Part shown: one piece after another, positions 1 to 64,000 of the stretch
Layout: each line of letters starts with the position of its first letter
Position numbering within the stretch: the stretch's first letter is position 1
From: an uncultured Paracoccaceae bacterium
Lineage (GTDB): Bacteria > Pseudomonadota > Alphaproteobacteria > Rhodobacterales > Rhodobacteraceae
Length of the DNA: 64,000 nt
NCBI GenBank assembly: GCA_947497985.1
Contig: CANMIX010000007.1
Coordinates: 1-64,000 of the forward strand
Direction of reading: 5' to 3'
Notes under the pieces: generated by a model
The model's input: only the letters and a program-made list of their open reading frames with translations
What the model was told of the DNA's origin: nothing
Databases searched by the model: none
Program-made: the position numbers and the translations under genes

Positions 1-55
1 GCTCGTCAGGCTCATAACCTGAAGGTCGTAGGTTCAAATCCTACTCCCGCAACCA
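1..55 (+). tRNA. Initiator tRNA-Met (CAT), 5' end outside the window
   Basis: The 3' three quarters of a tRNA: anticodon stem-loop with CAT at 13-15, T arm GGTTCAAATCC, and an encoded CCA end at 53-55. The anticodon stem has G-C pairs of the kind typical of initiator tRNA, and the overall sequence matches alphaproteobacterial tRNA-fMet as I know it. The acceptor 5' strand and D arm lie before base 1, so the initiator identity rests on the visible part only. Insertion-sequence remnants begin just downstream. Confidence 0.9.
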
Positions 56-225
56 AAAATCAAACAATACATAATCAAAAATGGCTTGGTTTTTTGAGCC
101 TAGGCCTTCTTTGCGTTTTGCCCCTAAGGCCAGCGTGAGAAGCCCTGACAGGGCGCCTTCTAGTAAGATGTCTAGTTTGCCTGTCTCAGGCTGATCAGCC
201 CCACTTGGGTGGTCCAATTTTAATG

Positions 226-330
226 TTAGTGCATGATTGGCCTGAGTTCCTTTGGAACGATGACCTCTGGGGCTGGGGGGCGGTAGCCCAAAGAAAACTG
301 CGTATTCCCAGATGGATGACGCGCATCTCC
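226..330 (-). pseudogene. C-terminal remnant of an IS3-family transposase (OrfB)
   Basis: Read on the minus strand, bases 226-300 encode SLGYRPPAPEVIVPKELRPI followed by two residues and a stop (TAA at 226-228). This is the characteristic tail of many IS3-family OrfB integrases (family form: HSSLGYRPPAPEV). The reading frame is lost upstream of about 300, and nothing of the DDE core is present in the same frame. The sequence following the stop (187-214) may be the right end of that element. It looks like a leftover fragment, not an active gene. Confidence 0.6.
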
Positions 331-501
331 CGATGAGATTGCCGCTCATTCTCAAAGAGAATGCCGTTTCTGACATATCTGCGTATTCCGAAAGCACACT
401 GCATGATGTCAATTTTTCCAGCGGCATAGAATCCAATTTGATACAACAGGCGCTACGGTAGCCGAGGCGGGAAGCGCATAACCGTCTTTGCAAGGTTTTA
501 G

Positions 502-1373
502 ATGTCAGCGAACGAGGCCTGCGTGCCTATCGCAGCCGACCTGCCAGCCAAAGGCAGCGGACGGACGTCGTCGTCCTGGCTCACATCAAAGAACAGTCTC
601 GTCTCAGCTTGGGCAGCTACGGCCCTCCGAGAATGACGGAAGAACTGAAAGAGCTGGGTTTGAACATTGGCCACCGCCGCGTCGGCAGGCTCATACGCGA
701 GAACCGCATCCGGGTTGAACGGTCCAAGAAGTACAAGGTGACGACCTCTGCCCGGCAGGCGATTGCAAAGCAGTCTGCCGAGAGGGGGACAGCAACCAGG
801 CGTTCAACATCGCGCCGATCCTGCTGAACCGGGACTTCCGCGCCGATCAACCGAACCAGAAGTGGGCAGGCGATATCAGCTACGTCTAGCCCCGCGAAGG
901 CTGGCTGTACTTGGCTGTCATCCTGGACCTGCATTCTCGGCGCGTGATCGGCTGGGCTGTGAGCAACCGGATGAAGCGCGATCTTGCGATCCGGGCATTG
1001 AAGATGGCGGTCGCGCTGCGATAGACGGCCAAGGGCTGCATCCACCATACGGATCGTGGAAGCCAATACTGCTCGCATGATTATCAGAAGCTTCTTCGTC
1101 AGTACGGCTTCAGGGTATCGATGAGCGGCAAGGGAAATTGTTATGACAACTCTGCCGTTGAGACCTTCTTCAAAAACCCCTCTCGGGCCATTGCTGCGCA
1201 ATACCCTGCCGGGCTCCGATCAAGGCAGAGCTGATCTGCAGACAGCCCTGGCCAACGCGACGGGCAGCGGAGATGGCGATCTTCAATTACATAAATGGGT
1301 TCTACAATCCGCGACGGCGGCACTCACATTGGGCTGGAAAAGCCCGGTCGCATTCGAACTGAAAGTGCCTTAG
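502..1373 (+). pseudogene. IS3-family transposase OrfB, multiply broken
   Basis: Nearly the full length of an IS3-family OrfB can be followed across three frames: the N-terminal HTH_21-like part (GSYGPPRMTEELKELG, GHRRVGRLIRENRI, about 609-740), the rve core ([29 protein letters not shown], about 850-975), then [20 protein letters not shown] and [13 protein letters not shown] (about 1045-1175), and the native tail KSPVAFELKVP ending at 1373. The gene is dead. There is a frameshift near 780, a TAG stop near 887 where the family has Trp, a second TAG near 1021, and more frameshifts near 1175 and 1270. No intact OrfA is seen upstream. Confidence 0.85.
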
Positions 1374-1424
1374 ACGACCAATTGGTGCGGCACGAAAAAG
1401 CGACAGGTCCAGTATGTTGAGTTT

Positions 1425-1496
1425 GGTGTTGTAATGCTCTCTCCATTCTTCGATCAGGGTTTGGGCCGCACGCAGGCTGTGGAAGACTTCGCCATT
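1425..1496 (-). pseudogene. Fragment of a second IS3-family OrfB
   Basis: The minus strand encodes NGEVFHSLRAAQTLIEEWRE followed by HYNT, the segment that in IS3-family OrfB proteins lies directly before RPHSSLGYRPP. It is joined on one side to the reversed end of the plus-strand IS3 copy and on the other to an IS5-type remnant. It may be the other half of the element whose tail is at 226-300, with the plus-strand IS3 copy inserted between them; that is an inference from the order of the pieces. Confidence 0.55.
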
Positions 1497-1499
1497 TTT

Positions 1500-1828
1500 A
1501 CCCACGTACTGGTCGCTGTTCGATGCGCTTTGAAATAGGTTGCGTCTATCATCGCCGTCTTCTCGTCGCCATGCCGGCCAGCAAGACCGGCCATCATCCT
1601 GGAAAAGATCCCTTTGTCGCTCCAACGTTTCCAACGGTTGTAGAGCGTCATGTGCGGGCTGTGTTCCACAGGCGCGTCGCCCAGACGTAAGCCGTTGCGA
1701 TTGATAAAGATAATCCCGCTCAACACCCGCCGATCATCGACGCGCTGCTTGCCGTGGGACTTGGGGAAGAAAGGCTCAAGACGTGCCATCTGCGCATCTG
1801 TTAGCCAAAATAGATCAGACAGATTCAC
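1500..1828 (-). pseudogene. N-terminal fragment of an IS5-family transposase
   Basis: An open frame starting at 1828 reads MNLSDLFWLTDAQMARLEPF, then VDDRRVLSGIIFINRNGLR, TLYNRWKRWSDKGIF and MIDATYFKAHRTATS. This is the DUF4096 N-terminal domain and first part of the DDE region of IS5-family elements (IS427-like group). The frame departs from the family at about 1500, where it runs into IS3 sequence, so the C-terminal half with the remaining catalytic residues is missing. The expected intact length is roughly 250 residues; about 110 remain. Confidence 0.75.
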
Positions 1829-2248
1829 CGCTCGTTTTTTAGACCGTTAATCACGCTACCAAGCGGAAATCAACGGGTCCTGAGCCGAGTGGTTTCGATT
1901 CTAAAAAGATAAAGCCAACTGCCTGATCTGCCGAAAATTGTCACACTTCGCAATTTCGGGTTTCAAACATTCGAAAAGCGGGTGTCCTTTCGGGCCTTGC
2001 CAAGGGAGCTACTTATCGAATTGTGATAACGGATACTTCACAGCCATTTTCTTTTCACAGGCGCATGTCAGATACGCATGATGATGCCTTGCTCAAAAGG
2101 CAGTCTGTCGCCAGCTTTTGCCGCGCATCGCCAATCTTTGATGGACGCGATCCGATCGACGCCCAGTGGCCATCTGACGTTCGAAAATGATGCAGAGCCT
2201 ATTCACGAGAGCATGCCGCCAACCAACGCTGGCGGCATGCTGTTCTAA
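1829..2248. other. Gene-free stretch between IS remnants and the spondin-like gene
   Basis: No credible coding sequence was found. The stretch has no ribosome binding site with a following open frame. The only clear structure is the stem-loop at its right end, listed separately. Confidence 0.5.
2211..2240 (-). terminator. Stem-loop 8 bp downstream of the spondin-like gene
   Basis: GCATGCCGCCA and TGGCGGCATGC form a perfect 11-bp stem with an 8-base loop. It begins 8 bases after the stop codon of the leftward gene. The downstream T tract is poor, so it could be a weak intrinsic terminator or an mRNA 3'-end stabiliser. Confidence 0.6.
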
Positions 2249-3073
2249 TTAAGCGCGTTTTGCTTTGCGACGTGCTGCAAAGCCACCGAATGCCAGACCG
2301 GACAGCAGCAGCATACCGCCTGCGGGCAGTGGTACTGGTGCAACCTCTTCGATGGTGATGGTTGCCAGAGAGAACTGGCTGGCGTTGCTGATGTCGCTAA
2401 AGAAACCTGTGCCGGTGCCTGAAGCAAGAACGAAGCCAGGAGCGGTTTCGACACCCAGGAAGTCCTCCAAGGCTGCAAACCCTGCGGTGGCGCTGCCACT
2501 TTCGATGTTCACGCCACCAGGGGCGGCCGAGCCTGCTACAAAGGCCGCTCCGCCGGTGACAGAAGCATCATTCACCTCTGTGCCCGCGTCGAAAACGTTC
2601 AATCCGTTCACCGCGATGGTCTGGGTGCCGATAAAGCTACCGTCATCGTTGAAGAGGTTAAAGGCTGTGGCATCATCATTGGCGATGAACAGATCGTTGG
2701 ATGGAAGGATCATCGACAGGAAGCTGAAAAAACGCTGATTTTCAAAGTCGGTAATTTCAACTTCTGTGCTTTGTGTTGCGCCGCCCAGAAGAGCGCCTGC
2801 AGAAACTGCGGCACCGGCCGAGTTCGGGAGTGCTGCGATACGTTCTGCGCGAACGGCCGCTGGGTTTCCCAGTTCGGCCAGTGTCTCAACACCGGCTGTT
2901 ACGGTTTCACCCACGGTGACCGAGTCAAACGAACCGTCATGGAACGCGCTGTAAACCGGTGCCAAAGCAAAACCAGTATCGCCTTGTGTGTTGGTAACAG
3001 TAATGCGCAGGGTGGTTGCGGATACAGGTGCTGCCAATGCCGTAAGCAACAAAGCCGCTGTCAAAGTCTTCAT
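2249..3073 (-). CDS. Spondin-domain protein with VPLPA-CTERM sorting signal
   Basis: The 274-residue protein starts with a cleavable signal peptide (hydrophobic residues 5-19, AAPVSATT cleavage region). The body matches the bacterial Spondin_N family: TNTQGDTGFALAPV, HDGSFDSVTVGE, and PSNDLFIANDD. The C-terminus is VPLPAGGMLLLSGLAFGGFA followed by RRKAKRA: a Pro-rich motif, a hydrophobic segment and a basic tail, the VPLPA-CTERM form of an exosortase-type sorting signal common in roseobacters. The protein is therefore expected to be exported and processed at the membrane or surface. AGGAG lies 7 bases before the ATG. It is monocistronic, with a stem-loop after the stop. Its biological role is unknown. 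Confidence 0.85.
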   Translation of the reverse strand: MKTLTAALLLTALAAPVSATTLRITVTNTQGDTGFALAPVYSAFHDGSFDSVTVGETVTAGVETLAELGNPAAVRAERIAALPNSAGAAVSAGALLGGATQSTEVEITDFENQRFFSFLSMILPSNDLFIANDDATAFNLFNDDGSFIGTQTIAVNGLNVFDAGTEVNDASVTGGAAFVAGSAAPGGVNIESGSATAGFAALEDFLGVETAPGFVLASGTGTGFFSDISNASQFSLATITIEEVAPVPLPAGGMLLLSGLAFGGFAARRKAKRA

Positions 3074-3631
3074 GTCTTATCTCCTAAATAAACCCATTCT
3101 GAGGTCGTCTGCGGCCGTGGCTGCTCCCGCGAAAATTAACGAAGGGGAGTCAGGTGCGGCACGGCCGAGATGGCTTTTTGTAGCATCGGTCCTGCATGAA
3201 AAAACGTTGCTGATCGGTGGTTTACGGTCACGCGACATCACATAAATGACAGAAAATTCTTTGACCCTGATGATGGTTAATCAAAGGTTAAAGGCCCGGC
3301 TCAGCAATCACCTTTTTGACTGGCGTTCACATAGGTTTGAAGGCTTTGTGAGGTTGTCGTGCAGCGAGAACCGCAGCGCGGATGCATGTTGTGAACGGAC
3401 GCAGCCGCTCATTTTTTGCGCTAAAAGTGATTTGGGAAAAGTAAAGCTGAGCCGTGTTGCCTTAACAGGGAAAAACATCAACGAAGCTTACGCCGGGTTA
3501 ATCAAGCAAACTGCACAGGTGCTCCGCTTGGTGCAAGGAAAGCCCCGGTTGGCTTTGTTCACCGCGTGATCGCGTTCCCGGTTGCCCCAGTCGTCTAGTG
3601 TTGCACTCAGACGTTGATAGCCGTCTGCATA
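3074..3631. other. Gene-free stretch, 558 bp
   Basis: Contains the promoter side of the spondin-like gene and the 3' side of the aminotransferase gene. A 107-codon plus-strand frame at 3246-3569 has no ribosome binding site and no recognisable features, so it was not called. Confidence 0.5.
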
Positions 3632-4813
3632 TCAAGGACCGCAATTGGCAACAGACAGGTCAATCAAACGCGTAATGGCGGTGTGAAGAACATCGTCCGG
3701 TACTGTGAGAGCCAAGCGGACCAACGATGTCGCTGTGGTACCGAAGGAACTTCCGGGCATTACCGCCACACCATAATCGTCGAGCAAACGCCAAGCTAAG
3801 GTTTCGCCATCAAAACCGGTTTTTGACACGTCTATCATAATGAACATCCCTCCTTGTGGGAGAGAGGCCGATAGGCCGGGAACGTCGGCCAAGGCTTCGT
3901 GGATCATATGCGCACGGCGTGTGAAGGCGGTACGCATACGCTCGGCCGTGTCAAAGTTGCCGCGAAGGGCGGCTTCGGTCATGTCGGCGATAAAAGGTTG
4001 GTTGCCGAACAACATGGTTTCGGAAATCGGCAAGATACGGCGTGACAATTCGGTTGGTCCAATTGTCCAACCGCTGCGAAAACCCGTCGCGGCATGTGTC
4101 TTGGAGATGGAGGAGGTGACAATGGTGCGTTCCCGCAACGCAGGGATTTCAAGGGGCGAAGCAAAAGGCGTGCCAAACGTGAGGCTCTCGTAGACTTCAT
4201 CGCAGACAATCCAAAGGTTGTGTTCCACACACAACTCACCCAGATCCTGAAGCGTTTTCCGGGACAGCACAGCTCCGGTTGGATTGTGTGGCGTGTTGAG
4301 CAAAAGGACTTTGCTGTCTGCAGTGATAGCAGCGGCCAAATCGTTTGCTTGCAATTCAAAGTTATGTTCCATGCGCAGTGGGACCGGCTGAACATGGGCG
4401 CCGGTGGCCTGCACCACGCCTTCATATGTGGCGTAATAGGGATCGCCGATCAGGACGCCGTCGCCAGTCTCAGCCAAGGCTTGAATGACGGCAAACAGCG
4501 CAGTTTGGGTGCCGGGGAAACACAGAATATTGTCGGGTGCAATATCTGGAAACCGGGGTGCGTAGGTGTCGATCAATGCATTGATTAGGTTCGTCTCACC
4601 GCGCCCGTTTGAGTAACGTGTTCGCCCCGCACGCAGAGCTTTCACGCATTCCTCAACCAATTCTGGATCTGTGGGCACATCCGGCTCGCCAATGGTGAGG
4701 TCCACAATGGTGTCACCGGCGGCTATTCGGCGACGCGCGGCATTGTGGACCGCCCATTTGTCACCGCCCAGATCATAAAGGCGGTCGGTGATGGCGGCAT
4801 ATCGCAATGTCAT
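3632..4813 (-). CDS. Class I/II PLP-dependent aminotransferase
   Basis: A 393-residue fold-type I aminotransferase. Seen motifs: IGEPDVPTDPELVE near residue 41, the substrate/PLP loop NTPHNPTG (173-180) with its two Asn residues, the PLP-N1 aspartate D205 in CDEVYESL, the Schiff-base lysine K238 in SSISKTHAATGFRSGW, and a C-terminal VRLAL Arg that normally binds the substrate alpha-carboxylate. It is the third gene of a leftward cluster after a methyltransferase and a D-2-hydroxyacid dehydrogenase, 116 bp behind the latter. That neighbourhood fits interconversion of an amino acid and a 2-oxo acid later reduced to a hydroxy acid. The true substrate cannot be read from sequence. There is no strong ribosome binding site before the ATG at 4813, so the start is less certain. 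Confidence 0.85.
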   Translation of the reverse strand: MTLRYAAITDRLYDLGGDKWAVHNAARRRIAAGDTIVDLTIGEPDVPTDPELVEECVKALRAGRTRYSNGRGETNLINALIDTYAPRFPDIAPDNILCFPGTQTALFAVIQALAETGDGVLIGDPYYATYEGVVQATGAHVQPVPLRMEHNFELQANDLAAAITADSKVLLLNTPHNPTGAVLSRKTLQDLGELCVEHNLWIVCDEVYESLTFGTPFASPLEIPALRERTIVTSSISKTHAATGFRSGWTIGPTELSRRILPISETMLFGNQPFIADMTEAALRGNFDTAERMRTAFTRRAHMIHEALADVPGLSASLPQGGMFIMIDVSKTGFDGETLAWRLLDDYGVAVMPGSSFGTTATSLVRLALTVPDDVLHTAITRLIDLSVANCGP

Positions 4814-4929
4814 TGGGTCAAGTTCCGTTGAGGAAAGTTTAGGTGGGGCTTCTGCCCCATCGACTGCCGAGGCAGATCGGGCGTTGGCTCTGACTGTCTG
4901 ACGGATACTTTTGGGGCTGTATGCACCTT

Positions 4930-5880
4930 TTAATACCCTTGAGACCGTGCGACAGCGAGGCGAAGCGGAGTGCCATCGCGCAAGGCACGAGCCGTTTCCA
5001 CGACTTGTTCCGTGACGATTTCAGGCATTGAATCGCTGGCAATATGGGGCGTGATGCGCAGACGTTTATCTGACCAAAAAGGATGGTCCCGGGGCAAAGG
5101 TTCCGTGCGAAACACATCCAGTGTCGCCCCGGCGAGCTGTCCGGTTTCCAGGGCTTTTAGCAAATCGCTTTCGACAAGGTGCTCACCGCGTCCAATTTGG
5201 ATCAATCGGGCACCCGTGTTGAGGCCCGCAAAAAGTTCAGAGTTCAAAACGTTTTCTGTCGTGTTCGTCAGCGGCAGCACGTTGATTAAATAGTCAGCCC
5301 CTTTGGCAGCATCCTTGTTTGCGGCGTCACCGGTAAAGTAGGTCACGTCGCCTATTGGTGCGTCCGGTTTGGAGCGGCAGGCAACGTGTATGGTGAAACC
5401 AAGAACCTTGAGGGCTTCGATCACGGCTTGCCCCATAGTACCGTTGCCAAGGACTGCAACGACACTGCGCTCTGGCGCGTGCATTGGCAATGGCCGCCAA
5501 ATCGCGTCTTTTGCGTTTTGCATCAATCCATCAAATTCACGTTCATAGTGGAGCACCTCGTGCGCCGCATATCCTGCCATCAGGGCCGCTTGATGCGGGT
5601 CACGTACGCGCGCAATGGTGACTTCGTCGGTTAACCCAGGGTGTGCCAACAAGGCGTCCACACCGGCTCCAACCGACATGGCCAGTGCTAGGTTTGGATA
5701 GGCTGCGAAATCCTGTGCACCTGGCGCCCAACAGACAGCAAACTTTACGGCCTCTGGGTCGGTTACCTGTTCGGGTTGCAAGATCAGGACATCATCAGCA
5801 TCCAGAGCCTGGCCATAGATTTCTTTCAGGTCCAAGGTTTCACTCAGATAAACACCAAGAATAGGAGCGGGACGTGTCAT
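4930..5880 (-). CDS. NAD(P)-dependent D-2-hydroxyacid dehydrogenase, GhrA-like
   Basis: A 316-residue protein of the glyoxylate/hydroxypyruvate reductase A type. The Rossmann motif is VLGNGTMGQAV (143-153) and the catalytic triad of the family is present: R231 in IGRGEH, E260 in DVFRTEPLP and H279 in TPHIASDSMP. Family members reduce 2-oxo acids to D-2-hydroxy acids in the cytoplasm. The ATG at 5880 is preferred over the in-frame codon 60 bases upstream because it has an upstream GGAT and the longer version would intrude on the gap to the preceding gene. It lies 34 bp behind the methyltransferase gene and upstream of the aminotransferase gene, so the three are probably one transcription unit. 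A 2-oxo acid made by the aminotransferase is the obvious candidate substrate, but this is inference. Confidence 0.85.
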   Translation of the reverse strand: MTRPAPILGVYLSETLDLKEIYGQALDADDVLILQPEQVTDPEAVKFAVCWAPGAQDFAAYPNLALAMSVGAGVDALLAHPGLTDEVTIARVRDPHQAALMAGYAAHEVLHYEREFDGLMQNAKDAIWRPLPMHAPERSVVAVLGNGTMGQAVIEALKVLGFTIHVACRSKPDAPIGDVTYFTGDAANKDAAKGADYLINVLPLTNTTENVLNSELFAGLNTGARLIQIGRGEHLVESDLLKALETGQLAGATLDVFRTEPLPRDHPFWSDKRLRITPHIASDSMPEIVTEQVVETARALRDGTPLRLAVARSQGY

Positions 5881-5914
5881 TTTTAATCCTAAAGGCAAAT
5901 TCGTCCGATGGACC

Positions 5915-6829
5915 TTAGACAGGCTTGCCGCGAATGACACAGACTTCGTGAAAAAGCGGACGCTCCGGGTCGTCTTCTAGCAGTTTGTGCGCATCTCTTG
6001 CGCTTATTGGCTTTTGTCCCTCTGGGTCGGCGAAGAATGCGCAGATCAGGTCTTGCTCAAGTCCGGTACCTTGCATCGCTTTTTCCAGGGTCACAAAGAA
6101 TGAAATGTCAGTGCCTGCATCTTGTTTCACGATGCGCGAATGAAGAATTGTTGGGCTATACCCGTTGGCCTCGAACATGGCGCAGATCGTTTCGGGTGGA
6201 ATGCGCGCACCGAAATTCAAAATCACTTCGGCCTGGGGCGCGGATTTCTTTAAGCGGCGCAAAAGCGCCTCGTTCAATCCGAGCCCGACTGAATTAAAGG
6301 GCAAGCAATTGAATACCGACCATGGGTAGTAATGCGCAATATGGTCGGCACTGCGTTGGTGAGCGCCTTCGCCAAGGTCCACATCATGCGCGTCACGAAA
6401 AACGGCGAACGCCTCGTCATCGGGTGACGTAACTTGGGGCAAACAGGCGATAATAATGTCCGTTTTGGTGATCTCTGCTTTGGCTGCGTCCGTGTCAATC
6501 AGGCTTACTGAGCCCACAATCGGGTGAAAACGATCTTGATCGCCTGGGGCAAGCTCGGCGACGTTTTGGGCGGCCAGTTCCGCAAGGCGAGGATCCAAAT
6601 CGCTTCCTGACACTCGTGCGGCTTTGAGCTTCTTCAGCAGGAACACCGCGTTCATTCCTGTGCCGATACCCACTTCATACACGCGCTTGCCCGTCAGGTT
6701 TGCGCTTTCCAAACCTTCCTGGAACGTTTGTGTCCAGGGATCCGAGGGGTCAAACGCAAATGCCGGTACGTGTGGGCTGGAAGTTGCGTTCTGAGATGTC
6801 GTGGTCTTGGGCGTATCGTCCGCAGGCAT
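5915..6829 (-). CDS. SAM-dependent methyltransferase resembling methionine S-methyltransferase
   Basis: The 304-residue protein has a class I SAM-binding motif VYEVGIGTGMNAVF (50-63), the acidic loop SGSDLDPRLAELAAQN (74-89) and motif-IV-like ACLPQV (128-133). Several segments line up with my recollection of the N-terminal methyltransferase domain of plant methionine S-methyltransferase: FDPSDPWTQTFQEGL (plant FIPEDWSFTFYEGL), CLPQV (CIPQI), VGLGLNEALL (FGLGLIARAV), AGTDISFFVTLEK (ADTDISALVEIEK) and GQKPISARDA (DQPICARTA). Bacterial proteins of this size and type (MmtN) make S-methylmethionine as the first step of a DMSP pathway. The assignment is from remembered motifs and not from an alignment. 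An AAGGA lies upstream of the ATG. It is the first gene of a three-gene leftward cluster. Alternative: a methyltransferase of another small-molecule pathway. Confidence 0.65.
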   Translation of the reverse strand: MPADDTPKTTTSQNATSSPHVPAFAFDPSDPWTQTFQEGLESANLTGKRVYEVGIGTGMNAVFLLKKLKAARVSGSDLDPRLAELAAQNVAELAPGDQDRFHPIVGSVSLIDTDAAKAEITKTDIIIACLPQVTSPDDEAFAVFRDAHDVDLGEGAHQRSADHIAHYYPWSVFNCLPFNSVGLGLNEALLRRLKKSAPQAEVILNFGARIPPETICAMFEANGYSPTILHSRIVKQDAGTDISFFVTLEKAMQGTGLEQDLICAFFADPEGQKPISARDAHKLLEDDPERPLFHEVCVIRGKPV

Positions 6830-7044
6830 AGTGGATCCTTATGCGAACATGGAAAATGAACATGCCACTTTCTTCGCAATTTTGTAATCAAGAGCGGGTT
6901 TGACCACGTGTACGTCAATCTGCTCAGGGAAAAGACTTTAACAACAAATGGCTATGAGCCAGAGGGTGAGCTGGCTCCACAATATTTGTGTGCTGGTTTT
7001 GAATGGAAACGCTTGGTGCGCCCCGGAAAAGAGCGACACTGTCG

Positions 7045-7242
7045 CTAGCAGACTTCCATAACAGCAACACAGGCGTTTTCGGACCGGAGACCAGTTTGAA
7101 TGGCATCCTGGCAGCAATCTTCGCTTATCTGAACGTGAACCTTTGCAGCATCCATCGAGGCACAATGCAGGGCTTGTTTGATCCGAAGCACAGCAAGCGC
7201 TTCAGGTAGGCCACGGCAGTCAAGATTTTGGTCGGAATTCAT
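7045..7242 (-). CDS. Small TusA/SirA-like protein lacking the usual cysteine
   Basis: A 65-codon frame with a good ribosome binding site (AAGGAG, 9 bases before the ATG). LDCRGLPEALAVLRIKQAL resembles the start of TusA-family sulfur carriers (LDxRGLxCPxPVLxxKKAL), but the catalytic Cys-Pro is replaced by Glu-Ala. The protein also stops before the last strand expected of the fold (usual length about 75-80). It carries four other cysteines, including a CC pair. It precedes the methyltransferase cluster on the same strand by about 215 bp. It could be a diverged TusA-like domain, a decaying gene, or a chance resemblance. Confidence 0.45.
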   Translation of the reverse strand: MNSDQNLDCRGLPEALAVLRIKQALHCASMDAAKVHVQISEDCCQDAIQTGLRSENACVAVMEVC

Positions 7243-7639
7243 GGTCGTAACTCCTTGCGTCTGTCAAATTTACACACGCGAGACAGCTCGCGTGCTTCAT
7301 GTTGGCTTGTGCGGAGTAGGTCCAAACAAAATTTGGCTACACAACACTTCCAAGACCTCTCAAATAGATGGAGGTCCAGCTTTGTAACGATGGCGACTTT
7401 TGATGTGGGACTTTGATAGCCTGTTGCGCCTCGTGCGCATACAAACTTGTCTTGATCTCTTACGATTTAGCGAAAATCTATCGGATTTTCCTAACAGGAT
7501 GATGAAAAAATGGTCGTTTTTTGGCGATTCATGTCGCTTTCGTCTGAAGGATTGCGTTTTCGGCATCTGACCGATGCAACGCGACAGGAAGTCTGCGTTT
7601 CTCTTTGCCTTTTGGAAACAGTTGGTGGATAGCTGCAAA
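7243..7639. other. Divergent promoter region, 397 bp, with two hairpins
   Basis: Lies between the leftward TusA-like gene and the rightward ribbon-helix-helix gene. CACGCGA/TCGCGTG (7275-7294) and GAAAATC/GATTTTC (7472-7490) are perfect inverted repeats of 7 bp that could be operators or stem-loops. No coding sequence was accepted here. Confidence 0.4.
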
Positions 7640-7960
7640 ATGTCACGCAAAGATCCCAGACGCCGTATCGTTGTTCCTGTGTCTCTCGAGCAGAGAAATC
7701 TCTTGCGCGCGGCAGTTACGCGTTCCGGGCGTAAAGGATCCTTGGCTGATCAGCTTCGACGTATTGTTACGGTCGAACTTGCAAAAGGATTAGAGGACCT
7801 AGGTGAACAGGCATACGCCGGATCAGGGCTGCCTTTGCAACTCCCTCAGAAAATACGTTCCAAGATTGATCTTCTGGCACGCGATTGGGGAAAATCACCG
7901 TCGTATGTTGTACAACAAGCTTTGGCCCAACACATGAGATCGATCGCTATTCCCGGTTGA
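7640..7960 (+). CDS. Small basic protein with two ribbon-helix-helix-like motifs
   Basis: The preferred start is the ATG at 7640, giving 106 residues; an in-frame codon at 7574 would add 22 residues without family character. Two segments each look like a beta strand followed by two helices: RRIVVPVSLEQRNLLRAAVT plus GSLADQLRRIV near the N-terminus, and PLQLPQKIRSKIDLLARDWG plus SPSYVVQQALAQHM near the C-terminus. This is the pattern of MetJ/Arc-type DNA-binding proteins, here apparently duplicated in one chain. It faces away from the TusA-like gene, so it may regulate that gene or itself. Function not established. Confidence 0.5.
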   Translation: MSRKDPRRRIVVPVSLEQRNLLRAAVTRSGRKGSLADQLRRIVTVELAKGLEDLGEQAYAGSGLPLQLPQKIRSKIDLLARDWGKSPSYVVQQALAQHMRSIAIPG

Positions 7961-8132
7961 GCTTGGGAGGTTCGCTTGTCGATGTCCGTGATATGTTGCC
8001 GGGCAAGCACATCTTTGTTTGCTTACACCTGTAATGTTAACTACTCGCAACCGTAAATTGTACATTATATCAGCCATGTGTTGCGGCTGTGCTCTTGGCA
8101 GAGCATTTTATTAACCGGTAGACTTTGTATCT

Positions 8133-9005
8133 ATGGAAAAGCCAGAGCCAGATATTTGGCGTGACCTGGCTGTCCTGTTGGCCGTTGGGGAGGTGCAATC
8201 GCCCAATGCTGCAGGGCAAGCGCTGGGTCTGAGCCAGAAGGCAGTCGCGTCGCGCCTTGAGCAACTTGAAGCGCGCATGGGAGCCGTGCTGGTCAAGCGT
8301 GCAGGCCCACGCTGGGTCTTGACCGACGCCGGGCATGGATTGGCCGACCAGGCACGCAGCATTGCTGATTTGGTGGAACGCCGCGGTCGCGCCACAGTCG
8401 AACCTACAAACAAACCTGTGGTTATGGGCTGTTCCGAGCTGTTTTTTGAACATCTATTGTTGCCTATCTGGTATCGGATCCAACGGGAATTGCCCGTGCA
8501 GTCGATCCGTTTGCGCACCGCAGGAAGCGTTCTAAACCGGCCTGTCGAAGGCACGGATCTGACGCTGTGTCTGGCGCAGTCCCTGAAACCGGGACAAGAG
8601 GGACAAGAAGTTGGACGGATCTCATTCGATCTGTTCGGCCACCGACGTTTGTTGGCGAAATCATTGACGATGGCCCCTTGCCATTTTTCGGTCGAGAATG
8701 ACCCGTTTGCAGTGCCGGATCTGAGGTGGCCAAAACTTGGAGCAACACGACGGGTCAGTTGCGCCAATCTGGCCATGGTCGCAGCAGCCGTCAAAACCGG
8801 GCAGGGGATTGGATTGCTGCCGCATTTTATCGCGCGGCAGGATCCGGCGTTGTTGCGTCTGGACGGGGTGAACGTGCCAGAATTCTCTTTGTGGCTTTTG
8901 CACGGTAAACAACCGAGCAACCGCGAGCAGCTGAACATCCTGTGCAAGCTGCTGGTGCGTGAGATCGGGCCGCTGCTGCAGGGCACACAGACGATGACCC
9001 ATTAG
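8133..9005 (+). CDS. LysR-family transcriptional regulator
   Basis: A 290-residue LysR protein. The winged helix-turn-helix is at about residues 10-60 (SPNAAGQALGLSQKAVASRL, then LEARMGAVLVKR), followed by a substrate-binding domain of normal length. The effector is not predictable. It is followed 88 bp later on the same strand by an EamA transporter gene, which might be a target, although LysR targets are more often divergent. The ribosome binding site before the ATG is weak. Confidence 0.85.
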   Translation: MEKPEPDIWRDLAVLLAVGEVQSPNAAGQALGLSQKAVASRLEQLEARMGAVLVKRAGPRWVLTDAGHGLADQARSIADLVERRGRATVEPTNKPVVMGCSELFFEHLLLPIWYRIQRELPVQSIRLRTAGSVLNRPVEGTDLTLCLAQSLKPGQEGQEVGRISFDLFGHRRLLAKSLTMAPCHFSVENDPFAVPDLRWPKLGATRRVSCANLAMVAAAVKTGQGIGLLPHFIARQDPALLRLDGVNVPEFSLWLLHGKQPSNREQLNILCKLLVREIGPLLQGTQTMTH

Positions 9006-9092
9006 ACGCTGGGCACGCATTTGTGAGGTGGCGCGCGCGACGTTTTGAAATTCGGTGATAGTGCGATCCGCCAAGGGGCGCTAAGGAGGGGC

Positions 9093-9974
9093 ATGCGATT
9101 GTTTATTCTCCTGTGTCTCACCCTTGTGGCGTTCGCCGCCAATTCCGTTCTCGGCCGCGCGGCCGTTGGAGGTGGGTTGATGGACGCCACCGGCTTTGGC
9201 TTGTTGCGCCTTGTATCGGGGGCTGTGACATTGGTGGGCCTGTGTTTCATTCGGGGACTGCCGCTGCGCCAACCCTGGCGTGCCAGCCTGTGGGGCGCGG
9301 CCTCGTTGACCCTTTATATGGTTGGGTTTGCTCTAGCCTATAAGGATCTGGATGCAGGTCTGGGCGCGCTGGTGCTGTTTGCCGTGGTGCAGATCACCAT
9401 GTTTGTCTGGAGCGGTCTGACGGTGCAACGTCCCGGAACCATGCAATTGGCAGGCGCCGGCTTGGCGCTGGTGGGGCTGGCTTATGTGGTGTGGCCACGC
9501 GATGGCGGCGCTGTTGATCTGTGGGCCGCAGGTCTTATGGCCGCGAGCGGTCTGGGCTGGGGGATTTATTCCTTGCTGGGACGTGGGGTAAAAGTGCCCT
9601 TGGTCTCCACCGCGCTGAACTTTGTCTGGGCCAGTGTGATGATCCTGCCGGTGCTGCTGTTGGCTGGTGGCGGACAAGTAATCACCGCAAGTGGCGTTGT
9701 GCTGGCGATTGTATCAGGGGCGGTAACGTCGGGGCTGGGCTATGCCTTGTGGTACGCGATCTTGCCGCAACTGGCGGCACCTGTTGCTGCGACCGTGCAG
9801 TTGATGGTTCCGGTTATTGCAATTCTTGGCGGTGCGCTGTTGCTGGGCGAGCCTATCGGTTTGGCTCTGGTGATCGGCTCAGCCTTGATCCTTGGCGGGA
9901 TTGCCGTTGTGGCTTTGGCTCCCAAACCGGCTGCGGCACAAACACCTTCTGCACAGCCAAAAACAGCGCGCTGA
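9093..9974 (+). CDS. EamA/DMT-superfamily transporter
   Basis: About 293 residues with ten predicted hydrophobic segments in two EamA repeats; the first begins at the N-terminus (MRLFILLCLTLVAFAANSVL). The second repeat carries the typical PVAATVQLMVPVIAILGGAL and the LGEPIGLALVIGSALILGGI motif. These proteins export or import metabolites across the inner membrane. The ATG at 9093 is chosen because AGGAGG lies immediately upstream; the longer frame from 9045 starts with hydrophilic residues outside the family. Substrate unknown. Confidence 0.85.
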   Translation: MRLFILLCLTLVAFAANSVLGRAAVGGGLMDATGFGLLRLVSGAVTLVGLCFIRGLPLRQPWRASLWGAASLTLYMVGFALAYKDLDAGLGALVLFAVVQITMFVWSGLTVQRPGTMQLAGAGLALVGLAYVVWPRDGGAVDLWAAGLMAASGLGWGIYSLLGRGVKVPLVSTALNFVWASVMILPVLLLAGGGQVITASGVVLAIVSGAVTSGLGYALWYAILPQLAAPVAATVQLMVPVIAILGGALLLGEPIGLALVIGSALILGGIAVVALAPKPAAAQTPSAQPKTAR

Positions 9975-10054
9975 CCTTCGCCTGATTTGACTTTCTGCGT
10001 GGCCACAGGCAAGTGCTGCGCAAAAGCCAAAGTCAGGTCTTGAAAGGTATGCTC

Positions 10055-11206
10055 ATGTCAGCATTGGAGGTCACATTTACCGGCGCGGATGTCCTGCGTT
10101 CTGGCGAAGTTATGCGTGCAGATACGCTGACGCTGGGCGGTGGAATGATCCAAGCGAACGAATACGCACGTCAGGTCGATCTGTCCGGATTTCTGGTTCT
10201 GCCGGGGATCGTCGATGTACATGGGGACGGATTTGAACGCCATCTGGCACCGCGTCGTGGCGCAATGAATGAAATGGACCAAGGTGTGTTGGCTGCCGAA
10301 ACCGAACTGGCGGCGAACGGGATCTCCACTGCAGTGCTGGCGCAGTTTCACAGCTGGGAAGGGGGGCTGCGGGCACCGGAATATGCCGAGCGGGTTTTTG
10401 CTGCCATGGCGACAGTGAAATCGCAGGTGGTGACCGACCTGATGCCGCAGCTGCGGTTTGAAACCCATATGTTGGAAGACTACGCAGATCTGCCAGAGAA
10501 AATAGCGCGCTTTGGCTTACCTTACGTGGTGTTCAACGACCATCTGCCCCACGCCAAGCTGGCTGCGGGGAAAAAGCCGCCGCGGCTGGTGGGGCAGGCG
10601 TTGAAGGCCGCACGCAATCCTGAAGTCCACCTGGCCATGATGCAAGAGATGCACGCGCGTCGCCATGAGGTGCCCGCAGCGCTGGATGACTTATGTACCA
10701 CGCTGGCGCAGATGGGGGTGCGGATGGGCTCCCATGATGATCAAACCGCCGAGGGACGCGCCACATGGCGCGCACGCGGGGCAACCATCAGCGAATTCCC
10801 CGAGACACTAGAAGCGGCAGAGGCCGCGCGTGCGGGCGGCGATCACATTATCCTGGGCGCGCCCAATGTGGTGCGCGGGGGCTCGCACAATGGCAATGTG
10901 TCAGCGCTTGAGCTGATCTCCATGGGGCTGTGTGACGCCTTGGCATCGGACTACCATTACCCCAGCCCCCGCCGGGCCGCTTTGATGCTGGAACGCGCAG
11001 GTGTGTTGGATTTGGCCGCGGCATGGGCGTTGGTCTCAAAAGGGCCTGCGCTGCTGCTGAGCCTGTCGGATCGCGGCGAGATCAAGCCGGGTTTGCGCGC
11101 CGACCTTGTTGTTCTGGAACAGGACAGCAAGCGTGTTGCTGCCACCCTGTCCGGTGGGCGTGTGAGTTACATGTCAGGTGAGGTCGCCGCGCGGTTCCTT
11201 GGTTGA
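10055..11206 (+). CDS. phnM: PhnM-like alpha-D-ribose 1-methylphosphonate 5-triphosphate diphosphatase
   Basis: A 383-residue amidohydrolase. Family marks: LPGIVDVHGDGFERHLAPR (metal-binding His residues), the FNDHLPH segment, MGSHDDQTAEG, GAPNVVRGGSHNGN and ALASDYHYPSP with the final metal Asp, and the closing GEIKPGLRADLVVLE barrel strand. In the C-P lyase pathway PhnM removes pyrophosphate from the ribose triphosphate intermediate. No other phn gene is present in this window, so this is either a lone paralogue or acts with a C-P lyase operon elsewhere. The start at 10055 is preferred over 10049 and 10013 by the spacing from AAAGG. Confidence 0.8.
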   Translation: MSALEVTFTGADVLRSGEVMRADTLTLGGGMIQANEYARQVDLSGFLVLPGIVDVHGDGFERHLAPRRGAMNEMDQGVLAAETELAANGISTAVLAQFHSWEGGLRAPEYAERVFAAMATVKSQVVTDLMPQLRFETHMLEDYADLPEKIARFGLPYVVFNDHLPHAKLAAGKKPPRLVGQALKAARNPEVHLAMMQEMHARRHEVPAALDDLCTTLAQMGVRMGSHDDQTAEGRATWRARGATISEFPETLEAAEAARAGGDHIILGAPNVVRGGSHNGNVSALELISMGLCDALASDYHYPSPRRAALMLERAGVLDLAAAWALVSKGPALLLSLSDRGEIKPGLRADLVVLEQDSKRVAATLSGGRVSYMSGEVAARFLG

Positions 11207-11233
11207 TGAACACCAAGAGGGCCGTCTGCCTGA

Positions 11234-12265
11234 CTAAGGGCGCGGTGGTCGTTTTGTTGCATCACATGTCGCCCCTGCGGCACCGTTCGAGCATCCAACC
11301 TGGGCTGACAAACAACCAAGGTTCTGGTTCGTGCCCGGTTTTCCCGCATGGTAGTGGTATCCTAGGCCGTCGCTTGAATGGCCAAAACAGGCATCCAGGT
11401 CCTGTGGAGCGCTGCCATCAGCATTCAGATGCGTGGCGATAAAGTGCCCATCCAGAGCGAGGCCCACGATGGCTGCGTGGGTTGCGGCGTGGTCTGTTTC
11501 ATGGTCATGATCATGGTTATGGCCGTGACCGTGGGCAGGCAGATCGGCGCCGGTCAGGCAATCGGCGGTCACCGCATGATAGTGATAGCCAACATGCAGG
11601 TTCACATGGCCTGCGCAATCGTCAAAGGCGGCAATAGTATAGGCGCTCAGGATGTCTTCGACAGGGGCGGGACCATCAATTCTGATGCCGTTAAAGGCCA
11701 CGCCTGCACCGATGCGGCGAATGTCCGTGGGGCGCCGAGCTGTGACAGGTTCAACCGGCACCGTGTAGGTCACGTTGACATCCGCATCGACATAATCGAC
11801 CAGACATTGCACGCAGCTGTTCTCATATTCTTCGTCCACATCAGGCCGGGCGGCGGCGGCGCAGGCCTCACGGGTGGCAGTGTAGCGGATGTCTCCAGTG
11901 TCGGGGTCGACAATGTTCCACTTGTCATCATCATAAAGCAGCGCCAGCTTGCTGAAAAACGCGCCGTCCGCATCAACAACTTTGCCGTCATAGAACCATG
12001 TACCCGCCTTTTCCGGGCCATCTTCGACATGGGTTGGGCACCAGGGGCCAGCCTCATAGGTGGCGGGCGCAGGAACAACAGTGAATTGAATACAACGGGT
12101 TTCTGCACCGCCTGACAGGGTGCAGTCGACCTCAACTGGATCAGCGACCAGTTGAGCCTCGGAGAATAGGGATTTGACATCGTCGACGGTCAAAGGCTCG
12201 GCAAGCACTGTGGATGGAAAGACGAGCGCGAGGAACAGGCTGAGGCGTTTGGTGGCGCGTGACAC
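11234..12265 (-). CDS. Exported YHYH-domain protein with His-rich segment
   Basis: A GTG start at 12265 with AAGGAG 8 bases upstream gives a 343-residue protein with a typical signal peptide (KRLSLFLALVFPSTVLAEP). Two YHYH motifs are seen, HVGYHYHAVTADC and GLGYHYHAG, as in YHYH-domain proteins. Between them lies HGHGHNHDHDHETDHAATH, a strong candidate metal-binding stretch. Eleven or so cysteines in the exported part suggest disulfides. Expected location is the periplasm or outside. Function is not known; copper or zinc binding is a reasonable inference from the His content. The upstream in-frame ATG (12346) would give a non-signal N-terminus and was rejected. Confidence 0.75.
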   Translation of the reverse strand: MSRATKRLSLFLALVFPSTVLAEPLTVDDVKSLFSEAQLVADPVEVDCTLSGGAETRCIQFTVVPAPATYEAGPWCPTHVEDGPEKAGTWFYDGKVVDADGAFFSKLALLYDDDKWNIVDPDTGDIRYTATREACAAAARPDVDEEYENSCVQCLVDYVDADVNVTYTVPVEPVTARRPTDIRRIGAGVAFNGIRIDGPAPVEDILSAYTIAAFDDCAGHVNLHVGYHYHAVTADCLTGADLPAHGHGHNHDHDHETDHAATHAAIVGLALDGHFIATHLNADGSAPQDLDACFGHSSDGLGYHYHAGKPGTNQNLGCLSAQVGCSNGAAGATCDATKRPPRP

Positions 12266-12520
12266 AGGGGGTCTCCTTGGCTGACAGGTTGCGGCGCGGA
12301 GTGGGCAAAAGGTGCTGCGCCTGTTGGTAAAACGCACGAGGGCCACAGCTCCGTCGCAAAACTTCGCGGGGGCTGGCCTCTTGTCTTAGGCAAAGACCGC
12401 ATGGGGACGTCCCGGCCGACTGAGACCTAAGTAAGGGAGTTGGTTGATGGATTTCATGACCTGACAGGGGGGGAGATCTCTGCGACATTGCGTCGGTCAC
12501 GCGAAACGGAAATTGGATGG

Positions 12521-13147
12521 ATGTCGCAGAAATACGGACGAACTTATCATCTGCCGCAATCCCCGGGGCTGTCCAAAGATGATCGGCGTATGCCGCACCA
12601 AGATCTGCTGGCCGCTGCAGGTGAAGTGGTCGCCACTGAGAAGATGGATGGCGAAAACACGACGATACACGCAAGCGGCACCCATCCGCGCAGTCCGGAT
12701 GCGCGGTATCATCCGTCACGCGATTGGATGAAAGCATTTGCGGCTGGAATTGCGCCGCAATTGGCCCCGAACGAAAGGATCATTGGCGAATATCTTTTTG
12801 CGCGCCACAGTATCCCTTACCGTGGACTGCCTTCGTATTTCTTGGGGTTCGCCTGGAGCTGTGACGGTGTGTTCCAGGGCTGGGATGAGACACTCGCCCG
12901 GTTTGCAGAACTTGGGATTGAACCTGTGCCTGTGTTGTTTCGCGGTGTCTTTGGCAGCCAAACGGTAGGAGCCATCGTTTCAGGCATGGATTTCGAGCAA
13001 CAGGAAGGGTTTGTCTTGCGCGATGCTGCTGCATTCCCGGAAGCGGAAATGTCTGTTCGGATGGGGAAATACGTGCGTGCCGGACATGTCCAAAGTGAGG
13101 TTCACTGGACAAAAGGGCCACTGGCGAAAAACACCTGCGCGTCGTGA
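12521..13147 (+). CDS. RNA ligase family protein (Rnl2-like)
   Basis: A 208-residue protein with the nucleotidyltransferase signature of ATP-dependent RNA ligases. Lysine K41 in EKMDGENTTIH is motif I (KxDG); FLGFAW is the motif III region; QQEGFVLR is motif IV (EGFV/I); and SVRMGKYV is the motif V region. Such enzymes seal nicks in RNA through a covalent lysyl-AMP intermediate. Only the adenylyltransferase core is visible, with no C-terminal domain. No kinase, phosphatase or other repair gene is adjacent. The ATG at 12521 gives a start (MSQKYGRTYHLP) where the family conservation begins; the longer frame from 12440 looks non-coding. Confidence 0.8.
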   Translation: MSQKYGRTYHLPQSPGLSKDDRRMPHQDLLAAAGEVVATEKMDGENTTIHASGTHPRSPDARYHPSRDWMKAFAAGIAPQLAPNERIIGEYLFARHSIPYRGLPSYFLGFAWSCDGVFQGWDETLARFAELGIEPVPVLFRGVFGSQTVGAIVSGMDFEQQEGFVLRDAAAFPEAEMSVRMGKYVRAGHVQSEVHWTKGPLAKNTCAS

Positions 13148-13232
13148 CATATGTGCCGCGCCGACCTGTGCGCAGGTCCAGACGGACCACGGCTGTTTCG
13201 AAAGTTGTCCGTAGCTTCGGTGTGGAGGATCG

Positions 13233-13255
13233 GCAGCGCCTGAGATTGGCGCTGC
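13233..13255. terminator. Stem-loop between convergent RNA ligase and purK genes
   Basis: GCAGCGCC and GGCGCTGC form a perfect 8-bp stem with a 7-base loop. It lies between two convergent genes but lacks a clear T tract on either strand, so termination is only probable. Confidence 0.45.
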
Positions 13256-13277
13256 GCATGGTCATGAACGGTTCTAG

Positions 13278-14354
13278 TTAGCTTTTAACGCCAACTATCC
13301 GGTTCACATGGCCCATTTTACGACCGGGTTTTGCTTCGGCTTTGCCGTACATATGGATGGCGCTGTGTTTTTCCAGGGTCAGCTCTGGTACACGGGCAAC
13401 ATCGTCTCCGATCAGGTTTTCCATCACCACATCGGCGTAGCGTTCACCTGCACCCAGAGGCCAGCCAACAACTGCGCGGATGTGTTGTTCAAACTGATCC
13501 ACCGTACAGCCGTTTTGGGTCCAGTGACCTGAGTTGTGCACCCGCGGTGCGATCTCGTTCACGATCAGACCGTCTGAGGTGACAAAGAGCTCGACGCCCA
13601 TGACGCCAACATAATCCAGCGCGTTGAGGATTTGACCTGCCAGCAGAACCGCATCCATTCGTTGGCTGCCAGACAGGCGGGCAGGCACCGTGGTGGTGTG
13701 CAAGATACCGTCGCGGTGGACGTTTTCGCCTGGGTCGAAACAGGCAACCTGACCGTCGGTCCCGCGTGCCGCAATGACCGAAACCTCGTGGCTGAAATCT
13801 ACAAACCCTTCCAGGATCGCAGGTGCACTGGACATATCCGACAACGCCTTGGCGGCGTCATCGGGTGTCTTGATGCGGGCCTGTCCCTTGCCATCATAGC
13901 CAAAGCGCCGTGTTTTGAGGATCGCGGGCGCGCCGATGGTTGCAAGTGCCGCCTCAAGGCTGGCCATATCGGTGATATCCGCAAAGGGTGCGGTTTTGAG
14001 GCCAAGCCCTTGCAGGAAATTCTTTTCGGTCAACCGATCCTGGCTGATGCGCAGCGCTTCACGACCGGGGCGGATGGGGCGGATGGCCTCCAGCGTGTCC
14101 AACGCGGCGGTGGGGATGTTCTCAAACTCATAGGTGATCACATCCACATTTGCGGCAAAGGCTTTGAGCGCAGCTTCGTCCTCATAGGCGGCGGTGGTGA
14201 TCTGGTTGGCCACTTGCCCCGCCGGAGGGGCCATGCTGGGGTCAAAGATATGGGACTTAAAGCCCAGACGCGCCGCTGCAACAGAGAGCATACGGCCCAA
14301 TTGACCGCCGCCGAGAATACCGATGGTTGCGCCTGCGGGCAGGGGGCTAGTCAT
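13278..14354 (-). CDS. purK: N5-carboxyaminoimidazole ribonucleotide synthase
   Basis: A 358-residue ATP-grasp enzyme that makes N5-CAIR from AIR, bicarbonate and ATP in purine biosynthesis. Motifs: [20 protein letters not shown] at the N-terminus, [36 protein letters not shown] and [18 protein letters not shown]. The start is the ATG at 14354, which overlaps the last codons of purE (purE stop at 14347-14349), indicating translational coupling; the upstream extension belongs to the purE sequence read in another frame. Confidence 0.95.
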
Positions 14355-14835
14355 CAACGGGCTCCTCGGGGATAGAAGCAGACAGGGCTGCGCGCCAGTC
14401 TTCCAGGCGCTGGGCAAGCCCTGCGTCCTGGTTCGCGAGGATCGCGGCAGCCATAAGACCTGCGTTTGCAGCACCTGCGGCACCAATGGCCATGGTTGCA
14501 ACCGGGAACCCTTTGGGCATTTGCACAATGGAATAGAGGCTGTCGACACCAGACAGCGCGCGGGTCTGAACCGGCACGCCGACAACAGGAACTCGGGTTT
14601 TGGAGGCCACCATACCTGGCAAATGCGCCGCACCGCCGGCCCCTGCGATGATCACCTGCAAGCCGCGATCCGCAGCGGTTTTACCATAGTCCCACAGGCG
14701 ATCCGGTGTGCGGTGGGCCGAGACGATCTTGGCCTCATAGGCCACATTCAATTCGTCCAGAATGGTGGCGGCTTCCTTCATGGTGGGCCAGTCGGACTGG
14801 CTGCCCATGATGATGCCTACTTTTACATCGGCCAT
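14347..14835 (-). CDS. purE: N5-carboxyaminoimidazole ribonucleotide mutase
   Basis: A 162-residue class I PurE that converts N5-CAIR to CAIR. The N-terminal [32 protein letters not shown] and [14 protein letters not shown] segments form the active site of the family. It is the first gene of the purEK pair and overlaps purK by a few bases. AAGGAG is present before the ATG. Confidence 0.95.
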
Positions 14836-15347
14836 ACGCGAAAGGCTCCTTTAGGGTGGCAGGTCACCGGGCGACAGGGCGACGGGTGACGATCATGAAT
14901 GCGCGCGCACTATAGTGATGCTGTGCGGTGGCGCAATGGCTTGGACGTGCAATTCAGCGGTTGCTGCCGCTCAAATCCTGCAGCCGAGCGCTCCCGCGTC
15001 CGAAAGGTGCCTGAAATGCCCCATTCGATCTTGGGCGTGGCACCGCACAGCAAGCTGCACGCTGCTGGCGTTCGGATGCACGGGCGGGTTACAAAGCACC
15101 CGGCTGGTGACCGCCTTCAGCGCAAACGACCGCAGGTCGGCAGCGCTGCTTGGCCCAACGCCTGTGTGCCGGTGGGGCATCTGCCCCGGCTGCACATAGG
15201 GGGCGGGAGTGCGCGCGGTTTTTAGCCCATCAAGGAGCGAGGAATGTTTGTTTGGTCGTTGAAACGGTCCATTCTGGACCTTGGGCTTCCTTGCATAGAT
15301 CGCGCACTGTATTGGCAGTGGCGATGTGCAGCAGCGCCCGGTCTTCG
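14836..15347. other. Gene-free stretch upstream of purE, 512 bp
   Basis: Holds the purE promoter region and, near 15138-15222, a hairpin-rich segment that resembles the repeats at 37.3 and 63.6 kb. Several frames cross it, but none has both a ribosome binding site and protein-like composition. Confidence 0.4.
15138..15222 (+). repeat. Possible degenerate copy of the hairpin repeat family
   Basis: Order of parts matches the other two copies: GCGCT, then GCCCAA, then a hairpin GGGGCA/TGCCCC (15174-15187), then GCACAT and GCGGGAGTGC. Spacing and sequence are looser than between the other two copies, so membership is tentative. Confidence 0.35.
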
Positions 15348-15572
15348 TCAGGCGATGATGTCCGGTGTGAGCCGGTCTTCGATCTGTGCGATCACATCTT
15401 TTAGCTGCAATTTCTGCTTTTTCAGACGGCGAATGGTTAGTTGATCGCTGGTTGCCTTGTCTTCCAGAGCAGTAATTGCCTCATCCAGATCGCGGTGTTG
15501 CCTGCGAAAGACCTCAAGTTCGATTGTCAAAACCTCATCGGTTTTCATCGAAAGATCGTTTTGCGCATTCAT
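15348..15572 (-). CDS. YdcH-family (DUF465) small protein
   Basis: A 74-residue, highly charged protein predicted to form a helical hairpin or coiled coil: FRRQHRDLDEAITALEDK and TIRRLKKQKLQLKDVIAQIE. The pattern LxxxHxxLDxxIxxLE followed by LKKxKLxLKDxI is diagnostic of the YdcH/DUF465 family, common and often multicopy in alphaproteobacteria. Cytoplasmic; function unknown. An in-frame ATG at 15548 is an alternative start. Confidence 0.8.
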   Translation of the reverse strand: MNAQNDLSMKTDEVLTIELEVFRRQHRDLDEAITALEDKATSDQLTIRRLKKQKLQLKDVIAQIEDRLTPDIIA

Positions 15573-15654
15573 TAGGTGACTCGGATACTGTGATTGCTAC
15601 CTGTCCATTCATAAGGTTTTAACCGGTTTTTCGCTAGGCCTAGAGAGGGTTGGC

Positions 15655-15683
15655 CTTGTGAAATCTGCCAAACTGCCCATATT
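15655..15683 (+). promoter_or_regulatory. Candidate sigma-32 (RpoH) heat-shock promoter
   Basis: CTTGTGA (15655-15661) and CCCATATT (15676-15683) are separated by 14 bases, close to the RpoH consensus CTTGAA / CCCCATnT with 13-17 bases between. It lies about 70 bases before the start of the Hsp20 gene, the expected position for a heat-shock gene. Confidence 0.55.
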
Positions 15684-15751
15684 GGACAATACTGGGCTGC
15701 CGCTACGGGGTCTGGTGCAAAGACGTCGCTTTGGAATGAAGGACGAGATAC

Positions 15752-16165
15752 GTGTCAAAACTTACCTTGGGCTCTTACCCGCATATGTTGGGGTTTGAGC
15801 AATTGGAACGCCTTCTGGAACGCTCTGCCAAGTCAGGCAACGAAGGCTACCCCCCGTATAATATCGAACAGACTTCGGATTTTTCTTATCGCATTACACT
15901 GGCTGTTGCCGGTTTTGCCGAGGAGGATCTGGCCATCACCATCGAGGATCGCCAGCTGGTGATCCGTGGACGCCAAAGCGATGACATCGAAGGGCGCGTG
16001 TTCCTGCACCGGGGCATTGCCGCACGTCAGTTTCAGCGCATGTTTGTGTTGGCCGATGGTGTCGAAGTGGGCGAGGCCGTTATGGAAAACGGCCTGTTGC
16101 ATGTGGACCTGACCCGGTCTCGGCCGGAAACCGTGGTCCAAACCATTAACATTAAAAAGGGGTAA
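15752..16165 (+). CDS. Small heat-shock protein (Hsp20 / IbpA type)
   Basis: A 137-residue protein with an alpha-crystallin domain at about 38-130. Seen: YNIEQTSDFSYRITLAVAGF, EEDLAITIEDRQLVIRGRQ, FLHRGIAARQFQRMFVLADG and ENGLLHVDLTR, which match IbpA-like class A proteins. It is an ATP-independent holdase for unfolding proteins in the cytoplasm. The start is a GTG preceded by AAGGACGAG. A heat-shock type promoter is seen upstream. It is followed 6 bp later by a DUF1150 gene, a conserved pair in Rhodobacterales. Confidence 0.92.
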   Translation: MSKLTLGSYPHMLGFEQLERLLERSAKSGNEGYPPYNIEQTSDFSYRITLAVAGFAEEDLAITIEDRQLVIRGRQSDDIEGRVFLHRGIAARQFQRMFVLADGVEVGEAVMENGLLHVDLTRSRPETVVQTINIKKG

Positions 16166-16171
16166 CATCAG

Positions 16172-16396
16172 ATGCAGGCCGAATTCGAAAATGTCACCGG
16201 CGCTCAGCGCGTCGTTTATGTCAAAGCCGTGGATGTCGCCGCCCTGCCGGAAGAGGTGCAGGAAAGCGCCGAAGGGCGCAGCCATCTCTATGCGGTGCAT
16301 GATGACAGTGGTGAACAGCTGGCGCTGGTTGCCGACCGTCGTATGGCGTTTGTATTGGCGCGCCAGAACGATTGTTCACCAGTGCCGGTTCACTAG
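16172..16396 (+). CDS. DUF1150 family protein
   Basis: A 74-residue protein with the family pattern VYVKAVDVAALPEEVQE, LYAVHDDSGEQLALVADRR and a final FVLARQND. DUF1150 genes regularly sit directly behind Hsp20 genes in alphaproteobacteria. Cotranscription is supported by the 6-bp gap and by the terminator that follows. AAAGGGGT lies before the ATG. Molecular function unknown; a link to the heat-shock response is inferred from the neighbour. Confidence 0.85.
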   Translation: MQAEFENVTGAQRVVYVKAVDVAALPEEVQESAEGRSHLYAVHDDSGEQLALVADRRMAFVLARQNDCSPVPVH

Positions 16397-16460
16397 CAGA
16401 TCAGACGTGGTTGGGCTTATTTTTGGGGCCCACACGAGACCTGCAAAAATGTAAGCATAC

Positions 16461-16487
16461 AAAGGCGGGTTTTGACCCGCCTTTTCT
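16461..16487 (+). terminator. Intrinsic terminator of the Hsp20-DUF1150 operon
   Basis: AAAGGCGGG and CCCGCCTTT form a 9-bp stem with a 6-base loop, followed by TTCT. It lies about 65 bp after the DUF1150 stop. Confidence 0.8.
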
Positions 16488-16533
16488 GTGCACCTAGGCT
16501 CTGTCGCAGGAATGCCAGAACTGGAAGTGCCAC

Positions 16534-17424
16534 ATGCCTATTACCACGTTTGATTTTGACTGGGTCGATGCCTTTACCGACCGCCCTTTTGGCGGCAATG
16601 GCTGTGCCGTGGTACATGGCGGGGCACATCTGCCAGAAGATGTTGCTTGTGCCTATGTGCGAGAAACCTCGCTGGTGGAATGTACTTTTACCGGTCCCTC
16701 TGAGGTCGCAGACTTCAATGTTCGTTACTTCCTAGCAAGTCGCGAAATCCCGTTTGCGGGCCATCCCACCATTGCCACCGTTGCGGCTCTGCGCAGCCGT
16801 GGATTGGCGACGGGCGAGCGTCTGACGCTGGAAACACAAGCCGGGATCGTGGCGATTGATCTCGACGGAGATGAGATCGAAATGACGCAGATCGCGCCAG
16901 TCTTTGGCGCTATGGTGGATCCAGATCTGGTCGCCGCCGCGGTTTCTCTACCGGTTGAAGCAATTGTTGGGCGACCTCAAAAGGTATCAACCGGGCTGCC
17001 GTTTTGTGTCACCGTGCTGAAAGATCGAGCAAGCCTAGAGGCCGCGCGCCTAAACCTCGACGCTTTGGAACGTTTAGGGCAATCCATCGGTGCTGATGGC
17101 ATAGATATGATGGAGCCTTTCCTTGTCACACTTGATGGGGCGACAACAGTCGGAGATACGTTTTCTCGGCTTCTGATGGCACCGCCTAGCCCATCAGAAG
17201 ACCCATTTACTGGATCGGCTACGGGTGCGATGGGGGCCTATTTGTGGCACCACGGTTTGATGGACAAAGACGTTTTTGTCGCCGAACAGGGCCACGGGAT
17301 GGGGCGTCCAGGACAGGCACGTGTCACTCGTGTTGGATCCAGGGATGACATGACTGGCGTCAAAGTCGCGGGGCGAGGGTTTGTCCTTATGTCCGGGCAG
17401 GTCCATCTGCCAGTGGAGGTCTGA
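16534..17424 (+). CDS. PhzF family isomerase/epimerase-like protein
   Basis: A 296-residue protein with the two-lobed diaminopimelate-epimerase-like fold of PhzF. Family motifs: FTDRPFGGNGCAVV (15-28), SLVECTF with the general acid/base E49, REIPFAGHPTIATV, and the C-terminal lobe EDPFTGSATGAMGAYLWHHG. PhzF in phenazine synthesis isomerises a cyclohexadiene; most bacterial homologues have no known substrate. No phenazine genes are nearby. It has its own upstream terminator, and the downstream gene is convergent, so it is probably monocistronic. Confidence 0.88.
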   Translation: MPITTFDFDWVDAFTDRPFGGNGCAVVHGGAHLPEDVACAYVRETSLVECTFTGPSEVADFNVRYFLASREIPFAGHPTIATVAALRSRGLATGERLTLETQAGIVAIDLDGDEIEMTQIAPVFGAMVDPDLVAAAVSLPVEAIVGRPQKVSTGLPFCVTVLKDRASLEAARLNLDALERLGQSIGADGIDMMEPFLVTLDGATTVGDTFSRLLMAPPSPSEDPFTGSATGAMGAYLWHHGLMDKDVFVAEQGHGMGRPGQARVTRVGSRDDMTGVKVAGRGFVLMSGQVHLPVEV

Positions 17425-17440
17425 AGGCATTTCTAGCGGT

Positions 17441-17470
17441 GATGGTTCCGAAATGTGCCGGAACCATCAG
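17441..17470. terminator. Stem-loop between convergent genes
   Basis: GATGGTTCCG and CGGAACCATC form a perfect 10-bp stem about 20 bp after the PhzF stop and before the DUF1097 stop. No T tract follows on the plus strand. Confidence 0.5.
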
Positions 17471-17487
17471 GTGGAAATAGCCGTGAC

Positions 17488-17985
17488 CTAGTCAGATTTG
17501 GCGGCAATCAAACCGCCGGCTTTCTCCGAGATGAAGCCAAAAGCATTGCCTATTATCAGTGAGATCAAAACTACACCTGCCGCTTGGCCCATCGCGTTGG
17601 GGTCACCGATTGCAACGCCTGTTAGCAACGCAAAGGCGGCCGTCGAAGCATATCCATAAACTCCGGCCGGAATTGTCGCCAGTAACGCGGTATGTGCCCC
17701 CATAACCAGCACAACCACCGATACTGCAACGAGTGCCGATGTCGTCAAAGTGGATCCGGAAATGGTCCCGATGACAAGCAAAGTAAGCGCCGCAACGATG
17801 ACACCCCAACTGTGGTTGATCGCAGATTTGGTAAGCCCTTGGACACCGCCGCCGCTGTGAAAGAAACTGCCCCAACCCACAAATAGAGCCCAGACCTGCA
17901 GGCCGAATGGCGTGCCCAGACAAAGGTAAGTTGCAACGCCAGCCAGCCCGCCGATCGTTAGGGCAAGTGCGGTGATCATGTTCAT
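17488..17985 (-). CDS. DUF1097 membrane protein
   Basis: About 165 residues with five hydrophobic segments; GWGSFFHSGGG near residue 37 and AINHSWGVI are typical of DUF1097 proteins (the E. coli YcdZ/YahC type). Inner-membrane location is expected. The ATG at 17985 is chosen for the AGGAGG eight bases upstream; the longer frame to 18012 merely reads through the ribosome binding site. Function unknown. Confidence 0.8.
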   Translation of the reverse strand: MNMITALALTIGGLAGVATYLCLGTPFGLQVWALFVGWGSFFHSGGGVQGLTKSAINHSWGVIVAALTLLVIGTISGSTLTTSALVAVSVVVLVMGAHTALLATIPAGVYGYASTAAFALLTGVAIGDPNAMGQAAGVVLISLIIGNAFGFISEKAGGLIAAKSD

Positions 17986-18216
17986 AACGTATTCCTCCTG
18001 ATTACTTGGCACGCGCGATCCCTGAAGGCACGCGCTACAGAAGCCTAATCAGAAAGGAGTGTTTCACCCTATTGGACGAAGGTTTATACGACTACTGGCG
18101 TGATGAAACGGTTGCAGCTTTCTGTGCCAAGAAGCAAAACCGCCTTAACCTTGCAATATGCTTTCGCGTTGCACTTCGGAATGTGAAAAGATGCCCAAAC
18201 TCTTTTTCCTGTTCGA

Positions 18217-18657
18217 TTACTGAGGTTTAGATCTGCGTTGCCTGCGGGTGGCAACGTCAAGAAGGCGCAGGAAATTCGGGCACTCCAACGCTTCGGGATA
18301 GGGGCAGTCAGCGGTGTGGCGTAACATATCGCGCAGGCCCGACAGATGTTTAATCTGCTGATCCAACTGGTCTGCGCGGGCATGCAATTCCTTGCGATTG
18401 CGCATCAACTGACCATCTGGCCCCATCATCGCGGTGATTTCTTCCAGTGAAAATCCAGCCGTCTTGGCCAAGGTGATCAGCGAAAGCTGTACCAAGGTTT
18501 GGGGGCCGAAAAGGCGGCGCAGTCCCTTGCGACCCGAGGATTGGATCAGCCCAAGCTCTTCGTAGTAGCGCAAAGTGGATGCAGTGAAGCCAGACCGACG
18601 GGCAACGTCGCCAATGTCCAGAAGAGCAAGCGATTTGGGACTGTCGTTGGATGTCAT
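18217..18657 (-). CDS. MerR-family transcriptional regulator
   Basis: A 146-residue MerR protein: helix-turn-helix at about 13-40 (IGDVARRSGFTASTLRYYEE), a wing with RKGLRRLF, and a long dimerisation helix (88-112). The C-terminal tail has only two cysteines (C118 and C126) and not the four-Cys cluster of SoxR, so it is not a canonical SoxR. It is divergent from an MFS transporter gene, and the shared intergenic region contains a textbook MerR-type promoter. Activation of the transporter in response to an oxidant, metal or organic ligand is the likely role. The ATG at 18657 is chosen because the family N-terminus begins just after it. Confidence 0.88.
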   Translation of the reverse strand: MTSNDSPKSLALLDIGDVARRSGFTASTLRYYEELGLIQSSGRKGLRRLFGPQTLVQLSLITLAKTAGFSLEEITAMMGPDGQLMRNRKELHARADQLDQQIKHLSGLRDMLRHTADCPYPEALECPNFLRLLDVATRRQRRSKPQ

Positions 18658-18665
18658 TTTACTGA

Positions 18666-18696
18666 TTGACCTCAAGTTAACTTGAAGTCGTAGCCT
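18666..18696 (+). promoter_or_regulatory. MerR-type promoter with 19-bp spacer and central palindrome
   Basis: TTGACC (18666-18671) and TAGCCT (18691-18696) are 19 bp apart, the over-long spacing characteristic of MerR-activated promoters. CAAGTTAACTTG (18673-18684) is a perfect palindrome in the spacer. The core CCTCAAGTTAACTTGA is nearly the same as the SoxR box of enterobacterial soxS. It points toward the MFS gene. Confidence 0.75.
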
Positions 18697-18729
18697 CAAG
18701 TGAATCGATCCAATTCGCAAGAGGAAAGT

Positions 18730-19956
18730 ATGATGCAAAACAGAACCACCACTCCGCAGCTTTGGCAGGAAGGAGCGGCCATATCATTGCTTCTTGCGGC
18801 CGCTTTAATGGTGATGGGGAACGCAACAATTAGCCCGGCGCTGCCATTGCTAGCTGCAGAATTCTCTGACGATCCATGGGCTGAGTGGTTAAGCCGCTTC
18901 CTTGTGCCCGCACCGTCAGCTGCGGTGGTGATCTGTGCGCCTTTTGCCGGGCGATTGGCGGATCGCGTTGGGCGGCGGCGATTGTTGTTATGGGGTGTCG
19001 CGCTGTTTGCCATAGCCGGGTGCGCGGGGCTGGTTTTGCCGGACCTACGCTGGATACTGGCCAGCCGTTTGGTTCTCGGCATTGGTATGGCGTTGATCAT
19101 GACCGCGCAGACAGCGCTGTTGGGGGATCTGTTTGATGGTGCGCGGCGCGCCAATATGCAGGGTCTTATGATCACGGCACGCAATCTTGGCGGGTTGGTC
19201 TGCATCACCTCAGCCGGGGTTTTGGCGACTTGGAACGCACGGCTGCCATTTGGCATTTACGCCCTGGCTTTTGTATTCTTGTGGGTTATGTGGCACGGGC
19301 TGGTTGAGGACACTGACTGCAAGGGAAAGGGCACGCAGGCCCAGTCGGAGGCGGTCAACGATCCCGGTGCAGCCACGGGATGGCGATGGGTAGTGGCCGG
19401 GATTGCACTGCTGCAGGGGCTTACGAACCTCGCGTTTTTCGTGATGCCAACGCAGCTGCCCTTTTTTCTGAACGACTTGGGCATTGATGCTCCTGTAGCG
19501 GCTGGGCTTACGCTAGGTGCGATGACATTGGCAGGAGCGGCGATCGCATTGCGGTTTGGCGCTCTTTCTCGATGGCTTGGCACGGCTCGGTGTTTTGCGC
19601 TCGGGTATGGCATCATGGCCTTCGGATATCTGGGCCTCTCCGTAGCAACCGGATTTGGTGTTGTCGTCCTGGGCGCGATTTGTGTTGGTATGGGATACTC
19701 GCTGGTCACGCCCAGTTTTGCCGGATTGATGCTAAAGGCTGCGCCGATGCATTGGCGGGGCAGGGCAAGTGGTGTTTTGACAACCGCGATTTTTGTCGGG
19801 CAGTTGCTCTCACCGTTGTTGAGCGTGCCGATCATCGGCGGATGGGGCTTTTCGGTTCTCTATTCCGTTTTGGCTGTCGGGGTCACTGCATTGGCCGCTG
19901 TCTGGGCCATGTATGGTTGGCGCGACGCAGCAAAAGCGGTCTTGTATCGGCAGTAG
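18730..19956 (+). CDS. Major facilitator superfamily transporter
   Basis: About 408 residues with twelve hydrophobic segments; the MFS motif A appears as GRLADRVGRRRLLL between TM2 and TM3. It looks like a 12-TM drug or metabolite exporter. The ATG at 18730 (followed directly by a second ATG) has GAGGAAAG upstream. It is divergent from the MerR regulator and directly downstream of the 19-bp-spacer promoter, so it is probably the regulated efflux gene. Substrate unknown. Confidence 0.88.
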   Translation: MMQNRTTTPQLWQEGAAISLLLAAALMVMGNATISPALPLLAAEFSDDPWAEWLSRFLVPAPSAAVVICAPFAGRLADRVGRRRLLLWGVALFAIAGCAGLVLPDLRWILASRLVLGIGMALIMTAQTALLGDLFDGARRANMQGLMITARNLGGLVCITSAGVLATWNARLPFGIYALAFVFLWVMWHGLVEDTDCKGKGTQAQSEAVNDPGAATGWRWVVAGIALLQGLTNLAFFVMPTQLPFFLNDLGIDAPVAAGLTLGAMTLAGAAIALRFGALSRWLGTARCFALGYGIMAFGYLGLSVATGFGVVVLGAICVGMGYSLVTPSFAGLMLKAAPMHWRGRASGVLTTAIFVGQLLSPLLSVPIIGGWGFSVLYSVLAVGVTALAAVWAMYGWRDAAKAVLYRQ

Positions 19957-19969
19957 CACGGGCTGAGTA

Positions 19970-20878
19970 TTACTGTGTGGTCCAAATCGGGGATTTTCCA
20001 ATCCTTTCAAGTAGGAAATCCATAAACACCCGAACTTTCGCAGATAGGACATTGGCCTTGGGGTAGACCAACCACAAGGCCGTGTCTTGGGACGCGTGAT
20101 AATCTGGTAGAACGTGAACCAGGCGACCCTCTATCAGATCCTGGTGGACACTCCAGCGAGAGTTCACCGAAATACCTGCACCGGCCACTGTGGCGATCTT
20201 CTGGCTGAGGCCATCGTCAAAGACAAGGTTGCAGGACGCAGTGCGTGGTTCGAACGTTCCAGTACGACCGTCTTTTCCAAAAAGCGGGCTGCGGGTCAGG
20301 GATTTGAAAGCAATGAGCGTGTGGTCAGCTAAGTCATCTGGCGTGGAGGGCGTTCCATGACGGTGCAGATAGTCCGGTGACGCGCATAGGATCCGTTCGT
20401 CATCCGCCAGCTTGCGCCCTTTGAGGCTCGTGTCTTCCAGCGGCATATTACGCAATGCTAGATCAAAGCTACCCTCGATCAAATCGTACGCCGTATCTGA
20501 AAGCCGTAGATCCAAGGTGACATTGGGATGCGCTTGCAGGAATTCGTGTAGGATAGGTGCGATGTATAGCTGTGCAAATGTGCTGGGCGCGGTGAAACGC
20601 AGCGTGCCGGTTGCTTGTGGTTGCCCCAATCCCAAAGCTGCGCGACCTGCGTCTTCCTGCGCGAGTATTTCGCGCGCAAAGGGGAGAAACTCCGCCCCTT
20701 CTTGCGACAGAGAAACCTTACGCGTGGACCGGTGCAGCAGGTCCGCGCCAAGCGTGTGCTCCAGCTTGGCAAGCCGCGCGCTGGCCACCGCTGGAGCCAT
20801 GCCCAATTGCCGACCGGCAGCACTGATGTTTAATTTGTCTGCCGCTAAAACAAACAAGCGAAGGCTGTTGGTGTCCAT
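19970..20878 (-). CDS. LysR-family transcriptional regulator
   Basis: A 302-residue LysR protein of the DsdA/CrgA-like subgroup. The HTH is near residues 15-50 (ISAAGRQLGMAPAVASARLA), followed by LGADLLHRSTRKVSLSQEG and a C-terminal effector domain. It is divergent from a short-chain dehydrogenase gene (132 bp apart) which, with the following medium-chain reductase gene, is the likely target. Confidence 0.9.
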   Translation of the reverse strand: MDTNSLRLFVLAADKLNISAAGRQLGMAPAVASARLAKLEHTLGADLLHRSTRKVSLSQEGAEFLPFAREILAQEDAGRAALGLGQPQATGTLRFTAPSTFAQLYIAPILHEFLQAHPNVTLDLRLSDTAYDLIEGSFDLALRNMPLEDTSLKGRKLADDERILCASPDYLHRHGTPSTPDDLADHTLIAFKSLTRSPLFGKDGRTGTFEPRTASCNLVFDDGLSQKIATVAGAGISVNSRWSVHQDLIEGRLVHVLPDYHASQDTALWLVYPKANVLSAKVRVFMDFLLERIGKSPIWTTQ

Positions 20879-21010
20879 TGATTATATCCAATACCCGAAT
20901 TATCGATTGTTAAATCGTGTATTTTAATTCGAAATTCAATGAATAGATTGACTGCAGGCGAACAGATGACCGTTTGCAGCGGCCAGAGGCCGGTCATTTA
21001 GGAGAGCGTT

Positions 21011-21799
21011 ATGACCAAGACGATTTTGATAACTGGATCGACCGACGGAATCGGCCTCCTGACGGCCAAAACGCTTGCAGCGCAAGGCCATCACATCCTG
21101 CTGCACGGGCGCAACCCCGACAAGCTGGCGACAGCAGTGGCTGACGTCGGTGGCGACAGCGAGCCTTTTTTGGCGGACATGTCACGAATGGCTGAGGTGG
21201 TCGCGTTGGCTGAGGCGGTTTTGGCCCGCAAATCTGTGTTGGAGGTAGTCATCAATAATGCAGGCATTTACGAGACATCGGAACCCCGCACGGCCTATGG
21301 CCAGGACGTTCGGTTCTTGGTCAATACATTTGCGCCATTTGTGCTGACACAGCGGTTGTTGCCGATCCTGCCGAAGAATGGACGCGTGGTGAATGTCGCG
21401 TCAGCCGCGCAGGCAGCGGTGGATCTGGATGCATTAGCCGGGAAGGTGGAGCTCGCGAGCTTTCCAGCCTATGCCCAAAGTAAACTGGCGCTGATGATCT
21501 GGACGCAAGAGCTGGCCAAGGCCAACCCCAAAGGGCCGGTGGTCGTTTCGGTCAATCCCGGATCGTTGCTGGCGTCAAAAATGGTCAAGGAAGGCTTCGG
21601 AATAGCAGGCAATGATCTGCGCATTGGTGCGGACATCCTGACACGTGCGGCCGTGGATCCAAGCTTTGCTAACGCATCGGGACAGTATTTCGACAATGAC
21701 GCAGGCCAGTTTGCGCCGCCACATGTTGCAGCCCAAACCCCCGACCATGTGGCCGAGGTCATGGATGTGATGAAGCAGACTATCGCGACGTTGATGTAG
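21011..21799 (+). CDS. Short-chain dehydrogenase/reductase
   Basis: A 262-residue classical SDR. The cofactor motif is TGSTDGIG (8-15), with NNAG at 82-85 and the catalytic set S131, Y154 and K158 (YAQSK). It is a NAD(P)-dependent oxidoreductase of unknown substrate. AGGAGAGCGTT precedes the ATG. The next gene, a medium-chain reductase, follows 105 bp later on the same strand; the LysR gene is divergent. Confidence 0.9.
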   Translation: MTKTILITGSTDGIGLLTAKTLAAQGHHILLHGRNPDKLATAVADVGGDSEPFLADMSRMAEVVALAEAVLARKSVLEVVINNAGIYETSEPRTAYGQDVRFLVNTFAPFVLTQRLLPILPKNGRVVNVASAAQAAVDLDALAGKVELASFPAYAQSKLALMIWTQELAKANPKGPVVVSVNPGSLLASKMVKEGFGIAGNDLRIGADILTRAAVDPSFANASGQYFDNDAGQFAPPHVAAQTPDHVAEVMDVMKQTIATLM

Positions 21800-21904
21800 T
21801 TCGCGCGACCAACCCCAATCAGAAAAACAACCCCCTCCAGCCAACGGCTGCACCTGGACCAACTTGGTCCGGGCCGTGAGGGATTTTGTCAAAGGAGATA
21901 CGAT

Positions 21905-22891
21905 ATGAAAGCAATGGCACTTACACAATATGGCCCTGATGTAGCGTTTCAGCCGATTGAGATTGATCGCCCCGTTGTCACGCCAGGCCATGTGGTTTTG
22001 CGCGTTGCCGCGACCAGTGTGAATACGGTTGATACGATGATCAAAACTATGGGCAAGGATCTGCCTCTGTCGCCCGATTTACCTGCGGTTCTGGGTATGG
22101 ATTTTGCCGGAACCATTGAAGAGGTCGGTCCTGGCGTGACCGGTTTTTCGATCGGAGACGAGGTTTATGGCTGCGCCGGTGGGCTTGCTGATTTACAGGG
22201 CGCGCTGGCGGAATACATGCTGGCGGATGCGCAGTTGATTGCTTTGAAGCCAAAGTCCCTGACGATGCGCGAAGCCGCGGCTCTGCCGTTGGTGGGGATC
22301 ACCGCCTTTGAAGGGTTGCAACGTGCGGGAACTACCGCTGGGCAAAAAGTTCTGGTCCAAGGCGGGGCAGGGGGTGTTGGTCACGTGGCGGTGCAGCTTG
22401 CCAAAGACCTCGGCGCGGATGTTTATACAACCGCGTCGGGTGAAAAGCAGCACGCGATTTTAGCCGGTTACGGTGCGACGCCGATCGATTACCGTGCAGA
22501 ACAGGTTGCGGATTACGTGGCCAAATACACGGGTGGCGCAGGTTTTGATGTGGTGTTCGATTCCGTTGGTGGGGCCAATATGGCCAAGTCGTTCGAAGCC
22601 GCTGCGCTGAACGGGCAGGTCGCATCAACCGTTGCAATGGTAGAGCTGGACCTGACGGTGGCACATATGAAAGGCCTGTCGCTGCACGTGGTCTTTATGT
22701 TGATCCCAATGTTGCACGATGTCGGTCGCGCCACACATGGAACCATCTTGGCAAAGCTGGCCGAAATCGCAGATCGTGGCGCGTTGAAGCCCTTGCTTGA
22801 TAATCAAGAGTTCACCCTCAAGGATGTCGGGGCCGCTTATGAGCGCCTGATGAGGGGCGGCGCGATAGGCAAGGTCGTGGTCAGCGTCTGA
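21905..22891 (+). CDS. Zinc-independent medium-chain reductase (quinone oxidoreductase type)
   Basis: A 328-residue MDR protein with an N-terminal GroES-like domain (PAVLGMDFAGTIEEVGPGV) and a Rossmann domain (VLVQGGAGGVGHVAVQLAK). Structural and catalytic zinc cysteines of alcohol dehydrogenases are absent, so it is likely an NADPH quinone or enone reductase. AAAGGAGATACGAT precedes the ATG. Probably cotranscribed with the SDR gene and possibly controlled by the divergent LysR protein. Confidence 0.88.
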   Translation: MKAMALTQYGPDVAFQPIEIDRPVVTPGHVVLRVAATSVNTVDTMIKTMGKDLPLSPDLPAVLGMDFAGTIEEVGPGVTGFSIGDEVYGCAGGLADLQGALAEYMLADAQLIALKPKSLTMREAAALPLVGITAFEGLQRAGTTAGQKVLVQGGAGGVGHVAVQLAKDLGADVYTTASGEKQHAILAGYGATPIDYRAEQVADYVAKYTGGAGFDVVFDSVGGANMAKSFEAAALNGQVASTVAMVELDLTVAHMKGLSLHVVFMLIPMLHDVGRATHGTILAKLAEIADRGALKPLLDNQEFTLKDVGAAYERLMRGGAIGKVVVSV

Positions 22892-22997
22892 TGACCCACA
22901 TTTAATTAAGAACATGTCAAAATGGCGGTCTAAAGGGTCGCCATTTGCGGTTTTGCTGATCCTTTCAACGCGCAAAAACTTGGCACGCCCAAAGGAA

Positions 22998-23030
22998 AAC
23001 GCCCCACCTAATAGGTGGGGCGTTCAATTT
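22998..23030. terminator. Bidirectional terminator
   Basis: AACGCCCCACCT and AGGTGGGGCGTT form a perfect 12-bp stem with a 3-base loop, followed on the plus strand by CAATTTTT and on the minus strand by TTCCTTT. It can serve both the rightward reductase gene and the leftward sat-cysC gene. Confidence 0.85.
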
Positions 23031-23052
23031 TTCGAATAGTAAAGCGAATAGC

Positions 23053-24768
23053 TTAGCCTTTGATCAGGCCCATGCTCTCCAGCTTCAAGATCACCTGATG
23101 TGCGCAGTTGTCGACGTCTGTGCCTTCGGTCTCAACACGCAGTTCGGGGCTTTCTGGGACGTCATAAGGGTCCGAGATACCGGTGAACTCTTTGATCTTG
23201 CCTTCACGCGCCAGTTTGTACAGGCCCTTGCGGTCGCGGCGTTCGCATTCCTCGATCGAGGTTGCAACGTGCACTTCCACAAACGCACCATATTGTTCAA
23301 TGCCCTGACGGACCTGACGGCGGGTGGTTGCATATGGCGCAATCGGCGCACAGATCGCGATACCACCGTTTTTGGTGATCTCGGATGCCACGTAACCGAT
23401 ACGCTGGATGTTCAGATCGCGGTGCTCTTTGGAGAAGCCCAGTTCGGACGACAGGTTCTTACGAACGATGTCACCGTCAAGCAGGGTTACCGGACGGCCA
23501 CCCATCTCCATCAGCTTGACCATCAGAGCGTTTGCAATGGTGGATTTGCCGGAACCGGAGAAGCCGGTGAAGAAGACGGTGAAGCCTTGATCTGCACGCG
23601 GTGGTTTGGTGCGGCGCAGCTCTTTTACAACTTCAGGGAAGGAGAACCACTCAGGGATTTCCAGACCTTCAGCCAGACGGCGACGCAGTTCTGTGCCCGA
23701 GATGTTCAGGATGGTGATGTCATCCTTGTCTTCGATCTCGTCGATGGCCTCATATTGCGCGCGTTCCGCAACCCACACCATGTGTTTGAACGGCACCATT
23801 TCGATGCCCATTTCTTCCTGGTGCTCTTTGAAGAGATCTTGCGCGTCGTAAGGACCGTAGAAATCTTCGCCTTGGCTGTTTTTGCCGGGGCCTGCGTGGT
23901 CGCGACCAACGATGAAGTGGGTCAGACCGTGGTTTTTACGGATCAGACCGTGCCAGACAGCTTCACGTGGGCCAGCCATACGCATTGCCAAAGGCAGCAG
24001 CGACATGGATGTGGTGGCTGCAGGGTATTTGTCCAGAACCGCCTCGTAGCAGCGAACACGGGTGAAGTGGTCGACATCACCCGGTTTGGTCATGCCAACA
24101 ACAGGGTGGATCAACAGGTTTGCTTCGGCTTCGCGTGCAGCACGGAAGGTCAGTTCCTGGTGCGCACGGTGCAGCGGGTTACGTGTTTGGAACGCAACAA
24201 TTTTCCGCCAGCCCAGCTTGCGGAAGTAGGCGCGCAGCTCGTTTGGCGTGTCACGACGGGCACGGAAGTCATAGTGAACAGGCTGCTGAATGCCGACGAT
24301 CGGGCCACCCAGGTAAATCTTGCCAGCCTGATTGTGCAGATAGTCCACCGCCGGATGGGCAATGTCATCTGCGCCAAAGACTTTTTCAGCTTCGACCGAT
24401 TTGTTCGGCTCCCAGCTGTCTGTGACAGTCATGGTCGCAAGGATCACGCCTTCTTGGTCACGCAGGGCAATATCTTCGCCAATTTCCAGCGATTGCGCAA
24501 AATCTTCAGAGACGTCCAATGTGATTGGCATAGGCCACAAGGAGCCGTCTGCCAGACGCATGTTCTCAACAACACCATTATAGTCAGCTTCGCCAAGGAA
24601 GCCTTTGAGGGGGTTGAACCCACCATTCATCAAAAGTTCAAGGTCACAAATCTGGCGCGGGCTAAGGTCATGGCTTTTGAGGCTTGCGGCCTCAACCTTT
24701 AGCTTTTGCGCGGACTCATACGATACATACAGCTCCGGAATGGGAGCCAAGTTACTCAATGTGGACAT
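23053..24768 (-). CDS. sat/cysC: Bifunctional sulfate adenylyltransferase / adenylylsulfate kinase
   Basis: A 571-residue fusion. The N-terminal ATP sulfurylase part (PUA-like then catalytic domain, about 1-385) contains FQTRNPLHRAHQEL with the HxxH active site and VGRDHAGPG. The C-terminal APS kinase part (about 395-571) contains the P-loop FTGFSGSGKSTIANAL, LLDGDIVRKNL and the phosphoserine-region segment RIGYVASEITKNGG. It turns sulfate into PAPS through APS in the cytoplasm for sulfate assimilation. The single-chain form replaces CysDN. The ATG at 24768 is preferred because the family begins at MSTLSNLAPIPEL; the 44 upstream in-frame codons are not family-like. A good terminator follows. 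Confidence 0.93.
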   Translation of the reverse strand: MSTLSNLAPIPELYVSYESAQKLKVEAASLKSHDLSPRQICDLELLMNGGFNPLKGFLGEADYNGVVENMRLADGSLWPMPITLDVSEDFAQSLEIGEDIALRDQEGVILATMTVTDSWEPNKSVEAEKVFGADDIAHPAVDYLHNQAGKIYLGGPIVGIQQPVHYDFRARRDTPNELRAYFRKLGWRKIVAFQTRNPLHRAHQELTFRAAREAEANLLIHPVVGMTKPGDVDHFTRVRCYEAVLDKYPAATTSMSLLPLAMRMAGPREAVWHGLIRKNHGLTHFIVGRDHAGPGKNSQGEDFYGPYDAQDLFKEHQEEMGIEMVPFKHMVWVAERAQYEAIDEIEDKDDITILNISGTELRRRLAEGLEIPEWFSFPEVVKELRRTKPPRADQGFTVFFTGFSGSGKSTIANALMVKLMEMGGRPVTLLDGDIVRKNLSSELGFSKEHRDLNIQRIGYVASEITKNGGIAICAPIAPYATTRRQVRQGIEQYGAFVEVHVATSIEECERRDRKGLYKLAREGKIKEFTGISDPYDVPESPELRVETEGTDVDNCAHQVILKLESMGLIKG

Positions 24769-25034
24769 GCGAATTCTCTCATCGTTCTCGCAGAATTGGT
24801 AAAGGGAGGAGCCTTTTCCAATTGGGGGCATACAGGTAACAGGACGTTGATGTCCACCACACCAATGTAAAAAGGACAAGATGTGCTTCTGCTTGCTCAT
24901 CTAGACCCGTGTTCGGCCTTTTTGATGAGCTTTAGGACGAGATTATGGGTTTTTTACGAAATTCGGATGGAATGTGTTTGTAAAACGCAGATTACCGCCT
25001 GTTTTCTGGTCAGTCTCGTAACGATTGTGTGAAA

Positions 25035-26738
25035 TTAGCTCATTTGTGGGAGCTCACCGCGTAAAGAAGAGGCGCTTCCCAGCGGCCAAGCCCGCACAGG
25101 CAGCGATACGCCACGCAACTCGAACGTCTGCAGCTCTTTGCCTGCTAGCGTGATATTCGCGGCGCGCAGCAGACTTTCCGACACTAAGAGTTCCACACCC
25201 AACTCTTTGCACATGGCTTCCAGCCGACTTGCGGCATTTACGGTCCCGCCGATAATCGTTCGCGGTGCCGCTGTCCCGCTGCCGATTTCCCCAACGACCA
25301 CCTGACCCAGGTGAAGGCCCATGCCAATTCGCACAGCGGTATCGCCGGCCGCTTCGAGGCTTTCGTTGAATACTTTCAAAGCCTCGGAAATTCCACAAGC
25401 CGCAGTAAGGGCCGCGCGCGCGGAAGACCGAGGGTCAGGGGTTTCGAAAACGGCCAACAGCCCGTCCCCCATATATTTGTCGACATTCCCACCGGCCTTG
25501 GTGATTTGCGGTACAATGGCGTCAAAAAACCGATTCAACAGGAATACAACATCATAAGGCAACAACCCGGCAGTTCGTTGAGTAAAGCCGCGCATGTCCA
25601 AAAACAGAATTGCGATCTGACGTTCTTCGCCCTGGCTTGCATGGGCCCTGTGCCGCCCGCCCTTGGGGCGAAAAACGCGATAGGCGGTTACCGGGTGTTC
25701 TGGTCGGATCTGACAAGCCAGACGCATGTTTGGTGATGCTTTGACGGCTTGTAACGACCGAGACTCTGCCAACGAAGGAGGCGGCAACGTCTCAGCACCC
25801 TCTTCGATGACAACGCGACAAGTGGTGCAGCGCCCTTTGCCACCACACAGGGCCGTGTGGGGCACGCCATGCGTTTGCGACATTTCTAACAATGTCATGC
25901 CGCGATCCCCATCCACAACCGGACCGCCCACATAATTGATCTTTACCGCGCGCCGGCGACGCATCAAGCGGCGCAGAACATACAGCGCAGCCAGAGCCCC
26001 TAGAAGGATCCAATAGGACTGCACGCTGCCATCCATCAACTGAACCAGAAAGCTGCGCGCCTCCCCATCAGGCCAATTGAAGTCAGCCCGCATTTCAGCG
26101 GCAAATCCGTCTTCATAGGCAAGATCTGCCAGACGGCGTCCTTCAACCAAAAAACCGGTGAGGGCAAAGAACGGCACAAAAACGGCCGTCCCAATGGCAT
26201 AGGGAATTATGGGGCGCCACCAGCGGGCCAAACGCAGCCAGTGATGTAAACCGATGCAGCCGTGGATCCAAACAACCAGCAAAAGCGCCGACTGGTGCCA
26301 GGCGGACTGGCTGCCCCAGATCAGCAAGATCATATAGCCGTATTCGTCGTCCACGCCAAAAAACTCATGCGCGAAACGAGTGAAGACAATATGGCCGAGC
26401 AATTGCAAAGGAATAACAAGGCCAAGGACGACTTGCAGCCATTGATGGGCCGGCATGCGTAACGTTCGTCGTTGGATCAGGCCGTAAAAGGCAAGACCCG
26501 CATGCCCGAGCAGAGCCAAGCCCAGGACAACGGAGCCAACCAAGCTGCGCGTCACAATCGTGCGTGCATCCTGCATCGCATCCATCCATTCAAAGGATAT
26601 CAGCCCCAAGCCCAGATTTACGAAATGCAGGAAGGAATAGAATAATAGGATCAACCCGGTGATGATCCGCCACTTGGTTACCTGGTCACCATGCCACAGC
26701 TGTTTTGCCAAAGGCCCCTCCGCTCGCGTTTGTTCCAT
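25035..26738 (-). CDS. Membrane-bound nucleotide cyclase with [2Fe-2S] ferredoxin domain
   Basis: A 567-residue protein with three parts. Residues 25-255 hold about six hydrophobic segments with histidines H38, H79, H115, H148, H159, H165 and H166, and with SAWHQSALL and WIHGCIGLHHW recalling b-type cytochrome membrane anchors. Residues 265-355 form a ferredoxin domain with four cysteines (C298, C304, C307 and C342; CX5CX2C spacing). Residues 370-555 form a class III adenylate/guanylate cyclase domain with metal-binding aspartates D381 (LFLDMRGFT) and D425 (DKYMGDGLLAVF) and the transition-state NAASR at 501-505. The architecture suggests cAMP production controlled by redox state at the inner membrane; that is inference. 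No neighbouring partner gene is evident. Confidence 0.88.
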   Translation of the reverse strand: MEQTRAEGPLAKQLWHGDQVTKWRIITGLILLFYSFLHFVNLGLGLISFEWMDAMQDARTIVTRSLVGSVVLGLALLGHAGLAFYGLIQRRTLRMPAHQWLQVVLGLVIPLQLLGHIVFTRFAHEFFGVDDEYGYMILLIWGSQSAWHQSALLLVVWIHGCIGLHHWLRLARWWRPIIPYAIGTAVFVPFFALTGFLVEGRRLADLAYEDGFAAEMRADFNWPDGEARSFLVQLMDGSVQSYWILLGALAALYVLRRLMRRRRAVKINYVGGPVVDGDRGMTLLEMSQTHGVPHTALCGGKGRCTTCRVVIEEGAETLPPPSLAESRSLQAVKASPNMRLACQIRPEHPVTAYRVFRPKGGRHRAHASQGEERQIAILFLDMRGFTQRTAGLLPYDVVFLLNRFFDAIVPQITKAGGNVDKYMGDGLLAVFETPDPRSSARAALTAACGISEALKVFNESLEAAGDTAVRIGMGLHLGQVVVGEIGSGTAAPRTIIGGTVNAASRLEAMCKELGVELLVSESLLRAANITLAGKELQTFELRGVSLPVRAWPLGSASSLRGELPQMS

Positions 26739-26874
26739 AACTGTGGCGCTGCGCGGCGAGGGTCAAGTCACTTTGCATTCCGAGGCTGCGATGGTTTGAA
26801 ACATACAACATGTCTTCAGACCTATGTTTGCCAGTTGCAGCGGTACGCAAACGCGTCGCCGATGTGTCCACTGT

Positions 26875-27300
26875 TTACGATGGGACCAAAAGGTAGCTCA
26901 GCGCCGAAGATCCCTCGGATAACTCCCGTTGGGCGGCGCTGCACAGATCACCGTTGCGGGCGAGATAGGCCGCGCGATGAGCTCTTGATGCTTGCAGGAT
27001 CTCTTGGCGTCGTCCGATGGCCGAGAAAGATCCACGTCCCAGAGCATTGCGGCGCTCGTTCAGCTCCAAATCCAAGCTAACGTTTTTGGATAATCCAGGG
27101 CATTGATTGTGAATATTGCTGGCAAGAGAAGAGGTCTGATAAAACGCGACAACTGGCATATTCAAGAGTTGCTGGTGACGTGGGTCGGAAGTCGCCGTAC
27201 TTTGCCACGCTGATGTGGAACTGCTTGGCGTGACACAGGCGGACAGCAAGGAGACAAGGGCCAGTGACGCAGAAACGGTCAGAGTTCTGTGTAAATTCAT
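26875..27300 (-). CDS. Predicted lipoprotein of unknown function
   Basis: From the ATG at 27300 (CAGGAT upstream) the product is 141 residues with a lipoprotein signal peptide ending in the lipobox LLSAC. The mature part has a Ser/Thr-rich linker, then a helical region with QCPGLSKNVSLDLELNERRN and LCSAAQRELSEGSSALSYLL, giving two conserved-looking cysteines. The layout resembles small roseobacter envelope lipoproteins, but the family is not recognised with confidence. The longer frame from 27447 lacks a signal and was rejected. Confidence 0.7.
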   Translation of the reverse strand: MNLHRTLTVSASLALVSLLSACVTPSSSTSAWQSTATSDPRHQQLLNMPVVAFYQTSSLASNIHNQCPGLSKNVSLDLELNERRNALGRGSFSAIGRRQEILQASRAHRAAYLARNGDLCSAAQRELSEGSSALSYLLVPS

Positions 27301-27501
27301 GATTCTATCCTGAGAGTTCAAAACTAACTCTGGATGGGCCACAAAGTCGCAAAAATTTAGGCAAGAATACCGCCATAAGGTGAACGGCATTGATTTAATT
27401 CGCGGGGCTGCGGCCTGCGGTGTCGTATCGGCCGTCGGACACGTCATATGTGGTTATGACCCGATCACGCTCACACTGACTGCTTCAATTTACATTGAAC
27501 A

Positions 27502-27532
27502 TAAGGCGGCGGTGGTGATGTTCGCCGCCTTA
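27502..27532 (-). terminator. Stem-loop downstream of trxB
   Basis: TAAGGCGGCG and CGCCGCCTTA form a perfect 10-bp stem, 12 bp after the trxB stop. The T tract on the minus strand is weak. Confidence 0.6.
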
Positions 27533-27543
27533 CGTGATTTGGA

Positions 27544-28488
27544 TCAGTCTTCTTGCTCAGCCAGGAACCGTTCGGCATCTAGCGCGGCCATGCATCCCAT
27601 GCCGGCCGAAGTCACAGCTTGGCGATATTTGTGGTCCGTCAGGTCGCCCGCAGCAAAAATACCGGGCACAGATGTCTCGGTGGTGCCAGGTTTGACCGCG
27701 ACGTAACCGCCGTTGTGCAGGTCTAGCACGTCTTTGACGAGTTCTGTCGCAGGGGCGTGGCCAATGGCAACAAAGACACCTTTACACGGCACGTCGTTGA
27801 TCTCGCCAGTCTTGACGTTTTTGACCTTCACGCCCTCAACACCCAACGGGGTATCGGTGCCATAAACCTCGTGCAATTCGTGGAACCACAGGGTTTCGAT
27901 CTTTTCGTTTTTCATCAAGCGATCTTGTAGGATCTTTTCGGCGCGCAGCTCGTCGCGGCGGTGGATCAAGGTCACTTTGGACGCAAAGTTGGTCAGGAAC
28001 AGCGCTTCCTCGACGGCGGTGTTGCCCCCTCCGATAACCACGATCTCTTGGCCGCGGTAGAAGAAACCGTCGCAGGTTGCACAGGCGGAAACCCCAAAGC
28101 CTTTGAATTTCTCTTCGGTCTCAAGTCCCAGCCATTTGGCACGTGCACCTGTCGCCAAAATTACAGCGTCTGCGGTGTAGGTCGTGCCGCTGTCGCCGGT
28201 GGCAACAAAGGGGCGCACGGTTGTGTCGAGATTGGTGATCAGATCACCAACAATATCACAGCCCATGGCCGCTGCATGTTCTTGCATTTTGACCATCAGG
28301 TCGGGGCCCTGAACCTCGGTAAAGCCGGGGTAGTTCTCCACTTCGGTTGTGGTGGTCAGCTGACCGCCGGGCTCCATGCCTTGAACCAGAACCGGTTCCA
28401 GCATCGCACGGGCGGCGTAAACCCCTGCGGTATAGCCCGCAGGACCTGAGCCAATGATCAAAACCTTGGTGTGGCGCGTCTCAGACAT
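27544..28488 (-). CDS. trxB: Thioredoxin-disulfide reductase
   Basis: A 314-residue FAD/NADPH enzyme that keeps thioredoxin reduced. The FAD-binding motif is [18 protein letters not shown] (11-28), the redox-active CATC is at 136-139, the NADPH-binding motif is [15 protein letters not shown], and the C-terminal FAD loop is [20 protein letters not shown]. It is divergent from an Lrp-family gene, a pairing often seen in Rhodobacterales. Confidence 0.96.
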
Positions 28489-28723
28489 ATGAAATCCTCA
28501 AGTATCAAAACGGGCTTGCCGTCGAGTTGGGATGCATATAGCCGCCGCTAGCGTTTGCTTAAACCCCTTAGAATGCGCAAAGACCAACATCCCATCATTG
28601 ACAAAATGCCAGTGTTTTTGTTCTTGCTTTTACGAAAGAAGAATAATGCTGCGCGGTTGTGAAATAATATTGCGCAAATGAACCGGGTTGCTATAACAAA
28701 CCTGATTTTACGGGAGCATGATT

Positions 28724-29224
28724 ATGGTCACTACGCGACTGGATCCGATTGATCGCATGATTTTGTCGGAGTTGCAGGCCGACGGCCGCATGACCAATGT
28801 TGAATTGGCGAAACGGGTAGGTATTTCTGCGCCGCCCTGTTTGCGCCGGGTGCGTGCCTTGGAAGAAGCCGGGCTGATCCGTGGCTACCATGCGGACGTA
28901 AATGCTCGCGAACTGGGATTCGAGGTGCAGGTTTTTGCCATGGTTGGACTGGAAAGTCAGGCCGAGCATGAATTGAGCGCATTCGAAGAGCAATGCCGCA
29001 GCTGGCCCTTGGTGCGTGAGTGTCACATGCTGAACGGTGAGGTGGATTTCATCCTGAAATGCGTGTCGCCGGACTTGTCGACCTTTCAGAGCTTTCTGAC
29101 TGGGCAATTGCTAACCACCCCAAATGTCGCAAGCGTCAAAACATCTCTGGTCATTCGCGGTGCCAAAGACGATCCAGGCGTTCCCTTCGAAACACTAGAA
29201 GAACGTTTGGCGCGCGAAGCATAA
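28724..29224 (+). CDS. Lrp/AsnC-family transcriptional regulator
   Basis: A 166-residue protein with an N-terminal HTH (LDPIDRMILSELQADGRMTN, then VELAKRVGISAPPCLRRVRA) and a C-terminal RAM/AsnC ligand domain (about 72-150). The GGGAG seven bases before the ATG at 28724 favours that start over the ATG two codons earlier. It is divergent from trxB, with about 235 bp between them, and followed by a strong terminator. The ligand is probably an amino acid, but specificity cannot be read. Confidence 0.92.
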   Translation: MVTTRLDPIDRMILSELQADGRMTNVELAKRVGISAPPCLRRVRALEEAGLIRGYHADVNARELGFEVQVFAMVGLESQAEHELSAFEEQCRSWPLVRECHMLNGEVDFILKCVSPDLSTFQSFLTGQLLTTPNVASVKTSLVIRGAKDDPGVPFETLEERLAREA

Positions 29225-29271
29225 GCACCAGACAATCAATCACAAGGGCTTGTGGCCTTTGATTGCACAAG

Positions 29272-29302
29272 AAAACCGGGTGTCCATGACCCCGGTTTTT
29301 TA
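29272..29302 (+). terminator. Intrinsic terminator of the Lrp-family gene
   Basis: AAAACCGGG and CCCGGTTTT form a 9-bp stem with a 10-base loop and continue into a T run. Confidence 0.85.
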
Positions 29303-29346
29303 ATGTTTGTGACATTTCTAGGCCGACCAATTTGGCTTGCGCGCCG

Positions 29347-30141
29347 TCAGACCATGGATGGCGGCATATTGCCTTTTGCATCCGGCATTTCCATGCGGGG
29401 ATGACATAAAGGACCAAAATCCGCAGCTGTTTCAATATGTGTGAACAGATTGAGATAAAGCGTTCTGATCGCATGGCTGACCAGTTTCAGCGCGTCAGGT
29501 CCGGGATGGTAGGTCTCAAACGGAAGACCTCCAACCCGAATGACGCAGTGCTGAGGTAGGCAGAGATGGTACATTTCGACAGGCGTCGGCGGGGCCGTCT
29601 CAACAATGTTCATCCCGTCCAGGAATTCGCCCACCGGGGTTAGCAGCCCCTCGGTGGTTTCATCTCCGCGCAGGTGAGCAGGGGTGCGCATGAGACGGGC
29701 GGCCGGTCCTGCGACAACGCAGGCGGCTGGTTTTGCAAGCCCGAGGCTGTCGGGCATGAAGCTGATCAATTGCTGACGCTCGCCGCGTGCATTGGGGCGC
29801 GTTGGTAAAATCGTCGTGCACCCTTTCCAGATCAGAGGTTGCGGTTCCCCATCGGTTTTAATGACCTCATCCCCAGGCAGGAGATCTTCGACGGCGATTG
29901 GACCATGGGTCGTATCCACAAGCGATCCACGACAGAATGCAGTAAACGCCTGTTCGAACAATGGCATCGCGGGCGCTGTGTGGCGGGTTTCAGCAATGTT
30001 TCCGTTTGGTAACAGGCTCATCACGTCATAACGGCGCAGCTGCGGTTTGGCCGCGCCACGCATTGAAGCAGGGTCCTGCAGCAGGGCCTGCGATTCAATT
30101 AAGTTTGCCGCCGCACGCTGCAGCGAGTAAGGAATGGTCAT
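29347..30141 (-). CDS. Hint-domain (hedgehog/intein-like) protein
   Basis: A 264-residue protein with a Hint module from about residue 68: AFCRGSLVDTTHGPIAVEDL, then LPGDEVIKTDGEPQPLIWKG, and later LPQHCVIRVGGLPFETYHPG. The Cys at the block start and the following block match roseobacter Hint proteins, which are often fused to or near secreted RTX-type proteins. No signal peptide is seen. The C-terminal exteins expected of true inteins are absent. Its role is unknown. No ribosome binding site is obvious before the ATG at 30141. Confidence 0.75.
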   Translation of the reverse strand: MTIPYSLQRAAANLIESQALLQDPASMRGAAKPQLRRYDVMSLLPNGNIAETRHTAPAMPLFEQAFTAFCRGSLVDTTHGPIAVEDLLPGDEVIKTDGEPQPLIWKGCTTILPTRPNARGERQQLISFMPDSLGLAKPAACVVAGPAARLMRTPAHLRGDETTEGLLTPVGEFLDGMNIVETAPPTPVEMYHLCLPQHCVIRVGGLPFETYHPGPDALKLVSHAIRTLYLNLFTHIETAADFGPLCHPRMEMPDAKGNMPPSMV

Positions 30142-30464
30142 CTAAAACGACCCTTTTTGTTTGCACCACGCAAAACAGCCAGTGACGCACAAATCCCCAT
30201 CTTAGCCATGGCAGCAGGCTAGCGGGAAGCGTGGGACCTGTACAATTTACACAACCGTGAGGGTCGGTCCTGCAAATTGGGCTGTGATGTCCTGCTTGGC
30301 TCCGATTTGTAATCGACGTTAGGATAAATCTCCTAACGAATAGTCATCATCCGAATTTTGCCGACTCAGACGGGGAGGTTGCCTGACATTTCGGCGTCTG
30401 CGCGGGAAAGCCTATCTTACACACAGAAGTCGAATTCATGGAAATCGGCACTTAAACATTCGTA
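30142..30464. other. Gene-free stretch, 323 bp
   Basis: Promoter region of the Hint gene. A perfect 8-bp inverted repeat CGTTAGGA/TCCTAACG with a 6-base loop lies at 30317-30338. No gene was accepted. Confidence 0.4.
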
Positions 30465-30602
30465 TCATGCGCTTTTGCGTTGCGGAGCAAGGTCTTGGCT
30501 ACGTGAGGCTGAAATACCGCGTGTCGAACCGCGTGAAATCACAAGAGGGGCTTTGTGCGCACGGGCGGTGGCAATTACGGATTTCAAAAACCGGATTTTC
30601 AT
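30465..30602 (-). CDS. Small basic protein, 45 residues
   Basis: A short frame with an ideal ribosome binding site (AAGGAG, 5 bases before the ATG at 30602). The product begins MKIRFLKSVIATARAHKAPL and is rich in Arg, Lys and Ser. The MKxRFLKSVIxTA start resembles a small conserved Rhodobacteraceae protein I recall, which usually continues with an Arg/Ala-rich stretch; the rest of this one is diverged. There is no signal peptide or membrane segment. Function unknown. Confidence 0.55.
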   Translation of the reverse strand: MKIRFLKSVIATARAHKAPLVISRGSTRGISASRSQDLAPQRKSA

Positions 30603-30923
30603 GTCTTCTCCTTAGTCAACTCATCACACAAACAGGATACTGAAAGGTTATTGTTGTTTACCTTATGGGCAGCCTTTGTGCCTGCATTGTGGCGTGGCAG
30701 AGGAAATAGCGAGGTGGAGCAAATACCCCGATTATTTCGATGAGTTTTTGATATTCCGTTGATTGAAAAGGGGAATTCATATTTGCGATAGATTTGCGGG
30801 AGCGGATTCCCCGTCAATTGGGGCTTAAACTGGTCGGTTAAGGTCCAATTCGCGCAATCGTCGCCGAATTTTGTTAATTTTTATGCGATCACGTGTCCGC
30901 AATTTGTCATTATAAAATGTGTG
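30603..30923. other. Gene-free stretch between pgeF and the small basic gene, 321 bp
   Basis: AT-rich. Nothing protein-like is seen. It contains the promoter and ribosome binding site of the 45-residue gene. Confidence 0.4.
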
Positions 30924-31685
30924 TCAAATTCGAATGCAGGAAATTAACCGACCGTAATCAGCCTCACCCACGTGAGTGGAGCGGCGATACGAGTAAAAAC
31001 GATCTGCGTCGGCATAAGTGCAATGGCCCGTCCATTGGGCAGAGGCAATACCGGTGGCGTTTAACTTGGCGAGGCCAAGACCCGGAAGGTCGAACATATA
31101 TCGATCGCCCTCTCCGGCTTTAAAGAATTGACTGTTTTCGGAGTTTTGAGACAAAAAACTATCAAAAAACTCAGGTCCCACCTCATAGGCATTTTGAGAG
31201 ATGCTGGGCCCGATAACGGCACGTATCTTGGCGCGATCTGCGCCAATGTCGACCATGGCTTCAATTGTTGCTTCCAAAACGCCGTCCAATGTACCGCGCC
31301 AGCCTGCATGTGCTGCGCCAATCACACCGGTGTCGGGGTCCGAAAACAGAACCGGTTGGCAGTCGGCTGTCAAAATGCCGAGCACCAGTCCAGGAACGTT
31401 TGTCACCATCCCGTCTGCACGTGGGCGATCGTTACCGGTTTGTGGTTCGGTGATTGTTGTGACGGTCGGAGAATGCACCTGATGGATGCCAATCAAGGCA
31501 CCGTCTTTTGCCCCCATCGCTTCGGCTACGCGTGCCCGGTTGAGGGTCACCGCCTCCCGCTGGTCGCTGGAGCCAAGGCCACAATTCAACCCTTCAAAGA
31601 TACCCGATGACGCACCGCCTTTTCGTGTGAAAAAACCGTGAGCGACGGGCGACAACATGTCTGAGGTCAGAATTTCCAGCGTCAT
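30924..31685 (-). CDS. pgeF: Peptidoglycan editing factor / multicopper-type laccase-domain protein
   Basis: A 253-residue protein of the PgeF (YfiH, COG1496) family. The metal site residues are seen in GIHQVHSPTV, LTADCQPVLF and GAAHAGWRGT; FYSYRR and the C-terminal G-R-L-I segment are also typical. The family acts as a cysteine/serine amidase that corrects wrong amino acids in peptidoglycan precursors, and purine nucleoside cleavage has also been reported for relatives. Its start overlaps the preceding gene's stop by 4 bases (ATGA), the last step of an lgt-midA-pgeF chain. Confidence 0.9.
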   Translation of the reverse strand: MTLEILTSDMLSPVAHGFFTRKGGASSGIFEGLNCGLGSSDQREAVTLNRARVAEAMGAKDGALIGIHQVHSPTVTTITEPQTGNDRPRADGMVTNVPGLVLGILTADCQPVLFSDPDTGVIGAAHAGWRGTLDGVLEATIEAMVDIGADRAKIRAVIGPSISQNAYEVGPEFFDSFLSQNSENSQFFKAGEGDRYMFDLPGLGLAKLNATGIASAQWTGHCTYADADRFYSYRRSTHVGEADYGRLISCIRI

Positions 31686-32749
31686 ATTTCCAATCCGGGT
31701 GGGGGTGTCAGTGCCTTGGGAAACAATCCCATGACCTTGAACAGAGTTCCCATTTCCTGCGGGTGCGTCAACCGTCGATGTGCGGCAATCAAAGTTTCCA
31801 GCGCGTCACCACTAAGGGAGGCTGCGAGGCTTTGCGCGCGATTTGTGATGCCAAGGCGTTCTAGGAAAATCCCCTGTGGTGTGATCCGGGAAAAGGCGCA
31901 GTTGGCAGCGGCGGCTGTAATTGTCAGCGCCTCGAAATCAACATGGGTGGTCAGATCTGCGGCACCTGGATCTTGCAACGGGTCCGTTGGTGCATGCGCG
32001 CGCAAGGCCTGTAAGGTGTCGCCAAGGGAACGCCAATCGCCGTAGTCAATAACAAGTGCTGCACCGCCGTGCGTCGCAATCCGAGTGCAGACCTCGGTCA
32101 GTACAGGCGGCGCTGTGGTGCAGATCTCGACCAGATCGCCGTCCTTTGTGTCTTCGAGCCGGTGCTCCAATGCAGGCTGCGCCGTGGGCTCGGTCAGGCC
32201 AAAGGACAGCATGTCATCCTGAAGGCCCACATGTTTCTCTGCCCAGCCTTCCCCTTGTCGGATGAACTGACGCACCGGGAGCGCATCGAAAAATTCATTT
32301 GCAACAAGGTAGAGAGGTTGTTGCGGCAAGTCCGCGGCGTGGTCGAGCCAAGTTACCTCATACTCGGACAGTGCCTGCTTTTGAACGTTGCGAAGGGTCG
32401 GGGAGGCTTCAATCAGGCAGATCTCAAGCGCGGCGTGAAATCCGGGGACACTGCGCGTGGCGCGTAAAATATCAGCCATCAAGGTTCCGCGACCGGGGCC
32501 AAGTTCTGCCAATGTGAAAGGGTCAGGCGACGCCTGATCCATCCAGGCCTGTGCCAGTGACAGGCCGATCAATTCGCCGAACATTTGGGAAATCTCGGGC
32601 GCGGTGATGAAATCACCCTGTGCCCCTAGCGGGTCGCGTGTGGTGTAATAACCGAACTTGGGATGCAGCAGGCATTCGGTCATATAGTCCGCGACGGACA
32701 AGGGGCCGTCGTTTGTGATCCGAGTTTTTAGGTGCTCAACCAGGCTCAT
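31682..32749 (-). CDS. MidA/NDUFAF7-family SAM-dependent methyltransferase
   Basis: A 355-residue DUF185 protein. Family marks: [56 protein letters not shown] (SAM motif I) and [14 protein letters not shown]. Mitochondrial NDUFAF7 methylates an arginine of a complex I subunit; bacterial members probably modify proteins too, but their targets are unproved. It overlaps lgt upstream and pgeF downstream by 4 bases each, a conserved alphaproteobacterial gene order. Confidence 0.9.
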
Positions 32750-33651
32750 ACTTGTGCCTCATGACCCAAACGGCGTCGGGCACGCAGGACAAAGAAGACG
32801 CCAAGCGCAATCATCGGAAGTGACAAGGCCTGTCCCTGCGTCAGGCCATAGCCATCAATCTGCCAAGCCAATCCCATCGGGTTGCCGACGGAGACAAATT
32901 GCAGATCAGGCTGGCGGAAAAATTCAACCAAGAACCGCGCGCAGCCATAACCGGCCATAAACACGCCAAGTATCAGGCCGGGACGTAGGAAGGCACGGCG
33001 GCGGTACACGAGGAACAAGATGAGCGCACCAAGCACAAGCCCTTCCAATGTGGCTTCATACAGCTGGCTTGGATGACGCGCGCACAACTCCCCGGCTGGT
33101 TGGCCACACTCCTGTGCAGCATGTCCCGGAAAGATTACGCTCCACGGCAGGTCAGATGCACGCCCCCAAAGCTCGGCGTTGATGAAATTGGCAAGCCGTC
33201 CCAACATCAGACCGGGTGCCACCGTATAAGCCACCAGATCGGCCATCTGCATTTTGGGGATATTGTTGCGTGCGGCAAAGATCCACGACGCGACCACGAC
33301 GCCCAGCAATCCGCCGTGAAAGGCCATGCCACCTTGCCAAATGCGCAGGATCTCTAAAGGGTTCGAAAGATAGTAGCCGGGTTGGTAGAACAAGACGAAC
33401 CCCAACCGCCCGCCCAGAACAACGCCCAGGATAATCCAGGTGATTAGATCTTCGACCTGTTTTGGCTGCATTGGGGCCGTCTGATCTGGCCACAGCGCTG
33501 GGCGCTTTACCGCCATGACGGCCAGTTGCCATGCGATCAGTATGCCCGCGATATAGGCCAGCGCATACCAGCGCAGCGCAAATTCATTACCGCCAATAGC
33601 GATCGTAAACAATTCGGGTGATATTTCGGGAAATGGGATCAAAGCATGCAT
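32746..33651 (-). CDS. lgt: Prolipoprotein diacylglyceryl transferase
   Basis: A 301-residue integral membrane enzyme with about seven membrane segments. It transfers diacylglyceryl from phosphatidylglycerol to the lipobox Cys of prolipoproteins. Seen: the lgt signature [25 protein letters not shown] with the essential His, the [12 protein letters not shown] segment, and the arginine in [10 protein letters not shown]. First gene of the lgt-midA-pgeF chain. The window encodes several of its likely substrates (lipoproteins at 26875, 37138 and 42395). Confidence 0.95.
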
Positions 33652-33748
33652 GTTTGGTCAATGCCTTTGCAACAGGTCCAAAGTCAACGGCTTGCCGTTG
33701 GCCGATTGCTTGCCCATATAGGGGGTAAGCTTCACACGGAGAAGACCT

Positions 33749-33997
33749 ATGCAGACTCGTAATAAGATCCTGGACGATATTTCGCAGTTGATGACCAATG
33801 CCATGGGTGTGGCACAGGGCGCACGCGACGAGGCAGAGACCGCCGCCAAAAGCCTGGTGGACCGCTGGTTGGCCGATCGCGACTTTGTTACACGCGAAGA
33901 ATTCGATGCGGTGCGCGCCATGGCGCAAAAAGCCCGCGAAGAAAACGAAGCCTTGAAAACGCGTTTGGCTGCCATCGAAGAAAAGCTGAACGGCTAA
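33749..33997 (+). CDS. ubiK: Ubiquinone biosynthesis accessory factor UbiK (BMFP domain)
   Basis: An 82-residue protein matching the YqiC/BMFP family: an amphipathic N-terminal helix (MQTRNKILDDISQLMTNAMG) and a C-terminal coiled coil (TREEFDAVRAMAQKAREENE, then ALKTRLAAIEEKL). In E. coli UbiK assists a ubiquinone biosynthesis complex and binds membranes; trimeric coiled-coil assembly is typical. GGAGAAGACCT precedes the ATG. It is divergent from lgt and followed by a terminator. Confidence 0.88.
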   Translation: MQTRNKILDDISQLMTNAMGVAQGARDEAETAAKSLVDRWLADRDFVTREEFDAVRAMAQKAREENEALKTRLAAIEEKLNG

Positions 33998-34042
33998 ATC
34001 GATTCACACCGATCTGATGTTGTGCCGCTTATGCGGTCTTTG

Positions 34043-34069
34043 GCGCGTCCTGTTTGGGGCGCGCTTTTT
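34043..34069 (+). terminator. Probable terminator of ubiK
   Basis: GCGCGTCC pairs imperfectly with GGGGCGCGC and is followed by a run of five T residues, about 45 bp after the ubiK stop. Confidence 0.6.
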
Positions 34070-34319
34070 GCGTCCCTGCCTGATGTGGCCGATGTTTGTG
34101 CTGTCTTGTTGATGAAAAGCAAGTGGGTCGATATTTTGCGCGTATCCGTCAGTCATCCACAACTTATTGCTGTTATCCCCAAATAAAGGGTTGCCAGATC
34201 CTTTCGGGCGCTCCACCATATTTTGTAGGGAGGCGGCATTCTGCCCCTTTCTATTGAGCAGAAAACTAACCGTTGGGGTGCTGCCACGCCCAATTGTTAG
34301 CAGCGAAAGAGGTGGACCC

Positions 34320-34820
34320 ATGTCCCTTTCCGAGCAACAACTCTTCGAAGACTCCCATCCGATTGATATTGTCGAGCACCTGGCGTCACATCACGAATGG
34401 GATTTCGACCGTATTGCTGATGATCAGATCGCCATGGCTGTCGAAGGCCAATGGCGCACCTATTCATTGACACTGGCCTGGTCGGATTACGAAGAAACCC
34501 TGCGTATGGTCTGTAGTTTCGAGATGGACCCGCCCCAGGACAAATTGTCGGGGCTCTATGAGCTGATCAATAAGATGAATGATCAGTGCTGGACCGGTGC
34601 CTTTACCTATTGGCCGGACCACAAGCTGATGCTGTATCGCTATGGATTGCTGCTGAGCGGTGGTCAAACCGTCACGCCACAGCAAATCGACAGCCTGATG
34701 AACATGGCTGTGGCGAATTGCGAGCGCTATTATCCAGCTATCCAGTTGAATGTCTGGGGTGAGCGAAAGCCCGAGGATGCGATTCAAGTCGCCATTGCAG
34801 AGGCCTACGGCCGGGCGTAA
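34320..34820 (+). CDS. YbjN domain-containing protein
   Basis: A 166-residue cytoplasmic protein of the YbjN (DUF1790) family: LAWSDYEETLRMVCSFEMDP, LYELINKMNDQCWTGAF and YRYGLLLSGGQTVTPQQI. The family has a TY3S-chaperone-like fold and is linked to stress and motility phenotypes in enterobacteria; the molecular role is unclear. The ATG at 34320 has AGAGGTGG upstream and begins where family similarity begins. It precedes proC by 41 bp and may be cotranscribed with it. Confidence 0.88.
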   Translation: MSLSEQQLFEDSHPIDIVEHLASHHEWDFDRIADDQIAMAVEGQWRTYSLTLAWSDYEETLRMVCSFEMDPPQDKLSGLYELINKMNDQCWTGAFTYWPDHKLMLYRYGLLLSGGQTVTPQQIDSLMNMAVANCERYYPAIQLNVWGERKPEDAIQVAIAEAYGRA

Positions 34821-34861
34821 TGATTTGCCCCGAACCTAAGGACTGATGGAGAGGGGCAACC

Positions 34862-35677
34862 ATGGATATGACAGAGATCGCAGCCCGCGGGCTTGTGCTG
34901 TTGGGCTGCGGCAAGATGGGATCGGCGATGCTTGCCGGTTGGTTGAAGGGCGGTTTGCCCGCAACATCGGTCTGGGTTCAAGATCCCTATCCGTCGGATT
35001 GGGTAAAAGCCTCCGGCGTTCATGTGAACGTGGAACTTCCTGAAAAACCGGCAATTGTTCTGATCGCAGTGAAACCCCAAATGATGGGTGAGGCTTTGCC
35101 TGTCCTAAAAGGGTATGGCGGCGGTGGTACCTTATTTGTCTCGGTTGCTGCAGGCACGTCCATTGCGCAGTTCGAAGGTATCCTTGGCGCAGACACACCA
35201 ATTGTGCGCGCAATGCCAAACACTCCTGCTGCGGTGGGCAAAGGGATTACGGCCATGGTCGGCAATGCGCCTTGTGGTGCCTCAGATCTGGATGGGGCTG
35301 ACATGTTGCTGGCTGCAGTTGGGCAGGTGGTGCGCCTGAATCACGAAGGTCAGATGGACGCGGTTACTGGTGTGTCGGGTTCTGGTCCCGCCTATGTGTT
35401 TCACATGATTGAAACACTCGCGGCGGCTGGCGTGGCACAGGGCCTGCCAGATGATTTGTCCATGGCCTTGGCCAAAGCCACCGTGGCAGGTGCTGGTGCG
35501 CTTGCAGAATCGGCCGATGAGAGCCCCAGCCAGCTGCGCGTCAACGTGACCAGCCCCAATGGAACCACGCAGGCAGCGCTTGACGTGTTGATGAATGAAA
35601 CGGACGGTTTCCCGCCGCTGCTGCAACGCGCGGTCGAGGCGGCCACCAAACGATCCGAGGAATTATCCCGTGGCTGA
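34862..35677 (+). CDS. proC: Pyrroline-5-carboxylate reductase
   Basis: A 271-residue NAD(P)H enzyme making the last step of proline synthesis. The Rossmann motif is LVLLGCGKMGSAMLAGWL, followed by VRAMPNTPAAVGKGITAM, the dimerisation-domain signature VTGVSGSGPAYVFHMIETL, and NVTSPNGTTQAAL near the C-terminus. GGAGAGGGGCAACC precedes the ATG. It overlaps the next gene by 8 bases, implying cotranscription. Confidence 0.95.
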   Translation: MDMTEIAARGLVLLGCGKMGSAMLAGWLKGGLPATSVWVQDPYPSDWVKASGVHVNVELPEKPAIVLIAVKPQMMGEALPVLKGYGGGGTLFVSVAAGTSIAQFEGILGADTPIVRAMPNTPAAVGKGITAMVGNAPCGASDLDGADMLLAAVGQVVRLNHEGQMDAVTGVSGSGPAYVFHMIETLAAAGVAQGLPDDLSMALAKATVAGAGALAESADESPSQLRVNVTSPNGTTQAALDVLMNETDGFPPLLQRAVEAATKRSEELSRG

Positions 35678-36020
35678 ACTCTCCTTTGATGATTTTATGA
35701 AAGTCGATGTGCGCACGGGACGTGTTGTCCGGGCTGAGGCTTACCCCGAAGCGCGCAAACCTGCGATCAAGATGTGGATCGATTTTGGCGATGAGATCGG
35801 TGAAAAGAAAACCTCAGCCCAGGTGACTGCGCATTACGATCCTGACAGTCTGGTTGGGAAACAGGTGCTTGCAGTGGTGAATTTCCCACCGCGTCAGATC
35901 GGCAAGTTCATGTCCGAAGTCCTTGTTCTAGGGCTGCCGGATGAGAACGGCGAAGTTGTGCTGATCGGACCAGACGGTGACGTTGAGGTGGATGTTCCCC
36001 TGGGCGGGAGGCTGCATTGA
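35670..36020 (+). CDS. CsaA-like tRNA-binding protein
   Basis: From the GTG at 35670, preceded by CGAGG, the product is 116 residues and consists of a single tRNA-binding OB fold (EMAP II/CsaA type): FMKVDVRTGRVVRAEAYPEA, QVTAHYDPDSLVGKQVLAVV, and FPPRQIGKFMSEVLVLG. Such proteins bind tRNA and have been described as export-related chaperones. The longer frame upstream of the GTG is proC read out of frame. It overlaps both proC and the next gene. Confidence 0.85.
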   Translation: MAELSFDDFMKVDVRTGRVVRAEAYPEARKPAIKMWIDFGDEIGEKKTSAQVTAHYDPDSLVGKQVLAVVNFPPRQIGKFMSEVLVLGLPDENGEVVLIGPDGDVEVDVPLGGRLH

Positions 36021-36976
36021 CCAAAGTACTGATCGCACGCCGCATGACTGCCGGTGTGGAGGCGCGTGCAAAGACAGAATTCGACGCAGTTGTCCGTATG
36101 GAAACCGCGCCGATGTCCGAGGACGAAATGGTCGCGGCTTTGTGCGACTACGACGTTGTCATGATGTCACTGGGCGATCACTTCACTGCGGACATTTTTG
36201 CCAAAGCAGGCGCGAACTTGCGCTGCAAACTTCTGGCGAATTTTGGCGTTGGCTTCAATCATATCGATGTCTCTGCCGCAAAGGCCGCGGGTGTGGCTGT
36301 GACCAATACGCCGGGTGCCGTGACTGACGCAACGGCGGATATTGCGCTGACCTTGATGCTGATGACCGCACGTCGGGCTGGCGAGGGGGAGCGCTCTGTC
36401 AGAGCCGGCGCCTGGGAGGGCTGGCACCCGGTGCAATTCCTCGGCACTCATATGAGCGGTCGACATGTCGGTATTCTGGGCATGGGGCGTATTGGCCAAG
36501 CGATTGCACGGCGCTGTCACTTCGGCTTTGGCATGGAGGTGTCCTATGTGGCGCGCAGTGACAAGGAGCTGAACTTTCCAGCGACGCGTTGTAGGGATGT
36601 GCAGTCTTTGGCCGCGCGTGTCGATTTCTTGGTCGTTGCCGTGCCAGGCGGTGCTGATACGCAGCATTTGATCAATACCGATGTGTTTGAGAGCATGAAG
36701 AACACTGGTTTTTTGATCAATATCGCGCGCGGGGAAGTTGTCGATGAGATAGCGCTAATCCATGCGCTTGAGAGCAAGAAAATCGCGGGAGCCGGGTTGG
36801 ATGTTTATGAGTTTGAACCCAAAGTGCCCGAGACTTTGCGGCGAAGGGAAAACGTAACTTTGCTGCCGCATCTCGGTACGGCCGCAGAGGAGGTGCGCAA
36901 CGATATGGGGCACATGGCGCTGGACAATGTAGCGGCCTTTATCATCGGGCAGGCATTGCCAAATCGTGTATCTTGA
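36017..36976 (+). CDS. D-glycerate dehydrogenase / glyoxylate reductase (GyaR type)
   Basis: A 319-residue D-2-hydroxyacid dehydrogenase. The cofactor motif is GILGMGRIGQAIARR, with the catalytic residues R (INIARGEVVDE), E (DVYEFEPKVPE) and H (LPHLGTAAEEV) all present; FGVGFNHIDVSAAKAAG is typical of glyoxylate reductases. It interconverts glyoxylate/glycolate or hydroxypyruvate/glycerate. The start is a TTG that overlaps the stop of the tRNA-binding gene (TTGA), with GGGAGG upstream. It is distinct from the GhrA-type gene at 4.9 kb. Confidence 0.9.
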   Translation: MTKVLIARRMTAGVEARAKTEFDAVVRMETAPMSEDEMVAALCDYDVVMMSLGDHFTADIFAKAGANLRCKLLANFGVGFNHIDVSAAKAAGVAVTNTPGAVTDATADIALTLMLMTARRAGEGERSVRAGAWEGWHPVQFLGTHMSGRHVGILGMGRIGQAIARRCHFGFGMEVSYVARSDKELNFPATRCRDVQSLAARVDFLVVAVPGGADTQHLINTDVFESMKNTGFLINIARGEVVDEIALIHALESKKIAGAGLDVYEFEPKVPETLRRRENVTLLPHLGTAAEEVRNDMGHMALDNVAAFIIGQALPNRVS

Positions 36977-37051
36977 TTAATCGGCCCCAACGACGCAAAT
37001 GCTCCCGCCCGGCGGAGACGCGCAGATGCGCATCACCTTCCGTTGGGCCGG

Positions 37052-37080
37052 GCAGCGCACCTGTAGTGCGCTGCGGGTGT
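37052..37080 (+). terminator. Probable terminator of the proC operon
   Basis: GCAGCGCAC and GTGCGCTGC form a perfect 9-bp stem with a 5-base loop, followed by GGGTGTTTT, about 75 bp after the glyoxylate reductase stop. Confidence 0.6.
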
Positions 37081-37137
37081 TTTGCGGCAGACGTTCCGTA
37101 TCTTTTTGCGGCTTAGAGAACATGAGGAGAAATACAG

Positions 37138-37215
37138 ATGCGCATTGTTGTAGCAATACTTTGCCTAGGCCTTTTGGCAGCTTGCAGCGGCGTGCCATTG
37201 GTGCCCCTGATCTAA
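37138..37215 (+). CDS. Very small lipoprotein, 25 residues
   Basis: A 26-codon frame with a good ribosome binding site (GAGGAGA, 7 bases before the ATG). The product starts MRIVVAILCLGLLAACSGVP and ends LVPLI. The hydrophobic stretch leads into a lipobox LLAAC, so after Lgt and signal-peptidase II action only ten residues would remain. This is the size class of entericidin-like and other tiny envelope lipoproteins. Function unknown. Confidence 0.6.
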   Translation: MRIVVAILCLGLLAACSGVPLVPLI

Positions 37216-37275
37216 GAGCCAAAACGTTATTCACGCTACTTCATACGTCTGTTTCGGAAAGCCGTCGCTGAACTA

Positions 37276-37375
37276 GGCGTGTCAACACGCCGGGCTTGCC
37301 CGGCGCTCGGCCCAAGGCCGCATAAGAGGGGCTCGACGAAGTCGAGGCACACGCGGGCGCGGGAGTGCCTCGACT
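37276..37375 (+). repeat. Hairpin-rich repeat, copy A
   Basis: Five overlapping inverted repeats: GGCGTGT/ACACGCC (37276-37291), GCCGGGC/GCCCGGC (37289-37304), CGGCC/GGCCG (37308-37320), CTCGAC/GTCGAG (37332-37346) and GTCGAGGCAC/GTGCCTCGAC (37341-37374). The last two share one strand and so are alternative pairings. The segment aligns with 63560-63640 with compensatory stem changes. Confidence 0.7.
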
Positions 37376-37404
37376 GTTTGTATGGTTGATCTCGAAAATG
37401 CGTT

Positions 37405-38154
37405 TCAGAGTTTGGATACGCGTGTGTGTGTCTCGGTCACTGTTTCAACCCGCTCCGAGTAACGGTCGACAAGGTAGTCTTTGCGTCCGCGTACAAGATA
37501 GGTGAATTTCACCAGTTCTTCCATCACATCGAACACGCGGCGATAAAATGGACCTTCGGGCAGGCGCTCACCTTCATTGAATTCTAACCATGCTCTTGCG
37601 ATCGAGCTTTGGTTTGGGATTGTCACCATCCGCATCCAGCGGCCTAAGATCCGCATCTGGTTCACGGCATTAAAGCTTTGCGACCCGCCAGACACTTGCA
37701 TCACGGCAAGGGTTTTGCCTTGCGTTGGGCGGATCCCACCTTGGACGGACAATGGCAGCCAATCGATCTGGGTTTTCATGATCCCGGTCATGGCGCCGTG
37801 GCGTTCGGGTGATGACCAAACCATGCCTTCGCTCCAGATTGCGAGGTCGCGGAGTTCCGCGACTTTTGGATGGTCGGCCGCTCCTTCGTCATCCGGGAAA
37901 GGCAAGCCCGATGGGTTGAAAATCTTCGCCTCGCAGCCAAGCGCCGTCAGGATGCGGGCACATTCTTCGACAACTTTGCGTGAATAGCTTACGTCCCGCA
38001 GTGAGCCGTACAGCAGCAAGATCCGCGGCGCATGCCCCGGATCATCGCTTGCGGCAAGGCCTGAGGTATCAATAGGTTGAAATGCATCTGCATTTACAGC
38101 CGAAAGGTCGCTCAGATCTGGTGTCCCAGATCCTACGTCGTTTTTGTCAGGCAC
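37405..38154 (-). CDS. arsH: ArsH-family NADPH-dependent FMN reductase
   Basis: A 249-residue flavodoxin-fold protein. [20 protein letters not shown] is the FMN-binding start, [19 protein letters not shown] is the ArsH/NADPH-FMN reductase signature, and [20 protein letters not shown] follows. ArsH oxidises trivalent organoarsenicals or protects through quinone/azo reduction. No other ars gene is seen here. Its start lies inside the end of the upstream gene (8-base overlap), so the two are translationally coupled. Confidence 0.9.
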
Positions 38155-38605
38155 TGTCTTCTTCCAAGTGAAGCTTCATGTCGAGCAACACTTGCTGTAA
38201 AAGCACTGTTTCTTTCAAGAGCCGTTTTGCTTCATTCACGGTAATAATGCCGTCTTCCATGGCGGACTGATATTCGCTCATCAAAGTTGCAAAACGCTGG
38301 CTGAGGGCAATGACATCTGCATTCACCCCACCAGGGCGCGACGTGCAGTCCGAACTGTTCCCATAGGACAACGTGATGTTGCGCAAATCCGCCAAGGCAG
38401 ATGTGACATGCGGGAAAGATGAGGCACCTTCCAGTCGCGCAACGGCGTCCACCGGCATGAAACGGTCAGAATGTTCCGAGTTCTCTGAGTAATAACGCCC
38501 CAAAGTCGCCTTGGATTTCCCGGTGATCTCGCAAGCAGCTTCGATGCCCACGTCCTTCACCAGTGCTTCAGTGTGCTTTTTCAGATATGTACCAATGTCT
38601 GCCAT
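38147..38605 (-). CDS. Hypothetical protein with phage-CII-like HTH, coupled to arsH
   Basis: A 152-residue protein from the ATG at 38605 (AAAGGACG upstream). The N-terminal third, [20 protein letters not shown] followed by [15 protein letters not shown], looks like a helix-turn-helix; the C-terminal half is helical ([40 protein letters not shown]). I recognise it as a common Rhodobacterales hypothetical protein of unknown function. Its 3' end overlaps arsH. A regulatory role is inferred from the HTH only. Confidence 0.65.
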
Positions 38606-39104
38606 TCTCGTCCTTTGCCACTCGCCCTTGTCCAATTTCTTGGGGAACTCGCGGAATAATTTCCCATTTCAGATGTGTAAAGGAAATGCGAAATTCTGAC
38701 CATCCCTACCGGGTTTCGTGGGGTTGTGAGTAGAGGGGCGTGGCGAAATCGCATCCTTGCTTACGTAAAGGTCGTTGATTCAGTGAGTGGGCGACGACCG
38801 TTTCAGGGCAATTGGTCTGCCATTTTAGTGCATTCCGACCGCACAGGTTTTGCGTGTGCCGTCGTAGGTTGAAGTTCTGGTTTTGCAGAACCAGGGGCAA
38901 CTGACCGTCTGAACGAGTATTGAAGTTGGTCGGAATGCATGATTTTTCAACAACTTGGGTCTCTCTCTCTCCCTATTGGGTTCCCCTGTGATTTGGACTG
39001 CTGGGTGGTTTGGATGTACGGCTACGTCCGGCTCACGCAGGTCATTGGACGTGTCGGAGTGTCACGCTCTTCCAGAATCTGCCTTGGCTCGATAAACGGC
39101 AGAT
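38606..39104. other. Gene-free stretch, 499 bp, containing a structured element
   Basis: No gene was accepted. The middle holds the element with 12-bp inverted ends (38829-38939). The last 150 bp are the promoter region of the thymidine kinase gene. Confidence 0.4.
38829..38939. repeat. 111-bp element with perfect 12-bp inverted ends
   Basis: TGCATTCCGACC (38829-38840) and GGTCGGAATGCA (38928-38939) are exact inverted repeats. Inside lie two further hairpins, GCACA/TGTGC (38841-38859) and CTGGTT/AACCAG (38877-38894), so the whole could fold as a long-stemmed multibranch RNA or be a miniature inverted-repeat element. No reading frame inside is convincing. Confidence 0.5.
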
Positions 39105-39683
39105 ATGGCAAAACTCTACTTCAATTATTCCACCATGAACGCAGGTAAGTCGGCGATGTTGTTGCAGGCCTCGCACAACTACCGCGAAAATAATATGCAT
39201 ACATATCTGCTCACGGCGGATTTTGACGACCGGGCAGGGGGCGGAAAAATTGCTTCGCGAATCGGTATCGCCGCCGAGGCCGATACGTTTTCCGCTACCG
39301 ATGACCTGTTCGTGCGGATCGCAAACCTTCTTTCTGAACAGAGCCTTTCCGCTGTCTTTGTCGATGAAGCTCAATTCCTCAGCAAGGAACAGGTCTGGCA
39401 ATTGGCACGAGTTGTGGATGACCTAAAAGTTCCGGTTCTGTGTTACGGCCTGCGGGTCGATTTTCGTGGCGAATTGTTTCCCGGCTCCTCTGCGCTGTTG
39501 GCTTTGGCGGATGAAATGCGCGAAGTCCGTACGATCTGTCACTGTGGAAAGAAGGCCACGATGGTGGTGCGCAAAGGGGCTGATGGGCGCATTTTGACGG
39601 ATGGTGATCAGGTGCAGATCGGAGGCCAGGAAAGTTACGTCTCGCTGTGTCGCAAGCACTGGCGCGAGGTGATGAAAAGCTAG
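39105..39683 (+). CDS. tdk: Thymidine kinase (type II)
   Basis: A 192-residue enzyme phosphorylating thymidine in the salvage pathway. The P-loop is [18 protein letters not shown], Walker B is [10 protein letters not shown], and the lasso region is [16 protein letters not shown]. The zinc-binding part has the pair CHCGKKA and the Cys-His in LCRKHW. Length and motifs are normal for the E. coli Tdk group. Confidence 0.94.
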
Positions 39684-39771
39684 CTGCTGCGCAAAGGTCC
39701 AAGCAGCGCCGACATCTGCTGTGCAAAAAGATGCATTCCCATGCGCGCCACAGCGTATTATACGCGCCCAC

Positions 39772-41172
39772 ATGACCAGCAATCCGCCAGAGCTTCGCCC
39801 CGACCTTGCCCCCAAACCCACGTTGTCCGACGCACCGCGGGACGGACAGCCGACTCTTGGCATGGTGTCACTTGGATGTCCCAAGGCCTTGGTCGACAGT
39901 GAGCGAATTCTGACGCGTCTGCGGGCCGAAGGGTACGGTATTTCACCGGACTATACAGGTGCCGATGCGGTCATCGTAAATACCTGTGGGTTTCTGGACA
40001 GTGCCAAGGCTGAAAGCCTCGATGCAATCGGTGAGGCGCTCAAGGAAAATGGCAAAGTGATTGTGACGGGATGTTTGGGGGCGGAACCTGACTACATCCG
40101 CGAACACCACCCGCGCATTCTTGCCGTAACCGGACCACACCAATACGAACAGGTCTTGGATGCGGTTCATACGGCAGTGCCGCCCAGCCCAGATCCTTTT
40201 GTCGACTTGCTGCCGGCTGCCGGAGTGAAATTGACGCCACGCCATTTCAGCTATCTCAAGATTTCGGAAGGCTGCAACCACAAGTGCAAATTCTGCATCA
40301 TCCCGGATATGCGCGGCAAACTGGCCTCACGCCCGGCACACGCCGTCCTGCGTGAAGCGGAAAAACTGGTGGGGGCAGGGGTGCGAGAGTTGCTGGTGAT
40401 CAGCCAGGACACCTCGGCCTATGGGCTGGATCGCAAATACGATACCCACCCGTGGAAAGACGGCGAGGTGCGCAGCCATATTCAAGATCTGACTCGCGAG
40501 CTGGGACGTCTGGCTCCTGCGGATGAGTTGTGGGTGCGCCTGCACTATGTCTATCCCTATCCACATGTGCGCGAGTTGATCCCGCTGATGGCGGATCCTG
40601 ACAATGCATTGCTGCCGTATTTGGACATCCCGTTCCAACATGCCCATCCGGATGTATTGAAGCGGATGGCCCGTCCGGCCGCTGCGGCCAAGACGTTGGA
40701 TGAAATCCGCGCTTGGCGTGAGACCTGTCCGGATATCACCCTGCGTTCGACTTTTATCGTCGGCTACCCGGGTGAGACTGAGGCGGAATTCCAGCATCTT
40801 CTGGACTGGATGGAAGAGGCCCAATTGGACCGGGTTGGCTGTTTTAAATACGAAAACGTCGATGGCGCGCGCTCAAACAGCTTGCCGGATCACGTGCCGG
40901 AAGCGGTCAAGCAAGAGCGCTGGGAGCGGTTTATGCAAACCGCGCAGGCAATTTCCGAAGCGAAACTAGAGGCCAAAGTCGGCCAGCGCATGCAAGTGAT
41001 TGTGGACGACATCGACGAAGATGGTATCGCCACCTGCCGGACCAAGGCAGACGCGCCCGAAATCGATGGCAATCTGTTCATCGACGAAGGCACCGAGGCT
41101 TTGAATGTGGGTGATCTGGTCACCGTCGATGTGGATGAGGCGGGCGAATATGATCTTTGGGGGCAGCTTTAA
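39772..41172 (+). CDS. rimO: Ribosomal protein S12 methylthiotransferase
   Basis: A 466-residue radical-SAM enzyme that adds a methylthio group to an aspartate of S12. The N-terminal MTTase domain has [13 protein letters not shown] and [20 protein letters not shown]; the radical-SAM cluster motif is CNHKCKFC; then [19 protein letters not shown]; and a C-terminal TRAM domain ([20 protein letters not shown]). The ATG at 39772 is preferred because the leader from the GTG at 39721 has no family counterpart. A palindrome GCGTATTATACGC lies just upstream (39753-39765). Confidence 0.94.
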
Positions 41173-41189
41173 GCGCCTAAAATAGGCAG

Positions 41190-41504
41190 TTATTTTTTGT
41201 TCTGTACCTTTGCCAGCTGGTCAAACAGTTTTTTGTTGGGGCAAAATCCTTGCACCTCGTCTTGACGCCCGCCGGGCAAGGCGGACACGTGCAGGGCGCA
41301 GGCATTGTCGCAACTCGAGCTGCGGCATTGCGTCACCAATTGTGAGTAATGGCGTGGATCCAGCTGCCCAGAATGCATAGCCGCGCTTAGATCCAGCCCA
41401 ATAGAGGCGGCAACTTCTTTGGTTAGCCACATGTGGCGATGTACCTGGCCAAGGTGAGGGCGACGGCTGGTTCCCATGAGGGTTTTGCGTGTCTCTGCGT
41501 TCAT
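41190..41504 (-). CDS. DUF6455 family protein
   Basis: A 104-residue protein with the family pattern HRHMWLTKEVAASIGLDLS, SGQLDPRHYSQLVTQCRSSS and C-terminal FCPNKKLFDQL. Cysteines C60, C65, C69 and C88 (CX4CX3CX18C) are well placed to bind a metal or Fe-S cluster. It is the second of two tandem DUF6455 genes, starting 1 base after the stop of the first, so coexpression is near certain. Function unknown. Confidence 0.8.
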   Translation of the reverse strand: MNAETRKTLMGTSRRPHLGQVHRHMWLTKEVAASIGLDLSAAMHSGQLDPRHYSQLVTQCRSSSCDNACALHVSALPGGRQDEVQGFCPNKKLFDQLAKVQNKK

Positions 41505-41505
41505 A

Positions 41506-41802
41506 TCAACGGGCCTGGTGCAGATATGAAAACAGATCAGCGTTGCGGCAGTATTCAGGCGGGTGTTCGGCTTTTGCCGCCGGCTCGGCAGTGTCGTCCA
41601 CCTTGCCCGGCGCTTCGATTTTGGCGAGCCACTTTTGACAGGTTTGGGGGGCGCTACAACGACTGCATCGCAACACTGCTTCGGCGATCTCTTCGAATTG
41701 GAGGCGGCCCGAAACGGCTTCTTCTTCCAGGTCAAGGCCCACGGCCTTGCCCATACGGTCAAACAACTGCGCGTGTTTTTTGATCTTGGCCAAATCGGTC
41801 AT
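41506..41802 (-). CDS. DUF6455 family protein
   Basis: A 98-residue protein: FDRMGKAVGLDLEEEAVSGR, LRCSRCSAPQTCQKWL and PPEYCRNADLFSYL. Cysteines C46, C49, C55 and C85 (CX2CX5CX29C) form a likely metal site, arranged differently from those of the partner gene downstream. AAGGAG precedes the ATG at 41802. It is the first gene of a two-gene unit. Confidence 0.8.
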   Translation of the reverse strand: MTDLAKIKKHAQLFDRMGKAVGLDLEEEAVSGRLQFEEIAEAVLRCSRCSAPQTCQKWLAKIEAPGKVDDTAEPAAKAEHPPEYCRNADLFSYLHQAR

Positions 41803-42008
41803 CCGAGCGCTCCTTTGGATTGGGGTAAGTACTCCCATAGCAAAGGAGGCGACGCGGCTCTTTGACATGTATCAATTAAAACAGGTTATCCGAGATGTGG
41901 ATTTCCGCACAGCGTGAAACACGTTGTTCTGCACAAGTTTTTTCAGATGCGCGAAGGGTATTCGCTGTGGCCAAGAATGGTCCAAGCATTTAAGGCGCGC
42001 CCAAGCAT

Positions 42009-42395
42009 TCAGTTCTTCAGCGCATCCAGATAGGCGCGCGTGGCATCTTGAACGCGGCGGAACCGGTCCCCGCCCAGCTTTTTGCCACCGTACCACCGTG
42101 TGACGATGATCACGTGATCTGACAGCCCGTCACGCTCCATCATGCGCAGGATCACCATGGCTGCACCGCTTTCACCATCGTCAGCCTTTAAACCACCCGT
42201 CGGCAGTATCGCGGCCCATGTGTTGTGGGTGGCCTTGGCGTAAGCGCGGTCTGATTTCAAGTCACGCAACACGGTGTCCACATCCGCACGCGATTGCACT
42301 GGGGCACCGCTCACGGCATACTTGGAGCCGCGATCGGTCAGAACAACACCCAGTCGGTGCAGCTCCGGAACTTGCCCGGTGTCTGAAGTCGGCAT
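42009..42395 (-). CDS. YigZ/IMPACT-family protein
   Basis: A 128-residue protein matching the UPF0029 N-terminal domain: KYAVSGAPVQSRADVDTVLR, AYAKATHNTWAAIL, DDGESGAAMVILRMMERDGL and VTRWYGGKKLGGDRFRR. The usual longer YigZ has an extra C-terminal domain, absent here. Family members are associated with translation control and nucleic acid binding. Its ATG overlaps the stop of the upstream M48 gene by one base (TGATG). Confidence 0.85.
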   Translation of the reverse strand: MPTSDTGQVPELHRLGVVLTDRGSKYAVSGAPVQSRADVDTVLRDLKSDRAYAKATHNTWAAILPTGGLKADDGESGAAMVILRMMERDGLSDHVIIVTRWYGGKKLGGDRFRRVQDATRAYLDALKN

Positions 42396-43096
42396 CAGTT
42401 CAGGCCAAAGCGGCGGATGGTTGCTTCGACCACTTTGATACGATCCGGATTGGAGGGGTGGCTGCCTAGAAAGCGATCACCTGGGTCTGGTAGACGATAG
42501 AAAAATTTGACACCTTCGCTGGGCCGATAGCCCGCACGATGGGTGATAATTGTACCCAGCTCATCGGCTTCCAACTCGAACTCTTTTGAATATCCACGTG
42601 CACCCACCGTTGCACCGAGGTCTTGGGCATTGGCAACATCTGCAGGAGTGCCACCGGCAAGCGTGGCAAGGCCGCCAAGGATGATCGCACCGGAGATTGC
42701 GTTTTGACGCTGGCGCGCCAGATGATTGCGGATGTGATGCGCAGCTTCATGCGACATTACAAAAGCCAGCTCATCCCGGTTTGCCAGTTGCCGTAGCATG
42801 GCCTGGGTAAAGACGATGCGCGGGCGCCCATTTTTGTCGAGGGTTTGAAACGCGTTTGGTGGCGCGTTGCGGTCCGGATCGATGCTAACATGGAAATCGC
42901 AGTTCAACCCGGAAGTACGGTTGCGGCACTCACGTTCCGCGACGGGCTCCACTACGGATTGAACCGTCGCAAAAGCTGCCCGGTCGACACCCTTTGTGCT
43001 GCGTGCTTGCTGCGCTGTGGTGACCTGAGGTTGATCGACGACCACATCACAGGCGGCAATCGACAACACAGCGATTAACATCAAGATCCGGCGCAT
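42395..43096 (-). CDS. M48-family metalloprotease, lipoprotein
   Basis: A 233-residue protein with a lipoprotein signal ending in the lipobox SIAAC (C16). The M48 catalytic motif HEAAH is at 116-120, with the third ligand Glu in EFELEADELG and HPSNPDRI near the C-terminus as in YggG/LoiP-type proteases. It should act in the periplasm, anchored to a membrane, in envelope protein quality control. AAGGAC precedes the ATG. Coupled to yigZ by overlapping stop and start. Confidence 0.9.
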   Translation of the reverse strand: MRRILMLIAVLSIAACDVVVDQPQVTTAQQARSTKGVDRAAFATVQSVVEPVAERECRNRTSGLNCDFHVSIDPDRNAPPNAFQTLDKNGRPRIVFTQAMLRQLANRDELAFVMSHEAAHHIRNHLARQRQNAISGAIILGGLATLAGGTPADVANAQDLGATVGARGYSKEFELEADELGTIITHRAGYRPSEGVKFFYRLPDPGDRFLGSHPSNPDRIKVVEATIRRFGLN

Positions 43097-43254
43097 TTTT
43101 TGTCCTTTTCCCTTCCGGAATTCCGACCCTGATCATAACCCGTTCGCACGGCAAGGATCAATCTCTGCGCAACCGTGAAGCCTTTAATCGGATCGAGGCA
43201 GGCGTCACATTGCTGTGCCTTGCCAGCATCGCGATCCCGTGTCAGTCTAAACCC

Positions 43255-43500
43255 ATGTTTACAATCGAACATGAATTCGACTCCACGGTGATCACTCTGG
43301 TTGATGAGGGGAAAACCCCATTGCAAGAGGACATCGTTGTCAACGCTTTCTCCGAATGTGTCACAGTAGAGCAAATGGACCCCCGGACAGATCGCTTGAT
43401 GCGACTTACATTGAGCCATGAACAGGTGCGCGATCTTGCGGCGGCTCTTGACTTGCCCGAAGGGATCTATCGTTTGGTGGAAGACGACGCTGAGGATTAG
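43255..43500 (+). CDS. Conserved Rhodobacterales hypothetical protein
   Basis: An 81-residue acidic protein beginning MFTIEHEFDSTVITLVDEG with LTLSHEQVRDLAAALDLPEG near its end. I recognise the pattern from roseobacter genomes, but no function is attached to it. The ATG at 43255 is preferred to the frame opening at 43210, whose first 15 codons overlap the promoter region and look non-coding. Confidence 0.7.
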   Translation: MFTIEHEFDSTVITLVDEGKTPLQEDIVVNAFSECVTVEQMDPRTDRLMRLTLSHEQVRDLAAALDLPEGIYRLVEDDAED

Positions 43501-43520
43501 GTGAGACGTCAGATGGGTGC

Positions 43521-43799
43521 CTAGGCGACCCTCACGCGAAACAGTTTGTCGCGGGCTGTTGCGCCGCGCACCAACTCCACTTGCGACGGCGCGACGCCAA
43601 GGGCGGTCGCCAGCATGTCCAGCACGGCGTCATTGGCCTTGCCATTCTCTGGCACAGTAGTGACCGAGATTTTCAATCCAAACTCAGTGACGGTGATGGT
43701 GTTTTTGCGTGCTTTTGGGCTAACACGCACCGGGATGTCTTGGCCAGGTACGGCCAGATGAGACAGATCTGGCAGGTCTTTCTTGCGTGGTTTTCCCAT
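43521..43799 (-). CDS. DUF167 (YggU) family protein
   Basis: A 92-residue protein with the YggU fold markers IPVRVSPKARKNTI, VTTVPENGKANDAVLDMLA and VELVRGATARDKLFRV. The family is small, basic and of unknown function. The ATG at 43799 gives MGKPRKKDLPDL; a TTG three codons upstream is the alternative start. Confidence 0.85.
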   Translation of the reverse strand: MGKPRKKDLPDLSHLAVPGQDIPVRVSPKARKNTITVTEFGLKISVTTVPENGKANDAVLDMLATALGVAPSQVELVRGATARDKLFRVRVA

Positions 43800-43985
43800 G
43801 TGTTTCAATGTCCCGAGGCGGATGAATTACCCAGCTCCTTGACTTGGATAGATCGCGGGTGCAAGTCCGAGCCTAGGGCGATCCCTCAGAATTCTAAGCG
43901 AAACCTCAGCCAGGACGGGATTGTCCCTTGAACTTGAGCCTGTGACAACAGACATAGATTACGCCCATGTAAAGAGGTTTCACAT

Positions 43986-44564
43986 ATGAGCACCCGAAAC
44001 GACGCAGCCTTGGACTTCCTTCTGACACGGCGCTCGCGTCCAGCCAAAACACTGGTCGCTCCGGCACCGAGCCGCGCTGAGCTGGCTCCTATCCTGACGG
44101 CAGCAGCACGCACGCCGGATCACGGAATGTTGGTGCCCTGGCGATTTATCGTGGTTGAAAAAAGCGCGATGGAGCGGTTGGCCGCGTTGACGGTGGAAGC
44201 TGGATTGCGTTTGGGGAAATCGGACGAAGACATCGCAAAGGGGCGCAGCCAGTTTGATCTGGGGCATCTGGCCGTCGTTGTCGTCGAAGTGCAGACCCCA
44301 TCACCAAAAATTCCGGCGATTGAGCAATCCTATGCTGCTGGAGGCGCCTGCTTGTCGCTGTTAAATGCTGCGCTGGCGGCTGGGTGGGGCGCCAACTGGT
44401 TGTCGGGCTGGGCAAGCCATGATCGTGATTTTTGCAAAGCTGCGTTTGATTTGGACGACAATGAACGCATCGCAGGCATCATTCATATTGCCACCGAAGG
44501 CCCCCGTCCGCCGGAACGCCCGCGTCCTGACATTGATGAAATTACCACTTGGGTATCCGAGTAA
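43986..44564 (+). CDS. Nitroreductase family protein (YdjA-like)
   Basis: A 192-residue flavoprotein. FLLTRRSRPAKTLVAPAPSR at the N-terminus with the RRS FMN-phosphate site, RTPDHGMLVPWRFIVV, GGACLSLLNAALAAGWGANW and the C-terminal GIIHIATEGPRPPERPRPD match the YdjA/TdsD subgroup. It is a dimeric FMN-dependent NAD(P)H oxidoreductase with unknown physiological substrate. The following EI24 gene starts 33 bp downstream. Confidence 0.88.
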   Translation: MSTRNDAALDFLLTRRSRPAKTLVAPAPSRAELAPILTAAARTPDHGMLVPWRFIVVEKSAMERLAALTVEAGLRLGKSDEDIAKGRSQFDLGHLAVVVVEVQTPSPKIPAIEQSYAAGGACLSLLNAALAAGWGANWLSGWASHDRDFCKAAFDLDDNERIAGIIHIATEGPRPPERPRPDIDEITTWVSE

Positions 44565-44597
44565 ACACCGCGTTTGGCAGGAAGGCCGCAGTACCTC

Positions 44598-45299
44598 ATG
44601 ATTTTGGATTCTTTTTTCAAGGCTTTAGCCCAACTCGGCGATCCACGGTTTCGTCATGTCCTGTTCAAAGGGATAGGTTTGACCATTGCTCTGTTGTTTG
44701 GCGCATATGCCCTGGTGTTCATGGCCATCAACACATTGGTTGGTGGTGAGACGACATTGCCGCTGATCGGGCAGGTGGCATGGGTGGATGACCTTTTGTC
44801 GTGGGGCTCCTTCATCCTGATGATCCTGTTGTCAACGGTCCTGATGGTGCCCGTTGCATCCGCCATCACGTCCATGTTCCTGGAGGACGTGGCCCAAGCA
44901 GTTGAGGACAAACACTATCCCCATCTTCCTGCAGCCGAGAGCATTCCCTTCCTGACAGCCTTGAAAGACACTTTGAATTTCCTTGGGGTATTGATCCTTG
45001 CCAACCTTGTGGCCTTGATCCTGTATGTGATGTTTGCCCCTGCTGCGCCCTTTATCTTTTGGGCGTTGAACGGCTTTTTGCTGGGGCGAGAGTATTTTAC
45101 GCTGGTCGCCAGCCGCCGGATCGGCCTTGCTGCGGCGCGGGCCTTGCGGTCTAAACATGCGGCGACGATCTGGCTGGCAGGCGCGTTGATGGCCATTCCA
45201 CTGTCGGTTCCTTTGGTGAACCTGATTGTTCCAATTCTGGGGGCGGCGACCTTCACCCATGTGTTTCATCGGTTGAACGCGCGGGCGGTTACAGCGTAA
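44598..45299 (+). CDS. EI24 domain (CysZ-like) membrane protein
   Basis: About 233 residues. FFKALAQLGDPRFRHVLFKG, the VASAITSMFLEDVAQAVEDK region and FLLGREYFTLVASRRIG are typical of EI24/CysZ proteins; four or five hydrophobic segments are seen. CysZ is a sulfate permease in enterobacteria, but roseobacter EI24 proteins are not shown to carry sulfate. The ATG at 44598 is chosen because the family starts there, although the ribosome binding site is distant. Confidence 0.85.
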   Translation: MILDSFFKALAQLGDPRFRHVLFKGIGLTIALLFGAYALVFMAINTLVGGETTLPLIGQVAWVDDLLSWGSFILMILLSTVLMVPVASAITSMFLEDVAQAVEDKHYPHLPAAESIPFLTALKDTLNFLGVLILANLVALILYVMFAPAAPFIFWALNGFLLGREYFTLVASRRIGLAAARALRSKHAATIWLAGALMAIPLSVPLVNLIVPILGAATFTHVFHRLNARAVTA

Positions 45300-45516
45300 T
45301 CGGCGCGCTGTGCCAATTGGGAATTCGCAATTTCGGCGTGATTGTAAAAAAGGCGAAGGAATTTGCGTTGGTGCCTCGTTTGCCCTGAAAAGCGGCAATG
45401 CATGGGCGCAGAGCGGCCGCAAAACATGGTTTTACTGTGTGGATTTCGAAAACTGGGCGTAGCCTAGACGTGCGGGGGCGCTTTTGCGCTCATTCCCAGC
45501 GCCCTCACACTCGCAC

Positions 45517-45543
45517 GGCGGCCCTTCTCCAGCTAGGGCCGCC
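45517..45543. terminator. Stem-loop between convergent EI24 and DUF1467 genes
   Basis: GGCGGCCCT and AGGGCCGCC form a perfect 9-bp stem with a 9-base loop in an otherwise empty region of about 300 bp. There is no T tract. Confidence 0.45.
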
Positions 45544-45596
45544 ACCCCCGCTTCCGGAAAACCGAATACTGGGGATCGGTCTCGATCGCTTAGACA

Positions 45597-45872
45597 TCAT
45601 TCCGGGTCAGGAATGCGGTCGAACCAGTCAAAATCATTCACCGAAATCACCCCGGACAGGATTATGGCCGCGATTATAGCCCAAAGAGCGGCGGCAACGC
45701 CTGTGGTGATCAGCGCCTTGGCCTTGAGGTGATGTTGTTCCGGCGCACCAGCATGGGTTCCAGGAACGATTTCGCCGCGGTCGCCTTGGGTTTCAATTCG
45801 GATTGGAATGATGATCAGGAAGGTCATAAACCAGATCACCGCATAGAGCACCAGCCCAGATGTAATCCCCAT
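45597..45872 (-). CDS. DUF1467 family membrane protein
   Basis: A 91-residue protein with two membrane helices: LVLYAVIWFMTFLIIIPIRI and ITTGVAAALWAIIAAIILSG, separated by a hydrophilic loop with GTHAGAPEQHHLKAKA, the DUF1467 signature. It follows mce by 78 bp on the same strand, the usual arrangement in Rhodobacterales. Function unknown. Confidence 0.9.
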   Translation of the reverse strand: MGITSGLVLYAVIWFMTFLIIIPIRIETQGDRGEIVPGTHAGAPEQHHLKAKALITTGVAAALWAIIAAIILSGVISVNDFDWFDRIPDPE

Positions 45873-45950
45873 GTTGTCCCCTATCAGATATCTTGACGGT
45901 CAACGACCCGCGTCGCCCCGCACCTATGTTAAGCGCAGGGCGCCATTGTT

Positions 45951-46355
45951 TCACACTTCTTCGAGTTCAACCAGACAACCGTTGAAATCTTTAGGATGTA
46001 GGAAAAGAACGGGTTTGCCATGCGCCCCGATCTTCGGCTCACCAGATCCCAAAACGCGTGCACCTTGTTCTTTCAGGTGATCGCGCGCTGCCAGAATATC
46101 ATCGACTTCATAACAGACATGATGAATGCCGCCTGCCGGGTTCTTCGCAAGGAAGCCATTGATGGGCGAGTCCTCTCCCATTGGAAAGAGCAGCTCAATC
46201 TTGGTGTTTGGCAATTCGATAAAGATCACAGTAACGCCGTGGTCGGGCTCATCCTGGGGGGCACCGACTTTGGCACCAAGCGCATTGCGGTATTGCTCCG
46301 CTGCCGCCTCCAGATCCGGTACGGCAATTGCCACGTGGTTCAACCGTCCAATCAT
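45951..46355 (-). CDS. mce: Methylmalonyl-CoA epimerase
   Basis: A 134-residue glyoxalase-fold enzyme. NHVAIAVPDLEAAAEQYRNA holds the first metal His, GIHHVCYEVDDI the second, and FLHPKDFNGCLVELEEV the terminal Glu. It interconverts (S)- and (R)-methylmalonyl-CoA in propionyl-CoA breakdown. No mutase or carboxylase gene lies in this window. GAGGAGGAAG precedes the ATG. Paired with DUF1467. Confidence 0.92.
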   Translation of the reverse strand: MIGRLNHVAIAVPDLEAAAEQYRNALGAKVGAPQDEPDHGVTVIFIELPNTKIELLFPMGEDSPINGFLAKNPAGGIHHVCYEVDDILAARDHLKEQGARVLGSGEPKIGAHGKPVLFLHPKDFNGCLVELEEV

Positions 46356-46564
46356 TGCTTCCTCCTCCTGTCGCAGTGCATGGGTGTGGTGAATTTTTAA
46401 GTGGCATGTTTATGCGCGCCGCACCGCAGCAACGCAAGTGCGGCACATCGGCGCTTGGAACTAAGGTCGAAAGACATCGCGAAATCGGGGCGCGGTTAAC
46501 TTCTAATTAGCCTCGATTCCCTAGCTTCGATTCGGAACACATTCGACCTGGAGCATGTAACGCC

Positions 46565-47284
46565 ATGGAAGATTCAGAACTTTTTGCCGCCGCCCAACGC
46601 ATGCCGACATCCCGTCGGCCGCTGCTTGGCCTAACCGTATTGGTTGTAGAAGACAGCCGTTTTGCATGTGAGGCCATGCGCCTTTTGTGCTTGCGAAGCG
46701 GAGCCCGGATCCGACGGGCAGATTGTTTGAAGTCTGCGCGCCGTCATCTTCAGGCCTATCGTCCTTCGGTGGTTATTGCCGATTTGGGGCTGCCGGACGG
46801 TAGTGGAACGGAATTGATCGCAGAATGCGCAGAGTCAAATCCGCGCGTCAGCGTCATTCTTGGCACATCCGGAGATCTGGGGCGCGAAACCGAGGCGCTG
46901 GATGCTGGCGCGGATGGTTACCTGCAGAAACCGATCTCGACCTTGGGTCAATTCCAAGCTGCCGTGCTGCGCCACCTGCCACCGGATTGGCAATTGCGCC
47001 GACCAGCGGCCCTGTCTGATGAGGCCGTTGAACCCGATATGTTGGCCTTCCAGGATGATCTGGCCCATGCTGCTGATATTCTGAGCGAAGGCGAAGATGC
47101 GAAGAACCTTGATTACGTGGCTCAGTTCGTGGGCGGTGTTGCACGCAGTATTGGGGATCAGACGCTGGCCGATGCCGCCATTACACTTGCTACCGCCCGT
47201 TCTCAAGGGCAGCCCCTTGGCACTGCTACTGCGGCAATGGCGGGGCTTATGCAGGACCGTCTGGAAAAACGAGTCGCGATCTGA
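46565..47284 (+). CDS. Response regulator (REC domain with unclassified C-terminal part)
   Basis: A 239-residue protein. The receiver domain (about 22-142) has the acidic pair E29-D30 in VLVVEDSRFACEAM, the phospho-acceptor D73 in VIADLGLPDGSG, a Thr/Ser in LGTSGD and the Lys in YLQKPIS. The C-terminal 90 residues are helical, acidic and without an obvious DNA-binding or enzymatic motif. No histidine kinase is adjacent, so it is an orphan regulator. It may be cotranscribed with the 38-residue frame that follows. Confidence 0.88.
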   Translation: MEDSELFAAAQRMPTSRRPLLGLTVLVVEDSRFACEAMRLLCLRSGARIRRADCLKSARRHLQAYRPSVVIADLGLPDGSGTELIAECAESNPRVSVILGTSGDLGRETEALDAGADGYLQKPISTLGQFQAAVLRHLPPDWQLRRPAALSDEAVEPDMLAFQDDLAHAADILSEGEDAKNLDYVAQFVGGVARSIGDQTLADAAITLATARSQGQPLGTATAAMAGLMQDRLEKRVAI

Positions 47285-47286
47285 TC

Positions 47287-47403
47287 ATGGTTGAGGCTAT
47301 CTTTGTCGTATTGACGACGCTGGGGATTACCTTGACCTTGCAATCTTATGCGCAGGCCAAAGAAACCCGAGGCCGTCGCCACAAGGGCTCCGACGCGAGC
47401 TAA
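47287..47403 (+). CDS. Possible small membrane protein, 38 residues
   Basis: The frame starts 2 bases after the stop of the response regulator gene and reads MVEAIFVVLTTLGITLTLQS, then a basic tail rich in Arg, Lys and Gly. One hydrophobic helix with positively charged C-terminus is what a tiny inner-membrane protein looks like. There is no ribosome binding site, so expression would rely on coupling to the upstream gene. It is weakly supported. Confidence 0.3.
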   Translation: MVEAIFVVLTTLGITLTLQSYAQAKETRGRRHKGSDAS

Positions 47404-47411
47404 GGGCCCAG

Positions 47412-48095
47412 CTAGGGGCAATGTGTCGGAAGAAATGCATCTTGGTTCGCGGGATCAATTGGTTCAAATCGCAGATAGCGTTTGGACCAATTGTAATGCG
47501 CTGGGTCTTCGCCTGGTATCAACAGGACCGCGTGAAATAACAAAAAATCACCGGTTACAGTGTCCCAGGTAGACGCAAAAGACGACATTCTCATGTCCCA
47601 TACGGATGAGAAATGTTCCGAGTACGCCAGTTCGTTAGGTTTTAAAATACATGCGGGACGGTCTTCTAAATCTACTCCGCGATGAGAGTATAGGGCCAGT
47701 GCTGAGCCCCATGACCATACAGATAAGAGGGCAAGTACGCCTGCGAAAAAATACACACGCACAGGCGCGCTGCTGTCGTCACTTGCAGCGTTGATAAGCA
47801 GTTTGAAGTAAGCGAACGCGCCCAGCAACCAAATGGCCGCAATCGCAAAGACTGCAGGCGAGGGATCAAGGCTGCTGATGAGGGCTGTGCAACACATCAA
47901 CGTCAAGGAGACGTTAGATAAAACCATCAGCGATTTACTGGGCCATGCGAGAGCCGCAAATCGGTTTGGGTCATTCAAAGCCCAAATAGCCAAAGCCAGA
48001 AAGGCGAACGCCACAGGGTCGACCGCGACGGATGTGAATGTCATCCACCCCGTGATCCAAAGGGCCACGATTAGAATAATGAAAGAACGCTTCAA
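47412..48095 (-). CDS. Predicted membrane protein, unknown family
   Basis: A 227-residue protein with about five hydrophobic segments in the first 140 residues (for example FIILIVALWITGWMTFTSVA and YFFAGVLALLSVWSWGSALA) and a soluble C-terminal part with SVWDMRMSSFASTW and HYNWSKRYLRFEP. I do not recognise the family. Codon use and base composition look more AT-rich than the neighbours, which could mean acquisition. The convergent neighbour is the response regulator unit; upstream lies only spacer before aspS. Confidence 0.65.
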   Translation of the reverse strand: MKRSFIILIVALWITGWMTFTSVAVDPVAFAFLALAIWALNDPNRFAALAWPSKSLMVLSNVSLTLMCCTALISSLDPSPAVFAIAAIWLLGAFAYFKLLINAASDDSSAPVRVYFFAGVLALLSVWSWGSALALYSHRGVDLEDRPACILKPNELAYSEHFSSVWDMRMSSFASTWDTVTGDFLLFHAVLLIPGEDPAHYNWSKRYLRFEPIDPANQDAFLPTHCP

Positions 48096-48242
48096 TTCAG
48101 GATTGCTCTCTGGCTGCAGACAGTTGCGAGAGTGATAATGCGTTTCAAGGGGCCGCTAAAGTGCGGTATTCGTGACGCGATGCCAGGAATTGCAGTGCAG
48201 TCGGCTGCAGCTTGAGATGCCAGCACCCTGTCCAAACTGAAG

Positions 48243-48266
48243 ACGGGCCGCCAAATGGCAGCCCGT
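48243..48266 (-). terminator. Probable terminator of aspS
   Basis: ACGGGCCGCC and GGCAGCCCGT form a 10-bp stem (one G-T pair) with a 4-base loop about 27 bp after the aspS stop; on the minus strand it is followed by CTTCAGTTT. Confidence 0.55.
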
Positions 48267-48292
48267 TGCAACATATAGATTCAGTTCACGCC

Positions 48293-50143
48293 TTAATCTT
48301 GCGGCATGACACGCAAATTAAGTTCCATCAGCTGTTCGGCCAAAGGCTCGGATGGGGCTGACATCATCAGATCTTCGGCGCGCTGGTTCATCGGGAACAT
48401 GATGACTTCGCGAATGTTAGCCTCGTCCGCCAACAGCATCACCATCCGGTCGATACCTGCGGCACAACCACCGTGGGGTGGGGCACCGTATTGGAAAGCG
48501 TTGACCATACCGCCAAAACGTTTCTCGACCTCTTCTTTGCCGTAACCGGCAATCTCGAACGCTTTGAACATAATTTCCGGACGGTGGTTCCGGATCGCGC
48601 CCGACACCAGCTCATAGCCGTTACAGGCCAGATCGTACTGATTGCCGCGTACATCCAGCGGGTCGCCGTTCAGCGCATCCATACCACCTTGGGGCATGGA
48701 GAACGGGTTGTGTTCAAAATCTACTTTGCCGGTTTCTTCGTCTTTCTCGTAGATCGGGAAATCAACGATCCAGGCAAAGGCAAAGCGATCTTTGTCGGTC
48801 AGTTTCAGCTCTTCACCAATCACGTTCCGGGCGCGGCCTGCAACGCTTTCAAACGCTTTGGGCTTGCCGCCCAGGAAGAAGGCCGCATCGCCGACGTCCA
48901 GACCCAATTGCTGACGGATCGCTTCTGTGCGCTCGGGGCCAATGTTTTTGGCCAAAGGACCAGCCGCTTCGTTGCCCAGTACAATTTCACCGGACTTAAC
49001 CAGCGCATTGACTTCCTTGACCGAGATACCACGTTCTTGGGCAATGGAGTCTGCTGTCTGTTTGCGCCAGAAGATATAGCCCATACCTGGCAGACCTTCT
49101 TGTTGCGCGAATTTATTCATGCGGTCGCAGAATTTGCGCGACCCACCTGACGGCGCGGGGATTGCGCGCACTTCGGTGCCTTCTTGCTCCAACAGTTTGG
49201 CGAATATAGCAAAACCAGACCCGCGGAAATGCTCGGAACAATCCTGCATTTTGATCGGGTTACGCAGATCGGGTTTGTCGGATCCGTACCATTTGGCGGC
49301 GTCTTTATAAGAAATCTGCGGCCATTCGCTGTCGACCTTGCGACCCTTGCCGAATTCTTCGAACACGCCCTGGATCACCGGCTGGATAGTGTCGAACACA
49401 TCCTGCTGGGTGACAAAAGACATTTCCATGTCGAGCTGGTAGAAATCGGTAGGGGAGCGGTCGGCGCGCGGGTCCTCATCGCGGAAGCAGGGCGCGATCT
49501 GGAAGTATTTGTCAAAGCCTGACACCATCATCAGCTGTTTGAACTGTTGTGGCGCCTGAGGCAGGGCGTAGAATTTGCCCGGATGTAGACGTGAGGGCAC
49601 CAGGAAGTCACGCGCGCCTTCGGGCGATGACGCGGTGATGATCGGGGTTTGGTATTCGTTGAACCCTTTGTCCCACATGCGTTTGCGGATCGACTGCACC
49701 ATGTTGGAACGCAGAACCATGTTCTGCTGCATCTTCTCACGACGCAGGTCCAGATAGCGATAGCGCAGGCGGGTTTCTTCTGGGTATTCCTGATCACCAA
49801 AGACCATCAGCGGCAGTTCTTCGGATTGGCCCAGCACCTCAAGGTCGCGCACAAAGACTTCGACTTCGCCGCTTGGGATCTTGGTGTTCACCAAGCTCTC
49901 GTCACGGGCTTTTACGTTGCCGTCGATGCGGATACACCACTCAGAGCGGACGTTTTCCACGTCTTTGAACACCGGGCTATCGGGGTCACACAGCACTTGG
50001 GTGATGCCGTAGTGGTCGCGCAAATCGATGAACAGCACCCCGCCATGATCTCGGATCCGGTGGACCCAGCCCGCCAGACGGACGGTTTCTCCCACGTGGG
50101 ATTTGTTCAGGTCGGCGCAGGTATGGCTGCGATATGCGTGCAT
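48293..50143 (-). CDS. aspS: Aspartyl-tRNA synthetase
   Basis: A 616-residue class II synthetase: N-terminal OB-fold ([20 protein letters not shown]), class II motif 2 region ([20 protein letters not shown]), the bacterial GAD insertion (about 300-420), and motif 3 ([20 protein letters not shown]). In many bacteria lacking AsnRS or GlnRS it also charges tRNA-Asn. The ATG at 50143 is chosen because the conserved [13 protein letters not shown] start follows; AAAGGGATGATGACC precedes it. Confidence 0.95.
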
Positions 50144-50240
50144 GGTCATCATCCCTTTGGACGGCATCTGTGGTCGCGGTGAGAAAGCGTGGATGGGCGG
50201 CAAAGTCAAGGGAGTGCGGGGCAGGCGAGGCGCATTCTTC

Positions 50241-50882
50241 CTAAAAAGGGCGCACCACATTGCCTGAGTAGAAATAGACACCCATTCCAACGGTAAAAAG
50301 CAGGTTGCCTGCAATCGCATGCAGCAGCACTGCGTAGAGGAAAGATCCACGTGTACGGTAGGCGTGGGAAAAGATGAAACTGCCTGCAAAGGTGATCAAA
50401 GCCACAACCCAACTCCAATACATCAGATGCGCAAAAGAGAAGACCGCGGCGTTTAAGACATCCGCGCCCATGCCTTGCGGCAGGATAATCCGGTAGCGGC
50501 GAAAGAACAGCACACGGAACAGGAGTTCCTGCGGCAAGGCGGACAGAAACGGATAGAACAGCCAGATCATTCCCAGCAATTGCGGGCGTTCGGAGAGCAA
50601 AAAGAACGCGGCATCAGGACGAAGAAGGTAGATAAGCGCGCTAAATCCAAGAATGCAAAGCAGCGTGAAACCAAGGAATTCGTGTAACTTCCAATTGCGT
50701 GCGCCGTCCAGCAAGCGAGACCAGTGAAACCGCGGTGTGACAGCCAACAGCAGCAAGCCCAAGGCCGTGAATGCAAAAAGCGCCGGGAACATTTGTCGTG
50801 GGGGTAAAAAGACAGCGATCAACGCTGGTGCAAGCAGGTAAAACAGGCTGAACTCCAGCCACAGACGGTGTTTGACGGCCAT
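50241..50882 (-). CDS. CPBP-family (Abi) intramembrane metalloprotease
   Basis: A 213-residue membrane protein with about eight hydrophobic segments. Active-site region [17 protein letters not shown] supplies the Glu and Arg of motif 1 (QE in place of the usual EE), FSFAHLMYW supplies the motif 2 His, and [13 protein letters not shown] supplies the motif 3 His and Asn. The family relates to prenyl-protein (CAAX) proteases; the function here is unknown. Confidence 0.82.
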
Positions 50883-51019
50883 GACTTGATACTGTCCTGT
50901 TGAAAATTAACGACGATGTCTACGTGGTTGACTGTATAACTTTGGACGTTTCGCAAAAAAGTAACAAAGTCACAAATCGTCTCAAGTGTGCGTCTTAACT
51001 GCGTCCATAACCACGCGGA

Positions 51020-51715
51020 CTAGCGCGCGCGTCTTTCCAGATCTTGCAAGACCGGGCAGTCTGGAGACCAGCTGGCTGCGATCTCACCCCGCAGCGCATT
51101 GATGAAGGTTACGCGTTTGGCCTCTTTTAGATCTAGCAGCGTCAGCGCAGCTTCACGGAGTTTGCCGTCTCGCAGCAAGGCTTGCCGATAGATGCCGGGC
51201 AAACAGCCTGAACACAATGGCGGAGTCAATCTGGCGCCATCTGGTGTTTCGATAGCTAGATTGGTTATGGTGCCCTCGCAAAGCTCACTGTGCTCATTCA
51301 AGAAAACCCACTCATCCACATCCTTTGGCAAATTTCTGCGGGCCTCGTTGTAGATTGTGCGCCGTGACGTCTTGTGCGCCAGAAACGGGTCACTGGCTGC
51401 CAGACGGTGTTCGGAGACTGCAAAATGCCAATGCGACACCGGCGCAGGCATGGGGGTCGTTGTCAGCGATAATACGCCGTCAAAGGACAAAGTCAGGCGG
51501 CACCTCAATGGTGTCGTGCTCGTGACAGTGCCGATTTTTGCCCGAATTGCGCGCGGATCGAACGAAATGCCAAAGTAACGCGCTGAAGCTGTTATCCTAT
51601 CGATATGCATGGGCAGGCGCGTGACGCCAGCTTGGGGGATAAATGCGAAAGTTTCGATCAGGTAAAAGTCCGGATCCTTTGCGATCAGCTCAGATCCGTG
51701 AACCGGGCTTTCCAT
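51020..51715 (-). CDS. pabC: Aminodeoxychorismate lyase / class IV aminotransferase
   Basis: A 231-residue fold-type IV PLP protein. The Schiff-base lysine is in AHKTSRRTIYNEA, the cofactor loop in LNEHSELCEGTITNLAIETP, and the closing LPGIYRQALL. PabC converts aminodeoxychorismate to p-aminobenzoate for folate. It is directly downstream of pabB and overlaps it by 31 bases, which supports the assignment over a branched-chain aminotransferase. The overlap may be shorter if an internal start is used. Confidence 0.85.
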   Translation of the reverse strand: MESPVHGSELIAKDPDFYLIETFAFIPQAGVTRLPMHIDRITASARYFGISFDPRAIRAKIGTVTSTTPLRCRLTLSFDGVLSLTTTPMPAPVSHWHFAVSEHRLAASDPFLAHKTSRRTIYNEARRNLPKDVDEWVFLNEHSELCEGTITNLAIETPDGARLTPPLCSGCLPGIYRQALLRDGKLREAALTLLDLKEAKRVTFINALRGEIAASWSPDCPVLQDLERRAR

Positions 51716-52794
51716 AGCGCTTCCTCGTATTCAGACGCGGCTGTGCTGTCCCAGACCACCCCGCCGCCGACGTTGAACGTCGCCTTGTTATCATCTGCGA
51801 TGACAGTGCGAATGGCCACATTAAACTCAGATCGTCCGTCAGGTGCCGCCCAACCAATCGTGCCACAGTAGATTTCTCGTGGAGCTGGTTCCAGCTCAGC
51901 CAGAATTTCCATAGCGCGAATTTTGGGAGCACCTGTAATGGATCCACAGGGATAGAGGGCCGCAAAAATTTCGGCCAGTCCAACGCCCGCACGCAGCTGC
52001 GCCTGAACAAGCGAGACCATCTGATGCACTGTGGCATAGGATTCCACGTGGAACAGCTCGGGGACGGATACCGACCCGGTTTCAGCAACCCGGGAAATGT
52101 CGTTGCGCAGCAGGTCGACGATCATAAGGTTTTCGGCGCGGTTCTTTTCGTCGCGGCTTAAAAAGGCTTTGCGTCGACGGTCTTCGACCGGATCGGCGCT
52201 GCGAGGCTGGGTGCCTTTCATCGGGCGGGTCTGGATCAGGCCATCGGTGGTGGTACGGAAAAACAGTTCAGGCGAGCGAGACAAAAGATCTGGCAAATCC
52301 TGCTGCTTGACCAAGACGCCGTACCCAACGGGTTGTTGCGCCACCAGTGCCGCATAAAGGGCCTCGGACGTTCCGTCGATGCTGGCATCAATTGGAAAGG
52401 TCAGGTTGGCTTGGTAAATGTCACCACGGCCAATGTTTTGGTTCACGTCGGCAAAGGCCTTGGCGTAACGGTTTAAGTCCCATCGCGGCAGCGGTTGCGA
52501 AATCTTGGCGGCGCCCGCACGCAACGCATCTGGCGCGCGCGGAGCATCATAGACCCCAAAGCGCAACAACGGCAGCGCGCGCTTTGTTGGCAGTTGCTTC
52601 ATCAGACGCGGCTCAAGCACATAGCCCAGCTCATAGGTCGCATAACCGGCCACCCAAGCCCCGTCTCGGCGGGCTTTGTCCAGCGCCAAAAGGACCGCGG
52701 GAACCTCCTCGGGCTCCCAAGCGTTGAGCATGGTAACTGGCGCCTCAAAAAGGCTTCCTTGCCCCAGAGGTCCCCCGTCAAACCGCAGTTTCAT
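51685..52794 (-). CDS. pabB: Aminodeoxychorismate synthase component I
   Basis: About 369 residues of the chorismate-binding family. Seen: NIGRGDIYQANLTFPI, QTRPMKGTQPRS, NRAENLMIVDLLRNDISRVA and YPCGSITGAPKIRAMEIL. With a glutaminase subunit encoded elsewhere it aminates chorismate. The ATG at 52794 starts MKLRFDGGPLGQG, which fits the family; ATGs at 52806 and 52812 are alternatives and there is no clear ribosome binding site. The operon partner is pabC. Confidence 0.9.
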   Translation of the reverse strand: MKLRFDGGPLGQGSLFEAPVTMLNAWEPEEVPAVLLALDKARRDGAWVAGYATYELGYVLEPRLMKQLPTKRALPLLRFGVYDAPRAPDALRAGAAKISQPLPRWDLNRYAKAFADVNQNIGRGDIYQANLTFPIDASIDGTSEALYAALVAQQPVGYGVLVKQQDLPDLLSRSPELFFRTTTDGLIQTRPMKGTQPRSADPVEDRRRKAFLSRDEKNRAENLMIVDLLRNDISRVAETGSVSVPELFHVESYATVHQMVSLVQAQLRAGVGLAEIFAALYPCGSITGAPKIRAMEILAELEPAPREIYCGTIGWAAPDGRSEFNVAIRTVIADDNKATFNVGGGVVWDSTAASEYEEALWKARFTDLS

Positions 52795-53028
52795 TTTGCC
52801 ATGCATCGTCATGAGAATGGCGATATAATGAATTTGCAGAATGGAAAAGGCAAAGAATGCGGCATTCCCGGATCGTAAAACGGTCAGCGCCTGTTCCACC
52901 AATAAACCGCACGCGCCCCCTTGCACCTTTCGTGTCGCTCCCTATAACGCAGGACAATTTGGGCGCTTGGTGGTGTGCCCGACTCGTTAAAAATAAATTC
53001 GCGCGCGGAAAATCGAAGGGTTAAGCCT

Positions 53029-56000
53029 ATGCCAAAGAGAACGGACATCCAGTCTATCATGATCATCGGGGCGGGCCCCATTGTGATTGGCCAGGCCTGC
53101 GAATTCGACTATTCCGGTGCACAGGCCTGTAAGGCCCTGCGCGAAGAAGGTTACCGGGTGGTCCTGGTGAACTCGAACCCTGCAACGATCATGACCGACC
53201 CCGGTCTGGCGGATGCAACCTATATCGAGCCGATCACCCCGGAAGTGGTTGCCAAGATCATCGAAAAAGAACGCCCCGATGCGCTGTTGCCGACAATGGG
53301 TGGTCAGACCGGTTTGAACACCTCGCTGGCTCTCGAAGAGATGGGCGTGTTGGAAAAATTCGGCGTTGAGATGATCGGTGCGACGCGCGACGCCATTGAG
53401 ATGGCCGAGGATCGCAAATTGTTCCGCGAAGCCATGGACCGACTGGGGCTGGAAAACCCGCGTGCAACAATTGTCACGGCGCCAAAATTGGAAGACGGCA
53501 AGGCGGATCTGGAAGCAGGTGTGCAAATTGCATTGGAAGCGCTGGATGATATCGGTCTGCCCGCGATCATCCGTCCCGCATTTACCATGGGCGGCACCGG
53601 TGGCGGTGTGGCGTACAACCGTGAAGACTACATCCATTTCTGCCGTTCCGGGATGGACGCGTCTCCGGTGAACCAGATCTTGGTCGATGAAAGCCTGCTG
53701 GGTTGGAAAGAATACGAGATGGAAGTCGTCCGCGACAAAGCGGACAACGCCATTATCGTCTGTTCAATCGAGAACGTTGATCCGATGGGCGTCCACACCG
53801 GTGACTCGATCACTGTGGCGCCTGCGCTGACTCTGTCAGACAAAGAATACCAGATGATGCGCTCGGCCTCGATTGCGGTTCTGCGTGAGATCGGTGTTGA
53901 GACCGGTGGGTCTAACGTTCAGTGGGCGGTGAACCCAAAAGACGGCCGTATGGTTGTGATCGAGATGAACCCGCGGGTGTCGCGCTCGTCAGCTTTGGCG
54001 TCCAAGGCAACCGGTTTCCCGATCGCCAAGATCGCGGCGAAACTGGCCGTAGGCTATACGCTGGATGAGCTGGACAATGACATCACCAAGGTGACGCCTG
54101 CCTCTTTTGAGCCATCCATCGACTATGTTGTCACCAAGATCCCGAAATTCGCATTCGAAAAGTTCCCAGGTTCGGAACCAAATCTCACCACTGCGATGAA
54201 ATCCGTGGGCGAGGCGATGTCGATTGGCCGTACCATCCACGAATCCATGCAAAAAGCACTGGCTTCGATGGAATCCGGTCTGACTGGCTTTGATGAGGTT
54301 GAAATTCCTGGTGTCGCGGTTGGCCTTTGGGAGGATGCCACAGCTGCTGACAAGGCGGCCGTGATCAAGGCGATTGGCCAACAGACTCCGGACCGGATGC
54401 GCACAATTGCCCAGGCCATGCGCCACGGGTTGTCCGACCATGAAATCCAAGGTGTCACCAGCTTTGACCCATGGTTCCTGTCGCGGATCCGCGAAATTGT
54501 CGACGCCGAGCGTGATATCCGTAAAAACGGCCTGCCGGTACGCGAAGACGAGCTGCGCGCGATCAAGATGCTTGGTTTCACGGATGCCCGCTTGGGTACG
54601 CTGACCGGTCGCGACGAAGACAATGTGCGCCGGGCGCGTCTGAACCTTGGCGTGAAAGCCGTGTTCAAACGCATCGACACCTGCGCGGCAGAGTTTGAAG
54701 CACAAACGCCTTATATGTATTCCACCTATGAAGCCCCGATGATGGGCGAGGTCGAGTGTGAGGCACGTCCTTCGGAGCGCAAGAAAGTGGTCGTTCTGGG
54801 CGGTGGTCCGAACCGGATCGGCCAAGGGATTGAGTTCGATTACTGCTGCTGTCACGCCTGTTTCGCGCTGGCGGATGCTGGTTATGAAACCATCATGATC
54901 AACTGCAACCCCGAGACCGTGTCGACCGACTATGACACCTCGGACCGTCTGTATTTCGAGCCGCTGACCTTTGAACACGTGATGGAAATCCTGCGTGTCG
55001 AGCAGGAGAATGGCAATCTGCACGGTGTGATTGTTCAATTTGGTGGTCAGACCCCGTTGAAATTGGCCAATGCATTGGAAGCCGAAGGTATTCCGATCTT
55101 GGGCACCAGCCCAGATGCAATCGATTTGGCCGAAGATCGTGAGCGTTTCCAAGCTCTGGTCAACGAGCTTGGCCTGAAGCAACCGCACAACGGCATTGCT
55201 TCCACCGATACCCAAGCGCTGGAAATTGCCGAAGAAATCGGCTTCCCGCTGGTCATCCGCCCGTCTTATGTTCTGGGTGGCCGGGCGATGGAAATCGTGC
55301 GCGATATGGACCAGTTGAAGCGCTACATCGCCGAGGCTGTTGTGGTTTCCGGTGACAGCCCCGTTCTGCTGGACAGCTATTTGGCTGGCGCGGTTGAATT
55401 GGATGTGGACGCGATTTGCGATGGCACCGATGTCCACGTTGCCGGCATCATGCAGCACATCGAAGAGGCCGGTGTCCACTCGGGTGACAGCGCCTGTTCC
55501 TTGCCGCCTTATTCGCTTTCGGATGAGGTTCTGGCGCGTGTCAAAGAGCAGACGTTTGCATTGGCCAAAGCGCTCAAAGTTGTTGGCCTGATGAACATCC
55601 AGTTCGCGATCAAAGATGGCGACATCTACCTGATCGAGGTTAACCCACGTGCATCGCGTACCGTTCCGTTTGTTGCCAAAGCAACCGACAGTGCCATCGC
55701 ATCGATCGCTGCCCGCGTTATGGCCGGCGAGCCGCTGACGAATTTCCCTGAACGTGCGCCTTATGCAGAGGACGCAGGGTATGACGTGAACACGCCGATT
55801 GCGGATCCGATGACCCTCGCTGATCCGGCTATGCCGTGGTTCTCAGTTAAAGAGGCCGTGATGCCGTTCGCCCGCTTCCCGGGCGTTGACACCATCTTGG
55901 GGCCAGAAATGCGCTCCACCGGTGAGGTCATGGGGTGGGATCGTTCCTTTGCACGGGCTTTCCTGAAGGCGCAGATGGGTGCGGGCATGGTTCTGCCTGC

Positions 56001-56391
56001 GTCGGGCACGGCATTCATCTCGATCAAAGACGCGGATAAGACCCCGGATATGATCGAAGCAGCGCAAATTCTGGTCGGCCAAGGCTTTGATCTGGTTGCA
56101 ACACGCGGCACACAAAGCTGGCTGGACGGGCAGGGCGTTCCCTGTGCGCTGGTCAACAAGGTTTATGAAGGTCGCCCCCATGTGGTTGACCTTATGAAAG
56201 ACGGCAAAGTGCAGCTGTTGATGAACACAACCGAAGGCGCGCAAGCGGTTGAAGACAGCAAGGACATGCGCTCAGTCGCGCTTTACGGCAAGATCCCTTA
56301 CTTCACCACTGCTGCAGGCGCCCATGCCGCAGCGCTGGCGATCCAGGCGCAGGCCGAAGACGACATCGAAGTGAAAAGCCTGCAAGGATAA
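53029..56391 (+). CDS. carB: Carbamoyl-phosphate synthase large subunit
   Basis: A 1120-residue protein with two homologous ATP-grasp halves (about 1-560 and 560-950) and a C-terminal MGS-like allosteric domain. First half: [20 protein letters not shown] and [18 protein letters not shown]; second half: [20 protein letters not shown] and [20 protein letters not shown]-terminus: [15 protein letters not shown]. It supplies carbamoyl phosphate for arginine and pyrimidines; carA is not in this window. The ATG at 53029 follows GAAGGG. A strong terminator follows. Confidence 0.97.
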
Positions 56392-56440
56392 GCGGGTCTT
56401 CTCGGCGGCTCTTACGGTCCCACGATCATAAAATTTTTTC

Positions 56441-56472
56441 AAACGCCTCCCAGTTTTGGGGGGCGTTTTTTG
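56441..56472 (+). terminator. Intrinsic terminator of carB
   Basis: AAACGCCTCCC pairs with GGGGGGCGTTT (one G-T) around a 5-8 base loop and runs into TTTTTT, about 50 bp after the stop. Confidence 0.85.
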
Positions 56473-56558
56473 TCCTGAACGACGCAGGCGCGCGCTATGT
56501 TATTGCCTTGCAGCGTCACTCTTTCTACTCTGGGGGCCAAAGGTGGCAGGAGTTCCCT

Positions 56559-58499
56559 ATGCGATTGATCATTCGAGTAATTTCGGCAGTTGTCTTTGCT
56601 GTCGCTTTGTTTCTTGGCCTGGTTCTTTTGTTGCCGGGGGAGAAAATCGCGAACCTCGCCGCTGACCAATTGGAACGTCAAACCGGACGCACCTTGGCTT
56701 TTGCGGGCCCTGTGCGGTTTACCTTTTGGCCAACGCTTGGGATGAAGGCGGACGGGGTAACACTGTCCAATGCAGATTGGGCGGGGCCTGAACCGATGCT
56801 GCGGGCGGAACGGCTCACAATTGGCCTGGCTGCAGCTGATCTGATCAGGGGGGATATTCGCGTCACCGAAGTCTCGGCCATCCTGCCAGAGCTGAACCTG
56901 ACCACACGCAAAGATGGGCTCGGCAATTGGGTGTTTGACGATACCCCTGTTGAGGCTTCAACCGCTGCTGAGAACACGCCAAGCGAACCGCTGGATCTGA
57001 CGGTTGAGAGCCTGTCGTTGGTGGGTGCGACCTTGCGGTATGCGGCTCATGGTGCCGAACCCGTAGAGATGACCCAAATTGATCTGCGGGCCAACTGGCC
57101 TGATCCACAGGGAACTGCGGCAATCGATTTGACCCTGCGCCCATCGGGCTCGCCCGTGCGCCTACAGGGGGAGATTGGTACCTTTGCGCAGTTTCTCGCG
57201 GGCACAGTCGCTTCGGTTGGTATGACCATCGAAACGGCGGGTGGAACAGCACGATTTGATGGAAATGCGGATTTGGCCGGCGACGCCCAGGGGCGGCTGA
57301 CGGCCGAAGCCGAAGACCTGAGCGCGGTCTTGGCCGCCGTTGGGCAATCAATTGATCTGCCTGCGGGGCTTGGCCCGAATGCTGTGCTCGCCGCTGATGT
57401 GACCTACACCAGCGAAGGCAACCTGCGCCTGCGTGATATGCTGGTTGGATCGGGTGCAAATCAGTTGCGCGGTGCGTTAGATTTTTCGACAGCTGGCGAA
57501 CGCCCAATGCTGACCGCACAATTAACGGCTGATGCTCTGGATTTTTCTGCCTTTGCAAGTACTTCCGCCGGTGGCGGTGACGGCGGCGGCTCCGCAAGCG
57601 CCGCTGGCTGGTCACAAGACACAATTGACGCCAGCGCCCTTGGTCTGATGGACGCGAAACTGGGTCTTTCCTTCACCAGCCTCAAGGCGGGTGACATCAC
57701 GCTCGGCGCGTCTGCTTTGACGCTTAACATCGACCGTGCCCGCGCTGTACTTGGTTTGCAACCAGCCACCGGGTTTGGGGGGACGATGGAAGGGCAGTTG
57801 GTTGCCAACAACCGGAATGGCCTCTCTGTTGGTGGCACGCTGTCCTTTAACAACATCCGCCTTGAGCAGGCCTTGGGGCAACTTGCCGGTTTTGACAATA
57901 TGAACGGCACGGTCTTGGGCGAGGTGAACTTCCTTGGTGTTGGCAACACGATGGACGCCATTATGAATTCGCTTTCCGGCAAAGGGTGGTTTGAGGTTGG
58001 CAAAGGGTTCTACACCGGGTTTGACCTCGAATCCTTGATGCGTACCGGTGGCGGCAATGGTGGAAGCACTGTGTTCGATGGGCTGTCGGCCAGCTACACC
58101 ATTGCGGATGGCGTCATTCAGAACAACGATCTGTCGGCCGAAGTGAAGGGCGCAACGGTGACTGGCGAGGGGCAGATCATGTTGGGCGCGCAGGCCTTGG
58201 ATTATTTGTTCAAACCAACTCTTTCGCGGGATGGCGGCACGGCCTTTACAATTCCAGTCAAGGTCAGCGGCCCATGGGCAGATCCCAGCATTCGCCCCGA
58301 CCTGGAAGGGGCGTTGAAACCGCGTTTGGAAGAGGTTGAAACGCAAGTCAAAGAAGAGGTCCAAGAGAAGCTGCGCGAGAAAATCAGCGAAGAATTGGAC
58401 ACCGTGATTGAGCCGGAGCAGGATCTCAACGAGGTTCTGAAAAACCGGATTGAGCAGGAAGCAAAAGATCAGTTGCTCAAACTGCTTGGTGGGAATTGA
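56559..58499 (+). CDS. AsmA-family envelope protein
   Basis: A 646-residue protein with an N-terminal membrane anchor (VISAVVFAVALFLGLVLLLP) and a long extracytoplasmic part. The N-terminal AsmA domain shows TGRTLAFAGPVRFTFWPTLG; the C-terminal AsmA_2 domain shows LRLRDMLVGSGANQLRGALD and VTGEGQIMLGAQALDYLFKP. The tail (about 600-646) is charged and probably coiled coil. Relatives belong to the bridge-like lipid-transfer group acting between inner and outer membrane. The ATG at 56559 follows GGAGTTCCCT. Confidence 0.88.
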   Translation: MRLIIRVISAVVFAVALFLGLVLLLPGEKIANLAADQLERQTGRTLAFAGPVRFTFWPTLGMKADGVTLSNADWAGPEPMLRAERLTIGLAAADLIRGDIRVTEVSAILPELNLTTRKDGLGNWVFDDTPVEASTAAENTPSEPLDLTVESLSLVGATLRYAAHGAEPVEMTQIDLRANWPDPQGTAAIDLTLRPSGSPVRLQGEIGTFAQFLAGTVASVGMTIETAGGTARFDGNADLAGDAQGRLTAEAEDLSAVLAAVGQSIDLPAGLGPNAVLAADVTYTSEGNLRLRDMLVGSGANQLRGALDFSTAGERPMLTAQLTADALDFSAFASTSAGGGDGGGSASAAGWSQDTIDASALGLMDAKLGLSFTSLKAGDITLGASALTLNIDRARAVLGLQPATGFGGTMEGQLVANNRNGLSVGGTLSFNNIRLEQALGQLAGFDNMNGTVLGEVNFLGVGNTMDAIMNSLSGKGWFEVGKGFYTGFDLESLMRTGGGNGGSTVFDGLSASYTIADGVIQNNDLSAEVKGATVTGEGQIMLGAQALDYLFKPTLSRDGGTAFTIPVKVSGPWADPSIRPDLEGALKPRLEEVETQVKEEVQEKLREKISEELDTVIEPEQDLNEVLKNRIEQEAKDQLLKLLGGN

Positions 58500-58525
58500 C
58501 CTTCGAGTAACTCCCTAAATGCAAA

Positions 58526-58550
58526 GCGCGCCCATTGATGATGGACGCGC
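58526..58550. terminator. Stem-loop between convergent asmA-like and kdsA genes
   Basis: GCGCG-C-CCAT pairs with ATGG-A-CGCGC (one mismatch) around a 5-base loop. No T tract, so only a possible terminator. Confidence 0.4.
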
Positions 58551-58594
58551 AGGTCGCCACACAAGGTGGGCGAAAAATCTTGTGAAAGAAGAGC

Positions 58595-59428
58595 TTAGAT
58601 CACAACTGGATGCGCTTTGGCAATTTTGTCCAATTGCATCAGGGTTTTGATCAATGCAGGCATCTGGTCCAGATAGATCATGTTGGGGCCATCGCTTGGG
58701 GCTGTATCTGGGTCTTCATGGGTCTCAATAAAGACTGCAGCAACACCAATTGCCACCGCAGCGCGTGCCATTACCGGGGCAAATTCACGTTGCCCACCTG
58801 ACGATCCACCACGTCCACCTGGCTGTTGAACCGCATGTGTCGCGTCCATTACTACCGGATATCCAGTTTTCCCCATAATCGGCAGCGAGCGCATGTCGGC
58901 AACCAGCGTGTTGTATCCAAAGGAGGAACCGCGCTCGGTCAGCAGGATCTTGTCGTTGCCCGTGCTCTCGATCTTGGTGGTGATGTTCTCCATCTCCCAC
59001 GGCGCCAGGAACTGACCTTTTTTAACGTTGATAACAGCGCCGGTCTTACCTGCGGCCAACAGCATGTCTGTCTGGCGACACAAGAATGCCGGGATCTGCA
59101 AAATGTCTGCTGCTTGGGCAGCTATGGCGCATTGCTCTTCGGTGTGCACATCGGTCAGGACGGGAACGGCAAATTCCTTGCGGATACCATCCAGAACCTG
59201 CAGGCCTTTTTCGATGCCCAGACCACGTTTGCCTGCGAGGGAAGTGCGGTTCGCCTTGTCATATGACGCTTTGAACACATATTGCGCACCAGCTTCGGCG
59301 CAGGCCTCTTTCATTTTCCCAGCAATCATCTGCGCGTGATCGGCGCTTTCCAATTGGCAGGGGCCAGCAATGACGGTCAGCGGTTGGTCGTTGCCCAGGG
59401 TGATGCCGGCGATGTCGATGTTTTTCAT
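58595..59428 (-). CDS. kdsA: 3-deoxy-8-phosphooctulonate synthase
   Basis: A 277-residue TIM-barrel enzyme joining arabinose 5-phosphate and PEP to Kdo-8-phosphate. Seen: VIAGPCQLESADHAQMIAGK, FKASYDKANRTSLAGKRGLG, VLTDVHTEEQCAIAA, VMDATHAVQQPGGRGGSSGG and FIETHEDPDTAPSDGPNMI. The conserved Cys in AGPCQ is compatible with a metal-dependent or independent type. It starts 3 bp after the stop of the capsule-export gene upstream, so it is part of the kpsT-kpsE-kdsA unit. Confidence 0.95.
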   Translation of the reverse strand: MKNIDIAGITLGNDQPLTVIAGPCQLESADHAQMIAGKMKEACAEAGAQYVFKASYDKANRTSLAGKRGLGIEKGLQVLDGIRKEFAVPVLTDVHTEEQCAIAAQAADILQIPAFLCRQTDMLLAAGKTGAVINVKKGQFLAPWEMENITTKIESTGNDKILLTERGSSFGYNTLVADMRSLPIMGKTGYPVVMDATHAVQQPGGRGGSSGGQREFAPVMARAAVAIGVAAVFIETHEDPDTAPSDGPNMIYLDQMPALIKTLMQLDKIAKAHPVVI

Positions 59429-59431
59429 AAC

Positions 59432-61084
59432 TTACGATGAGACCTGTTCTCGGAGGATTGATGCGGTGAGCGAGCACATCAAGTAAATACCCGAAAAGAT
59501 CAAGAAGGCCAAAACTGTATTTTCAAACTTGCGTGGATAAGACGGTTCTTCGCTTGCGACAGGCGCAACCGAGGTGGTCAGATATCGAACCTGCCGGTTG
59601 GCCTCCATGCGTGTTGTGTCAACCTGCTGCAAAGCAGACTGCAGGATCAAATCGCGCGTTGCCAAATCGGCTTGAGCCATCTGGATCTGTACCCGCAAAT
59701 TGGCCAGTGAATTCTCACCCTCTGACGCGTTAATCATCTTGGAATTCAATTCGGTGATCACGGCCTGCAGACGTTGAACATCGCCTTCAACACCGGCAAC
59801 CTTGGCGCGGTTTGGACGCAGATTGTCGTTGAGCGCCGCCAATTCCAGTTGTTTTTCCTGCAGTTGCAGTTCGAACGTGGAAATCTGTGAGCGTAGGGAT
59901 GCAATGACCCCTTCGGGGTCGAGGACCGAACCTTGCTGCTGCAGTAGTACAAGCTGCTGCTGCGCTTCACGGCGTTTTGCCTCAGCATCCGAAAGCGTCG
60001 CTTCGGCGTCCGACATTTGGTCGCGCCGCTTTTGTTGCGACAGGTTGTTTACCCGTTCCTGGGCATAAGAAATCAGCTGGTCCGAGAAGGCGGCGGCCAC
60101 CTGCGGGTCAGCCGCGGTCACTTCCATACGGACAACACCTTCGGTCGGATCATAGCCGATCTTCACGTTGCGCCCGTATACCTTGTAAGCTTTCTCATTG
60201 CTGGCTTCGGGATCCAATCGTTGGATCGGATCAATCCAGTCCTGCTGGAAATGTGTGGTGAAACCGAGCTCTTCGTTGAGCCGAAGCATCGCCTCTTTGG
60301 ACTCAAGGTAACTTTGAACGGCAATGGAATCCTGGCTGGTGGCAAATTGCGTGCCACTGAACAACCCGCCCACTGAGCCGGATGCGCTGTCGGCCTTCAA
60401 CACCAGAAATTCGGACTTGGACGAATACATTGGTGTCGCAACCGAGTAATAATAATAGCCCGCAACGATCGTGGGCGCGAAGACAAAAAAGCTCAACCGA
60501 CCCAGCAAGAGACCCAAGCGGCGGCGGCGTCGGCGGCCAATGTCGCGTTGGATCTCTTGGATCTCACGCTGGCGGCGTTCTGCTGGGCTGAGTTCGGTGG
60601 AGGGTAGGGAGGTTTTGCCCGCAGGAAGGGTCTGCGGCAGTTGTACTTTGCCCGGCGCAACAGGCACACCCGTGGGCTGGGCCTCGTTTTTGGGGACCAC
60701 CAATTCCAGCATGTTGGCATGCTGGAAGGGATCGATGCCCTTTGTGCGCAACAAGCGCACGGCATCAAAATCGGAGGTTGGTGATAGCCCGTGTTTTTGT
60801 GCCAGGCGGCGGGCCATACGCAATTGACGCCCCGTCAGCCCTTCTTTGCGAATGGCATCAACGTCGGTTTCCATGCTCGTTTCACGGCGGCTGCTGACCA
60901 TGCCGGACAGCGTTTGCTTACTGTCGCCAGTTGTCGCTTTTGGGGCTGACTTGGCTGGAGCAGTTGGAGCAGCGCCGGTGGAATTTTCCGGCCCCGGCAC
61001 TGCACGAGGTTTGGGCGCGTCCTCGCTTGAGGATGCGCTCGACCGTCTGATGCGGAATTTTTTAGCCTTGGGTTTCATAGTCAT
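59432..61084 (-). CDS. kpsE: Capsule polysaccharide export inner-membrane protein (KpsE/CtrB type)
   Basis: About 550 residues of the polysaccharide co-polymerase 3 group. A long Pro/Ala/Lys-rich cytoplasmic N-terminus (about 1-180) with RRRRRRLGLLLGRLSFFVFA leads to the first membrane segment; the periplasmic part begins YYYYSVATPMYSSKSEFLVL and contains two coiled coils (about 340-490); the second membrane segment is FENTVLAFLIFSGIYLMCSL. It links the ABC exporter to the outer-membrane channel. Extended N-terminus is longer than in enterobacterial KpsE. The start may be 61084 or 61078; both overlap the kpsT stop region. Confidence 0.88.
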   Translation of the reverse strand: MTMKPKAKKFRIRRSSASSSEDAPKPRAVPGPENSTGAAPTAPAKSAPKATTGDSKQTLSGMVSSRRETSMETDVDAIRKEGLTGRQLRMARRLAQKHGLSPTSDFDAVRLLRTKGIDPFQHANMLELVVPKNEAQPTGVPVAPGKVQLPQTLPAGKTSLPSTELSPAERRQREIQEIQRDIGRRRRRRLGLLLGRLSFFVFAPTIVAGYYYYSVATPMYSSKSEFLVLKADSASGSVGGLFSGTQFATSQDSIAVQSYLESKEAMLRLNEELGFTTHFQQDWIDPIQRLDPEASNEKAYKVYGRNVKIGYDPTEGVVRMEVTAADPQVAAAFSDQLISYAQERVNNLSQQKRRDQMSDAEATLSDAEAKRREAQQQLVLLQQQGSVLDPEGVIASLRSQISTFELQLQEKQLELAALNDNLRPNRAKVAGVEGDVQRLQAVITELNSKMINASEGENSLANLRVQIQMAQADLATRDLILQSALQQVDTTRMEANRQVRYLTTSVAPVASEEPSYPRKFENTVLAFLIFSGIYLMCSLTASILREQVSS

Positions 61085-61721
61085 AGAGCTGTTTCGCTTC
61101 TTCCAAGGTATCAAACATATACAATTGCCCGTCTAACAACACTGCGGCAGATCGCGCGAATTTCTCGAGCGTTTTGGCCTGGTGCGACACAATCACGATT
61201 GTGGTGGTGGCCAGTCGCTCCTGCAAGATCGAGCCGGCCTTTTTGTTAAATTCCACGTCCGTGGTGCTCGGCATGCCTTCGTCGATCAGGTAAATGTCGA
61301 AATCCAGCGCCAGCATCAAGGAGAAGTTGAAGCGGGCCCGCATCCCAGAGGAATATGTGCCCACGGGCTGGTCGAAATATTCACCAAGACCACACAGCCA
61401 CCGGCAATAGGCTTCGACGTAATCGGGATCAAGACCGTAGATTTTCGCAATATAGCGCGCATTCTCCATTGCGGACAGACGGCTTACGACGCCGCCCATG
61501 AATCCCAATGGGAAGGACACCTTGCAACCGCGCCGGATCGATCCTTCGTCAGGTTTCTCAAGGCCCGCCATCATATTGATCAATGTGGTCTTGCCAGTGC
61601 CGTTGGGCGCAAGGATGCCAATGGAGTTTCCGAGTTCAACGCGAAAAGAAACGCGATCAAGGATAACCTTGCGCTGCTTCCCGGTCCAAAAGGACTTACT
61701 TACGTTTTCAAACTCCAGCAT
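61062..61721 (-). CDS. kpsT: Capsule polysaccharide export ABC transporter, ATP-binding protein (KpsT type)
   Basis: A 219-residue ATPase. Walker A is APNGTGKTT (38-46; Ala in the usual Gly position), the signature is TYSSGMRARFNFSL in the KpsT style, Walker B is FDIYLIDEG, and the H-loop is IVIVSHQ. It powers export of the capsular or related polysaccharide through a KpsM permease. No permease gene is next to it, so KpsM must be elsewhere. It is the first gene of the kpsT-kpsE-kdsA unit; the 345-bp region upstream carries its promoter. Confidence 0.9.
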   Translation of the reverse strand: MLEFENVSKSFWTGKQRKVILDRVSFRVELGNSIGILAPNGTGKTTLINMMAGLEKPDEGSIRRGCKVSFPLGFMGGVVSRLSAMENARYIAKIYGLDPDYVEAYCRWLCGLGEYFDQPVGTYSSGMRARFNFSLMLALDFDIYLIDEGMPSTTDVEFNKKAGSILQERLATTTIVIVSHQAKTLEKFARSAAVLLDGQLYMFDTLEEAKQLYDYETQG

Positions 61722-62066
61722 TTCAAATGCCCGATACTGCTCAAATCGTCCCGTCTGGGGCTCTGTTTTGGTTGTCTGACAAGAATTTAGACTTCGTCGC
61801 GTCAGACTTTACCCTCAGACAGTTAACCAGTTACGTGGCGACTTTGTTTTTATTATGTCTAATTCTTCATAAAAGGATCAATGTCTTATTAACCTATTTG
61901 CTTTGGGATGCGCAGCCCTTACGGGAGAAGTTTTGAAGGATTTTGGGAAACTTGCGTAGATTTCGCGGATTTGTGAACGCACAGCACGTATCTTTGTACG
62001 GTTGGGGCCGCACACTCCGTAGGTCAGATGCAGCGCTTTCAGCGGACATCTGATACGAATTACATC
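61722..62066. other. Divergent promoter region, 345 bp
   Basis: AT-rich, between the leftward kpsT unit and the rightward UDG gene. No gene and no strong repeat was seen. Confidence 0.45.
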
Positions 62067-62669
62067 ATGGCAAACTTGGCTTCAGAATTGGTGAACGACA
62101 TACGGAACTGTCGGCATTGTGCAGAACGGTTCTCACTCACCCACACCAGCCATTACCCCCGACCGGTCGTTTGGTTCCGCCCTTCGGCCCGCATCCTTAT
62201 CGCGGGGCAAGCGCCGGGCCTGCGGGTTCATGAGGCTGGGCGCCCATTCGCAGATGCCTCTGGTGATCGGTTGCGTGCATGGTTGGGGCTGACGCCAGAG
62301 GAGTTTTATGACCAGGACCGAGTGGCGATCGTTCCGATGGCTTTTTGCTTTCCAGGCTACAATGCCAGGGGTGCGGACTTGCCACCGCCGCCGCAATGCG
62401 CGCAGCTTTGGCATGCGCGGGTGTTTGAGAGCCTCCCGAAAGTGAAGCTTCGCATTGTTGTTGGGGGCTATGCACAGAAGTACCATTTGAAAGTCCGCAG
62501 CGGCGTGACCGAGACGGTTCAGAACTGGCAACTTTTTGGGCCCGGCGTCTTTCCCTTGCCACATCCGTCCTGGCGCAATACGGCTTGGCTGCGAAAAAAT
62601 CCCTGGTTTGGGGAAGAAGTGCTGCCCGCGCTCCGGGCCCGCATAAAGGAAGTGATGCAAAATGACTGA
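62067..62669 (+). CDS. Uracil-DNA glycosylase superfamily protein
   Basis: A 200-residue protein. The GQAPGLRVHEAGRPFADASG segment is motif 1 of the UDG superfamily (GxAPG), and LPHPSWRNTAWLRKNPWF is the closing H-P-S motif; VGGYAQKYHL lies between. It begins with CRHC (C15 and C18), resembling the N-terminal pair of Fe-S UDGs, but the rest of a four-Cys set is uncertain. Bacterial members of this branch have often been annotated without proven activity. The ATG at 62067 begins at the family start. Confidence 0.82.
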   Translation: MANLASELVNDIRNCRHCAERFSLTHTSHYPRPVVWFRPSARILIAGQAPGLRVHEAGRPFADASGDRLRAWLGLTPEEFYDQDRVAIVPMAFCFPGYNARGADLPPPPQCAQLWHARVFESLPKVKLRIVVGGYAQKYHLKVRSGVTETVQNWQLFGPGVFPLPHPSWRNTAWLRKNPWFGEEVLPALRARIKEVMQND

Positions 62670-63453
62670 GGATACAGCCCTGGACATGGCCCACGCCGCA
62701 ATGGAGGCCGCTCCGGAGGATGAGGCGGCACGACTGCGGTTCTATGAGCGTTTAGCCGACAGCGAGCTGTTTCTGCTTTTGGGGGCCGAGCCGGAAGGAG
62801 ACAAAATCCAACCAGAGGTTTTTGCCACAGAAGAGGGGGAATTTGTCCTTGTCTTTGACCGTGAGGAACGTTTGGCCGAATTCGCGGGCAAGATCGTGCC
62901 CTACGCATCGCTTTCAGGGCGGATGATTGTGAAGATGCTGGAGGGGTCCGACATCGGTTTGGGTGTGAACTTGGACGTTGCACCGTCACAGACGCTGATG
63001 CCTGCGGTTGCCTTGGATTGGTTACGTCAAACACTGGCGCACAATCCCAAGGAAGTTGAGGCCGGTGTCGAGGAAATCCTACCTCCCACGGGTCTGCCAG
63101 AGGTCTTGTTGACCGCGCTGGATGCTAAACTCGCCACGGCAGCGGGATTGGCGGTAGACGCATATCTTGTGGGGCTGCGGTACTCTGGAGGCGGGCATGG
63201 ACATTTGTTGGGCTTCGTTGGAGCCAAAGACGGCGCTGAAGCCGCGCTTGCCCAAGCCGTTTCCGAAGCACTCACGTTCTCCGGCATTGAGGCCGGTGCG
63301 TTGGATGTTGGCTTCTTTGCTGCCTCTGATGAAATGTCGGCGCGTTTGGCGCGAGTTGGATTACGCTTTGAGCTTCCGAAGATGAAGGAGCGCAAAACAT
63401 TTGCGCCGAGCAAGCCCGGAAGTGACCCGGACAAACCGCCACGTTTGATCTAA
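62662..63453 (+). CDS. SseB-family protein
   Basis: A 263-residue protein. The N-terminal SseB domain spans about residues 10-125: ARLRFYERLADSELFLLL, FVLVFDREERLAEFAG and YASLSGRMIVKMLEG. The C-terminal half resembles the SseB C-terminal region (VGLRYSGGGHGHLLGFVGAK, FFAASDEMSARLARVGLRFE). Its start overlaps the UDG gene by 8 bases, suggesting a two-gene operon. Roles reported for SseB relatives are in stress tolerance; here function is unknown. Confidence 0.85.
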   Translation: MTEDTALDMAHAAMEAAPEDEAARLRFYERLADSELFLLLGAEPEGDKIQPEVFATEEGEFVLVFDREERLAEFAGKIVPYASLSGRMIVKMLEGSDIGLGVNLDVAPSQTLMPAVALDWLRQTLAHNPKEVEAGVEEILPPTGLPEVLLTALDAKLATAAGLAVDAYLVGLRYSGGGHGHLLGFVGAKDGAEAALAQAVSEALTFSGIEAGALDVGFFAASDEMSARLARVGLRFELPKMKERKTFAPSKPGSDPDKPPRLI

Positions 63454-63550
63454 CCACGGTCAAGGTGAGCTCGCGACCCGGGGTATGTGAAGCCCCTAGA
63501 GTAAAGGGAGCACTCCCGCCCGTCATCAGCTTTTAAAAAGCTTCTTCCCG

Positions 63551-63665
63551 TTGGGCGTAGCGCCGTGCCATAGGCACGGCGCTACGCCCAAGGTCGCCAA
63601 TGTTTGGTGACATCGTCACCGCACATGCGAGCGCGGGAGCCCTACCGCTTTTAGCGGCAGGGTAA
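63551..63665 (+). repeat. Hairpin-rich repeat, copy B, with 19-bp perfect palindrome
   Basis: TTGGGCGTAGCGCCGTGCC and its exact reverse complement flank a 3-base loop (63551-63591). GGTGA/TCACC (63606-63620) and CCCT-A-CCGCT/AGCGG-C-AGGG (63640-63662) follow. The segment aligns with copy A from GGCGCT through GCGCGGGAG. Confidence 0.75.
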
Positions 63666-63681
63666 GGTGCGCAAAATAACG

Positions 63682-64000
63682 TTACGCGTCTTCGCTGGCC
63701 AATTTGTCTTGCGTTTGGGTCTCAAAATCCGCAGCACTATGGCGTTCGTGCAGCTGTTCGCTGAGATCTCCCCAGGTGCGGTTGACCATACGACCACGTT
63801 TCACAGCTGGACGCTCTGCAATCATTTCTGCCCAACGCGTCAGATTAGTGTAGCTTTTCACATCCAGGAATTCCGCTGCATTGTAGAGCGATCCTAGCAC
63901 CAACGCGCCATACCACGGCCAAATCGCGATATCAGCGATCGAGTATTCTTCGCCTGCGATAAAGGTGTTATTGGCCAGTTGTTTGTCCAATACGTCCAAC
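63682..64000 (-). CDS. Glutathione S-transferase family protein, C-terminal part
   Basis: Only the C-terminal 106 or so residues are in the window; the N-terminal thioredoxin-like domain lies beyond base 64000, so no start is visible. LANNTFIAGEEYSIADIAIW is the GST C-terminal-domain N-capping motif, and PWYGALVLGSLYNAAEFLDV and KRGRMVNRTWG follow, in the style of YghU/YfcG-type GSTs (disulfide-bond oxidoreductases). The stop is at 63682. Confidence 0.88.
   Translation of the reverse strand, partial: LDVLDKQLANNTFIAGEEYSIADIAIWPWYGALVLGSLYNAAEFLDVKSYTNLTRWAEMIAERPAVKRGRMVNRTWGDLSEQLHERHSAADFETQTQDKLASEDA

Follow-up and report, generated by a model that had tools for sequence, protein, structure and literature searches.

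The 64,000-nucleotide stretch of DNA analysed here (the window), from an uncultured Paracoccaceae bacterium, carries a minus-strand gene cluster in which an ortholog of the methionine S-methyltransferase gene mmtN stands beside genes for a D-2-hydroxyacid dehydrogenase and a class I aminotransferase. DMSP is a major sulfur compound of the ocean. Our best reading, to which we give an even chance, is that the window holds the methylating and amino-group-removing half of a route from methionine via S-methylmethionine (SMM), DMSOB and DMSHB to DMSP. MmtN would convert methionine to SMM, and the aminotransferase would convert SMM to 4-dimethylsulfonio-2-oxobutyrate (DMSOB), an unstable compound that the dehydrogenase would reduce at once to 4-dimethylsulfonio-2-hydroxybutyrate (DMSHB). 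An aldolase-fold enzyme encoded in trans, probably dependent on iron and O2, would then oxidatively decarboxylate DMSHB to DMSP. We infer every one of these reactions, the substrate of this MmtN included, and also which enzyme acts last; sequence comparison established the orthology of MmtN, the gene linkage and the co-occurrence of the genes, and showed that the decarboxylase linked to mmtN in other genomes has no close counterpart here.

Open reading frame calling placed three leftward genes in the window exactly where the earlier note had put them, and the enzyme families named there were borne out. The methyltransferase (5915-6829, minus strand, 304 aa) matched the MmtN structure PDB 7VVV with an E value of 2.2e-114, the dehydrogenase (4930-5883, minus strand, 317 aa) matched PF02826 (E 1.1e-35), and the PLP-dependent aminotransferase (3632-4813, minus strand, 393 aa) matched the class I/II aminotransferase family PF00155 (E 1.6e-61). 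The dehydrogenase frame would span 4930-5940 if the first GTG were used; the ATG start is likelier. In Epibacterium ulvae 4A10 the exact three-gene order was kept, with identities of 84, 79 and 88%. Orthologs of the aminotransferase and the dehydrogenase, the latter 55-79% identical, were found near mmtN in 15 of the 22 loci from other genomes. A lack of conservation, which would have told against the proposal of the earlier note, was therefore not seen for the gene set, but among these 22 loci the exact order of the window was seen in E. ulvae only. The BetI-like regulator of other clusters was absent from the window cluster.

A small TusA-like ORF (7045-7242, minus strand, 65 aa) lies upstream of mmtN, outside the coordinates covered by the earlier note, and probably opens the operon. 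It is preceded by AAGGAG and begins with D-C-x-G-L, as do most mmtN-linked TusA-like proteins. It was 34% identical to its mmtN-linked TusA-like counterpart in locus L044 (E 1.1e-4, computed for one genome, seven genomes being searched), and 22 of the 23 mmtN loci had a similar ORF nearby. The TusA family name is a weak assignment for these small ORFs; the Rhodovulum P5 member scored 20.7 bits, where the Pfam TusA model requires 28.6.

The assignment of the methyltransferase in the earlier note, which had relied on segments resembling plant methionine S-methyltransferase, was right, and the closest characterised protein found was bacterial MmtN. The window protein aligned without gaps to R. 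indicus MmtN, for which a structure has been solved, with 171 of 291 aligned residues identical (59%); identity was 84% to E. ulvae MmtN and 52-64% to the proteins of 21 other loci. An unrelated methyltransferase family, which would have told against the assignment, was not what emerged, and a generic methyltransferase was rejected, as the best Pfam match fell just under its cut-off and the MmtN structure matched at E 2e-114. Proteins with more than 50% identity to the MmtN of DMSP producers are placed in Group I (PMC9135737, partial text), a threshold that the window protein passes. It has the GxGxG signature, the SAM-site residues D69, S101, L102 and C121, and the ion-pocket residues P169 and R183. 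At the reported Met site E250 is kept, E127 is replaced by Ser and R132 by Ala, and the Met-binding pattern of Group I (R132 together with E127 and E250, Asp being allowed) is therefore incomplete. E. ulvae MmtN has Ser at 127 and Thr at 132. Position 132 was positively charged (R, H or K) in all 22 other aligned sequences and in neither of the two from Epibacterium; several other loci also lack Glu or Asp at 127, yet keep one of these three residues at 132. For the R. indicus variants R132A and E127A, more than 50% of the activity is reported to remain, with an 8-13-fold higher Km, and we therefore regard the window protein as an ortholog of MmtN whose Met site is altered. With changes at two positions reported to bind Met, there is some doubt about what it methylates; that it produces SMM is very likely.

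The comparison set comprised 23 mmtN genomes, that of the window included, and these fell into two types. In seven of them mmtN was linked to a PLP decarboxylase of a type for which SMM is the expected substrate; by gene family, these seven loci hold a class III aminotransferase and a diaminopimelate-decarboxylase-like enzyme. In the other 16 (not independent counts, eight of these genomes being Thalassospira), among them the window genome, the aminotransferase and the D-2-hydroxyacid dehydrogenase occur instead, together with a protein of the class II aldolase fold. Genome-wide, relatives of the Rhodovulum P5 decarboxylase with 66-83% identity were present in all seven decarboxylase-type genomes. 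A close relative was found in none of the 16 others, of which 15 gave matches of 28-32% and one gave none at E<=1e-20; the window genome has neither a linked nor an unlinked close relative, its best match being 31%. All these weaker matches, that of the window genome included, are presumably LysA. The aldolase-fold gene of L044 had relatives of 66-100% identity in 16/16 genomes (L044's own included), and above 50% in 0/7 decarboxylase-type genomes. For the aminotransferase the range was 63-100% in 16/16, versus 0/7 above 41%; leaving the window genome aside, orthologs at 63-88% were present in 15/15 genomes of its cluster type and in 0/7 of the decarboxylase type. A six-gene arrangement was shared by all 14 non-Epibacterium loci of the window type, with the aminotransferase, a BetI-like TetR regulator and the dehydrogenase on one strand and the aldolase-fold protein, the TusA-like protein and mmtN on the opposite one. 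All eight Thalassospira loci compared had the window type, and the linkage of the module to mmtN recurs across four bacterial families. Both mmtN records in a plasmid collection carried the decarboxylase-type cluster, one scan detected no viral copies, and the MmtN tree did not separate the cluster types cleanly. For the hybrid methylation-transamination-reduction route of the earlier note, the gene content speaks in favour (aminotransferase and aldolase-fold gene in 16/16, close decarboxylase relative in 0/16), but the altered Met site of MmtN counts against it. The aminotransferase, the dehydrogenase and the aldolase-fold protein very probably work in one pathway.

The dehydrogenase contains the nucleotide motif GNGTMG and is nearest to GhrA-type models, GhrA being its best NCBIfam match (175 bits against a cut-off of 403); we predict that it is the DMSOB reductase. 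In the aminotransferase, K238, assigned by eye as the PLP lysine, and R366 were invariant in 15 aligned sequences. The structure model of this protein was of moderate quality (pLDDT 64.1), and its predicted substrate is SMM.

No decarboxylase was found adjoining mmtN, and a complete DMSP operon within the window cluster was rejected for that reason. The earlier note had seen no decarboxylase for the last step; this holds for the surroundings of mmtN, but the same genome has a candidate in trans, the class-II-aldolase-fold gene at G000:C5:204918-205676, outside the operon. The gene is unlinked to mmtN in E. ulvae as well. Conversion of DMSHB to DMSP by its product is an evenly balanced prediction; in algae this step is described as an oxidative decarboxylation (PMC10989797, partial text). 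PF00596 was recognised in the L044 ortholog and PRK07044 in the window genome's own copy; PF00596 is broad, and the class II fold and three-His site are common to the wider family rather than specific to decarboxylases. In a tree, the own copy grouped (100/98) with those of genomes G167, G243 and G327, where the aldolase gene lies close to those for the dehydrogenase and the aminotransferase. Three aligned His were kept in 28/28 relatives, and the same three were found in paralogs from other gene contexts. For CloR/NovR, iron enzymes of the 3-His kind, oxidative decarboxylation of first a 2-oxo acid and next a 2-hydroxy acid is reported (PMC13111500, partial text). The likeness to NovR/CloR and TqaM lies in the family and the three aligned His. 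The relationship is distant, and the substrate of the aldolase-fold protein is a prediction. The L044 protein matched four PDB entries better than NovR (fifth) and TqaM (sixth), namely one uncharacterised member of the aldolase family, two adducins and one entry with the name fuculose-phosphate aldolase, and Ala stands where NovR and TqaM carry the Glu of an H-x-E-I-H motif. The structure model of the aldolase-fold protein failed (pLDDT 34.7).

The module also occurs without mmtN. Among 394 family genomes, only the window genome was kept as having mmtN; 17 gave matches, and 16 of these, short and of at most 26 bits, were dropped as other methyltransferases. With the best few candidates per genome scored, the aldolase was found at E<=1e-85 in seven of the 394 and the aminotransferase at 66% identity or more in five, all within the seven. 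Two genomes without mmtN, G167 and G327, have the aminotransferase, dehydrogenase and aldolase genes beside a PF02574 homocysteine S-methyltransferase (HMT)-family gene, and this hints at SMM as the substrate. The HMT-family gene, which did not reach the threshold of the NCBIfam model that it matched best, was present in two of the four mmtN-less genomes that have the aminotransferase. In one of the four, G105, the aldolase gene lies at a distance of 45 kb and falls in a different clade, linked to carnitine genes; G015, a genome without mmtN from the genus of the window genome, has a 66% identical aldolase of the carnitine-gene-linked clade. The substrate of the module probably derives from SMM. 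More tentatively, one class of mmtN cluster may represent a complete DMSP route via an O2-dependent aldolase-fold DMSHB decarboxylase, with the module converting imported SMM to DMSP where mmtN is missing.

The identical enzyme set would also yield the classical transamination pathway if methionine were first converted via MTOB to MTHB, the MmtN-like enzyme then methylated MTHB to DMSHB, and decarboxylation followed. The Epibacterium enzymes would fit such an order: they have Ser at 127 and are the only ones without a positively charged residue at position 132 (2/2). However, R. indicus MmtN is reported to use Met and to be inactive on MTHB (PMC9135737, partial text), its R132A/E127A variants keep more than half of their activity in spite of the higher Km, and the module exists without mmtN, beside an HMT-family gene; this order is quite unlikely. 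Alternatively, SMM could be broken down, the PLP enzyme eliminating dimethyl sulfide to give 2-oxobutyrate that is then reduced, or imported SMM could be salvaged for nitrogen. The mmtN-less clusters do contain amino-acid-type ABC transporter genes and, in three of four, an M20 amidohydrolase gene, and the best NCBIfam match of the PLP enzyme was the cyclodehydratase GntC (246 bits). GntC identity was rejected, as this score is far under the cut-off of 415, and aminotransferase models scored nearly as high. Breakdown would moreover mean that the cell makes SMM only to destroy it, and Thalassospira, with the same cluster type, is counted among the typical DMSP-producing genera and reported to carry mmtN (PMC8543147, partial text), a report at genus level rather than data for the strains compared. 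We give this fate of SMM a small chance.

The module might also act on another amino acid or on a guanidino or onium compound, with the linkage to mmtN serving another product. The own aldolase-fold gene adjoins genes for an agmatinase-like ureohydrolase and a Pot-like (polyamine-type) transporter, a 70% identical ureohydrolase lies 1.3 kb from the aminotransferase in Roseibium L024, and related aldolases adjoin carnitine-dehydrogenase-like genes (judged by eye). The recurrence of the mmtN linkage in four bacterial families and the separate occurrence of the HMT-family linkage in mmtN-less genomes make a different substrate improbable. The ordinary route, in which SMM is decarboxylated and passes via DMSP-amine and DMSP-aldehyde to DMSP, is known from reports on S. 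mobaraensis and Burkholderia (PMC12542666, partial text) and could proceed through unlinked enzymes, the neighbours of mmtN being incidental. As the 16 genomes all lack close relatives of the linked decarboxylase, we consider this very improbable, though an unrelated decarboxylase might take that role.

If the route through DMSOB and DMSHB is correct, many marine mmtN bacteria run a DMSP route so far unassigned; mmtN sequences in Tara data are reported mainly from Thalassospira (PMC10989797, partial text). The aldolase-fold enzyme would then be a new kind of DMSHB decarboxylase, DsyD being otherwise the only one named in the partial texts at hand. Our literature search, which covered sources in part and not the key 2019 mmtN papers, found no description of this gene set beside mmtN, and a prior one is possible. 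Within the same coverage, a sequence of SMM transamination, reduction to DMSHB and decarboxylation of DMSHB by an O2-dependent aldolase-fold enzyme was absent from the pathway schemes.

The MmtN of the window resembles Group I MmtN of R. indicus B108 (PDB 7VVV/7VVW/7VVX) in overall identity and in its SAM and ion-pocket residues, and differs in the replacement of E127 and R132 in the two Epibacterium sequences. The SMM cycle (MMT/MmtN with homocysteine S-methyltransferase) is echoed by the HMT-family gene that accompanies the module in two relatives lacking mmtN, whereas a search of the window genome at E<=1e-20 gave no HMT of that clade. With the bacterial methylation route, described as running via SMM, DMSP-amine and DMSP-aldehyde, the window type shares the methylation of Met to SMM. 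In S. mobaraensis and Burkholderia this step is followed by an SMM decarboxylase, a DMSP-amine aminotransferase and a DMSP-aldehyde dehydrogenase (PMC12542666, partial text), whereas genes for a class I aminotransferase, a D-2-hydroxyacid dehydrogenase and an aldolase-fold protein take their place in the window type; the seven decarboxylase-type loci are likened to that route by gene families only. The DsyB/DsyGD transamination pathway has in common with the proposed route the intermediate DMSHB and the need for its decarboxylation, but methylates after transamination and reduction. The decarboxylase domain of DsyD is ureidoglycolate-lyase-like (PF04115; PMC11306096, partial text) and in this differs from our aldolase-fold candidate (PF00596).

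The methyltransferase encoded leftward at positions 5915-6829 is an ortholog of MmtN. It matched PDB 7VVV, the methionine S-methyltransferase MmtN of R. indicus (E-value 2.2e-114), and was identical to it at 171 of 291 aligned residues. The earlier note had suggested a probable operon at 3632-6829 that could supply S-methylation, transamination and reduction, and all three of its leftward genes were recovered: besides this MmtN-like methyltransferase, a D-isomer 2-hydroxyacid dehydrogenase (PF02826; 4930-5883 from an ATG, or 4930-5940 if the first GTG is the start) and an aminotransferase of class I/II (PF00155; 3632-4813). The conservation of gene order that it had proposed for checking was observed in Epibacterium ulvae 4A10 (L023; L022, from genome G017, is the same contig), where the three larger proteins were 84, 79 and 88% identical. 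On the same strand, beyond the interval given in the earlier note, a TusA-like open reading frame of 65 aa lies upstream of mmtN (7045-7242), its ATG preceded by AAGGAG, and E. ulvae has one at the equivalent position. Left of the operon, the minus strand has two reading frames that overlap and look transposase-like by eye (1302-1828), perhaps the remains of an insertion element. A protein with, by eye, the look of a VPLPA-type sorting signal at its C-terminus is encoded at 2249-3073 (minus strand).

A scan of genome contigs yielded 22 mmtN loci from other genomes, which were assigned by tblastn to two kinds of cluster. In seven of them mmtN adjoins genes for an aminotransferase of class III and for an enzyme resembling diaminopimelate decarboxylase, an arrangement shown by a plasmid of Rhodovulum sp. 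P5; because of its mmtN linkage and its family, the latter enzyme is taken for a putative decarboxylase of S-methylmethionine (SMM), an activity proven for an S. mobaraensis enzyme. The other 15 carried the window-type aminotransferase and dehydrogenase, and all of these except E. ulvae shared one six-gene arrangement, with the aminotransferase, a BetI-like TetR regulator and the dehydrogenase on one strand and a class-II-aldolase-fold protein, the TusA-like protein and mmtN on the opposite strand (the aldolase-fold family was assigned by scan in locus L044 and the other loci were matched to the L044 protein). Of these 14 loci, eight are from Thalassospira, four from Stappiaceae and one each from Jiella and Rhodobacterales strain BW5. 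The genes at 3632-6829 belong to a recurring alternative kind of mmtN cluster, which lacks the decarboxylase seen in the other kind. According to Peng et al., Group I mmtN is clustered with genes resembling those found in Novosphingobium sp. BW1 or S. mobaraensis (PMC9135737). Thalassospira is described, at the level of the genus, as a typical DMSP producer with mmtN, and two mmtN-carrying Thalassospira isolates are among the producers listed (PMC8543147).

The TusA-like frame was found near mmtN in 22 of 23 loci of both types (the window and 21 of the 22 others); none was seen in Agrobacterium vitis L040, and none was found in three mmtN-less genomes with the module described below. TusA carries a CPxP cysteine motif. 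Most of the mmtN-linked proteins begin D-C-x-G-L and seemingly lack this cysteine, and the one compared with Pfam TusA scored under the cut-off.

The P5-type decarboxylase was present at 66-83% identity in all seven decarboxylase-type genomes. In the 16 window-type genomes (own genome included) its best match was 28-32% identical in 15, and one had no relative at E<=1e-20; these matches are presumably LysA, since the seven decarboxylase-type genomes carry such a match too. Conversely, all 16 window-type genomes had a match of at least 66% to the L044 aldolase-fold protein (L044's own genome counted) and of at least 63% to the window aminotransferase (own query counted). None of the seven reached 66% for the former, one having a 50% paralog; for the aminotransferase, one had a 41% relative and six had none at E<=1e-80. 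The two kinds are therefore mutually exclusive genome-wide among the genomes compared, which are not independent, as Thalassospira makes up half of the 16. The MmtN tree showed no clean split between them.

That a last-step enzyme was missing, as the earlier note had it, held for the operon itself, but a candidate lies in trans: a class-II-aldolase-fold gene at G000:C5:204918-205676 of the own genome, next to genes for a Pot-like transporter and an agmatinase-like ureohydrolase, as in E. ulvae. (A 70% identical relative of this ureohydrolase was also seen near the module in Roseibium, L024:2783-3712.) Within the genus, mmtN occurred in 2 of 18 genomes, own genome counted, and aldolase-fold copies of at least 66% in three, namely these two and G015, which has no mmtN and whose copy falls in another clade. 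Among 394 family genomes, mmtN was accepted in the own genome only (16 weak matches were dropped), the aldolase-fold gene was found in seven at E<=1e-85 and the aminotransferase at 66% or above in five, all within those seven; by random draw such an overlap has a probability of ~3e-10, with cut-offs set post hoc and the best few candidates scored per genome. Aminotransferases at E<=1e-110 were found in 69 of the 394, and the own genome has a 55% paralog beside TetR and amino-acid-type transporter genes (G000:C3:37617-38771).

The aminotransferase, dehydrogenase and aldolase-fold gene also occurred within ~7 kb in three of these family genomes, all without mmtN (G167, G327 and G243), accompanied by amino-acid-type ABC transporter genes and by genes for an M20 amidohydrolase and a BetI-like regulator. 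G167 and G327 additionally had a homocysteine S-methyltransferase-family gene there (PF02574; E 1.7e-59 and 6.7e-58), with PRK09485 as best NCBIfam model at a score under its cut-off; in the PDB, the G327 copy matched 5DML best. This clade was present in 4 of 27 genomes searched, G167 and G327 among them. In G105, also without mmtN, aminotransferase, regulator and dehydrogenase were close together and the aldolase, ~45 kb off, belonged to a clade of copies beside carnitine-dehydrogenase-like genes. The own aldolase shared a clade (support 100/98) with those of G167, G243 and G327, and the own dehydrogenase grouped, with weaker support (88/87), with those of G167, G243, G327 and G105; the 14 other loci formed separate clades for aminotransferase (99/94), dehydrogenase (94/90) and aldolase (100/99). 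Because of these groupings, the three enzymes of the window genome probably share their history with the mmtN-less module. More distant aldolase-fold paralogs had as neighbours Opp-type transporter genes plus a different D-2-hydroxyacid dehydrogenase (L079, L081, L082) or a dehydrogenase together with a carnitine-dehydrogenase-like gene (L095), the neighbourhood of L080 running off the stretch; with some neighbour families judged by eye, the aldolase-dehydrogenase pairing thus recurs in other contexts.

At two positions reported to bind Met, E127 and R132, the window MmtN has Ser and Ala and that of E. ulvae has Ser and Thr. The remaining 22 sequences of the alignment (R. indicus plus 21 loci) had D (10), E (9), C (2) or T (1) at position 127 and R (20), H (1) or K (1) at position 132. 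Alanine at these sites in R. indicus MmtN is reported to leave more than half of the activity and to raise Km 8-13-fold (PMC9135737). The changes speak against a simple reading of the window MmtN, which may bind Met weakly, compensate or have a shifted substrate.

Functional linkage of the cluster genes is well supported, and their reactions are a testable prediction. MmtN would form SMM, the aminotransferase would convert it to 4-dimethylsulfonio-2-oxobutyrate (DMSOB), the dehydrogenase would promptly reduce DMSOB to 4-dimethylsulfonio-2-hydroxybutyrate (DMSHB), and the aldolase-fold protein is a candidate for DMSHB to DMSP. DMSOB is chemically liable to shed dimethyl sulfide by elimination, so prompt reduction would make sense. 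As an intermediate it is not new, since it is among the pathway-figure abbreviations of Peng et al. (PMC9135737) and is likewise listed in a 2026 review (PMC13360808). NovR and TqaM were among the PDB relatives of the aldolase-fold protein. With the L044 protein as query they ranked fifth and sixth, the four better matches being an uncharacterised member of the family, two adducins and an entry titled fuculose-phosphate aldolase. Three His of both aligned with all 28 aldolase-fold relatives and are also common to paralogs from other gene contexts; a Glu of NovR and TqaM is Ala in all 28, so the match is incomplete. In algae, the step from DMSHB to DMSP is described as an oxidative decarboxylation (PMC10989797). 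CloR/NovR have been described as iron oxygenases of the 3-His kind, taking a 2-oxo acid via the 2-hydroxy acid to the next lower acid (PMC13111500). Among other iron enzymes, a pyruvic oxime dioxygenase likewise shows homology to class II aldolases (PMC5216522).
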